Shown piece after piece: positions 1 to 41,259 of a stretch of DNA of 41,259 bases. Made by a program: the position numbers and the translations under genes. The DNA is from Chloroflexota bacterium (GTDB lineage: Bacteria > Chloroflexota > Limnocylindria > QHBO01): contig JAICQM010000003.1 in NCBI GenBank assembly GCA_025937875.1, positions 1 through 41,259 on the forward strand, given 5' to 3'. How positions within the stretch are numbered: position 1 is the first letter of the stretch; every line of letters begins with the position of its first letter. Under the pieces are notes generated by a model. It ran no database searches. It saw only the letters and a list, made by a program, of their open reading frames with translations, and was not told where the DNA came from.

Positions 1-1
1 C

Positions 2-661
2 CATGGCATCTCGGTGGCCTGGGCAACGCGGCGCAGCGCGGAGCTCCTCGGCCGCTCGCCGGAAGAGCTGCGCCTCGTCGTCGCGCACCTCGGATCCGGA
101 TGCTCGGTGACCGCCGTCGATGGCGGACGGTCGGTCGACACCTCCATGGGGCTCACGCCGTACGAGGGGCTGATGATGGGCACCCGCTCGGGCTCCATCG
201 ATCCTGGGATCATCCTGCAGCTGCTGGGCGACGGGGTGTCACCTGTGGACCTGGCGGCTGGCCTCGCGCAACGTTCGGGGCTCCTGGCGGTCGGCGGCAG
301 CGCCGACGTGCGCCAGCTCGAGGCCCGTGCGGGGCGTGGCGACGCGCCGGCGCGCATCGCCCTCGCGATGTTCGCGCGTCGTGCCGCCGCGGCCATTGCG
401 GCCACCGCCACCGCCATGCCGCTGCTCGACGCCCTCGCGTTCACCGGCGGCATCGGGGAGGGATCCGCAGCGGTCCGGCGCGACATCGTGCGACGGCTGG
501 GCAGCCTCGGATTCGACGACCGCCTGGGCGCCGCCGAGGGCGACGCCGTGATCGAGACCGGACCACCGGCGGTCCTGGTCGTCCGGGCGCGCGAGGACCG
601 CGTCATCGCGGATGAGGTCGCATCGGTCCTTCGACCTGACCAATCACACCCGGACGCATGA
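2..661 (+). CDS. ackA: Acetate kinase, C-terminal part (5' end outside window)
   Basis: Reading frame open from base 2; motifs HLGSGCSVTAVDGGRSVDTSMGLTPYEGLMMGTRSGSIDPGI and FTGGIGEGSAAVR typical of acetate kinase. Confidence 0.93.
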   Translation, partial: HGISVAWATRRSAELLGRSPEELRLVVAHLGSGCSVTAVDGGRSVDTSMGLTPYEGLMMGTRSGSIDPGIILQLLGDGVSPVDLAAGLAQRSGLLAVGGSADVRQLEARAGRGDAPARIALAMFARRAAAAIAATATAMPLLDALAFTGGIGEGSAAVRRDIVRRLGSLGFDDRLGAAEGDAVIETGPPAVLVVRAREDRVIADEVASVLRPDQSHPDA

Positions 662-721
662 CTTCCGGCACTGGCTCATGCGTGCGCCCGTACGGATGGT
701 GGACCCGTACCCGCAGGATTG

Positions 722-1129
722 ATGATGCTCATGAAATGGCTCCTTGGTGCATTCCTGGTGGCGCACGCGTTCATCCACGTCTCCTACCTCACGCCCGCAC
801 CTCCCCGTACGGCCGGTGGTCCGGAGTGGCCATTCGAGCTGACCCGTTCTTGGCTTGTCACCGGCCTGTCCCTGGATCCGGGCATCGTCCGTGCGCTGGG
901 TCTGGCCCTGGTGGCGACGACGGTCGCATTGCTCGTCGGCGCGGGGCTGGCGACCGTGGGATGGCTGCCGGCCGCCTGGTGGACCGGTCTGGCCACCGCC
1001 GGGGCGGTGTCGTCGCTCGTGACCCTGGCCCTCTACTTCCACCCGTGGCTCGTGCTCGGGATCGCGATCGACCTCGTCATCGTCTGGGCCGCGCTCCTGG
1101 CCGCCTGGCAACCCGCCGGCATCCGATGA
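722..1129 (+). CDS. Small integral membrane protein (several predicted TM helices)
   Basis: ORF 719-1129; hydrophobic segments throughout; start could be TTG 719 or ATG 722/725/731. Confidence 0.7.
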   Translation: MMLMKWLLGAFLVAHAFIHVSYLTPAPPRTAGGPEWPFELTRSWLVTGLSLDPGIVRALGLALVATTVALLVGAGLATVGWLPAAWWTGLATAGAVSSLVTLALYFHPWLVLGIAIDLVIVWAALLAAWQPAGIR

Positions 1130-1162
1130 GCGACGGGCTTCTCCACGCCGTGCGAGGCTGAC

Positions 1163-2431
1163 TTGCGCATCGTATCGGCCGCCGAAGCCGTGGACGGCAT
1201 CCACTCCGGGGAGCGGGTCTTCGTCCACGGCGGCGCAGCGACCCCCAACGTGCTGCTGGGGGCGCTGGTGGAGCGGGCTGCGGACCTGCGCGACGTCGAG
1301 ATGACGCACTTCCACACCGAGGGCCCGGGGCCGCACCTGGCGCCGGCGATGGCGGGCCACTTCCGCCATCGAGCGCTGTTCATCGGCGCCAACGCCCGCG
1401 AGGCAGTGAACGATGGCCGCGCCGACTACGTACCGGTCTTCCTGTCCGACGTTCCGCAGCTGTTCGCGCGCGTACTGCCGCTCGATGTCGCGCTCATCAA
1501 CGTCTCGCCCCCGGACGAGCATGGCTTCTGCTCGTTGGGCACGTCGGTCGACGCGGCGTTGGCCGCCACGCGGCACGCGAAGCGGGTCATCGCCCAGCTC
1601 AACGCCTCGATGCCGCGCACGCTCGGCGACAGCTTCGTGCACGTCGACCAGATCGCGCTCGCTGTGGAGGTCGACGAGCCGCCCCATGCGCACGAGGCGA
1701 GTCCGATCGGCGAGGTCGAGCGCCTCATCGGGCAGTTCGTCGCGGACCTGGTCCCGGACCGTGCCACGATCCAGATGGGCATCGGGTCGATCCCGGGCGC
1801 AGTGGCGCTCGCGCTGCGCGACAAGCGGGATCTCGGCGTGCACACCGAGCTGTTCACCGACGTTGTGCTCGACCTCGTCGAGGCCGGCGCCGTGACCGGC
1901 GCGGCCAAGGAGATCAACCGGGGCAAGATCGTCACCGCCTTCCTGATGGGGTCGCCGCGCCTGTATCGATTCGTCGACGACAACCCGATGGTCGAGATGC
2001 GGCCGGTCGACTACACCAACGACACCGCCGTCATCCGTCGATTCAGCCGGATGGTGGCCATCAACTCGGCGATCGCCGTCGATTTGACCGGCCAGGTGAG
2101 CGCCGACTCGATCGGTACCCGCTTCTACTCCGGCGTCGGCGGGCAGATGGACTTCATGCGCGGCGCGGCCCTGGCCGCGGAGGGGCGGGCCATCATCGCG
2201 ATGCCCTCGACCGCGGCCGGCGGCCGCATCTCACGCATCACCGCCACCCTGGCCGAGGGCGCCGGAGTGGTGACCAGTCGCGCGCATGTGCGAACGGTCG
2301 TCACCGAGTTCGGCGTGGCCGAATTGTTCGGGCGCAGCGTGCGGGAGCGGGCTGCGGCGCTGACCGCGATCGCCCACCCCGACTTCCGCGACGAGCTGAC
2401 CGACGAGGCCCGCCGCCGCTACCACGTCTGA
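1163..2431 (+). CDS. Acetyl-CoA hydrolase/transferase family (4-hydroxybutyrate CoA-transferase-like)
   Basis: TTG start; GERVFVHGGAATPNVLL, MGIGSIPGAVALAL, FYSGVGGQMDFMRGA motifs of the CoA-transferase family. Confidence 0.9.
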   Translation: MRIVSAAEAVDGIHSGERVFVHGGAATPNVLLGALVERAADLRDVEMTHFHTEGPGPHLAPAMAGHFRHRALFIGANAREAVNDGRADYVPVFLSDVPQLFARVLPLDVALINVSPPDEHGFCSLGTSVDAALAATRHAKRVIAQLNASMPRTLGDSFVHVDQIALAVEVDEPPHAHEASPIGEVERLIGQFVADLVPDRATIQMGIGSIPGAVALALRDKRDLGVHTELFTDVVLDLVEAGAVTGAAKEINRGKIVTAFLMGSPRLYRFVDDNPMVEMRPVDYTNDTAVIRRFSRMVAINSAIAVDLTGQVSADSIGTRFYSGVGGQMDFMRGAALAAEGRAIIAMPSTAAGGRISRITATLAEGAGVVTSRAHVRTVVTEFGVAELFGRSVRERAAALTAIAHPDFRDELTDEARRRYHV

Positions 2432-2438
2432 CCGCCGG

Positions 2439-2852
2439 TCAGGCCACCTCGGCCTCGTCGAGGATCACGCGCAGGAGGTCGAGCGGAGTTACGACGCCGA
2501 TCGGCGTGCCGGCGTCATCGGTGACGACGAGGCGATGAATGTGGTCGACGATCATGCGCCGTGCCGCGTCCTCGACCGAGGTCATGGCGCCGATCGCGAT
2601 CGCCGGGCGCGACATGATGTGCCGCACGCGCAGGCGCGGCCAGTTGGCGCTGATGAGCTCGCTGGCGTGCGCGGTCAGCAGATCGGTCTGGCTGACGACG
2701 CCGATGAGCTCGCCGTGGTCCACGACCGGCAGGCCGCTGATGCGGTACGTGCGCAGGAGCGCCTCGGCCTCGGCGACGGGCGCGTCGGGCGCGACCGTCA
2801 CCGGATCGATGGACATGAGGTTGCCGACGCGGAGCGAGACGGTCGTGGACAT
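2439..2852 (-). CDS. CBS-domain pair protein
   Basis: Two CBS repeats ([37 protein letters not shown]... and [40 protein letters not shown]); start chosen at [10 protein letters not shown]. Confidence 0.88.
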
Positions 2853-3082
2853 CGGTATGCCTCCGTGCGTGGGTCTGGATTGGAGACGACTATCCGTCCG
2901 CGAGCGTGAGGCGACCACGGCCGGAGGTCCCGACCTGGGGGGCGCTTCGGCACGCGTGCCGTTCGCCACCCGCAGGTGGGTCCGGTCGGCACTACCGACC
3001 GCGGCGTCCGCCACCCATGCTGCAGTTGAACGATCCGTACCCGCATCTAGATCCGTACCGCAGCTGGGCCAGGAGGTCCGAA

Positions 3083-3838
3083 ATGTCAGACACGCTTGCA
3101 GGCCGCGTCGCCATCGTCACCGGTGGAGCGCGTGGCATCGGCCGTGCCGCGGCGCGGCAGCTCGCCGCCGAGGGCGCGACGGTCGTCGTCGCCGACATCG
3201 TCGACGCCGAGGGCGCCGAGCTCGCCACCGCGCTGTGCGCGGAGCGGTTGAACGCCCACTATCGCCACCTCGACGTGACCAGCGAGGACGAGTGGCGAGC
3301 CGCCATCGAGGAAACGGTGGCCCAGTTCGGGCGCCTCGACATCCTCGTCAACAACGCGGGCATCGGCACCATGGCCGATGTCGAGGCCGAGACCGTTGAG
3401 GGGTGGCAGCGCGTCATCGACATCAACCAGAAGGGAGTCTGGCTGGGGATGCGTGCCGCGATCCCCGAACTGCGGCGGGCCGGCGGCGGCTCGATCGTCA
3501 ATGTCAGCTCGATCTTCGGCGCGGTTGGCGGGTTCGGCGGCTCGGTCGCCTACCACGCCACCAAGGGCGCGGTCCGGCTCATGACGAAGAACGCCGCGAT
3601 CCGCTACGCGACCGAGGGAATCCGCGTCAATTCGATCCACCCCGGATTCATCGACACGCCGCTGGTGGCCGACCTCAAGGGCACCGAAGTGGAGACCATG
3701 ATCATCGACAGCTGCCCCATGGGCCGCTGGGGGCGACCGGAGGAAGTCGGATCGGTCATCGCCTTCCTGGCCGGGCCCGGCGCCACGTTCATGACCGGCT
3801 CCGAGATTTACGTCGACGGGGGCTGGACGGCTCGGTAG
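3083..3838 (+). CDS. SDR family NAD(P)-dependent oxidoreductase
   Basis: AGGAGG at 3071-3076 before ATG 3083; [19 protein letters not shown] motifs; 251 aa. Confidence 0.93.
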
Positions 3839-3856
3839 GACCGATGCCGACGTGGT

Positions 3857-3884
3857 CGGCGGCGGGGCGCGATTCCCGCCGCCG
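3857..3884. terminator. Hairpin between convergent genes, terminator-like
   Basis: CGGCGGCGGG (3857-3866) / CCCGCCGCCG (3875-3884), 10-bp perfect stem, 8-nt loop; no T-tract. Confidence 0.5.
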
Positions 3885-3898
3885 GGCATGCCGTGATG

Positions 3899-4387
3899 TC
3901 AGGCGCTGGCGGCCTCCGCCCCGGCGCGACCGATGCGCACACGCCACACCTCCGGCCCCTGCTCGAGGTAGTCCCAGGTGAACTCGCCGGGATGCTCGGC
4001 GGCCAGCTGGTAGTACAACGGCTTGGGGTCGTGGTCGTTGACGAGCTCGAAGGCCGTTCCCGGCACGAGGGCATCGAACGTCTCGAAGATCTCGGCGTGG
4101 CGCTGCGCCGGCGGAAGGCTGCGCACGTCGAGCTGGGTGGCATTGGTCACGGGGAGGGCTCCTTTCGAATGGCTCCGCTCGAGGCGGACGAGATAGTGCA
4201 TCACGCCGTTGATGCGCTGAGCGACGCGTGGCTCGTCGAGGCGAATTGCCACGTAGATGTCGGCCGCGATCTGGTTGGCGAGCCGGGGCCGGCCAGCGTT
4301 GCCCAGCTCGCGCAGCGTCCGGACGAGGCCGGTGGTGAGGTGCTCCACCGGGTCGGCGAGCTCGTCCAGTGACGTGCCGGCACTCAC
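3899..4387 (-). CDS. DUF2249 domain protein with an N-terminal helical extension
   Basis: C-terminal LDVRSLPPAQRHAEIFETFDALVPGTAFELVNDHDPKPLYYQLAAEHPGEFTWDYLEQGPEVWRVRIGR matches the DUF2249 pattern; GTG start overlaps hemerythrin stop (GTGA). Alternative internal GTG at 4150 with strong SD. Confidence 0.82.
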   Translation of the reverse strand: MSAGTSLDELADPVEHLTTGLVRTLRELGNAGRPRLANQIAADIYVAIRLDEPRVAQRINGVMHYLVRLERSHSKGALPVTNATQLDVRSLPPAQRHAEIFETFDALVPGTAFELVNDHDPKPLYYQLAAEHPGEFTWDYLEQGPEVWRVRIGRAGAEAASA

Positions 4388-4839
4388 CCGATGAGCTCGT
4401 GCATGCCGGCCAGCAGCTCAGCCAGCACGACGTCCGGATTGGCCACCAGGGCCGGGATCAACAGGTCGTTCTCCTTGGCGAGGTGCGATTCGAACAGCGC
4501 GCCGATGGCTACCGCACCTGCGGCAAGCCCCAGCGGATCCTGCTCGGCGCGGAAGGCGGCGACCCGGGCGACGAGCCCCTCGTGCTCGGCACTCATGGCA
4601 CGCACCAGCAGCGCCGTCGCGCCGACACTGCCGGCCGGGTAGAGCGTCGCCTCCTCGGCCATTGCGTGGGGCAGGAGGTCGTCCTCCAGGTACGTCAGCA
4701 CGCCACGCGCGGCCTCGCGATGCGGCGCGCCGTCGCGCACGGTGGCCACGAGATTCGCGATCCGCCGGTTCAGCTCGGCCCGCATCTCGGTGTGGTGGGC
4801 GGCGATGGCGGCCGCGGTCTCGGCATCGGTGGGTGGCAT
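4384..4839 (-). CDS. Hemerythrin (HHE) domain protein
   Basis: Spaced H/E pattern: HHTEMRAELNRR, HAMAEEATLYP, SAEHEGL, FESHLAKENDLLIPAL. Confidence 0.85.
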   Translation of the reverse strand: MPPTDAETAAAIAAHHTEMRAELNRRIANLVATVRDGAPHREAARGVLTYLEDDLLPHAMAEEATLYPAGSVGATALLVRAMSAEHEGLVARVAAFRAEQDPLGLAAGAVAIGALFESHLAKENDLLIPALVANPDVVLAELLAGMHELIG

Positions 4840-4871
4840 CGAGGTACTCCGACTTCGGGGCGGACGGGTGC

Positions 4872-4905
4872 TTGATATTTACGGCCATTCCCGTGCAAAA
4901 TGCAA
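4872..4905. promoter_or_regulatory. Overlapping divergent sigma70-like promoters for the hemerythrin (-) and HTH regulator (+) genes
   Basis: +: TTGATA (4872-4877) -18- CAAAAT (4896-4901). -: TTGCAT (4905-4900) -18- TAAATA (4881-4876). AT-rich island in GC-rich DNA. Confidence 0.5.
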
Positions 4906-4907
4906 GC

Positions 4908-5570
4908 ATGACCTCCCACGAGCAGCACCGGGCACTCGCCGGACGCAGCCGTGCGCGACTCCTCGACGTGCTTCGATCCGCCGGCCGGGGGCTGGCCATC
5001 GACGAGCTGTCGGCCGCCGCCGGCCTGCATCCCAACAGCGCCCGCGAGCAGCTCGGTGTCCTGGTCCAGGCCGGACTCGTGGAGCGCGCCAGCGACCGGC
5101 CCACCGGACGCGGACGGCCCCGCCTGCGGTACATGGCCGCGCCGGAGCCCGGCGCTGGTGACGCGGGCGCCTACCGCGACCTGGCGCGTACCCTGGCCGA
5201 GGAGCTCGCCGCAGGCGCCGATCCGGTCGGCGCGGCCGCGCATGCCGGCGAACGCTGGGGCGCGCGCGTGGCCGCGCGGCTCCCCGCCGCGACGTCCGAG
5301 TCGGACGCGGTGCAGCGTCTGGTCGAGGTTCTCGACAACGCCGGCTTCGACCCCGAGCCACCCACGGTTCCCGGCGCGCCGATTGGCCTGCGCCGCTGCC
5401 CGTTCGGGACGCTGGCCCGGGGCCGTGAGCCGGTGATCTGTGGCGTGCACCTGGGACTCATGCGCGGTGTCCTGCGCACCATCCATGCGCCCATCCAGGC
5501 CGCTCGCCTGGACCCCTGGGTGACCCCCGCACGCTGCCTGGCCCATCTCGGTGCGCCGACCGATGCCTGA
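4908..5570 (+). CDS. HTH transcriptional regulator (ArsR/SufR-like winged helix) with C-terminal cysteines
   Basis: LLDVLRSAGRGLAIDELSAAAGLHPNSAREQLGVLVQAGLVER HTH; C-terminal RRCPFGTLARGREPVICGVHLGLMRGVL...ARCLAHL. Confidence 0.85.
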   Translation: MTSHEQHRALAGRSRARLLDVLRSAGRGLAIDELSAAAGLHPNSAREQLGVLVQAGLVERASDRPTGRGRPRLRYMAAPEPGAGDAGAYRDLARTLAEELAAGADPVGAAAHAGERWGARVAARLPAATSESDAVQRLVEVLDNAGFDPEPPTVPGAPIGLRRCPFGTLARGREPVICGVHLGLMRGVLRTIHAPIQAARLDPWVTPARCLAHLGAPTDA

Positions 5571-5907
5571 CGACCGCGTCACGCTGCCCACGCTGCTCGG
5601 CCCGCACGTCGATGAGGCATCCGTGATGCGCAGCCTGCAGTCGGTCATCGACCCCGAGCTGGGGGTCAACATCGTCGACCTGGGGCTGGTCTACGGTGCG
5701 GATGTGGTCGACGGCGTGGCACGCATCCTCCTCACGACGACGACCCCCGCCTGTCCGTTGGGGCCGTACCTGACCGACCAGATCCGCTGGGCCCTACTGG
5801 CACACGACGGGGTGCTCGATGTCGACGTGGAGGTGACCTACGAGCCCCTCTGGTCGCCGGAGCTGATGAACGACTCGGCCAGGCGACAGCTCGGCTGGCC
5901 CGTCTGA
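5563..5907 (+). CDS. MIP18/DUF59-family metal-sulfur cluster assembly factor
   Basis: VMRSLQSVIDPELGVNIVDLGLVYG and TTTTPACPLGPYLTDQI motifs; ATG overlaps the upstream stop. Confidence 0.9.
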   Translation: MPDDRVTLPTLLGPHVDEASVMRSLQSVIDPELGVNIVDLGLVYGADVVDGVARILLTTTTPACPLGPYLTDQIRWALLAHDGVLDVDVEVTYEPLWSPELMNDSARRQLGWPV

Positions 5908-7010
5908 TGGCAGCGTCACGCCTCCCGCTGCTGATGGCGGCCGGGCTGGCGCTGCTCGCCGGCCTCGGCGGCGCCCTCGTGCTGCTGGGCATCGGGATGC
6001 CAGCCGCCACCCGGCGGCTGGGCAGCGATCATGGCGTGCTCATGACGCTGGGCTTCCTGGGCACCCTCATCGCCCTCGAACGCGCGGTGGCGCTCGGTCG
6101 CCGCTGGGCGTACCTTGCGCCGCTGCTGAGCGGGCTGGCCGCCGTCTGGCTCGTGGCAGGCCCGCCGGGCCGAGGTGCCGCCGCGCTCCTCGGCGCCGGG
6201 GCGATTACCTTCGTCGCCATGTACGTCGCATTCCTCCGTGTCGATGGTGCCCTGCATGTGCGCGTGCAGGCGGCGGGCGCACTCGCGTGGCTCGCCGCCG
6301 CGCTGATGCTGCTCGCCGGTGGGGCAACGGCGGCGATCGTGCCCTGGCTGGCCGCGTTCCTGGTCCTCACCATCGCCGGTGAGCGGCTCGAGCTGTCGCG
6401 CCTCGTCCCCCGGAGCCCGGCCGCGCAGACCCAATTCGTGGTCGCGGTCGCGATCTTCGTCGCCGGCGTGGTCCTCACCGTTGCGCTTCCCGACGCCGGG
6501 CGCCGCATCGGCGGCATCGGCCTGCTGGCGATGGCCGCGTGGCTCGCCCGCCACGACGCCGCGCGGCGGACCGTCAGGCTGGGAGGCGTGACCCGCTTCG
6601 TGGCACTCTCGCTGCTGGCCGGCTATGCCTGGCTGGCCGTGGGTGGCGCCGCGTGGCTGGCGGTCGGTGCGACGGCCGGCGGTGCCGGCTATGACACGAT
6701 GCTGCACGCCATATTCCTGGGATTCGTGATGTCGATGGTGTTCGGACACGCGCCGGTCATCCTGCCCGCGGTCCTCCGGTTACCGCTCCCCTTCCACCCG
6801 CGGTTCTACGTGCACCTCGGCCTGCTCCACGCGGGGCTCATGCTGCGGATCGTGGGCGGCGACCTGCTGGGCCTCGAGCCGGCCCGCGTGACCGGTGGCG
6901 TCCTGAACGTGGCTGCCCTGCTGCTGTTCGTGGCGTCCTCCGCCCTCGCCGTGCTGTGGCCGACGACCCGGTTGGGCCTTCCGATGCCGGCTCCGGTGAG
7001 CGACCGATGA
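5907..7010 (+). CDS. NnrS-like polytopic membrane protein
   Basis: About 12 hydrophobic segments; HGVLMTLGFLGTLIALERAVAL, MLHAIFLGFVMSMVFGHAPVILPAV, LLHAGLMLRIVGG resemble the NnrS family. Confidence 0.68.
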   Translation: MAASRLPLLMAAGLALLAGLGGALVLLGIGMPAATRRLGSDHGVLMTLGFLGTLIALERAVALGRRWAYLAPLLSGLAAVWLVAGPPGRGAAALLGAGAITFVAMYVAFLRVDGALHVRVQAAGALAWLAAALMLLAGGATAAIVPWLAAFLVLTIAGERLELSRLVPRSPAAQTQFVVAVAIFVAGVVLTVALPDAGRRIGGIGLLAMAAWLARHDAARRTVRLGGVTRFVALSLLAGYAWLAVGGAAWLAVGATAGGAGYDTMLHAIFLGFVMSMVFGHAPVILPAVLRLPLPFHPRFYVHLGLLHAGLMLRIVGGDLLGLEPARVTGGVLNVAALLLFVASSALAVLWPTTRLGLPMPAPVSDR

Positions 7011-7780
7011 TCGTCATGTACGGCTCGACCACCTGCGAGGACACGGCCATCACCCGCAGCCGGCTCGACGCGCTCGGGGTGCCGTACCAGGAGCGCCTGA
7101 TCGACCGCGATCCCGCTGCGCGCGAGGCGCTCGACACGCTGGCCGGCGGGCGGATCGTCACGCCGACCCTCGACCCTGGTGATGGCGGATCACTCCTCGC
7201 CGAGCCGTCGCTCGAGGAGCTGGGCCGGCGGCTCGTGGCCGGCGGTCACCACGTGGCGCCACCGACCGCGGATGCCGTCGGTGGCGACCTGGCCGCCCGT
7301 CCGATCCCGATCGCCAGCCTGCCCACCGCGGACGGCGAGCCATGGTCGCTGCGCAGGTGGCGTGGCCGGCGCGCCACCGCCCTCTTCCTCGCCCACGACG
7401 CCGCGTGTCTCCCCTGCTGGGGTTACGCCAAGCAGCTGGCCCGGCAGGCTGATGCCCTGGCCGAGGTGGAGGCGGCGCCGGTGGTGGTGGTCGCCGGCGA
7501 GCCGGCGGATGCCGCGACGTGGCGCCACGAGGTGGGCGAGTCGCTGACGCTGCTGGCGGACGCCGACGGCGCCTGGAAGGCGACGCTCGCCGCGTACCTC
7601 GGGTTCGACCCGGCGCGCCCGACGGTGCTCCTCCTCGACCGCTACGGCGCGCCGAGCGGCGTGTCGAGCGCGGAGGAGGCCGGCGGCCTGGTCGACCCCA
7701 GCGAGGCGACGCGCTGGCTGCGCCACCTGGCGCTCGAGTGCCCGGAGTGCACCGAGATCCTGCCATGGGGCGAACCATGA
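7007..7780 (+). CDS. Glutaredoxin-like / peroxiredoxin-like two-domain thiol-redox protein
   Basis: N-terminal MIVMYGSTTCEDTAITRSRLDALGVPYQERLIDRD...GGRIVTPTL (Grx-like); C-terminal redoxin-like domain with CLPCW; ATGA overlap with upstream gene. Confidence 0.7.
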   Translation: MIVMYGSTTCEDTAITRSRLDALGVPYQERLIDRDPAAREALDTLAGGRIVTPTLDPGDGGSLLAEPSLEELGRRLVAGGHHVAPPTADAVGGDLAARPIPIASLPTADGEPWSLRRWRGRRATALFLAHDAACLPCWGYAKQLARQADALAEVEAAPVVVVAGEPADAATWRHEVGESLTLLADADGAWKATLAAYLGFDPARPTVLLLDRYGAPSGVSSAEEAGGLVDPSEATRWLRHLALECPECTEILPWGEP

Positions 7781-8151
7781 CCACCGACCCGGTGCGCCTG
7801 CAGCGCGCGTACGACGAACCGACGCCCGACGACGGATACCGCGTGCTCGTCGACCGTGTCTGGCCGCGCGGCCGGACGCGGGAGCACCTCCGCCTCGACG
7901 CGTGGCATCGCGAGCTTGGCCCCAGCACCGCGCTGCGGCGCTGGTTCGGCCACGACCCGGCACGGTGGGACGAGTTCAGGCGCCGTTACCACGCGGAACT
8001 GGCCACGCCCGCGGCGGCAGCCCAGATCGACGAGCTGGCGGAACGGGCGCGCCACGGGCGCCTCACGCTGGTCTACGGGGCGCGGGACACCGAGCACAAC
8101 CAGGCGCGCGTCATCGCCGAGGAGCTCGAACGGCGACTCATGCTCGACTGA
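7777..8151 (+). CDS. DUF488 family protein
   Basis: RVLVDRVWPRGRTREHLRLDAWHRELGPSTALRRWFGHDPARWDEFRRRY...LTLVYGARDTEHNQA is typical of DUF488; ATGA overlap. Confidence 0.92.
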   Translation: MTTDPVRLQRAYDEPTPDDGYRVLVDRVWPRGRTREHLRLDAWHRELGPSTALRRWFGHDPARWDEFRRRYHAELATPAAAAQIDELAERARHGRLTLVYGARDTEHNQARVIAEELERRLMLD

Positions 8152-8161
8152 CCGGCGCGGG

Positions 8162-8521
8162 TCAGCGGCCGATGCGACCCAGGTGCGTGTCGGCGAACCC
8201 GGTCGCCAGCTTCAGCCCGTAGCCCAGCGCGCGATCCATCCCGACGTGGGCGACCAGCACCGCCCCGGCGAACGCGAGCGGCGCGATGCCGGCACCCCAC
8301 CCGACGCCCAGCAACGCCAGCGCCAGCACGAGGTTGTGGACCGCGTTGTAGGCGATGGCCCCGAGCCGCGGCCCGGCGAGGTAGCCGGCCATCGAGACGT
8401 CGGGTGCAAGGAGCAGTGGCAGGAGCCAGATCCAGTCCCCGCCCATCCACAGGTAGAGCGCCGCCCCGCCGAGCGCCACCGCCAGCCATTCCGCGCGCAG
8501 GAGCAGCGGGATGCCGGACAT
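8162..8521 (-). CDS. DUF4260-family membrane protein
   Basis: LLLAPDVSMAGYLAGPRLGAIAYNAVHNLVLALAL and HVGMDRALGYGLKLATGFADTHLGRIGR motifs. Confidence 0.88.
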   Translation of the reverse strand: MSGIPLLLRAEWLAVALGGAALYLWMGGDWIWLLPLLLAPDVSMAGYLAGPRLGAIAYNAVHNLVLALALLGVGWGAGIAPLAFAGAVLVAHVGMDRALGYGLKLATGFADTHLGRIGR

Positions 8522-8526
8522 GTTGC

Positions 8527-9624
8527 CTATTCCCAGCGGAACATGAACACCGCGAGCAGGAAGGCGAGCACGAGCCACACCGCCATGCCCAGCAGCTCCG
8601 GGCCGATGGTCAACAGCCCCGCGCCCTCGTTGACGACCGCCCGCAGCGCGTCGTTGACGTAGGTCAGCGGCATGAAGCCGGTGATGCCACGCAGGAACTC
8701 GGGCATGGCCTCGCGCGGGAAGAAGACGCCCGAAAGGAACATCATGGGCAGGCTGACCAGGTTGGCCACCGGCGCCGCCTGGTCCTCGTTCTTGGCCCAG
8801 CCGGCGATCGCGAAGCCCACAGCCAGGAAGATTGCCGAGCCGATGAGCACGATCACCAACAGGACCAGGTAGCTGCCGATCATCTGGAGGCCGAACCACA
8901 GGCCGACGCCGAACAGGATCGCGACCTGGGCCAGGCCGATCATCAGGCGCGACAGGACCTGCGCCGACAGGAAGTACGCGGGCGAGGTGGGCGTGGCGAA
9001 CAGGCGCCGCAGAGCGCCGGTGCGCTTGAGCTGGACGAAGCCGAACGCGACGCCGAACAGGCCGAGCTGCATGATCGTCATGCCCACGATTCCCGGCACC
9101 AGGAAGTCGATATAGCCGAGATCGCGGGTCTCCACCTGCTGGAAGTCGAGCGGCGGCACGAACCCGGCGCCGCCACCGCCACCGCCGGCCGGAGCGAAGA
9201 TGGCCTGCCCGACGGCCTGCTGGAGCAGGCCCTGCGCGACCTGGGCCTGTGCCGGATCGGCGTTGCCGGCGTACGCGATCAGCCCCGACGCCGCACCCGG
9301 GGCCGGTGGTGCCCAATCGGGCGGGATGATGATCACGTTGCCGCGGTCGCCATCGGCGAGGGCGGCGAGCTCCGCGTCGCGATCGCCCTCGGTCAGGACG
9401 ATGTACTCGTATTCGCCCAGGCGATCGACCAGCGACGCGCTCGCCTCGTTCTGGGCCTCGTCGACGATGCCGACGTTGAGCTCCGTGCTGCCCTCGAAGT
9501 TCAGGACGCCGAAGATCAGCATGATGATCAGCGGCAGGAAGAGGCTGAAGAACACGGCCGCCCGGTTGCGGATGAACATCTTGGCGCTGGCGACGAAGAG
9601 GGCCCAGAGGACACCGATGCGCAT
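8527..9624 (-). CDS. ABC-2 type transporter permease
   Basis: N-terminal TM, large extracytoplasmic region, then five or more TMs; adjacent to an ABC ATPase; LPMMFLSGVFFPREAMPEFLR motif. Confidence 0.9.
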   Translation of the reverse strand: MRIGVLWALFVASAKMFIRNRAAVFFSLFLPLIIMLIFGVLNFEGSTELNVGIVDEAQNEASASLVDRLGEYEYIVLTEGDRDAELAALADGDRGNVIIIPPDWAPPAPGAASGLIAYAGNADPAQAQVAQGLLQQAVGQAIFAPAGGGGGGAGFVPPLDFQQVETRDLGYIDFLVPGIVGMTIMQLGLFGVAFGFVQLKRTGALRRLFATPTSPAYFLSAQVLSRLMIGLAQVAILFGVGLWFGLQMIGSYLVLLVIVLIGSAIFLAVGFAIAGWAKNEDQAAPVANLVSLPMMFLSGVFFPREAMPEFLRGITGFMPLTYVNDALRAVVNEGAGLLTIGPELLGMAVWLVLAFLLAVFMFRWE

Positions 9625-9628
9625 CGGT

Positions 9629-10438
9629 CTACTCGCCCTCTCGCAGGTCGTGACCGGTGAGGTCGATGAAGACGTCCTCGAGGTTGGCGAGGCGCTCCAC
9701 GCGAGCCTTGGTGAAGCCGCGCGCGACGAGCTGGTCGACGAGCGCCTGCGGCGTGTCGAGGGCGATGATCCTGCCACCGTCCATGATCGCGACCCGGTCG
9801 CAGAGCTCCTCGGCCTCCTCCATGTAGTGCGTCGTCAGGACCACCGTGTGGCCACGCTCCTGGAGGGTGCGCACGAGGGCCCACAGGTGGCGCCGCGCCT
9901 GTGGGTCGAGGCCGGTCGTCGGTTCGTCCAGGAACAGGACGCGCGGCTGGTTGACGAGCGCCGAGGCGATGCTGAAGCGCTGTTTCTGGCCGCCGGACAG
10001 GGTGCGTACCTGGGAGCGGGCCTTCTCGGTCAGCTCGACGTCGGCCAGCAAGGCCGCCGTGTCGACCTCGCGACCGTACAGGCGACCGAACAGGTGCAGC
10101 AGCTCCTCCAGGTTGAGCTCATCGAAGAAGGCCGATGCCTGGAGCTGGATACCGATGCGCCGCTTGACCTCGCGCGGGTTGGCGCGCACGTCGACGCCGT
10201 CGATGGTCGCCTCACCGGAGTCGATGGGCCGCATGCCCTCGATCATCTCGAGCGTCGTGGTCTTGCCGGCCCCATTGGGGCCGAGGATCCCGAAGACCTC
10301 GCCCTCGGCAACCTCGAAGCTCACCCCATCGACCGCGGTCAGCGATCCGTAGCGCTTGCGAAGGTCCTTGACGGTGATGATGGGCCGACCGTTCGGCGCG
10401 CGCGCGGCGGCGAGGTCGACGGAGCTCGGGGCTGTCAT
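9629..10438 (-). CDS. ABC transporter ATP-binding protein (drug/ABC-2 exporter type)
   Basis: Walker A GPNGAGKTT, signature LSGGQKQR, Walker B VLFLDEPTTGLDP. Confidence 0.93.
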   Translation of the reverse strand: MTAPSSVDLAAARAPNGRPIITVKDLRKRYGSLTAVDGVSFEVAEGEVFGILGPNGAGKTTTLEMIEGMRPIDSGEATIDGVDVRANPREVKRRIGIQLQASAFFDELNLEELLHLFGRLYGREVDTAALLADVELTEKARSQVRTLSGGQKQRFSIASALVNQPRVLFLDEPTTGLDPQARRHLWALVRTLQERGHTVVLTTHYMEEAEELCDRVAIMDGGRIIALDTPQALVDQLVARGFTKARVERLANLEDVFIDLTGHDLREGE

Positions 10439-10462
10439 GGAAGGCAGCATCCTACCGCATGC

Positions 10463-11857
10463 TCACCCCTCCGCGCGCCAGATCCGCCACAACGCCGCTG
10501 GATCGGAGAGTGGGTCGCCGTGGACGAAGAAGAAGTCGGCCGGACCGCCCTCGCGGATCACACCTGCGTCGGGCTCGCCGAGGAGCTCGCCGCCACGCCA
10601 CGTCGCCGCGGACAGGGCCTCGACCGGCTCGAGGCCGGCGCTCACGAGCGCCTCGACCTCCCACGCCAGCTGCCCGGCACGCGGTGAGCCGCCCCCGAAG
10701 TCGGTGCCGGCGGCGATCGCAACCCCGGCGTCCCGGGCCAGCCGCACGCTGGCCTCCGCCCGCTCGAGCCGCTCGGCATGGCCCGCACGACCGTTGACGA
10801 AGAGGCGCAGGTCGGTCGTCGCCGCGAACGAGATCCAGGAGTGGAAGACGGTCAGCGTGGTGACCAGCATCGTGCCGGCCGCGGCCATCTGGGCGGCGAC
10901 GCCGGCATCGAGCACGAAGCCGTGCTCGATTGCGTCGACCCCGCCAGCCACCGCGGTGCGCGCCGCGTCGAGATGGCCGGCGTGAGCCGTGACCCGCGCC
11001 TCGCGGCCATGCGCCGCATCGACGACGCGCCGCACCTCGGTGGGACTCCACGGCGCAACGCCCGGCTCGGGGCCGTCCAGGTAGAGCTTGACGAGGTCGG
11101 CCCCGGCGTCGAGCTGGCCCAGTGCCGCCCCCAGCAGCTCGTCCGCGTTGTCGGCCTCGACCGCGCCGCTCACCGCCGAGCTGCCGCGCCGCATGACCCA
11201 GGCGCCGGCGGCGCGGAGGTACGGGACGTCGCGGCGGCCCGCCCATCGGTCGCGGACGCCCAGCGCCAACGCCCGCTGCCGGCCGTCCTGCGGGTCGAGG
11301 CCGATCGGTGAGCCGACGTCCCGCAGCCACCGGACCCCGGCATCCCACGCGGCGCGCCCGTTGGCCTCCGCCACCTCCAGCAGCGTCGCCGGGTCGTCGG
11401 CGAAGCGCTCGATCCAGTGCGCACCGCCCTGCCCGGTGACATGGCTGTGGCCGTCGATCATGCCCGGCACCATCGTCGCGCCGGATGCGTCCACGATCCT
11501 CGCGTCGCCGGGGTCGTTCTCGCCGCCCGTGGGCCGGATCCAGGCGATCCGCCCATCCTCGACCAGCACGCTGACCGGCCGCTGGAGTGTCGCGCTCCGC
11601 CCGTCGGCGAGCGCCGCCCCGCGGTAGAGGACGCGTCCCGCGGCGATCGGGCGGCTCGGCCGGGCGGTGGGCACGGGCGTGGGTGTGGGCGCCGGCGTCC
11701 GAACTGCACTGCCCGCCGGCGTGCCGATCACCGAAGTCCGCGGACTCGCCGACAGCGACGGCACCACCTGCGCGCACGCGGCCAGGACCGCGGGCAGGCC
11801 CAGGCCAGCACCCAGCTGAAGCAGGCGGCGCCGGCTGAGCCGCGTCGGCGGTTCCAT
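10463..11857 (-). CDS. Amidohydrolase family protein, Tat-type lipoprotein signal
   Basis: RLSRRRLLQLGAGLGLPAVLAAC (twin-arginine and lipobox); VPGMIDGHSHVTGQG, TAHAGH, AIEHGF, AAGTDFGG motifs. Confidence 0.9.
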   Translation of the reverse strand: MEPPTRLSRRRLLQLGAGLGLPAVLAACAQVVPSLSASPRTSVIGTPAGSAVRTPAPTPTPVPTARPSRPIAAGRVLYRGAALADGRSATLQRPVSVLVEDGRIAWIRPTGGENDPGDARIVDASGATMVPGMIDGHSHVTGQGGAHWIERFADDPATLLEVAEANGRAAWDAGVRWLRDVGSPIGLDPQDGRQRALALGVRDRWAGRRDVPYLRAAGAWVMRRGSSAVSGAVEADNADELLGAALGQLDAGADLVKLYLDGPEPGVAPWSPTEVRRVVDAAHGREARVTAHAGHLDAARTAVAGGVDAIEHGFVLDAGVAAQMAAAGTMLVTTLTVFHSWISFAATTDLRLFVNGRAGHAERLERAEASVRLARDAGVAIAAGTDFGGGSPRAGQLAWEVEALVSAGLEPVEALSAATWRGGELLGEPDAGVIREGGPADFFFVHGDPLSDPAALWRIWRAEG

Positions 11858-11922
11858 CCGTGCAGCCTACGCCGCGGGCCGGGGGGAGGGTAAATCGATC
11901 GGGCGGACGCTACAGTGCGGCC

Positions 11923-12561
11923 ATGACCGCTCGTCGTGGCCGGGGCCGCCCTGCCCATCCCGACGTCCTCACGCCCGCCGAGTGGGAGGTGCTCGACTGG
12001 CTGCGCCACGGCCTCAGCCGGCGGCGCATCGCCCGCCGGCGCGGCACGAGCCTCGACGCGGTCAAGTACCACCTCGGCAACATCGCCGCCAAGCTCGGGG
12101 TCGAGGGCACAGCGGCCCTTCGCGCCTGGCCCGGCATCCCCGCGGACAGTATCCGCAGCCACGAGGAGACGCCATCCATGACCGACGCCCCTGCCTTCCG
12201 CTCCCTGGGCCAGGTCTCGCTGCTCGCGCTCGACATCGCCCGGGCCGAGGCCTTCTACCGCGAAACGCTGCGGCTGCCGCACGTCTTCACCTTCGGCGAC
12301 CTCGCCTTCTTCGCCGTCGGGGAGACGCGCATCTTCCTCCGCGCCGTGCCGGCCGACGAATGGCGTCCGGGCTCGATTCTCTATCTCACCGTCGACGAGA
12401 TCGGCACCGCCCACGCGTACCTCGGCGCCGCCGGCGTCACGTTCTCCGGCGCCCCGCACCGGATCCACACCCATGACGACGGCACCGAGGAGTGGATGGC
12501 GTTCTTCGACGATTCGGAGGGCAACACGTTGGCGCTCATGTCGCGCGTCGCGCCAACCTAG
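11923..12561 (+). CDS. LuxR-type HTH fused to a VOC/glyoxalase domain
   Basis: DVLTPAEWEVLDWLRHGLSRRRIARRRGTSLDAVKYHLGNIAAKLGV (GerE/LuxR HTH), then VSLLALDIARAEAFYRETLRLPHVFTFGDLAFFAVGETRIFL (VOC). Confidence 0.85.
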   Translation: MTARRGRGRPAHPDVLTPAEWEVLDWLRHGLSRRRIARRRGTSLDAVKYHLGNIAAKLGVEGTAALRAWPGIPADSIRSHEETPSMTDAPAFRSLGQVSLLALDIARAEAFYRETLRLPHVFTFGDLAFFAVGETRIFLRAVPADEWRPGSILYLTVDEIGTAHAYLGAAGVTFSGAPHRIHTHDDGTEEWMAFFDDSEGNTLALMSRVAPT

Positions 12562-13757
12562 ACGAGGCTCCGGTACAGGTCGACGGTCGCCTCGGCGATG
12601 GCCGCCCAGCTGAACCGCTCCACGGCGCGCCGGCGGCCCGCGCGGCCCATCGCGGTACGGGCCGGCGGATCGGCCATCAGCGCATTGATGGCGCCGGCCA
12701 GGTTGCGCTCGAAGCGATCCGCGTCGGCCGGTTGCATCGGATCCGCGTCCGAAAGCTCGACCGGGACCAGGAGGCCGGTCTCGCCATCGACGATGACCTC
12801 GGGGATGCCGCCCACCGCCGAGGCCACCACTGGCGTCTCACACGCGCCCGCCTCGAGGTTGATGATCCCGAACGGCTCGTAGACCGACGGGCAGCAGAAG
12901 ACCGCGGCGTGCGAGTACAGCTGCCGAACGTCCTCGCGGCTGACCATCTCGGGGATCCAGACCACGTTGGGGCGCGTCGACCGGGCCGCCTCGACGCCGG
13001 CCGTCATCTCGGCCGCGATCTCCGGCGTGTCCGGCTGGCCGGCGCAGAGCACGACCCCGAACCCGGGGTCGAGATGCTGGATCGCCCGCACCAGGTGCAC
13101 GATCCCCTTCTGGCGCGTGATGCGGCCCACGAACAGGACGTACGGCACCGATGGATCGACGCCATGGCGGTCCAGCGCATCGGTCTCGCGTACGGGGTGG
13201 AAGAACTCCGCGTCCACCCCGTTGCCGATCACGTGGACCCGCTCCGTGGCGATCGGGAAGTGGCGCAGGATGTCGCCCCGTGTTCCTTCGCTCACGGCGA
13301 TCACCGCATCGGCCATGGTCAGCGCGGTGCGCTCGACCCACGCAGATACGTCATATCCCCCGCCGAGCTGCTCGCGCTTCCACGGCCGCAGCGGCTCCAG
13401 GGAATGGACGGTGACCACCAGCGGCAGGCCATACGCGAGCTTGGCCAGCACGGCTGCAAGGTGGACATACCAGGTGTGCGCGTGGACGAGGTCTGCATCG
13501 ACTGGGTCGGTCACCATCGCCACGTCGCGCGACAGGGCGGCTGAGAGCGGCCGCAGCTGCGGCAGCGGCTCCGGCAGGCCCGTGGCCGGTGGGTAGCCGC
13601 GCACGCGCCATCCCGGCTCGGTCGTGTCGTGCTCGCCGAAGGTCCGGATGTCGAGCTCGATGAGCGTGCGAAGGGCCCGCGTCAGCTCGCCGACATGGAC
13701 GCCGGCCCCGCCGTAGATCGAGGGCGGAAACTCGTTGGTGAGGATCAGCGCACGCAT
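12558..13757 (-). CDS. glgA: GT4-family glycosyltransferase, glycogen synthase (actinobacterial GlgA/GlgM-like)
   Basis: ILTNEFPPSIYGGAGVHVGELTRAL, VFVGRITRQKGIVHLVRA, PSVYEPFGIINLEAGACETPVVASAVGGIPEVI. Confidence 0.87.
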   Translation of the reverse strand: MRALILTNEFPPSIYGGAGVHVGELTRALRTLIELDIRTFGEHDTTEPGWRVRGYPPATGLPEPLPQLRPLSAALSRDVAMVTDPVDADLVHAHTWYVHLAAVLAKLAYGLPLVVTVHSLEPLRPWKREQLGGGYDVSAWVERTALTMADAVIAVSEGTRGDILRHFPIATERVHVIGNGVDAEFFHPVRETDALDRHGVDPSVPYVLFVGRITRQKGIVHLVRAIQHLDPGFGVVLCAGQPDTPEIAAEMTAGVEAARSTRPNVVWIPEMVSREDVRQLYSHAAVFCCPSVYEPFGIINLEAGACETPVVASAVGGIPEVIVDGETGLLVPVELSDADPMQPADADRFERNLAGAINALMADPPARTAMGRAGRRRAVERFSWAAIAEATVDLYRSLV

Positions 13758-13814
13758 CGGCGCTCACCGTAGCACCCACCGAACGCGCCGCCGTCGTCTC
13801 GTGGCCGACGGCCC

Positions 13815-14210
13815 TCAGGCCACCTCGTCGAGGAGCCGCTCGAACCGCGCCAGGTCGAACGGCTTGCCGAGCACCGGTGCCAGGCGACCGATCTCGCGCC
13901 GCCTGGTCGGCTCGGCGGCGGTGCAGAAGATGATCGGTGTCCGCCGCAGGCGGGTGCTGCTCCGGACCTCGATCGCGAAGTCGCCGCCGCGCCCGTCCGG
14001 CAGCTCATCGTCGAGGATGATGACGTCGGGCACATCGCGCTCGAGAGCCGCTCGCAGCGACCGGAGGGTCGCGAAGCGCTCGCTCTCCCAACCCAGCTCC
14101 AACGCCACGTCGCCCAGCAGGCGTCGCGTGGCCGGGTCGTCGTCGACGACGAATGCCCGGCGGCGCGTGTGAGCGCGGCGGGCGGCTGCGAGGGATTCGG
14201 TGAGCGACAC
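13815..14210 (-). CDS. Stand-alone response regulator receiver protein
   Basis: FVVDDDPATRRLL, VIILDDELPDGRG, IIFCTAAEP, LGKPFD; GTG start chosen at 14210 (upstream ORF start at 14273 also possible). Confidence 0.82.
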   Translation of the reverse strand: MSLTESLAAARRAHTRRRAFVVDDDPATRRLLGDVALELGWESERFATLRSLRAALERDVPDVIILDDELPDGRGGDFAIEVRSSTRLRRTPIIFCTAAEPTRRREIGRLAPVLGKPFDLARFERLLDEVA

Positions 14211-14322
14211 GATGCTGCATGTGTCCTGTCTGCGTTCGACACCGGGGGCGCCGTTTACCTCGGATGCATGCAAGGCGCTTGCCGCGGCGTGCCCATCGTC
14301 CCGCTGCTAGGCTGCGCGGTGC

Positions 14323-15246
14323 ATGTCGCTGATTGCCACTCGAGCCCTCACCAAGCGCTACGGCAGCGCCGTCACGGCCCTCGACGACCTCACCCTGGAC
14401 GTCGAGCCGGGGATCATCGGCCTGGTGGGCGCCAACGGTGCCGGCAAGAGCACGCTGCTCAAGATCCTGCTCGGTCTCCTCGAGCCCACCAGCGGCGAAG
14501 CCACGGTCCTCGACCTCGACGTGCGGCACGACGGATCGAAGATTCGAGGGCTGGTGGGCTACATGCCGGAGCACGACTGCCTGCCTCCCGACCTGTCGGC
14601 GACCGAGTTCGTGACCCACATGGCACAGATGTCGGGCCTCCCTCGCAGCGCCGCCCGCGAGCGGACCGCCGACGTCCTGCGCCACGTCGGGCTGTACGAG
14701 GAGCGTTACCGGCCCATCAGCGGCTATTCGACCGGCATGAAGCAGCGGGTCAAGCTCGCGCAGGCCCTGGTCCACGATCCGCGGCTCCTGCTCCTCGATG
14801 AGCCGACCAACGGTCTGGACCCGGCGGGCCGGGACGAGATGCTGGAGCTCGTGCGCCGAACCGGCAGCGAGTTCGGCATCGCCACCATCGTGGCCAGCCA
14901 CCTCCTCGGCGAGATCGAGCGAGTGTGCACCTTCCTGCTGGCCATCGACGCCGGCCGCCTCCTGCGCGCCGCCCCGCTGGCCAGCTTCACCGAGCGCACC
15001 GGGACGCTCATGGTCGAGGTCGAAGAGGGTGCCGATGCCCTTGCCGCCCGCCTCGGCGAGGTCGGGGCGACGGCCGAGGTCGACGGGCGCACGGTCCTCG
15101 TCGATCTCCCCGACGAGACGCCCTATGACCTGCTGCGCGACGCGGTGGCCGACCTCGGCCTGGCCCTGACCCGCATGGAGCAACGCCGCGGACGCCTCGA
15201 GGACCTCTTCCGCGACGAGCCGGGAGGCCGGACCGATGCCGCCTGA
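14323..15246 (+). CDS. ABC transporter ATP-binding protein
   Basis: GANGAGKSTLLK, SGYSTGMKQRVKLAQAL, LLLLDEPTNGLDP. Confidence 0.93.
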   Translation: MSLIATRALTKRYGSAVTALDDLTLDVEPGIIGLVGANGAGKSTLLKILLGLLEPTSGEATVLDLDVRHDGSKIRGLVGYMPEHDCLPPDLSATEFVTHMAQMSGLPRSAARERTADVLRHVGLYEERYRPISGYSTGMKQRVKLAQALVHDPRLLLLDEPTNGLDPAGRDEMLELVRRTGSEFGIATIVASHLLGEIERVCTFLLAIDAGRLLRAAPLASFTERTGTLMVEVEEGADALAARLGEVGATAEVDGRTVLVDLPDETPYDLLRDAVADLGLALTRMEQRRGRLEDLFRDEPGGRTDAA

Positions 15247-16144
15247 AACCTCCGCCGCCACCCCCGGCATCCCCGCCGCCAGCGAGATCTACGACATCGG
15301 CTACCGGGGCTACGACGGGCCGCGCCTCGGCCGCGTCTACGCCACCTGGTCGCTGTTCCTCGCCAGCCTGCGAGCCGCCTTCGGGCTCGGCCGTCCGGCC
15401 CGTGCCAAGATCGCACCGTGGGGCCTTGCCGCGATCGCGATCATTCCGGCCGGCGTCTCGCTCGCCATCGCCGCCAGCGTGGGCGCCGAGTTCTCGCCGT
15501 TCAGCTACGACAACTACCTGTGGCAGATGCAGGCCATCTTCGGGCTGTTCGTGGCGGCCCAGGCGCCGGAGCTGGTCGGAGGCGACCAACGGCACCGTGT
15601 GCTGGCGCTGTACTTCAGCCACGCGCTGGAACGCCTCGACTACGTCATCGCCAAGCTCGGGGCCCTCGTGGCCGCCCTCTTCATCGTCATGGGCGCGCCG
15701 ATGCTCGTCCTCTTCTTCGGCCGCATCCTGTCGGCCACCGATCTCGTGGCGGCGTTCGGTGACGAGCTCGGATCGGTGCCGCAGGTGCTCGGCGCCCCGC
15801 TCCTGCACGCCATCGGCGTTGGCGCGGTGGCGCTGGCCATCGCAGCCTTCACACCACGTCGCGCGTACGCCACCGGCGCCATCATCGCCCTCTTCATCGT
15901 CGGATCCGGGATCGCCGAGGCCGTCGCCTTCGGGACCGACGGGCCGCTACGCGACATCGGACCGTTGATCAACCCGTTCGTCTGGCTCGACGGCACGCGA
16001 GACTGGCTGTTGGGGAGCACCGTGGCCGAGTCGCCCGTCGCCCGCAGCGGCCTGTCGCTCGCGACGTACGGGCTGATCACCCTGGTGGCCGTGCTGGTGT
16101 CGATCGGCCTGACGATCTGGCGCTACCGGAGGCTGGGCACGTGA
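15236..16144 (+). CDS. ABC transporter permease (ABC-2 type)
   Basis: Multiple TM segments; overlaps the upstream ATPase gene; YDIGYRGYDGPRLGR N-terminus typical of this family. Confidence 0.86.
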   Translation: MPPETSAATPGIPAASEIYDIGYRGYDGPRLGRVYATWSLFLASLRAAFGLGRPARAKIAPWGLAAIAIIPAGVSLAIAASVGAEFSPFSYDNYLWQMQAIFGLFVAAQAPELVGGDQRHRVLALYFSHALERLDYVIAKLGALVAALFIVMGAPMLVLFFGRILSATDLVAAFGDELGSVPQVLGAPLLHAIGVGAVALAIAAFTPRRAYATGAIIALFIVGSGIAEAVAFGTDGPLRDIGPLINPFVWLDGTRDWLLGSTVAESPVARSGLSLATYGLITLVAVLVSIGLTIWRYRRLGT

Positions 16145-17046
16145 TCGAGCTCAGCAACGTCTCGCGCTGGTACGGCAACGTCGTGGCCGTCAACGAGGTC
16201 AGCTTCAAGGTGGAGGCGGGGGTGACGGGCCTGCTGGGGCCCAACGGCGCCGGCAAGAGCACGATCCTGCACATGGTGGCCGGGCTGCTGGCACCCTCGA
16301 CCGGGACCGTCACCGTCGGCGGTCAGCCGAGCTTCGGCAACCCGCCGGTGTACCGCCAGATCGGCCTCGTCCCGGAGCGCGAGGCGGTGTACCCGTTCCT
16401 CACCGGGCGCGAGTTCGTGCGCGCCTCGGCGCGCCTGCAGGGCCTTACCGATGCCGATGCCGCGGCGACGCGCGCCATCGAGGCGGTCGACATGCTCGCC
16501 GCCGCCGATCGCGCCATCGGTGGCTACTCCAAGGGCATGCGGCAGCGGATCAAGGTCGCCGCGGCCCTCGTCCACGAGCCGACGACGCTGATCCTCGACG
16601 AGCCGTTCAACGGCATGGACCCGCGGCAGCGGCTGCACATGATGACCCTCCTGCGTCGGATGGGGCAGGAGGGGCGCGCGATCCTGTTCTCCAGCCACAT
16701 CCTCGAAGAGGTGGAGCGGCTAGCCGAGCGTGTGCTGGTGATCGTCGCCGGCCGCCTCGCGGCGTCGGGCGACTTCCGCCAGATCCGCCGCCTGATGACG
16801 GACCGCCCACACACGTTCACCGTCCGCTCATCGGACGACCGGGCGCTGGCCGCGGTGCTCATGGCTACCCCGGCGGTAAGCGGCGTCTCGCTCGACGACG
16901 GGCTGATCAGCGTCCGCGCCTCCGACTTCGGGACGTTCAGCCGCCAGGTCGCCGTCGCCGCCCGCGACGCCCGGGTGCGCCTGTACGAGCTGCTCCCTAC
17001 CGACGAGTCGCTGGAGAGCGTCTTCTCCTACCTGGTGCGCCGATGA
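16141..17046 (+). CDS. ABC transporter ATP-binding protein
   Basis: GPNGAGKSTILH, GGYSKGMRQRIKVAAALVHEP, LILDEPFNGMDP; GTGA overlap. Confidence 0.93.
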   Translation: MIELSNVSRWYGNVVAVNEVSFKVEAGVTGLLGPNGAGKSTILHMVAGLLAPSTGTVTVGGQPSFGNPPVYRQIGLVPEREAVYPFLTGREFVRASARLQGLTDADAAATRAIEAVDMLAAADRAIGGYSKGMRQRIKVAAALVHEPTTLILDEPFNGMDPRQRLHMMTLLRRMGQEGRAILFSSHILEEVERLAERVLVIVAGRLAASGDFRQIRRLMTDRPHTFTVRSSDDRALAAVLMATPAVSGVSLDDGLISVRASDFGTFSRQVAVAARDARVRLYELLPTDESLESVFSYLVRR

Positions 17047-17792
17047 GCACCGCCGCGGTCATCGCCTCCATCACCCTGCGCCAGCTGCTCAGCCGTCGCC
17101 GCATCCTGCTGATCCTGCTACTCGGCGCGGTGCTGGTCGTGCTGGCGGTTGCCTACCGCCTCAGCGACGAGGGAACGGCGGAGGAGGCTTTGGCCTGGAC
17201 GATGGGCATGCTCGAATACCTTGGCCTGGTGACGGTGGTGCCGCTGGTGTCGCTCATCTTCGGCACCGGCACCCTCGGCTCCGAGATCGACGACGGCACC
17301 GCGGTCCACCTCCTCACCAAGCCCGTGCCACGCTGGCGGCTGGGCCTCGTCAAGTTCGCCGTCGCCGCCGTCTGCGCCGCGCTTTTGTCCGGCGTGCCGA
17401 TGCTGGTGGCCGGCCTCATCGGCTCCGGTGACGCGGGCGTCGCGATCGGCTACGGCGTGGCGGGCATGATCGGTGCGGTCGTGTACGTCGCGATCTTCAT
17501 GGCGCTCAGCCTGTTCACGTCGCGCGCCTTCGTCATTGGCCTGGGCTACATCCTCATCTGGGAGGGGCTGCTGGCCGGCCTCTTCCCGGGGATCGGGACC
17601 CTGTCGGTGCGCTGGCAGTCGACCGCCTTTGCGCAGGCCATGACCGATGCCCTGACCGACGCCCTCTCGGGGCTGGACCGGGGCCCGCCGTTGCTCACCG
17701 CGGTCGTGGCCGCCATCCTCATGGGCGGGGTGGCGCTCGTCCTGGCGCTGCGGCGCCTGCGCCGCATCGAGATCGCCGGCGAGACGGGCTAG
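17043..17792 (+). CDS. ABC transporter permease (ABC-2 type)
   Basis: Six TM-like segments; LGSEIDDGTAVHLLTKPVPRWRL; ATGA overlap with upstream ATPase. Confidence 0.87.
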   Translation: MSTAAVIASITLRQLLSRRRILLILLLGAVLVVLAVAYRLSDEGTAEEALAWTMGMLEYLGLVTVVPLVSLIFGTGTLGSEIDDGTAVHLLTKPVPRWRLGLVKFAVAAVCAALLSGVPMLVAGLIGSGDAGVAIGYGVAGMIGAVVYVAIFMALSLFTSRAFVIGLGYILIWEGLLAGLFPGIGTLSVRWQSTAFAQAMTDALTDALSGLDRGPPLLTAVVAAILMGGVALVLALRRLRRIEIAGETG

Positions 17793-17794
17793 CC

Positions 17795-18832
17795 ATGCTC
17801 ACTCGCGACCACGCCTGGGTGGGAACCCTCCACGAGCACGCCATAGACTCGCAGGCGCTGACCGGCAACCCGCTCGGCGATCCGAACGTGCGGCCGCTGT
17901 ACGTGTACACGCCGCCCGCCTACGAGGCGGAACCGCAACGCCGCTTCCCGACCCTGTACGTCATCCAGGGCCTGACCGGCATGGTCGAGATGTGGCGCAA
18001 CCGCAAGCCCTTCCAGCCCACCGTGCTGGAGCGGGTCGACGCGCTGTTCGCCGATCCGGCCACAAGGCCCGCGGTCGTGGTCTACGTCGATGCCTTCACC
18101 GCGCTCGGCGGCAGCCAGTTCCTCGACTCACCGGCCACCGGCCGGTACCACACCTACCTGTGCGACGAGGTCGTGCCGTGGGTCGACGCGCACTACCGCA
18201 CCCTGCCCGGAGCTGCGCATCGCGGCATCGCCGGCAAGAGCTCGGGCGGCTACGGCGCCATGGTCACGCCAATGCTGCGGCCGGACCTGTTCGGAGGGCT
18301 CGCCACCCATGCCGGCGACGCCCTGTTCGAGCACTGTTACTGGCCCGACGTGCGCGCCGCGATCCGCGCCCTGCGTGACGTGTACGACGGCGACTACGAC
18401 GCCTTCTGGACCGATTTCCGTGCCCGGCCCGGCCGACCGAAGCACACGGACGATGCGCTGCTCAACGTATGGGCCATGGCCGCGTGCTATTCGGCCGACG
18501 CCGACGGCACCGTGCGGCTGCCCTGGCATCCCGACGGCCGCATCGACCATGACGTGTGGAACCGCTGGCTGGCCTGGGATCCGGTCCGCATGGCCGCCGT
18601 CCACGGCGAGGCGCTGCGCTCGCTTCGCGCGATCTGGATCGACGCCGGACGCAGTGACGAGTTCTACCTCGATGTTGGCGCCGACGCCTTCGCCGCTGCG
18701 GTGCGTGGGCTCGGGATCGGCGAGCCGACCCTGCACGTCGAGCGCTTCGACGGCACCCACGCCAACCTCGAGTGGCGCTACCCGCTGGCGCTCGCGTTCC
18801 TGTCTGAACGGCTCTCCGCCGGAACCTCGTAG
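17795..18832 (+). CDS. Esterase family alpha/beta hydrolase (enterochelin esterase/Fes-like)
   Basis: RFPTLYVIQGLTG, GIAGKSSGGYGAMVTPMLRPDLFGGLATHAGDA (nucleophile GKSSGG), HANLEWRYPLAL. Confidence 0.85.
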   Translation: MLTRDHAWVGTLHEHAIDSQALTGNPLGDPNVRPLYVYTPPAYEAEPQRRFPTLYVIQGLTGMVEMWRNRKPFQPTVLERVDALFADPATRPAVVVYVDAFTALGGSQFLDSPATGRYHTYLCDEVVPWVDAHYRTLPGAAHRGIAGKSSGGYGAMVTPMLRPDLFGGLATHAGDALFEHCYWPDVRAAIRALRDVYDGDYDAFWTDFRARPGRPKHTDDALLNVWAMAACYSADADGTVRLPWHPDGRIDHDVWNRWLAWDPVRMAAVHGEALRSLRAIWIDAGRSDEFYLDVGADAFAAAVRGLGIGEPTLHVERFDGTHANLEWRYPLALAFLSERLSAGTS

Positions 18833-18942
18833 TCGCCGGTATCGGGCTGCCGGTCGTCGACCTCGGCCGGCCGTTCGGGCTCATGGACGTCGTCCGGCTC
18901 GTCACGGCCGGTGGTGGGCTCGAAGCCACGCGGATCGCTCAT
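18778..18942 (-). CDS. Small acidic, probably disordered hypothetical protein
   Basis: 54-aa MSDPRGFEPTTGRDEPDDVHEPERPAEVDDRQPDTGDYEVPAESRSDRNASASG; overlaps 3' end of the esterase gene by 55 nt. Confidence 0.33.
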   Translation of the reverse strand: MSDPRGFEPTTGRDEPDDVHEPERPAEVDDRQPDTGDYEVPAESRSDRNASASG

Positions 18943-18997
18943 GTCGCGCCGGAGCCGCATCATGCGTGCCTGCCGCCACGGACGGCGGGCAGGCAGT

Positions 18998-19684
18998 CTA
19001 TTCCTCGTAGGGGAGGCCACGTCCCACCGCCGGCCAGCCGGCCGCGAGGATGCGCTGCGCAACCGGCCGGTCCCGGGCCGGTGGATGGTCGGGAGCGATG
19101 AGGACGCCGGCGAGGGCCGGCAGCAGCGGCGCCGGGCCGAATGTCACTGCGACGAGGGAGTCGCCGGCCTGCGGGCCGTCGATGATGCGGAACAGCGTCT
19201 CCTGCGTCGCCGCGTCGTACGTGACCCAGAACGGGTCGGTGCTGGTGATACGGCGGACGGCGGTCCCGGTGCGCAGGCGTGCCGGCGGTGGCGTCTGCGG
19301 CATGGCCGGGGCGCCGGCGAACCACATGCGCCCCACCTGGTGCTCGCGCTCGAGGGTCTCGTTCCACCCCGACCACCACGTCGCATCGCGGGGCGTGGTC
19401 ACGTCGAGGGCCAGGTCGCTCAGCACCACGAGGGCATCCGGGTCGTGGACGATGTCGCGGCAGCGCTCGTCGCAGCCGGGCAGCATGAGACGCGGCAGCT
19501 CGGCGATCGCGAGCCGCGCGCTCAGCCAGCGGCTGAAACGCTCCGGGTCTCGATCGCGGGCAGCGGGGTCGATGAGCGTGAGCACCGTCTCGCCGTGCCG
19601 GATGAGCTCGACCGCGGCGGAAAAGGTCCCATAGCGGTCGTCTCGCTCGGATCGGCGATGCCGGGCTCTGTCCCGGGTGGCCAT
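18998..19684 (-). CDS. Hypothetical protein, no recognised family
   Basis: 228-aa ORF from MATRDRARH; coherent protein-like composition, divergent from the ArsA-like gene. Confidence 0.6.
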   Translation of the reverse strand: MATRDRARHRRSERDDRYGTFSAAVELIRHGETVLTLIDPAARDRDPERFSRWLSARLAIAELPRLMLPGCDERCRDIVHDPDALVVLSDLALDVTTPRDATWWSGWNETLEREHQVGRMWFAGAPAMPQTPPPARLRTGTAVRRITSTDPFWVTYDAATQETLFRIIDGPQAGDSLVAVTFGPAPLLPALAGVLIAPDHPPARDRPVAQRILAAGWPAVGRGLPYEE

Positions 19685-19841
19685 TGAGCCACGATGGAAC
19701 ACCCGCCCGGCGGCAGCGGCAACCCGCCAGATCCGCCCCGCACCGCACCCCACTCCCCAACTGATGGCCCCAACGGCGGTTTGACCCGGTACTACTGGCG
19801 ACGGACGGGCCGCCGGGGCCGTGCCGTGGCAGAATCGCCAT

Positions 19842-21032
19842 GTGCCCCGCATCCTCGTCTACACCGGCAAGGGGGGCGTCGGCAAGACGAGCGTCGCCGC
19901 CGCCACCGCCCTCGCCTGCGCCGACCGTGGCTATCGGACGATCGTCATGTCGACCGATATCGCCCACAGCCTCGGCGACGCCTTCGACCGTCAGCTCGGG
20001 CCGACGCCGCTGGAGATCGTCCCCAACCTGTGGGCCCAGGAGTCTGACGTCTTCTTCAACGTGGCGCGCTACTGGGGCAAGATCCAGGAGTACGCCGCAT
20101 CCGTCCTGCGCTGGCGCGGCCTGGACGACGTCCTGGCCGAGGAGATGACGGTCCTGCCCGGCATGGACGAGGTGGGCAGTCTGCTGTGGATCGCCGACCA
20201 CCACGATTCGGGCGACTACGACGTGGTGGTGGTGGATGCCGCCCCCACGGGTGAGACGTTGCGGCTGCTGTCGCTGCCGGAGGCCGGTCGCTGGTGGATG
20301 GAGAAGGTGGAGCCGCTGGGACGGCGCATCACCAAGCTCACCGGCCCGATCATCCGGCGCGTGATCGGGATGCCGATGCCCGGCGACGCGGTCTTCGACG
20401 CCGGCGAGGAGCTGTTCGCCCGCCTGGAGCACATGCACAGCCTGCTCACCGATCACGACAAGACGTCGGTCCGGGTGGTGCTTACCCTGGAGCAGGTGGT
20501 GATCGCCGAGGCGCAGCGCTCGTTCACGTACTTCCACCTGTACGACTACCCGACCGACCTGGTGGTGGCCAACCGCGTCCTGCCCGACGAGGTCGGCGAG
20601 TACTTCCGCGGCTGGTACGAGGCGCAGCAGCGCTACGGGCCGCTGGTCGAGAAGACGTTCCACCCCATCCCGGTCAGGCAGGCGCCCTACTTCGATCGCG
20701 AGATGGTGGGCGTCGACCTGCTGCGCGAGCTGGCGGCGACCCTCTACGGCGACGAGGACCCGACCACGTTCTTCTACCGTGGCCGGCCATACCGGGTGGC
20801 GCGCGACGGCAGCGAGTTCATCGTCTCGGTCGAGCTCCCATTCACCGAGAAGCGCCAGATCAACCTGTCGCGCCACGGCGACGAGCTCGTCATCGACCTC
20901 GGCACCTGGCGCCGGACACTCGTCCTGCCGCGCCTGCTCGTCGACGTCCCCACCCAGGGAGCGCGATTCGAGGACGGAACCCTCAAGATTCGCTTCGGCA
21001 CCCGCGAACCGGAAGGAGCACCAACCACATGA
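19842..21032 (+). CDS. ArsA/Get3-family ATPase with C-terminal HSP20/alpha-crystallin-like domain (Get3d-like)
   Basis: P-loop GKGGVGKTSVAAATA; DVVVVDAAPTGETLRLLSLP; C-terminal RVARDGSEFIVSVELPFTEKRQINLSRHGDELVIDLGTWRRTLVLP...GTLKIRF. Confidence 0.9.
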   Translation: MPRILVYTGKGGVGKTSVAAATALACADRGYRTIVMSTDIAHSLGDAFDRQLGPTPLEIVPNLWAQESDVFFNVARYWGKIQEYAASVLRWRGLDDVLAEEMTVLPGMDEVGSLLWIADHHDSGDYDVVVVDAAPTGETLRLLSLPEAGRWWMEKVEPLGRRITKLTGPIIRRVIGMPMPGDAVFDAGEELFARLEHMHSLLTDHDKTSVRVVLTLEQVVIAEAQRSFTYFHLYDYPTDLVVANRVLPDEVGEYFRGWYEAQQRYGPLVEKTFHPIPVRQAPYFDREMVGVDLLRELAATLYGDEDPTTFFYRGRPYRVARDGSEFIVSVELPFTEKRQINLSRHGDELVIDLGTWRRTLVLPRLLVDVPTQGARFEDGTLKIRFGTREPEGAPTT

Positions 21033-21325
21033 CCGATCAGCAGACCACCGACCCCCGCACGGCGCAGCTCGAAGCGCGGATCGCCGAGCTCGAGAAGCGC
21101 GTGCCCCGCGAGTCGTCCGGCGGCTCGGGCAAGACGGGATTCGAGACCGCCTTCTGGGCGATGATGCACACCGTCTTCCCGGACGAGGCGCGGAAGCACC
21201 TCAAGGTCGCCGGGCGCGAGCAGCTGCTCGCGGCGCGCGTGTACCTCGACCGATGGATCGCTCGCCTCGACGAGCAGGAGGCGGCAAGCACCAGCCGCCC
21301 GCACGAGAAGATCGACATCGAATAG
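21029..21325 (+). CDS. Small conserved-looking protein coupled to the ArsA-like ATPase
   Basis: 98 aa; ATGA overlap with upstream gene; coiled-coil N-term, FPDEARKHLKVAGREQLLAARVYLDRWIARL. Confidence 0.75.
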   Translation: MTDQQTTDPRTAQLEARIAELEKRVPRESSGGSGKTGFETAFWAMMHTVFPDEARKHLKVAGREQLLAARVYLDRWIARLDEQEAASTSRPHEKIDIE

Positions 21326-21539
21326 CCTCGTCCGGCTCCGATTCGCATCGGGCGGGGCTGGACGGCCACGTCGTGCCCCTCCGTCCCCCCGAGCGTGACC
21401 GGCAGCCACGACCACGCCCCTGCGTGGCCGACGGTCCCGTCGGGTGAGCGGGGCAGCCACTTCTAGGTCGGTAGTCCCGTCCGGCGGGAACCGGCACGCT
21501 GGTCCGGGGAGGTCGAGTGCGCTATCGTCTGGCCTGCTG

Positions 21540-21615
21540 GCGGGAGTAGCTCAGCTGGCAGAGCGGCAGCCTTCCAAGCTGCATGTCGCGGGTTCGATCC
21601 CCGTCTCCCGCTCCA
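21540..21615 (+). tRNA. tRNA-Gly (anticodon TCC), CCA encoded
   Basis: Acceptor GCGGGAG/CTCCCGC, D-arm AGCTCAGCTGGCAGAGC, anticodon stem GCAGC-CTTCCAA-GCTGC, T-arm CGCGGGTTCGATCCCCG. Confidence 0.96.
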
Positions 21616-21732
21616 TCCTCCAGCACGCCCGGCATCGGTCCAGTTGCCGTTGACCGCCGGCGGTACACTCGGACCGGTACCGTCGGCGAGCACCTGAGGC
21701 AAACGCGGCCGGCGGAACGGAGGCCCCGACCG

Positions 21733-22134
21733 ATGGCGCGCATCACGGTCGTCGACGACTACGCCGAGTTCCTGGGCACCATGACCGCCATCCTCGATGG
21801 GCTCGAGGGCCATGCGGTCGCGGCGTTCACCGGCGCCGACACGACCCTGGACGATCTCGTCCGCTCGCAGCCCGACCTGCTCATCGTGGACCTCCACGTC
21901 TTCGATGATCACCAGGCCGGCCTCAGCGTCGACGCGCTGGCCAGCGTCGCTGCGCCGTTGGGCAACGTCCCGATGATCATCTGCTCGGGTGACCTGCAGC
22001 GCCTGCGCGACGGGGACACGCTCCCCCGCGACCACGGTATCTACACCCTCGAGAAGCCGTTCGACGTCGAGGACCTGACCGCGCTGGTCGACCGGGCGCT
22101 CCACGAGGCTGCCCGCAGCCAGGCGTCGGCCTAG
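21733..22134 (+). CDS. Stand-alone response regulator receiver protein
   Basis: ITVVDDYAEFLG, LLIVDLHVFDDHQAG, IICSGD, LEKPFD. Confidence 0.83.
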   Translation: MARITVVDDYAEFLGTMTAILDGLEGHAVAAFTGADTTLDDLVRSQPDLLIVDLHVFDDHQAGLSVDALASVAAPLGNVPMIICSGDLQRLRDGDTLPRDHGIYTLEKPFDVEDLTALVDRALHEAARSQASA

Positions 22135-22208
22135 GGCATCGTCGGGCGGCCGGCAGCATCGGCCGCGGCAGGCGACAATACCGGGCCCCACTGTGAGTCA
22201 GGCGTCGA

Positions 22209-22889
22209 TTGCACTCCCTTCACGCGCGCGACCCCGGGCACGAGCTGCTCGACGGCCCGGCCCTGGACCCCGCGGAGCTGCGGCGCAACCTGCGCGAGAT
22301 GGCACGGCTCAATCGCCTCCCCGGCGGCGTGGGCACCAGCGTGGCCGCCATCCGCGATGCGCTGGACCACGGTGCCGGTGAGGTGCTCGACGTGGGCACC
22401 GGCGGCGGCGACCTCCCGCGACGCCTGCTGCGCGAGCTGCCCGCGGTGCGCGTCACCGCCACCGACGTACGCCCCGAGATCCTGGACCTCGCACGCGCCT
22501 GGAGCCCGCCGGAGGCGCGGCTGCGGCTCGCGGTCGCCGACGCGCGCGCCCTGCCGTTCGACGAGGCCAGCGTCGACGTCGTGCACGCGTCGCTGGTCGT
22601 CCACCACCTGGACGTCACCGAGGCGGTGAGCGCGTTGCGCGAAATGCGCCGCGTCGCGCGCCGGGCCGTGATCGTCAACGACCTGCGCCGCGGAAGGCTC
22701 GCCCACGCGATCACCACGCTCACCGTCCTGGGCCTGACGCACGGGCGCTACACGCGGCACGATGGGGTCCTCTCGTCGCGTCGCGCCTACACCTTGGCCG
22801 AGCTCGACGCACTGGCCGCCGAGGCCGGCCTGCGGGTCATGGCCCGCTCCCCGTCGTTCCTGCCGCGCGTAGTGACGACGTACCGATGA
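22209..22889 (+). CDS. Class I SAM-dependent methyltransferase
   Basis: VLDVGTGGGDLPRRLL, VTATDVRPEILDLAR, ADARALPFDEASVDVVHASLVVHHL; TTG start. Confidence 0.9.
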   Translation: MHSLHARDPGHELLDGPALDPAELRRNLREMARLNRLPGGVGTSVAAIRDALDHGAGEVLDVGTGGGDLPRRLLRELPAVRVTATDVRPEILDLARAWSPPEARLRLAVADARALPFDEASVDVVHASLVVHHLDVTEAVSALREMRRVARRAVIVNDLRRGRLAHAITTLTVLGLTHGRYTRHDGVLSSRRAYTLAELDALAAEAGLRVMARSPSFLPRVVTTYR

Positions 22890-24046
22890 GCACCTTCGAC
22901 TGCGACGTCCTCGTCATCGGGGCCGGCCCGGCCGGGTCGGCCACGGCGGCCGCGCTGGCGCGTGCCGGGCGTGACGTGATGCTCGTCGAGGCCCGGCGCC
23001 ACCCACGCCCCAAGGCGTGCGCCGAATACGCCAGCCCGCGCATCGTCGAGGAGCTCGCCCGGCTCGGCCTTGGCGGGGATGCCTGGCGGCGATACGCAGT
23101 GGCGCTCGACCGGATGCACGTCGTCCGCGACACGCAGCGCGTCCCGATCACGTATCGCGACGGTGACGGGCCGCGGACCGCGTGGGGCCTCGACCGGCTG
23201 GGCTTCGATGCCCTCCTCGCCGAACACGCCGTCGCCTCGGGAGCGCGTCTCCTCGATCGCACGCGGCTGGAGCGGCTCACCGACGGCGTCGCGGTGCTGC
23301 GCACGACCGACGATTCCGTCCACGTCCGCTACCGGTGGCTCGTGGGTGCCGACGGGGCGCGCTCGCGGGTCGCGCGCCAGCTGGGTGTGGAACGGCCGGT
23401 CCGCGCCCCGCGGCGACTGGGCATGGTCGCCCATTACGAGGGGCTTCCCGACCTGGTGACGCACGGGGAGATGCACGTCGGCAGCGGCGCCTACATCGGC
23501 CTCGCTCCCACGCCCGGCGGCGAGCTGAACGTCGGCATGGCGCTGCCGCTGGCGGCGACGACCGGTGCCGCGCTCCGCTTCGACGCGGCGATTGCAGCCC
23601 TGCCCGCCGTGGCCCACAGGCTTGCCGGCCGCCGACGCCTGACGCCGATCCGGGGCGTCGCGCCCATCGGCCACCGCGTGGCCGCGACCGCCGGCGCGGA
23701 CTGGTTGCTGGTCGGCGACGCGGCCGGGTTCGTCGACCCATTCACCGGCGAGGGAATCTACCGTGCCCTGCGCTCCGCGCGTGCCGCCGCGTCGGCCCTG
23801 GCGGCCGGCGATCACGGTGCCGGCCAGCGCTATCGGTCCGCCCGAATCGCCGCCTTCGCCGCCAAGGACTCGCTAACGTGGCTCGTCCAGGGGATGCTCG
23901 CCGCTCCCCCGCTGCTCGGCTACACGCTGCGTCGTCTCGAGCGCCGCCCGGATGCCGCCGCCGCCCTGGGCGCCGCGCTGGGCGACTGCCGCCCTGCCAC
24001 GACGGCGCTGTCGCCGCGTTTTCTGGCCTCGGTCCTGTTGCCGTGA
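22886..24046 (+). CDS. FAD-dependent oxidoreductase, geranylgeranyl-reductase-like
   Basis: DVLVIGAGPAGSATAAALARAG, PRPKACAEYASPRIVEELARLGLG, LLVGDAAGFVDPFTGEGIYRAL. Confidence 0.9.
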   Translation: MSTFDCDVLVIGAGPAGSATAAALARAGRDVMLVEARRHPRPKACAEYASPRIVEELARLGLGGDAWRRYAVALDRMHVVRDTQRVPITYRDGDGPRTAWGLDRLGFDALLAEHAVASGARLLDRTRLERLTDGVAVLRTTDDSVHVRYRWLVGADGARSRVARQLGVERPVRAPRRLGMVAHYEGLPDLVTHGEMHVGSGAYIGLAPTPGGELNVGMALPLAATTGAALRFDAAIAALPAVAHRLAGRRRLTPIRGVAPIGHRVAATAGADWLLVGDAAGFVDPFTGEGIYRALRSARAAASALAAGDHGAGQRYRSARIAAFAAKDSLTWLVQGMLAAPPLLGYTLRRLERRPDAAAALGAALGDCRPATTALSPRFLASVLLP

Positions 24047-24489
24047 AAAGCCGATTGGCGGTCCGCATGCGGGCGCCCATCGAGGTCATCTTCCCGCTGG
24101 CCGCCGACGTCGAACGCTGGCCGGAGCGCCTGGCCCACTATCGCTTCGTGCGCCGGGTGGCCGATCCGAACGGCGAGCGCCGGTTCGCGATGGGCGCCCG
24201 CCGCGGCCCGATCCCGGTGCGCTGGGAAGCCGTCCAGCGGCCGATGCCCGACGCACGCCGCATCGAGTTCGTCCATACCGGCGGCGTCACGCGTGGCATG
24301 CGCGTGGCCTGGACGTTCACGCCGGAGCCCGACGGTGTGACGCTGGTGGCCATCGAGCACGAGCTGGAGCTCGCCTGGCCCGTCCTCGGCCATTTCGCCG
24401 CCGAGCGGGTCATCGGCCCGCAGTTCATCGAGCCCATCGCCCACCGAACGCTCCGGCGCATCCGCGATCTGGCGGAGGCTGACGCATGA
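24043..24489 (+). CDS. SRPBCC (START/polyketide cyclase-like) protein
   Basis: RMRAPIEVIFPLAADVERWPERLAHYRFVRRV...GVTLVAIEHELELAWPVLG...; GTGA overlap with upstream gene. Confidence 0.82.
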   Translation: MKSRLAVRMRAPIEVIFPLAADVERWPERLAHYRFVRRVADPNGERRFAMGARRGPIPVRWEAVQRPMPDARRIEFVHTGGVTRGMRVAWTFTPEPDGVTLVAIEHELELAWPVLGHFAAERVIGPQFIEPIAHRTLRRIRDLAEADA

Positions 24490-25718
24490 GGCGGGTGGTG
24501 ATCACCGGCATCGGCGCGGTGACCCCCATCGGCCACGGCGCAGACGGGCTGGCGGCGGGGGTGCGCCGCAATCGGTCGGCGGTGCGTACGATCGACCGCT
24601 TCGACGCCTCGCCATTTCCGTCCCGCATCGCGGCCCAGATCGACGATTTCGTCCCGGCCGATCATCTCGACGCGCGCCGCGCGCGGCGCCTCGACCGGTT
24701 CAGCGCCCTCGCCGTCGCCGCCGCGCGGATGGCCGCCGAGCACGCCGGCCTGCCGATCGCCAACGGGCGTGCCGATCGCACCGGGACGTGGATCGGGTCC
24801 GCGCTGGGGGGCGTCGCCTTCGGGGAGGAGCAGCACGCGGCGTACGTCGCCCGCGGCGTGCGGGGCGTATCGCCCACCCTCGCCACCGCGGTGTTCGGCG
24901 GCGCCGGTGCCAGCAACGTGGCGATCGACCTCGGGATCCGAGGACCGGCGATCGGCAACGCCAACTCCTGTGCCTCGGGTGCGGTGGCCATCGGCCAGGC
25001 CTTCGATGCCGTGCGTGGCGGCACCGTCGACCAGGCCCTGGCCGGCGGTGCGGAGGCGCCGCTGGCACCCCTCACCTTCGGCGCGTTCGCGATGATCCGC
25101 GTCCTGTCGCAACGCAACGACGACCCAGCGACCGCGTCCCGACCGTTCGACGTGGCTCGCGACGGCTTCGTGATGGGCGAGGGCGCGGCGATCCTGGTCC
25201 TGGAGACGCTGGAGGCCGCCGAGCGCCGCGGGGCGACCATCCTGGCCGAGATCCTCGGCTTCGGCGCCTCGACCGATGCACATCACCTGACCGCGCCGCT
25301 GCCGTCCGGGGCGGCGGCCGCGGCCGCCATCCGCTCCGCCCTGGCCGTGGCGGAGCGCGACGCGAGTGACGTCGGCTACGTCAACGCGCACGCCTCGAGC
25401 ACGCCGCTCAACGAAGTGGCCGAGGCGCGCGCCCTGCACCTCGCGCTGGGCCCCGGTGCCGGCGACATCCCGGTCTCGGGTACCAAGGGCCTCTACGGCC
25501 ACGCGCTCGGGGCCAGCGGCGCCATCGAGGCCGCGATCACCGCCATGGCGCTGCGCGACGGCGAGCTGCCGGGCACGTGCAACCTCGTGACCCCAGATCC
25601 CGAGCTGGGCCTCAACGTCCTGCGCGAGGCGATCCATGCCCTGCCGTCGACGGTGATCTCGACCTCATTCGGCTTCGGTGGCATGAACGCCGCGCTGGTC
25701 CTCGGCCGGGTTGACTGA
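24486..25718 (+). CDS. Beta-ketoacyl-ACP synthase family (KAS II-like)
   Basis: ITGIGAVTPIG; active-site Cys NANSCASGAVAIG; His NAHASSTPLNEVAEA; His GTKGLYGHALGASGAIEA; ATGA overlap. Confidence 0.93.
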   Translation: MRRVVITGIGAVTPIGHGADGLAAGVRRNRSAVRTIDRFDASPFPSRIAAQIDDFVPADHLDARRARRLDRFSALAVAAARMAAEHAGLPIANGRADRTGTWIGSALGGVAFGEEQHAAYVARGVRGVSPTLATAVFGGAGASNVAIDLGIRGPAIGNANSCASGAVAIGQAFDAVRGGTVDQALAGGAEAPLAPLTFGAFAMIRVLSQRNDDPATASRPFDVARDGFVMGEGAAILVLETLEAAERRGATILAEILGFGASTDAHHLTAPLPSGAAAAAAIRSALAVAERDASDVGYVNAHASSTPLNEVAEARALHLALGPGAGDIPVSGTKGLYGHALGASGAIEAAITAMALRDGELPGTCNLVTPDPELGLNVLREAIHALPSTVISTSFGFGGMNAALVLGRVD

Positions 25719-25754
25719 GGCCGGGCACGGGTCCTGCACCGAGCTGAACAGCAG

Positions 25755-26393
25755 ATGACGACCGATATCCAGCCACCACGGGGCCTGACCGCGTCCGATG
25801 ACGACGTCGCGTTCGTGGCGTGGACGGTTTGCGTTCCGCACGGGCGTGACTTCAACTGCGCCGACCTCGAGCACCACGCGCCGCTGCCGAGAATCGGCGA
25901 CGCGGTGGAGTACATCGACGAGGCCGGCCAGCGCCACTGGTACCGGGTGCGCGACGTCGTGCACACCATCCAATCGGCCGCTGACACGCGCCCAACGGTC
26001 GCGGAGGGCGGTGGGTCGCCGAACAGCACCCCCCGCGACCGCGGGCCGGCGGAGGCGCCAGCCAGCACGGGCCAGGTTCGCGCCGGCCTGCCGCGGGTCT
26101 ACCTGCAACCTACCGATCCCCCGCAGCTAGGAGAGATGATGAGCGACAACGACGAGCGCGAGCGACCCGACGCGGGCGCCTACATCGGTCGCAAGCCGGA
26201 GTTCGCCAGCGAGACGATCCCGGGCGGGGTGCGTCCCGACGACGAGCGGGTCGCCGCCGGCGACACGCAATCGAGCGGGGCCGGGAGCGCCGACGAGCGC
26301 AGCCAGGGCGGTGACGACGAGCCGCCCGGTGGGCACCGCGAGGGTCCGCAGGCGGGTGACGATGACGTGCGGGAGGCCGGTAAGGACCGCTGA
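25755..26393 (+). CDS. Hypothetical protein; C-terminal ~85 aa resembles a stand-alone small acidic protein with its own start
   Basis: 212-aa ORF; internal AGGAG (26129-26133) then ATG 26139 (MSDNDERERPDAGAYIGRKPEFASETIPGGVRPDDERV). Confidence 0.55.
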   Translation: MTTDIQPPRGLTASDDDVAFVAWTVCVPHGRDFNCADLEHHAPLPRIGDAVEYIDEAGQRHWYRVRDVVHTIQSAADTRPTVAEGGGSPNSTPRDRGPAEAPASTGQVRAGLPRVYLQPTDPPQLGEMMSDNDERERPDAGAYIGRKPEFASETIPGGVRPDDERVAAGDTQSSGAGSADERSQGGDDEPPGGHREGPQAGDDDVREAGKDR

Positions 26394-26403
26394 TCCCGGC
26401 CCT

Positions 26404-26589
26404 TCAGCCGCCGGTGACGATGATCAGCAGGAGCAGCACCAGGCAGAACGCGCCAGCCATCACGCCCACCCACCACATCGTGTTCAGCCGCCATCCCTCG
26501 CGCAGGTCCCTGGCCAGCAACTCGTCCATCGCCTGCTCGAGCTCCCGCTGACGCTCCTTGCGCTCGGCCGCAAGCTTGTCGCTGGTCAC
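26404..26589 (-). CDS. Small single-TM protein
   Basis: 61 aa, VTSDKLAAERKERQRELEQAMDELLARDLREGWRLNTMWWVGVMAGAFCLVLLLLIIVTGG; GTGA overlap with upstream gene. Confidence 0.68.
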   Translation of the reverse strand: MTSDKLAAERKERQRELEQAMDELLARDLREGWRLNTMWWVGVMAGAFCLVLLLLIIVTGG

Positions 26590-26933
26590 GACCGCTTGCC
26601 CTCCATCCGCGCCAGCCGATCCTGGATATCGGTCAGCACCAGCATGGTCTCCTCGTCGGAATCGCGCGACTCGGTGCTGCCGCGATGGATGAGGAAGGCG
26701 GTGAAGATTGCCATCGTGAACAGCTGCAGGAACTCCGACTGCCAGTTCTCGAACGTTGCCTGCAGCCAGGGCCAGACGTAGCCGGACGCCCCGAACAGCG
26801 TCGCCGCCTCGCCGTGGGCCTCCTGCCGGCTGGCGAAGTCGACCCAGCCCGTCAGGGCCTGGAGGACCCAGCTCACCACGAAGAGGGCTGCCAGCACCAC
26901 GCTGAGGCCGTAATCCCGCACGAACTTGCCCAT
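26586..26933 (-). CDS. DUF6766-family membrane protein
   Basis: VRDYGLSVVLAALFVVSWVLQALTGW...ATFENWQSEFLQLFTMAIFTAFLIHRGSTESRDSDE; AGGAG upstream. Confidence 0.83.
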   Translation of the reverse strand: MGKFVRDYGLSVVLAALFVVSWVLQALTGWVDFASRQEAHGEAATLFGASGYVWPWLQATFENWQSEFLQLFTMAIFTAFLIHRGSTESRDSDEETMLVLTDIQDRLARMEGKRS

Positions 26934-26998
26934 GTGCATCTCCTGTCTGCGCGACATTCGCGGTCTGCGCGACGCTCGATTGCACACCGTGTGCCGAG

Positions 26999-28681
26999 TC
27001 AGGCCGACGCTGCGGACTCCCCTTCGGGCACCGCATCGCCCGGCGGCTGGGTCGGGATGCGCAGGGTGAAGGTGCTGCCACGGCCCTCCTCGCTTTCGGC
27101 GGTGAGGTCGCCGCCCATGCGGCGCGCCACTTCCCGTGCGCCGCTGAGACCAAGGCCGACGCCAGGCGCCCCCTTGGCCGTCGCGGCACGGTGGAAGCGC
27201 TGGAAGATCAGCGCCAGCTCTCCGGCCGGGATACCGACACCCTCGTCGGTGACCTTGACCGCGGCCTCGTCCGGCGTGGCCTCGACGCTGATCCGCACGG
27301 TGCTCCCCTCGGGGCTGAACTTGATCGCGTTGGAGAGCAGGTTCTCCAGGATGCGCTCGACGCGCGCCGGGTCGGTGAGCGCGATCGCGGGCTCGCGCGA
27401 CCGGTCGAGCACCAGCTCATGCGTCCCGTCCAGCTGGCGGTGCTCGTTGAGCGACCGCTCGACAATCGCGTTGAGGTCGACTGCCTCGGTCACCAACGGG
27501 ATCGGCTGTCCGGCGGTGATGAGCGAGACGTCCATGAGCTCCGACACGAAGTGGGCCATGCGGACGGTCGTCCGCTCCGCACGTTCCAGGAACTCGCCGA
27601 CTCGCTCGGCGCCCTCGAGGCGGCCAATTTGCCGCTGCGAGATCTGAAGGTAGCCGAGGATGGTCGCCAGCGGTGTACGCATGTCGTGCGAGAGCGTCGC
27701 GAGGAACTCGTCCCGCAGGCGAAGCGCCTGGGTCGTCTCGTGCATGAGCCGGGCGTTGTCGACTGCGAGTGCCGCCCGGCGCGCGAGCTCCAAGAGCAGC
27801 GGCAGGTCGTCGGACGAGTATGAGCGCGGGGTCTCTGCCCGCACCAACGACATGGCGCCGAGCACATTGCCGCGGGCGACCAGGGGCAGGATCACGGCCG
27901 AACGAATCCCGAGCGCCCGCATCCGCTCGAGATGCTCGTCGTCCTGAGCGTTCTGCGCGACGATATCGTCGGTCACCCTCTCGATGAGCACCGGCTCACC
28001 GGACCGGGCCACCGCCGCCGGACTGATCGGCGAGTTCGGATCCGGTGGATATCGCATCTGCAGCTCATTGGCCAGCGCCACCTTTGCCGCATCCGCGTGG
28101 GCCACCGCGACCCGGTTGGTGCGCCCGGCGTCGAGCACGTCGACCACGCACCAATCGGCCAGTTCCGGCACGACCGTATCGGCGAGGTCCTGGAGCGTCT
28201 CTCCGTAGTCGGATGACCGACCGAGAACATCGGCCGCATCGGCCAGGACGCGCAGGCTGACCTCACGTTGCTTGAGCTTGGTCACATCCTGGAAGGCGTT
28301 GACGACGTACCTGGCCGAAGCCTCGTTTTGGATGGCAACCGAGCGCACGAGCGACCAGCGCTCGATGCCGCGGGCTCGATCGATGAAATGGATCAGCGCT
28401 TCCGGCGCCTCCTCACCCTCCAGGGCGCGCCGTCCGGGAAGCTGGTCCAGCTGGAGAGCATTGCCGCCCTCGTCGAGAAGCTCGTAGGAGGCCATGACGC
28501 TGGCCAGTGGTGCGGCCAGCAGGGCAGCTGCATCGGGGAACCCCATGAGCTCGGCGGCGGCGCCGTTGGCGTAGACCAACCGCCCATCGGCTCCCTGCAC
28601 GGTGATCGCGTCGCGGGCATGCTGGAGGATCAGCCCCAGGTCGATGTCCCCGACCGAGGCGTCAGCCCGGGGATCAGCCAT
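26999..28681 (-). CDS. PAS-GAF sensor histidine kinase
   Basis: PAS (ILQHARDAITVQGADGRLVYANGAAAELMG), GAF-like region, H-box LATLSHDMRTPLATILGY, N-box ENLLSNAIKFSPEG, G-boxes DEGVGIP, GVGLGLSGAREVARRMGG. Confidence 0.94.
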   Translation of the reverse strand: MADPRADASVGDIDLGLILQHARDAITVQGADGRLVYANGAAAELMGFPDAAALLAAPLASVMASYELLDEGGNALQLDQLPGRRALEGEEAPEALIHFIDRARGIERWSLVRSVAIQNEASARYVVNAFQDVTKLKQREVSLRVLADAADVLGRSSDYGETLQDLADTVVPELADWCVVDVLDAGRTNRVAVAHADAAKVALANELQMRYPPDPNSPISPAAVARSGEPVLIERVTDDIVAQNAQDDEHLERMRALGIRSAVILPLVARGNVLGAMSLVRAETPRSYSSDDLPLLLELARRAALAVDNARLMHETTQALRLRDEFLATLSHDMRTPLATILGYLQISQRQIGRLEGAERVGEFLERAERTTVRMAHFVSELMDVSLITAGQPIPLVTEAVDLNAIVERSLNEHRQLDGTHELVLDRSREPAIALTDPARVERILENLLSNAIKFSPEGSTVRISVEATPDEAAVKVTDEGVGIPAGELALIFQRFHRAATAKGAPGVGLGLSGAREVARRMGGDLTAESEEGRGSTFTLRIPTQPPGDAVPEGESAASA

Positions 28682-29066
28682 GACGGCCCTTCCCGTTCGA
28701 ACCGCCGCAGGCATCCTCGACGATGCCGACGAGACGCCCGAGGTCGATGGGCTTCTGCAGCCAGGCATGGGCGCCCAAGCGCTCCGCTTCCTCCGCGATG
28801 CGGTAGTACGCGGCCACGATGATGAGCGGGAGATGGTCCCAGCGGTCGTTGGCACGCAGCCGTGCGACGAGCTCCCAGCCGCTCATCCGGGGCATGCGAA
28901 GATCGAGGAGCAGGACGCACGGCGTCCACTCCCCGTCCAGGATCTCGAGCGCGTCGACGCCGTCGCGGGCGGCAATCACCTCGAAACCGCCATCCGATAG
29001 CACTTCCTGGTAGATCGTTCGGAGCTCGGGATCATCCTCCACGACGAGGACCGAGCGGTCGGCCAT
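28674..29066 (-). CDS. Response regulator receiver protein, coupled to the histidine kinase
   Basis: VLVVEDDPELRTIYQ, VLLLDLRMPRMSGWEL, IIVAAYYR, LQKPID; 8-nt overlap with kinase start. Confidence 0.9.
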   Translation of the reverse strand: MADRSVLVVEDDPELRTIYQEVLSDGGFEVIAARDGVDALEILDGEWTPCVLLLDLRMPRMSGWELVARLRANDRWDHLPLIIVAAYYRIAEEAERLGAHAWLQKPIDLGRLVGIVEDACGGSNGKGRHG

Positions 29067-29202
29067 GCAGGTCTCCAGTAACACTGGGAGCGGGATAACG
29101 ATTGCGAGCGACGGACGCTGCCCTCCCATTTCCGGCACGTAGCGTGCCAGACGTCACGAATTGCGGGGTGTGCCTACCCGCACGTCGCGAAATCCGCCAT
29201 CA

Positions 29203-30330
29203 CTAATCGCGTCGCAGGTAGGCGCGCAACAGGTCGGCCAGGTCGGGAATCGCGGCGTCACGCATGCGGTACGTGGTCACCCGGCTCCGATCCGTCAGCG
29301 CCTGGACCAGGCCGGCGTCGACCAGCATGGTCAGGTGGTGGCGCACCGTGGAGCGGGGCCAGCCCGTGCGCTCGATCAGGTCGCGCATCGTGTGATCGCT
29401 GTCGCGGACGAGGTACAGCAGCTGCAGCCGCATCTCGTCGGCCAGCGCATTGGCCGTGGCGAGCAGGCGGCCGTGGGCCCCGATCTCGAGCTCGGCTTCC
29501 CCATCGGTATCGGTCTGCTTCTTGGCCGGCCACGCGGAAGCCATGTCCTGCGGATAGAGGTAGGTCAGGGTATCGCGGTGCTCGAGGAAGTACACGTAGG
29601 GCCGCACGATGGTCGAGGTGATGAGCTGCACCCGCCGGACGCCGTCCATCGGCAGCGGGCGCCCGCCGACGAGCTCGGAAGCGGTCGCCAGCGGATCCGC
29701 GGCCCGCGCGATCGTCTCGCGGTCGGTCGCGGCTCGTTCCGCCAGCACGGGCGCCGTCAGCTGCTCCCACGGCGCGTACACCGTGGCCCGCCAGCCGGCG
29801 ATCAGCTCCACCAGCTCGGCGCGCACGGTGGTCGGATCCCGAGCCATCAGGTAGCCGATGGCAGCCTGCCAGCTCGTATCGGAACGGCTCGCCAGCCGCC
29901 GGTAGCGCGCAGCGGCCTCCGATGATCCCGCGGCAGCATCCGCAATCAGCCCGTCGGGAACGGTGCGCAGCACCGGCCGGTTGTGACCGCCCAGGAGCGT
30001 CGTGCGCAGCTCGATGGGATCGACGCGCGACAGGCGCTCGAGCAGGCCATCCACTCCGAGGCCGTCGGTGGCTCCGAGGTCCATGGCCGCCCCCATGACG
30101 TGATCCCAGAACAGGAGGGAGCCTCCGGCGTAAGTACGGATGCGCGTCGCCAACGGACCACCGGTCCGGGCCGCACGACGGAACCAGCTGGTCCCCACGT
30201 CGTAGGAGGGGCGGTGCTCGTCGGGGGCGCAGAACGCGAACACCGTGGCCAGCAGCTCCATCGAGCTGCTGGAGGTCACCTGGACGGCCGCGGCACCAGG
30301 TAGCGCGGGAGCGGGAGTCGTGCGCGCCAT
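29203..30330 (-). CDS. HTH (ArsR-type) transcriptional regulator with long N-terminal sensor-like region
   Basis: C-terminal LADEMRLQLLYLVRDSDHTMRDLIERTGWPRSTVRHHLTMLVDAGLVQALTDRSRVTTYRM. Confidence 0.85.
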   Translation of the reverse strand: MARTTPAPALPGAAAVQVTSSSSMELLATVFAFCAPDEHRPSYDVGTSWFRRAARTGGPLATRIRTYAGGSLLFWDHVMGAAMDLGATDGLGVDGLLERLSRVDPIELRTTLLGGHNRPVLRTVPDGLIADAAAGSSEAAARYRRLASRSDTSWQAAIGYLMARDPTTVRAELVELIAGWRATVYAPWEQLTAPVLAERAATDRETIARAADPLATASELVGGRPLPMDGVRRVQLITSTIVRPYVYFLEHRDTLTYLYPQDMASAWPAKKQTDTDGEAELEIGAHGRLLATANALADEMRLQLLYLVRDSDHTMRDLIERTGWPRSTVRHHLTMLVDAGLVQALTDRSRVTTYRMRDAAIPDLADLLRAYLRRD

Positions 30331-30516
30331 GTGACGCCACGATACCAATCCGGTCCACGCTCGTCCTTCGCCAGAAGGCCAGTTTCTTCGCCACCGCGCA
30401 AGAAAGTTGAACCTATGGCGGGCTTTCTGAGTAGGCACAGTTGCGAGGGTCGGGTGCGCTGCGTGGTCGTGGTGCACCGGCCACTCCACCTACCCCACTC
30501 ATTCAGGAGGAGGTTC

Positions 30517-32181
30517 ATGAGGCGTCTCATTCCCGCCCTCGTGCTCGCCCTGGTCGTCTCCGCGTGTGGCGGCGGCAACCCCGGCGAGAGCCCCGGTGCG
30601 GCCGGCGAGTCCGGCGCACCCCCATCCGATGACGTCGAGCAGGTACTTCGCGTCAACCTGGGCAACGAGCCACCGACGCTCGATCCGACCCTCGCCGAGG
30701 ACAGCGTCGCCATCAACGTGCTGCGCAGCATCACGCGACCGCTGGCCTACTACGACGAGAACCTGGAGGTCGTTCCCGGCCTGGCCGAGAGCTGGGAGAT
30801 CAGCGAGGACGGCCAGACGATCACGTTCACGCTCAAGCAGGGCATCACCTACAGCGACGGCTCGCCAATCGTGGCCGAGGACTTCGTGCGGAGCTGGAAG
30901 CGCCTCGTCGATCCGCGCAATGCGGCGAGCTATGCCTACGTGATGGCCGACGTGGTTGGCGGCGAGGAGCTCCTCGGCGTCGACACCGAGACCGCCACGG
31001 ATGAGGACATCGAGGCCCTGCTCGACGCGTTCGGCGTCAGCGCCCCCGACGAGTCCACCTTCGTGGTCAGCCTGGCCCGGCCCGCGGCGTACTTCGTGTA
31101 CATCACCGCGCTGTGGATGACGGTCCCGCAGCCCGACGGGGCCGAGTTCAGCGAAGCTGACGGCTACGTCGGCAGCGGCCCGATGAAGCTCGTCGAGTGG
31201 GACCACTCGGCGCAGATCGTGCTCGAGCCCAACGAGAACTGGACCGCCGGTCCGGCTCCGACGATCGAGCGCATCGAGATGGCCATGATCCAGGATCCGG
31301 CCGCCGGGCTGGCCGCCTACGAGGCGGGAGAGATCGATGTCTCGCTCGTCCCGACCCAGGAGATCAGTCGCATCCAGGGTGACCCGGTGCTCTCGAACGA
31401 GGTCCTCCAGGGCGACGTCCTGTCCATCTACTACTTCGGCTTCGACCTCAAGGATCCCGAGGGACCCTTCACCAACAGCGTCCTGCTTCGCCAGGCGTTC
31501 AACGAGGCGATCGACAAGGAGACCATGATCGCCACCACGTTCGCCGGGCTCGGTACGCCTGCTCATAGCCTCGTGCCGCCGGGCATGCCCGGGCACCAGG
31601 ACTTCGACCTCTACCCGTACGACCCGGAGAAGGCCAAGGCCGACTTCGACCAGGCGCTGGACGACCTCGGCCTGAGTGCCGATGAGCTGGCCCTGGAGGT
31701 CGGGTTCAACACCGATGCCAACCACGAGGACAAGGTGGCCTTCCTGCAGGAGCAGTGGCGCCAGGCCTTCGGCATCGATGTGACGCCCGCCGGCCTGGAG
31801 TGGGGCGCCTATCTCGATCGGCTCAATACCGATCCGTTCGACATCTTCCGCCTCGGTTGGGGCGCGGACTACCCGCACCCGAACAACTTCCTGACCGACC
31901 TGATGGTCTGTGGCGGCGGCAACAACAACATGGGCTACTGCAACGAGGAGGTCGATGCGCTGCTGCAGGAAGCTGCCGTGGCCCCGACGCTCGAGGAGCA
32001 GCTGCCCCTGTACAACCAGGCCCAGGAGATGATCATGGCCGACGCCCCGATCCTTCCCCTGCGCTTCGGGGCCCAGTTCACGCTCGTGAAGCCGTGGGTC
32101 CAGAACCTGGTTGCCACCGCCCAGGACAGCAATGCCGGTGAGCTCTTCTACGACCAGGTGACCATCGCCGCGCACGACTGA
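30517..32181 (+). CDS. Peptide/oligopeptide ABC transporter substrate-binding lipoprotein (OppA/DppA family)
   Basis: Lipobox LALVVSACGGG; LRVNLGNEPPTLDPTLAEDSVAINVLRSITRPLAYYDENLEVVPGLAESWEIS; strong AGGAGGAGG SD. Confidence 0.94.
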   Translation: MRRLIPALVLALVVSACGGGNPGESPGAAGESGAPPSDDVEQVLRVNLGNEPPTLDPTLAEDSVAINVLRSITRPLAYYDENLEVVPGLAESWEISEDGQTITFTLKQGITYSDGSPIVAEDFVRSWKRLVDPRNAASYAYVMADVVGGEELLGVDTETATDEDIEALLDAFGVSAPDESTFVVSLARPAAYFVYITALWMTVPQPDGAEFSEADGYVGSGPMKLVEWDHSAQIVLEPNENWTAGPAPTIERIEMAMIQDPAAGLAAYEAGEIDVSLVPTQEISRIQGDPVLSNEVLQGDVLSIYYFGFDLKDPEGPFTNSVLLRQAFNEAIDKETMIATTFAGLGTPAHSLVPPGMPGHQDFDLYPYDPEKAKADFDQALDDLGLSADELALEVGFNTDANHEDKVAFLQEQWRQAFGIDVTPAGLEWGAYLDRLNTDPFDIFRLGWGADYPHPNNFLTDLMVCGGGNNNMGYCNEEVDALLQEAAVAPTLEEQLPLYNQAQEMIMADAPILPLRFGAQFTLVKPWVQNLVATAQDSNAGELFYDQVTIAAHD

Positions 32182-32197
32182 CGTCGCGGCTCTCCCA

Positions 32198-32230
32198 GGG
32201 AGGGGCGGGTTCCGACGGCCCGCCTCTCCC
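32198..32230 (+). terminator. Terminator-like hairpin after the substrate-binding protein gene
   Basis: GGGAGGGGCGGG (32198-32209) / CCCGCCTCTCCC (32219-32230), 12 bp with one G-U, 9-nt loop; weak T-tract. Confidence 0.5.
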
Positions 32231-32267
32231 GTCGTTCACGCGTATCCCCGGGGGCTCGGAGGACGGA

Positions 32268-32564
32268 ATGCAGGCACGCGCGGATCGAACCTACCAGACC
32301 CGCGACTTCTACTTCGCGGCCACGCTGTGCGCACTGGGCATGGAGCTCATCGACCTCGATCGCGCCGACCCCCGGCATGCCGGCTTCGTCTTCCGGGACG
32401 ACCGCCGCCGTCGCGAATGGACGCGGCAGTACTTCGCCGGCGAGCTTCGCCTCGACCCGGTCCTGCTGTTCAACTCGTCGCGGGGGCTGAAGCGGGCGGT
32501 CTACGAAACCGGACAGCCGCTCCCGATTCGTGTCATGCCGCGCGAGGCGATGGCGGCCAGCTGA
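32268..32564 (+). CDS. DUF5659-like small protein
   Basis: YQTRDFYFAATLCALGMELIDLDRADPRHAGFVFRDDRRRREWTRQYFAGELRLDPVLLFNSSRGLKRAVYE. Confidence 0.75.
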   Translation: MQARADRTYQTRDFYFAATLCALGMELIDLDRADPRHAGFVFRDDRRRREWTRQYFAGELRLDPVLLFNSSRGLKRAVYETGQPLPIRVMPREAMAAS

Positions 32565-32567
32565 CCG

Positions 32568-35309
32568 TCAGCCCTCCGCCATCAGGCGCCGCCCAGCCTC
32601 GTGGGACGCGGCCGGGCGACCGAACAGGAATCCCTGGCCGAGCTCGCAACCCAGCTCGGCGAGCACCTCCCGCTGCGCTGCGGTCTCGATCCCCTCCGCG
32701 ATCACCCGCAGGCCCAGGGTCCGGCCGAGGTCCAGGATGGCGCTCGCCACGATGCGGTCGTCGGGCCGCGTGTCGATGGTGGAGACGAAGGATCGATCCA
32801 GCTTGAGGATGTCGATGGGCAGGCGGCGGAGGTAGCTGAACGAGCTGTAGCCGGTCCCGAAATCGTCGATCGCGAGCAGGACACCCAGGTTCTTGAGGGC
32901 GCGAAGCTGCGCGATGCGCTCCTCGGTGTCGTCGAGCAGGGCGCTCTCGGTGATTTCCAGCACCAGCGTCCCGGGCGGAAGCTCGTGCTCCACGAGGGCC
33001 CGCCGCACCCGCTCCACGAGCGACGGGTCGCGCAGCTGGGCCACCGACAGGTTGACGCTCATCAGCCGTTGCGCACCACCGGCGGTCTGCCAGCCGCCGT
33101 TCGCGCGCCACGCCACCGCCTGGCGGCAGGCGGTCTCCAGGGCCCAGCGTCCGATGGGCACCAGCAGGCCCGTCTCCTCCGCCGCCGCGAGGAAGGTGGT
33201 GGGGACCAGGGTGCCCTGCTCGGCATGGTTCCAGCGCAGGAGCGCCTCGACGCCGGCGTGCTCGCCCCCCGCCAGTTCCACGATGGGCTGGTACACGACC
33301 TCCAGCTCCCCGCGCTCCAGGGCACGTTCGAGGTCGGTGCGCAGCTGGAGCCGGGCCATGGCCGCTCCGTGCATCGACGGCGCGAAGATCTCGTAGCGGC
33401 CCTTGCCCTTGAGCTTGGCCTGGTACATCGCCACGTCGGCGTTGCGGAGCAGGGCATCGGCATCCTCCACCTCGACGTCGTCCGAGCCGGTGACGGCGAT
33501 ACCGATGCTGGCGCGCATCGCCATCGCGCGTCCGTGCAGGGTGAACGGTTCGCGAAGCGCTTCCAGCACCCGCCTCGCCACGCCTTCGGCGACGCGAACG
33601 GTGACCCGTTCGTCGAGGAGCACCGCGAACTCGTCGCCGCCGACGCGGGCCGCGGTGTCCCCGGCACGCAGGCAATCCACCAGCCGCTGGCCGATGGCGC
33701 CCAGCAGGTCGTCGCCCGCGGCATGGCCGAGCCCGTCGTTGACGGCCTTGAAGTCATCGAGGTCGAGGAAGAGGACGGCAAGCGGCGTCGACGGACCCGT
33801 GCGTCGCGAGCGCCGGTCGAGGGCGTTCTGCAGGCGATCGGTGAAGAGGGCGCGGTTGGCGAGGCCGGTGAGCGGGTCGTGGAACGCCTGATGCTTGAGC
33901 TGCTGTTCCAGCGCACGGCGCTGGGTCACGTCGCGATAGTTGACGACGATGCCGCGGATGGCGGGATCCCCGAGCAGGTTGCGCGCGACCGCCTCGACGT
34001 GGCACCACGTGCCGTCCGCACGGCGCAGGCGATACTCGGCACTCCGTTCGCTGCCGGCCACCGCGACGATCTCGTCGATCAGCTGCGCGACGTAGGCCAC
34101 ATCGTCGGGATGAACCAGGTCGAGCCCGTTGAGGCCGGTCAGCTCGTCGGAGCGGTAGCCCAGCACGCCGCTCACCGCCGGGCTCAGGTAGAGGCAGGTC
34201 CCGTCGGCGGCCATGATCGTGGTCACGTCGCTGGCGTTCTGGACCAGCGAGCGGAAGCGCCGCTCGTTGCGACGGAGCGAGGTCGTCACCCCGGCCAGGC
34301 GGACGAGGACGAGGCCCGTGACCGCGATGGTCGCGATGCCGAGCGGCAGCTTGCCGCCGGGCACCAGCGCGACCTCGCCGGCCAGCATCAACGGACCGAT
34401 GAGCGAGGCGAGCCCGAGCACGGCGAGGCGCCGGGCGCTCAGGCCCGGCTCGCCGATCCGGCCCGCCGCGGCCTCGCTGGCCACGGACGGGTGCAGGGCT
34501 GCCATGGCCAGCGCGACGTACGAGCCCAGCCAGAGCAGGTCGACGGGGTCACCGGAGACGTAGAGGCCGGCGGCCGAGAGCAGGCTGAAGGCGACGTCGG
34601 CGGCCAACATGAGTGCCAGGCTCAGGATGAGCAGGCGCGGGGCGGTGAGGCGTGCCGCCGGCGCGAAGGCGAGGCGGGCCACGATCCCGATCAGGACGAC
34701 GTCCATCACCGGGTAGGCGACCAGCACCAGGCGCTCGAAGGTCCCGATCGCGGGATCGGTGGCGATGGGCTGGATGAGGGCAATCCAGGCAACGATGCCG
34801 AAGCCCACTGCCACGATCGCCGCATCCACCACGCGCGCGTGGCCGGTTCCCGGATGTCGCTCGTGCACGAGCTGGACGCAGGCCAGGCCGATGAGCGGGT
34901 ATCCGGCGAGGTACAGCGCGTCACCCAGCGATGGGAACGGGCTGGTGGCGAGCACCAGCTCGTGGTAGGCCCAGACGGCGTCGCCGGCACTGAAGGCCAG
35001 CTGCCCGGCCGCGATCAGGACCCACGGCAACCAACGAGCGGGCCGATGGCGCTGCAGGCTCCACGCGATGGCGAAGACCGGCAGCAGCCCCATGACTTGG
35101 TAGATCCCGGCCTGGATCGGGGCAGAGCTGACGAGCAGGTACAGGGCCAGCAGCCCGGCCCCCACGAGGCCGATGAGCTGCCAGGGCGCCGGCAATCGCG
35201 AGGTGGGCAGCGCGACCGGCCCGCCGATGGGCAGGCTCCGGGTCGCCGGGTCACGCGTCGTTGCAGCCCTGGTCAACGGCTCCGGGAATGCGGGGTTGGG
35301 TGGGCGCAC
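32568..35309 (-). CDS. Membrane-anchored PAS-GGDEF-EAL cyclic-di-GMP turnover protein
   Basis: N-terminal TM bundle, PAS (RFRSLVQNASDVTTIMAADGTCLYLSPAVSGVLGY), RVGGDEFAVLL, VYQPIVELAGGEHAGVEALLRW, IDDFGTGYSSFSYLRRLPIDILKLDRSFV. Confidence 0.94.
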   Translation of the reverse strand: MRPPNPAFPEPLTRAATTRDPATRSLPIGGPVALPTSRLPAPWQLIGLVGAGLLALYLLVSSAPIQAGIYQVMGLLPVFAIAWSLQRHRPARWLPWVLIAAGQLAFSAGDAVWAYHELVLATSPFPSLGDALYLAGYPLIGLACVQLVHERHPGTGHARVVDAAIVAVGFGIVAWIALIQPIATDPAIGTFERLVLVAYPVMDVVLIGIVARLAFAPAARLTAPRLLILSLALMLAADVAFSLLSAAGLYVSGDPVDLLWLGSYVALAMAALHPSVASEAAAGRIGEPGLSARRLAVLGLASLIGPLMLAGEVALVPGGKLPLGIATIAVTGLVLVRLAGVTTSLRRNERRFRSLVQNASDVTTIMAADGTCLYLSPAVSGVLGYRSDELTGLNGLDLVHPDDVAYVAQLIDEIVAVAGSERSAEYRLRRADGTWCHVEAVARNLLGDPAIRGIVVNYRDVTQRRALEQQLKHQAFHDPLTGLANRALFTDRLQNALDRRSRRTGPSTPLAVLFLDLDDFKAVNDGLGHAAGDDLLGAIGQRLVDCLRAGDTAARVGGDEFAVLLDERVTVRVAEGVARRVLEALREPFTLHGRAMAMRASIGIAVTGSDDVEVEDADALLRNADVAMYQAKLKGKGRYEIFAPSMHGAAMARLQLRTDLERALERGELEVVYQPIVELAGGEHAGVEALLRWNHAEQGTLVPTTFLAAAEETGLLVPIGRWALETACRQAVAWRANGGWQTAGGAQRLMSVNLSVAQLRDPSLVERVRRALVEHELPPGTLVLEITESALLDDTEERIAQLRALKNLGVLLAIDDFGTGYSSFSYLRRLPIDILKLDRSFVSTIDTRPDDRIVASAILDLGRTLGLRVIAEGIETAAQREVLAELGCELGQGFLFGRPAASHEAGRRLMAEG

Positions 35310-35368
35310 CGTAGCCCGCCGGTCCGGCTGGCGGAATGGGCCGATCGGGCTATGCGTAGCATGGCGCC

Positions 35369-36655
35369 ATGACGATGGGAGTCGGGACCGGCGCGTGGCG
35401 GCGGTCGCCGGCCATCGTGGCGGTCCTGGCCGCGAACGCGATCTCGGGTGCCGGCAACGTCCTGACCAGCGTGGCGATGCCGTGGCTCATCATCGAGCGC
35501 GGTGGGGCCGGCGCGGAGATCGGCCTCATCGGTTTCGCCACGCTCCTGCCGCTGCTGTTCGGGGCCTTGGTGGCGGGGATCATCGTCGACCGCATCGGCG
35601 GGCGCGCCGCCAGCGTAGTGAGCGACCTGGCCTCGGGCGGCACGATCGCGGCCATCGGGCTTCTGGCCCTCGCCGGCTGGCTGCCGCTCTGGCTGCTCGC
35701 CGCGCTGGCGTTCCTGGGCACGGTGCTCGACATGCCGGGCGCCACCGGGCGCAGCGTGCTGCTGCCCGCGCTCGCCGAGCGTGACGGGGTGGACCTGGCC
35801 GCGGTCAACGGCATGAGCGAGACGGTCCGGCGCCTCACGATCCTGGCCGGACCGTTGCTCAGCGGCGTGCTCGTGGTCGCCGTCGGCCCCGAGCTCACGA
35901 TGCTGGTCGACGCGGTGACCTTCGCCGTCTCGACGGTCCTGGTCGCGATCTGGGTGCCGCGGATGGCCGTGGCCCACGAGGCGCGCCAGGCGTGGCGCCT
36001 GCGGGACGCGGTGGCGCTCCTGTGGCGCGACCGGCTGATCAGATCGCTGATGGCGGTGAGCGGCACCGTCAACGTGCTCCTCAACCCGATCTTCTTCGTG
36101 CTGCTGCCGCTCTACGTGGTCGCCACCGGGGGCGTCGCCGCCGACCAGGGGCTGCTGGTGGCGGCCTTCGGCGTCGGTACGCTGACCGGGGCACTGGGTT
36201 CGGCGCGCCTGGTGCGCCGGTTCGGCCGGCGCCCGGTGCTCACCGTCGGCGTGGCGGTGGCCGGCCTGTCGCCGTTCCTGCTGGCGGCGGCGCCGTCGCT
36301 GCCGGTGGCGGCGGTCGCGCAGGTACTGAGCGGCCTGGGGATCGGTCCGGTCGGCCCCATCGTGCTCACTGTGCTCGGCACCCGGGTCAAGCCGGAGGTC
36401 CGCGGGCGCGTGTTCGGCGCCCACACCACGATCGTCAACGCGGCCATCCCCATCGGCGTCGTCGTCACCGGCTTCGTTGCCGAGCTGGTCGACGTGCGCC
36501 TGATCCTGGTGGGGATCAGCACGCTGTTCGCGGCCACGGTGCTGCCGCTCCTCCTCCAGCCCGCGCTGGCCGGCCTCGACGCGGGCGGCTCAGCCGGGAG
36601 CGCGGGTGAGGAGCACGTGGCGGAGGGACCGGCGCCGCGAGCGCAGCAGTCGTGA
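35369..36655 (+). CDS. MFS transporter
   Basis: About 12 TM segments; LASGGTIAAIGLLALAGWLPLWLLAALAFLGTVLDMPGATGRSVLLPAL, SARLVRRFGRRPVLTVGVAVAGLSPF. Confidence 0.9.
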   Translation: MTMGVGTGAWRRSPAIVAVLAANAISGAGNVLTSVAMPWLIIERGGAGAEIGLIGFATLLPLLFGALVAGIIVDRIGGRAASVVSDLASGGTIAAIGLLALAGWLPLWLLAALAFLGTVLDMPGATGRSVLLPALAERDGVDLAAVNGMSETVRRLTILAGPLLSGVLVVAVGPELTMLVDAVTFAVSTVLVAIWVPRMAVAHEARQAWRLRDAVALLWRDRLIRSLMAVSGTVNVLLNPIFFVLLPLYVVATGGVAADQGLLVAAFGVGTLTGALGSARLVRRFGRRPVLTVGVAVAGLSPFLLAAAPSLPVAAVAQVLSGLGIGPVGPIVLTVLGTRVKPEVRGRVFGAHTTIVNAAIPIGVVVTGFVAELVDVRLILVGISTLFAATVLPLLLQPALAGLDAGGSAGSAGEEHVAEGPAPRAQQS

Positions 36656-37198
36656 CAGGCTGACGCCCACGATCCGCGCCCCGCACACGGTGCACACGTG
36701 CCAGCGCCCGTCGCGCCCGAGGCGCACCGTGTGCTCAGGCACGAGGACACGCGCCGGGGATTGCGGACGCCGCCCGGCCCGACGTTCACGCCACGCCGCC
36801 TCGGCACCGGGCACCGCCAGCGCTCGGGCATGACCGATGGCGCTCGGGTAGCGCGACGCCTCGCGGGCCAGCGCGGCGGCACCTCCCTCGGCGTGGCGAG
36901 CGTACAGCTCGAAGGCGACGGCGTAGAAGCGCCGGTCGTGATGCCGGACGCGGCCGCGCCGGGTCGCTGGCGGCGTCAGCCAGTGCGCGAGCTCGTGGAG
37001 CAGGGTCTGGCGCGCATCGCTCTCGTCCCGGCCCGCGTTGACGCCGATGAACCGCGTGCGGTGGCGGGTCACGCCCGAAGCGCGCTCGCGGTCGCGCCGC
37101 GTCCAGCGCAGCCGCGCCGGCGGTGCGACGCCGGCCTCCCCGCACACGAGCGCCACCAGGTCGAGCGCCCAGGCCGGCGTTGCGGCCGAGACGATCAC
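36590..37198 (-). CDS. SprT-like zinc metalloprotease family protein
   Basis: HELAHWLTPPATRRGRVRHHDRRFYAVAFELY; C-terminal WHVCTVCGARI; GTG start overlaps MMPL stop. Confidence 0.78.
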   Translation of the reverse strand: MIVSAATPAWALDLVALVCGEAGVAPPARLRWTRRDRERASGVTRHRTRFIGVNAGRDESDARQTLLHELAHWLTPPATRRGRVRHHDRRFYAVAFELYARHAEGGAAALAREASRYPSAIGHARALAVPGAEAAWRERRAGRRPQSPARVLVPEHTVRLGRDGRWHVCTVCGARIVGVSLSRLLRSRRRSLRHVLLTRAPG

Positions 37199-39732
37199 GC
37201 TGCCTCGGGCGCCGGATCCGGACGTGGCCCGCCGGTCGTGACGTCGCCCTCGTAGAGCCCCACCCGGGCCACCAGGCGCTGCACCCAGCGCGGCGCCCAC
37301 CAGTTGGCGCGGCCCATGACGCGCATGAACGCCGGCACCAGGATCCCGCGCACCACCGTGGCGTCGATGAGGACGGCCAGCGCCATGCTGAAGCCGAGGG
37401 ACTTGATCAGTGAGACCGACGAGAGGGCGAACGCCCCGAAGACGGCGACCATGATGAGCGCCGCGCCGGTGATGATGCCGCCGGTGATCCCGATGCCCTC
37501 CGCCACGGCGCGGGTGTTATCGCCGGTGATGAGGTACCGCTCGCGGATGCGCGACAGCAGGAAGACCTCATAGTCCATCGACAGGCCGAACAGGATCGCG
37601 AACATGAGGATCGGGGTCGAGGCGATGACCGTCCCCGACGCGTCGAAGCCGAGCAGGCCGGACAGGTTGCCGTCCTGGAAGATCCACACCAGCGCACCGA
37701 AGCTGGCCGTGATGCTCAGCAGGCTCATCAGCACCGCCTTGAGCGGCAGGAGGATCGACCCGAAGGTCAGGAACAGGACGGCGCCGGTGACGCCGACCAC
37801 GATCGCGATCGCATACGGGACCGAGTGCCCGAAGCTCGCCATGAAGTCACGCGAGCGGGCCGACAGTCCGGCGGTCAGCACCTCGGTGCCGGCCGGTGCC
37901 GCAACCGCCCGGACGTCGTCGACGAGGTCGCGGCCCTCGGCGGAATCGGGAAGGCGGGGGCTGAAGACGTCCACCCGCGTCACGTCGGCGGCCACCGAGC
38001 GCTCGAGCCAGGCACCGATGCCTGCCGCCTCGGCCGGTCGCTGTGCATCCGGCAGCGCGATAAGCTGGCGATAGGCGTCCTCCGCCATCCCGGCCGGAGG
38101 ATCGAGCAGGCTGGCGACGTCGCTCACGCCGTCGAGCGCCGCCAGGTCGCTGACGTACGCTTCGAGCGATTCGATGAACGCCGGGTCGACGGCGCCATCG
38201 TCGAGCACGGCGTCCTCGGTGCGCACCGCGACCTGGATCGGGTCGCTGTCGCCGGCCGGGAACTCGTCGGCGAGGACCCGGAAACCGGTCACGCTGGCCG
38301 ACGGCGGCAGGTCGTCGAGGTTGCCACCGGTCGAGAGCTGGATGCCGAAGAAGGGCAGGCCGGCAAGCACCAGCACCAGCAGCACGGGGGTCGCGACGAG
38401 CAACGGCCGCTGCATCACGCGGCGCGCGATGCGGCTCCAGACGCCGTGGCCGTGGCGTGCGTCGGCCGCCGCGGGGTCGTCCTCGATGAGCCGCAGCGCG
38501 CGCGGCATCGGCACCCGGAGGCGATTGACACGCGGGCCGAGCATGCCGAGCAGGGCCGGCAGGACCGTGAGCCCGAAGACGAGCGTCGATATCACGGTCG
38601 TGATCCCGCCCAGGCCCATGCTGCGCAGCGCGGGCGACTCGAACACGGTGAGGCTGGCCAGGCCGATGGCGACCGCGATCCCGCTGATCGCCACTGCCTT
38701 GCCCACCGTTGCCATCGTGTGCTCGACCGCGTCCTGGACCGACCGATGACGGAGCTCCTCACGGAAGCGGCTCACCATGAACAGCGAGTAGTCGATCGAC
38801 AGCGCCAAACCGATCATGGTCGTCACATTGGTGACGAAAATGCTCATCTCGGTGATGTTGGCCAGCAGCCCGATGACGGCGATCGAGGTCGGCAGCGCGA
38901 GCGCGGCGATGACGATGGGCAGGACGGCGCCGACCACCGTTCCGAAGACGGCCAGGAGGATCAGCATCGCGATCGGCAGGCTGATGAGCTCGGCCTGTAC
39001 CAGGTCGCGCTCGACGGCCTCGTTGAACTCGTGCTGGATGACCGGGATGCCGGTGACGATGGTCTCGACGCCCTCGGGCTCCCGGACGAGACTCGCAAGG
39101 TGCTCGACGTCGTCGACCGCATCCTCCATCTCCTGCGTCAGGCGCACGATGGCGAAGGTGCGGCTCCCGTCGCGGCTCACGAAGGACGGGTCCCCGACGT
39201 CGGCGTAGGTGAGGACCTCATCGACGATCGGCTCACCGGCGAGCGGCGCCACCGCATCGTCGACGGTGGCCTGGAAGTCCTCCGAGGCGGCATCGCCGTC
39301 GGGGTCGGTGAGGATGACGATCATGGTCGAGGCCTGCTCGCCGAAGCGATCCGCCAGCAGCGCCTCGCCCTCGGCGGCCTCGGACCCGGCGATCTGCCAG
39401 CCGCCCTGGCTCAGGCGCCCGGCGGCCGTGAACGACCAGGCATTGAGGCCGATGACCAGCAGCACGCCGAGCGCCGGCAGCCAGCGTCGCCAACGGTAGG
39501 TCGCGCGGCCCAGCGCGGCGAAGATCCCGTTGTGCGCGATGCGGTCGTGCGGTGGCTCGGGCCGTGGCGGTGTAGCGGCGCCGGCCCCCGGTACGACACC
39601 CGGCGGCACGAACGGTGGCGCCGGCGGGTCCACCGGCTCGCGGCCGATGCTGCGCCAGATGGCGAGCGCGGCGACGCCTGCCGACGCGAGGCCTGCGGCG
39701 GCGATGCCAATCGCCAGCAGCTTGGTGCGCAT
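37195..39732 (-). CDS. MMPL-family (RND superfamily) transporter
   Basis: Two repeats of TM bundle plus extracytoplasmic domain; MIGLALSIDYSLFMVSRFREELRH and FGLSMDYEVFLLSRIRERYLITGDNTRAVAEGI. Confidence 0.94.
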   Translation of the reverse strand: MRTKLLAIGIAAAGLASAGVAALAIWRSIGREPVDPPAPPFVPPGVVPGAGAATPPRPEPPHDRIAHNGIFAALGRATYRWRRWLPALGVLLVIGLNAWSFTAAGRLSQGGWQIAGSEAAEGEALLADRFGEQASTMIVILTDPDGDAASEDFQATVDDAVAPLAGEPIVDEVLTYADVGDPSFVSRDGSRTFAIVRLTQEMEDAVDDVEHLASLVREPEGVETIVTGIPVIQHEFNEAVERDLVQAELISLPIAMLILLAVFGTVVGAVLPIVIAALALPTSIAVIGLLANITEMSIFVTNVTTMIGLALSIDYSLFMVSRFREELRHRSVQDAVEHTMATVGKAVAISGIAVAIGLASLTVFESPALRSMGLGGITTVISTLVFGLTVLPALLGMLGPRVNRLRVPMPRALRLIEDDPAAADARHGHGVWSRIARRVMQRPLLVATPVLLVLVLAGLPFFGIQLSTGGNLDDLPPSASVTGFRVLADEFPAGDSDPIQVAVRTEDAVLDDGAVDPAFIESLEAYVSDLAALDGVSDVASLLDPPAGMAEDAYRQLIALPDAQRPAEAAGIGAWLERSVAADVTRVDVFSPRLPDSAEGRDLVDDVRAVAAPAGTEVLTAGLSARSRDFMASFGHSVPYAIAIVVGVTGAVLFLTFGSILLPLKAVLMSLLSITASFGALVWIFQDGNLSGLLGFDASGTVIASTPILMFAILFGLSMDYEVFLLSRIRERYLITGDNTRAVAEGIGITGGIITGAALIMVAVFGAFALSSVSLIKSLGFSMALAVLIDATVVRGILVPAFMRVMGRANWWAPRWVQRLVARVGLYEGDVTTGGPRPDPAPEAA

Positions 39733-39822
39733 GAACGCGGATCTCCGGTGCTCGGGTGGGGCGGGCCGATCGAAGGGTAGCGCGTCGTGTCGCGTGGCGC
39801 AGCGGCCCCGTAGGATGGACCA

Positions 39823-40758
39823 ATGAAGATCGGTCTCATGCTCCCCATCGGCCAGGAGGAGTTGCTCCGCGAGCCCGGCTCATGGCGCCTGTTCCGCGAC
39901 ATGGCCATCGCCGCCGAGGAGGGTGGGCTCGACTCGGTGTGGTGCGCCGACCACGTGCTGTTCCGATCCCCGGACGAGGAGGGGACCAGGGGCATCCACG
40001 AGGCGTGGACGATCCTGTCGGCGGTGGCGGCGGTGACGGGCCGGGTCGAGATCGGTCCGCTGGTCCTGTGCGCGCCATTTCGCAACCCGGCGCTCACCGC
40101 CAAGATGGCCACCACCCTGGACGAGGTCAGCGCTGGCCGGTTCACGCTGGGCCTCGGCTGCGGCTGGCACGAGCCGGAGTTCGACGCCTTCGGCTACCCG
40201 TTCGATCATCGCGTCAGCCGCTTCGCCGAGGCGCTCGAGATCATCGTCCCGCTGGTGCGCACCGGTTCGGTGACGTTCGAGGGCCGATACCACCGCGCGG
40301 TCGATGCGGAGATCATCCCGCGCGGACCTCGCCCTGCCGGGCCGCCGATCCTCATCGCCGGCAAGCAGCCGCGCATGCTCGATCTCGTGGCTCGCCACGC
40401 CGACCAGTGGAACGCGGCCTGGTACGGCCATCCCGACGAGGCGCACGAGCTGCGCGCCCGTCTCGAGCGTCTCGACGCCGCCCTCGAGCGCACCGGCCGC
40501 GATCCCGCTACGCTCGAGAAGAGCGCCGGCATCTTCGTCGCCGTGTCCGACGCGGACGATGACCGCCCGGACACCGCCATCCGCGGCACGACCGCGGAGG
40601 TGGCTCGCGCCCTGGCGGGCTACGAGGCGCTCGGCATCAGCCACCTCATCGTCCACCTCTGGCCACGCTCGGTAGAGGCCGTGAGGCGCCTCGCCGAAGC
40701 GGCCCACGCCGCGCGCGCGATGCCCGGCGTGGTGGCGGAGAAGCCCGGGCTCTCCTGA
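39823..40758 (+). CDS. LLM-class (luciferase-like, probably F420-dependent) oxidoreductase
   Basis: MKIGLMLPIGQEE, LDSVWCADHVLF, VLCAPFRNPALTAKMATTLDEVSAGRFTLGLGCGWHEPEFDAFGYPFDHRVSRFAEALEII. Confidence 0.92.
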   Translation: MKIGLMLPIGQEELLREPGSWRLFRDMAIAAEEGGLDSVWCADHVLFRSPDEEGTRGIHEAWTILSAVAAVTGRVEIGPLVLCAPFRNPALTAKMATTLDEVSAGRFTLGLGCGWHEPEFDAFGYPFDHRVSRFAEALEIIVPLVRTGSVTFEGRYHRAVDAEIIPRGPRPAGPPILIAGKQPRMLDLVARHADQWNAAWYGHPDEAHELRARLERLDAALERTGRDPATLEKSAGIFVAVSDADDDRPDTAIRGTTAEVARALAGYEALGISHLIVHLWPRSVEAVRRLAEAAHAARAMPGVVAEKPGLS

Positions 40759-40785
40759 TCGGGCGACGTTGCCGCCCCAGCAATT

Positions 40786-40910
40786 AACGGTCAAGTTGGT
40801 GCCGCCGGCCGCCTGATCGTGGCCGAATGTTGCACGAGGAAGCACGATTCGGCCACGTTGGAGCCGCTTGCGCGCGTTGTCGGGCACGCAGCGGGTCCAA
40901 GTTGACCGTT
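40786..40910. repeat. Nested inverted repeats in an intergenic region
   Basis: Outer: AACGGTCAAGTTGG (40786-40799) / CCAAGTTGACCGTT (40897-40910), 13/14 complementary. Inner: CGTGGCCGAAT (40818-40828) / ATTCGGCCACG (40847-40857), perfect 11 bp. Confidence 0.75.
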
Positions 40911-40989
40911 GCTTGCACCCGCCACAAACGCAACACCAACGCGGACGCGGGCACGGAACACGCGGAACGCGCATCGGTATGATCCGCGG

Positions 40990-41259
40990 GTGACCGCCCT
41001 CGCCCCGACCCGACCGGCACGCGGGCTCGGCAGCCTGACCCGCTCCGGCAGCGCGGTCGACGGCGCGGCGTGGGCGCTCTACGACTTCGCGAACACGATC
41101 TTCAGCTTCGCCATCGTCAGCTTCGCGATGGGACCGTGGGTCACGAGCTTCATGGGCGAGACGGCCGGCACGTTCGCCTTCGTCACGGCCAGCAGCCTCT
41201 CGGTGCTGCTCAACGCGCTCGTCTCGCCGGTCCTCGGTGCGCTGAGCGACCGCACCGGC
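40990..41259 (+). CDS. MFS transporter, UMF1/Atg22-like, N-terminal part (3' end outside window)
   Basis: GTG start; open frame to window end: VTALAPTRPARGLGSLTRSGSAVDGAAWALYDFANTIFSFAIVSFAMGPWVTSFMGETAGTFAFVTASSLSVLLNALVSPVLGALSDRTG; absent from ORF track because no stop. Confidence 0.87.
   Translation, partial: MTALAPTRPARGLGSLTRSGSAVDGAAWALYDFANTIFSFAIVSFAMGPWVTSFMGETAGTFAFVTASSLSVLLNALVSPVLGALSDRTG

Follow-up and report, generated by a model that had tools for sequence, protein, structure and literature searches.

The seven-gene island at positions 3899–8151 of the analysed window (the whole DNA stretch of 41,259 nucleotides) is probably an NO response module associated with copper nitrite reduction. 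Most likely, it senses NO via an Fe-S switch and protects the cell from NO. An earlier note on this DNA had proposed a nitrogen-oxide/Fe-S role for the locus; this reading is supported by the NirK neighbourhood and NirK fusions of the membrane protein family, the ArnR-type three-cysteine regulator, the co-occurrence statistics and the putative operator in the shared promoter.

Genes of the island

Re-checking of the ORF calls gave the seven genes with coordinates and overlaps all as first described, which bears out the divergent pair of coupled operons. The minus strand encodes a DUF2249 protein of 162 aa (3899..4387) and a hemerythrin-like di-iron protein (4384..4839), whose genes overlap by GTGA. 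The plus strand encodes a regulator with winged HTH and sensory domains (4908..5570), a DUF59/MIP18-type Fe-S assembly protein (5563..5907), a 12-TM membrane protein (5907..7010), a fusion of glutaredoxin with an AhpC/TSA redoxin (7007..7780) and a DUF488 protein (7777..8151). The HTH and DUF59 genes overlap by 8 bases and the DUF59 and membrane genes by 1 base; ATGA overlaps join the membrane gene to the redoxin fusion gene and the latter to DUF488. Pfam analysis confirmed all of the original gene labels except NnrS for the membrane protein.

The DUF2249 domain (PF10006, 111 bits against a cut-off of 29.5) occupies residues 86–154 and is preceded by an N-terminal helical extension of ~80 aa. 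Two His residues of the domain are invariant and R16, D38, P41 and W68 nearly invariant in 50 sequences; the gene is the sole DUF2249 gene in the genome. The hemerythrin HHE domain matched PF01814 above the cut-off (56 bits), and its di-iron ligand set (H15/H16, H58, E62, H86, H119 and E123) is 89–100% conserved in 38 sequences. The YtfE/RIC/DnrN equivalog HMMs gave weak matches under the cut-offs (22.9 against 204.7 bits and 22.2 against 300), and the protein seemingly has a YtfE/DnrN-like core but lacks the complete RIC architecture.

DUF2249 genes of Haloferax are upregulated with denitrification (PMC11218638), and in Thermus a DUF2249 protein functions in nitrate control (PMC6282519). It is rather unlikely that this arm makes NO from nitrite or senses nitrate/nitrite instead of repairing Fe-S clusters. 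YtfE has been reported as a nitrite reductase and DrpA proposed as a nitrate sensor (PMC9052748, PMC6282519), and the HHE-DUF2249 pair immediately adjoins NirK in three loci (L116, L117 and L118); however, DrpA is periplasmic and acts on nar, which was not detected in the genome of the window.

The DUF59/MIP18/SufT-type protein matched PF01883 (FeS_assembly_P) above the cut-off (62 bits) and missed that of the SUF_assoc equivalog HMM (80 against 143 bits). Its Cys64, located within a TTTPACP motif, is invariant in 23 sequences, and the DUF59 gene immediately precedes the membrane gene in 21 further loci. In the redoxin fusion, the glutaredoxin-like part carries CxxT (PF00462, 34 bits) and the AhpC/TSA part CxxC (PF00578, 31 bits); the fusion gene was seen in few other loci of the membrane family. 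The best match of the DUF488 protein is the N3i "inactive" subclade (PF22752, 131 bits). DUF488 is found near the membrane family in 4 loci, among them that of a genome of the same family (G169, locus L029), where it lies immediately downstream of the membrane gene. These two genes thus appear to be loosely attached accessories, and because of their loose conservation the single regulon of seven genes proposed originally is firm for five only. PDB sequence matches of two products (P0001 and P0007) were dismissed as chance or designed-repeat matches.

The regulator and its putative operator

The label of three-cysteine HTH given to the 4908..5570 product stands and can be refined. The protein consists of a winged HTH (HTH_20, 30 bits in Pfam), a linker helix and a TRAPP/Bet3-like sensory domain, whose TRAPPC3-like fold is indicated by matches with bet3-trs33 (E 2.9e-4), Bet3-TPC6B and TPC6. 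The cysteines are arranged as C164-x13-C178-x31-C210; C-x13-C is common to 30/30 homologues with the third Cys at a spacing of x30–x33, and the conserved H181 is a possible fourth ligand. By these features the protein appears to be an ArnR-type regulator. ArnR of Corynebacterium is a [4Fe-4S] repressor that is released by NO, which abolishes its DNA binding (PMC12343034). Like the window regulator, ArnR of Corynebacterium glutamicum has a wHTH, a dimer linker helix and three conserved Cys with C-x13-C (PMC12343034), and a TRAPPC3-like C-terminal sensory fold has been reported for the ArnR relative Rv2621c (PMC12343034). Both regulators also share a conserved His close to Cys and an association with nitrogen-oxide genes (PMC12343034). 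The spacing of the third Cys differs (x31 in the window regulator, x29 in ArnR), as do the gene neighbours, which are narKGHJI and hmp for ArnR whereas those of the Chloroflexota regulator, with its predicted cluster, are hemerythrin, DUF59 and heme-copper oxidase (HCO)-fold genes. ArnR-type control of narKGHJI and hmp was not found, the genome having no Molybdopterin-family gene and a single operator, at the island.

The three-Cys wHTH architecture is similar to that of both ArnR and SufR (PMC6034842), and the island contains DUF59 and redoxin genes, which would suit a general Fe-S/iron or oxidative-stress regulon of SufR-like type, the NirK link then reflecting the Fe-S/metal demand of anaerobic respiration and not NO. 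This alternative seems improbable: SufR has C-x12-C-x27-C (C203, C216 and C244), whereas the homologues of the window regulator have C-x13-C with x30–x33 throughout, so identity with SufR by Cys spacing was rejected, and the association with NirK and DUF2249 is strong.

A plus-operon promoter was located at 4872..4901 on the plus strand (−35 TTGATA at 4872–4877, 18-nt spacer, −10 CAAAAT at 4896–4901). The consensus scan gives 1 such promoter against 0.0 in shuffles, and it is kept in relatives. The ATG at 4908 follows the −10 element so closely that the mRNA is expected to have little or no leader. A putative operator sits in this spacer, in the region from which the two operons diverge: TTTACGG-N6-CCGTGCAAAATG (4878..4902, no strand assigned; arms ACGG at 4881–4884 and CCGT at 4891–4894). 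The pattern ACNN-N6-N'N'GT, defined only after the divergent regions had been inspected, occurs in 15/29 of these regions against 0.95 in shuffles, and its arms covary across phyla, with ACGG-N6-CCGT replaced by ACAA-N6-TTGT. Only this cross-locus test is significant; in the mismatch-scored test, the window palindrome by itself showed no excess over shuffles. With ≤3 mismatches allowed, the putative operator is a single site genome-wide, and the search for a second operator that would mark a wider regulon found none.

The membrane protein and its link to NirK

The identity of the 5907..7010 product with NnrS was rejected, since no match with NnrS (PF05940) was found in Pfam or NCBIfam for this protein (P0005) and only 1/53 homologues touched Pfam NnrS (E 0.17). 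The AlphaFold model (pLDDT 93.9, pTM 0.92) matched chains of cbb3, ba3, aa3 and qNOR in Foldseek (probability 1.00, TM ≤0.68, best E 3.5e-3), and according to this model the protein has a 12-TM heme-copper-oxidase subunit I fold. In the family, H42 (TM2) and H267 and H281 (TM10) are invariant and H308 (TM11) is conserved in ≥90%; the TM2/TM10 His occupy positions that correspond to those of the low-spin heme ligands in HCO. The invariant TM6/TM7 His for CuB/FeB of a catalytic HCO or NO reductase are absent, and TM6 carries E159/R160. A sequence search against solved structures with this family gave no match. NnrS is likewise a membrane protein, reportedly heme-copper-containing and linked to NO stress, but its relation to the 5907..7010 family is by fold only, with no significant sequence match. 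By sequence, the latter is distinct from Pfam NnrS, and we regard it as an uncharacterised HCO-fold family.

The family is found in Chloroflexota, Actinobacteria and Acidobacteria, and the gene set recurs in these three phyla more than expected by chance. A hemerythrin, DUF2249, HTH or DUF59 neighbour is present in 58/75 loci, 37/75 have a NirK-type gene no more than 5 kb away, and narGH lies near several. Among 177 genomes of the class, DUF2249 occurs in 21/24 genomes with the membrane family (p 1.3e-19; by genus, p 2.9e-8) and NirK-like genes in 22/24 (p 1.3e-8).

As the earlier note had allowed, an NO source is encoded elsewhere in the genome: contig C133 carries a three-domain NirK-like gene. 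Alignment of its product to solved CuNIRs shows the ligands of both the type 1 and the type 2 Cu site to be complete; H233, D236, H238, H272, C273, H281, M286 and H374 (Cu ligands and the equivalent of the catalytic Asp) are invariant in 42 sequences. It missed the cut-off of the curated NirK equivalog TIGR02376 (196 against 296 bits). In another genome of the same family (G174), a 64%-identical orthologue adjoins the island. The Pfam Molybdopterin profile had no match in the genome and therefore no NarG was detected; neither a recognisable NO reductase nor a truncated globin was found genome-wide, and no COX1-type NO reductase on the contig of the window. The genome is therefore not that of a full denitrifier. 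An NO reductase among its two COX1 matches was rejected: one is an aa3-type oxidase and the other a divergent CcoN-like protein that, on reading of its sequence, does not show the usual His motifs of TM6/TM7.

The membrane family is joined in frame to NirK in at least 10 cases, and 28 loci have the order membrane gene-module 2-NirK. This raises the possibility, albeit a doubtful one, that the protein carries heme b (bis-His, TM2/TM10) and passes electrons from quinol to cupredoxin-NirK, to which it is fused in Streptosporangiales but not in Chloroflexota, where the genes are separate; the rest of the island would then mature and protect it. The HCO fold, the His at low-spin heme ligand positions and the lack of invariant TM6/TM7 CuB His would agree with this. 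However, most Chloroflexota, the window included, have the gene in the HTH-DUF59 operon, apart from NirK; module 2, already located between the membrane gene and NirK (profile comparison with the membrane family, low probability of 9%), could be the donor; and two genomes of the class carry the membrane gene without a strong NirK-like match. With similar reserve, an HCO-fold family without CuB ligands might link the quinol pool to NirK, the fused form being a self-contained quinol:nitrite reductase, under an ArnR-type NO sensor and a putative operator conserved across Chloroflexota and Actinobacteria.

Proposed NO response and comparison with known systems

For the preferred NO response module, we infer Fe-S cluster binding by the regulator, NO sensing, repression and the chemistry of each protein. 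The ArnR-type regulator, with a [4Fe-4S] cluster on its three Cys, would sit on the putative operator and repress both arms. NO from NirK or from neighbours would nitrosylate the cluster and lift repression. The di-iron hemerythrin with its DUF2249 partner might then perform NO/nitrite chemistry or Fe-S repair, as YtfE/DnrN, the DUF59 protein could reload Fe-S proteins, possibly including the sensor, and the HCO-fold membrane protein may handle NO or electrons at the membrane.

Regulation of the ArnR type, which has been described almost only for Actinobacteria, would extend to Chloroflexota with a concrete putative operator. DUF2249 and the HCO-fold membrane family, both uncharacterised, gain a testable context, and the latter is tied to copper nitrite reductase through fusion. 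The island suggests a way for bacteria without a recognised NO reductase to withstand NO, and this is relevant to the question of which lineages are emitters or buffers of nitrogen oxides.

The ~400-aa membrane and cupredoxin domains that precede NirK in Actinobacteria (PMC4770552) correspond to the module 2-cupredoxin-NirK part of the loci described here; in addition, a 12-TM HCO-fold module precedes this part or is fused with it, and is a separate gene in the window. DrpA and the haloarchaeal DUF2249 denitrification proteins share with the island protein the Pfam domain, conserved His and a tie to nitrogen-oxide respiration (PMC6282519, PMC11218638), but the island protein has the N-terminal helical extension and is operonic with hemerythrin rather than nar. 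In Proteobacteria, dnrN and nnrS form NO-responsive regulons (PMC1274295). As proposed for the island, a single NO-responsive regulator controls both a hemerythrin di-iron protein and a membrane protein of heme-copper type in the NsrR-type dnrN (ytfE)/nnrS regulons (PMC1274295); in contrast to them, the island seemingly has an ArnR-type regulator, not one of Rrf2 type, and a membrane protein outside Pfam NnrS, and adds DUF2249 and DUF59.

Island genes and the fold of the membrane protein

The window constitutes the whole of a 41-kb contig (C17) of a 2.27 Mb genome, which is 94.7% complete and consists of 283 contigs. ORF analysis confirmed the seven island genes and overlaps described in the earlier note. 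Pfam upheld six of its seven labels: DUF2249 (3899-4387, minus strand), where the HMM match was obtained as proposed, hemerythrin (4384-4839, minus strand), winged HTH (4908-5570), DUF59 (5563-5907), glutaredoxin plus AhpC/TSA (7007-7780) and DUF488 (7777-8151, top match to the "inactive N3i" subclade). According to homologue alignments, the hemerythrin retains the full set of di-iron ligands and the DUF2249 protein its two invariant His. A DUF4260 membrane protein gene (8162-8521, minus strand) lies immediately downstream of the plus operon and convergent with it; no such gene was found near the membrane family (homologues of the 5907-7010 protein) at other loci. A CBS-pair protein is encoded near the island (2439-2858, minus strand), and proteins like it accompany the membrane family at L046, L078, L091 and L107, an arrangement that may be seen as reminiscent of hypoxia regulons.

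The 5907-7010 protein has no matches in Pfam or NCBIfam. The suggested NnrS identity is unsupported by sequence, the Pfam NnrS model touching only one of 53 homologues (E 0.17). An AlphaFold model built from the alignment of these 53 homologues (pLDDT 93.9, pTM 0.92) contains 12 long helices. Foldseek analysis against PDB placed heme-copper oxidases (HCOs) first, namely cbb3 CcoN (TM to query 0.64-0.68), ba3 and aa3, followed by quinol NO reductases (TM 0.56-0.64), with a probability of 1.00 and E-values of only 3.5e-3 and weaker. The predicted fold is thus that of HCO subunit I; NnrS is itself assigned to the HCO superfamily. Invariant residues of the family include H42 (helix 2) and H267 and H281 (helix 10), and H308 (helix 11) shows at least 90% conservation. 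Since HCOs bind their low-spin heme through His residues of TM2 and TM10, H42 and H267, which are at similar depth as judged from helix boundaries, form a plausible candidate heme b site. According to the alignment and the helix boundaries of the model, the family lacks the CuB/FeB ligands of TM6 and TM7.

The regulator and its candidate operator

All 30 regulator homologues contain C-x13-C, with a third Cys at x30-x33 (x31 in the window); a His three residues past the second Cys is present in most. The modelled structure comprises three parts: winged helix, linker helix and a C-terminal domain resembling Bet3/TRAPP subunits (bet3-trs33, E 2.9e-4). ArnR of Corynebacterium binds [4Fe-4S], presents Cys179, 193 and 223 (C-x13-C-x29-C) and loses DNA binding with NO; its relative Rv2621c also resembles TRAPPC3 (PMC12343034). 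The window's protein shares C-x13-C with ArnR and differs in the spacing to the third Cys. Its Cys spacing departs from that of M. tuberculosis SufR (C203, C216, C244; PMC6034842). Another ArnR-like 3-Cys HTH paralogue (C-x13-C-x30-C; L110:1670-2341, contig C133 of the same genome) adjoins a luciferase-like monooxygenase, and L030:4987-5628 encodes a similar paralogue.

The divergent promoter (4872-4901; -35 TTGATA, -10 CAAAAT) contains a candidate operator, TTTACGG-N6-CCGTGCAAAATG, between the two boxes, a position that fits repression by a bound regulator. ACNN-N6-N'N'GT palindromes were found in 15 of 29 divergent regions (shuffle mean 0.95, maximum 4), the pattern having been set after inspecting these same regions, which include non-independent relatives. 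The arms covary between lineages (ACGG/CCGT to ACAA/TTGT). The window's palindrome taken alone shows no excess over shuffles, and a genome-wide scan found the site only once. Three Streptosporangiales HTH promoters (L073, L086, L087) retain ACGG/CCGT half-sites in another geometry, with inverted CACGGTCT-like arms flanking a TATTTATAC element.

Neighbourhood conservation and the link to nitrite reduction

The membrane family is patchily distributed: of 177 genomes in the class, 24 encode it, including four from the taxonomic family of the window (its genome counted). A GTDB scan yielded 57 loci, spread over Chloroflexota, Actinobacteria (Actinomadura, Nonomuraea, Streptosporangium and relatives), Acidobacteria and a few further groups. 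Among 75 loci, with known duplicate records removed, 58 carry hemerythrin, DUF2249, 3-Cys HTH or DUF59 within 5 kb of the membrane gene. DUF59 lies immediately upstream of it at 21 loci besides the window, and a DUF2249-hemerythrin pair in divergent orientation is present at 22. Gene order, which the earlier note proposed to check, proved to be conserved for five of the seven families: L028 and L030 have the complete DUF2249-hemerythrin//HTH-DUF59-membrane order, together with the N-terminal DUF2249 extension, and many more loci have part of it. The membrane family and DUF2249 co-occur in 21 of 24 class genomes (p 1.3e-19) and, when counted by genus, in 12 of 13 (p 2.9e-8). In Actinobacteria and Acidobacteria, the family repeatedly has a radical SAM-like protein as a neighbour (L057, L065, L075, L079, L090, L094-L097, L100-L102, L105-L107; 14 loci within 5 kb). 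L052 (JAICUY010000005.1), titled Steroidobacteraceae, has the gene content of contig C49 of G174. G174 belongs to the same Chloroflexota family as the window, and the title of L052 is probably wrong.

A gene of the copper nitrite reductase (NirK) type lies within 5 kb of the membrane gene at 37 of the 75 loci. The order membrane gene, second membrane module, NirK is present at 28 loci. NirK-like matches (E <1e-30) occur in 22 of the 24 class genomes with the family (p 1.3e-8), and in G174 an orthologue 64% identical to the NirK-like protein of the window's genome adjoins the island on one contig (L028). The hemerythrin-DUF2249 pair adjoins NirK, with no membrane gene, in L116, L117 and L118. 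Respiratory nitrate reductase genes are found near the family in L066, L090, L094, L098, L100, L102, L103 and L106. The second module (L110:6853-8109 and 34 relatives), adjoining or fused to NirK, has no Pfam or NCBIfam matches; H58 and H189 are invariant and H75 nearly so. It corresponds to the part of actinobacterial NirK described as a "transmembrane domain of unknown function".

In-frame fusions of the membrane family to NirK, at no fewer than 10 loci (L062, L066, L078, L083, L084, L089, L091, L095, L096, L099), favour a role in the NirK path, possibly as an electron donor, while the grouping of the gene with DUF59 and the sensor in one operon speaks for a protective one. The protein may serve either NO handling, like NnrS, or electron transfer towards NirK; the donor role, which we hold only tentatively, is compatible with an NO-response module.

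An NO source outside the window had been proposed, either external or encoded elsewhere. The second alternative now appears probable: on contig C133 of the same genome, a gene for the second module and one for a three-domain NirK-like protein adjoin a GAF histidine kinase. Against TIGR02376 the NirK-like protein scores 196 bits, below the cut-off of 296; among solved structures it best matches copper nitrite reductases, the cupredoxin-fused type among them, and all its ligands for type 1 and type 2 copper, together with the catalytic Asp, are invariant among 42 aligned sequences. Because searches of the genome found no Molybdopterin-family gene, truncated globin or clear NO reductase, the organism would, on present evidence, lack a complete denitrification pathway. 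The genome also encodes a divergent CcoN-like protein (L111:6435-8588, contig C279), whose sequence, inspected by eye, does not show the usual TM6/TM7 His motifs of HCOs; the gene after it codes for a small CxxCH cytochrome c.

Proposed function and known systems

We consider it likely that the island is an NO-response module. An ArnR-type [4Fe-4S] repressor would sense NO from copper nitrite reduction and release two arms, hemerythrin-DUF2249 and DUF59-membrane protein. YtfE-type proteins are tied to Fe-S repair, and nitrite reductase activity has also been reported for them (PMC9052748). Actinobacterial NirK is already known to carry N-terminal membrane and cupredoxin domains (PMC4770552); in the literature searched, with partial coverage, no description was found of an additional HCO-fold module with NirK or of ArnR-type control in Chloroflexota. 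NsrR regulons joining dnrN and nnrS (PMC1274295) offer a functional parallel, from which the island differs in having another regulator and a membrane family unlisted so far.
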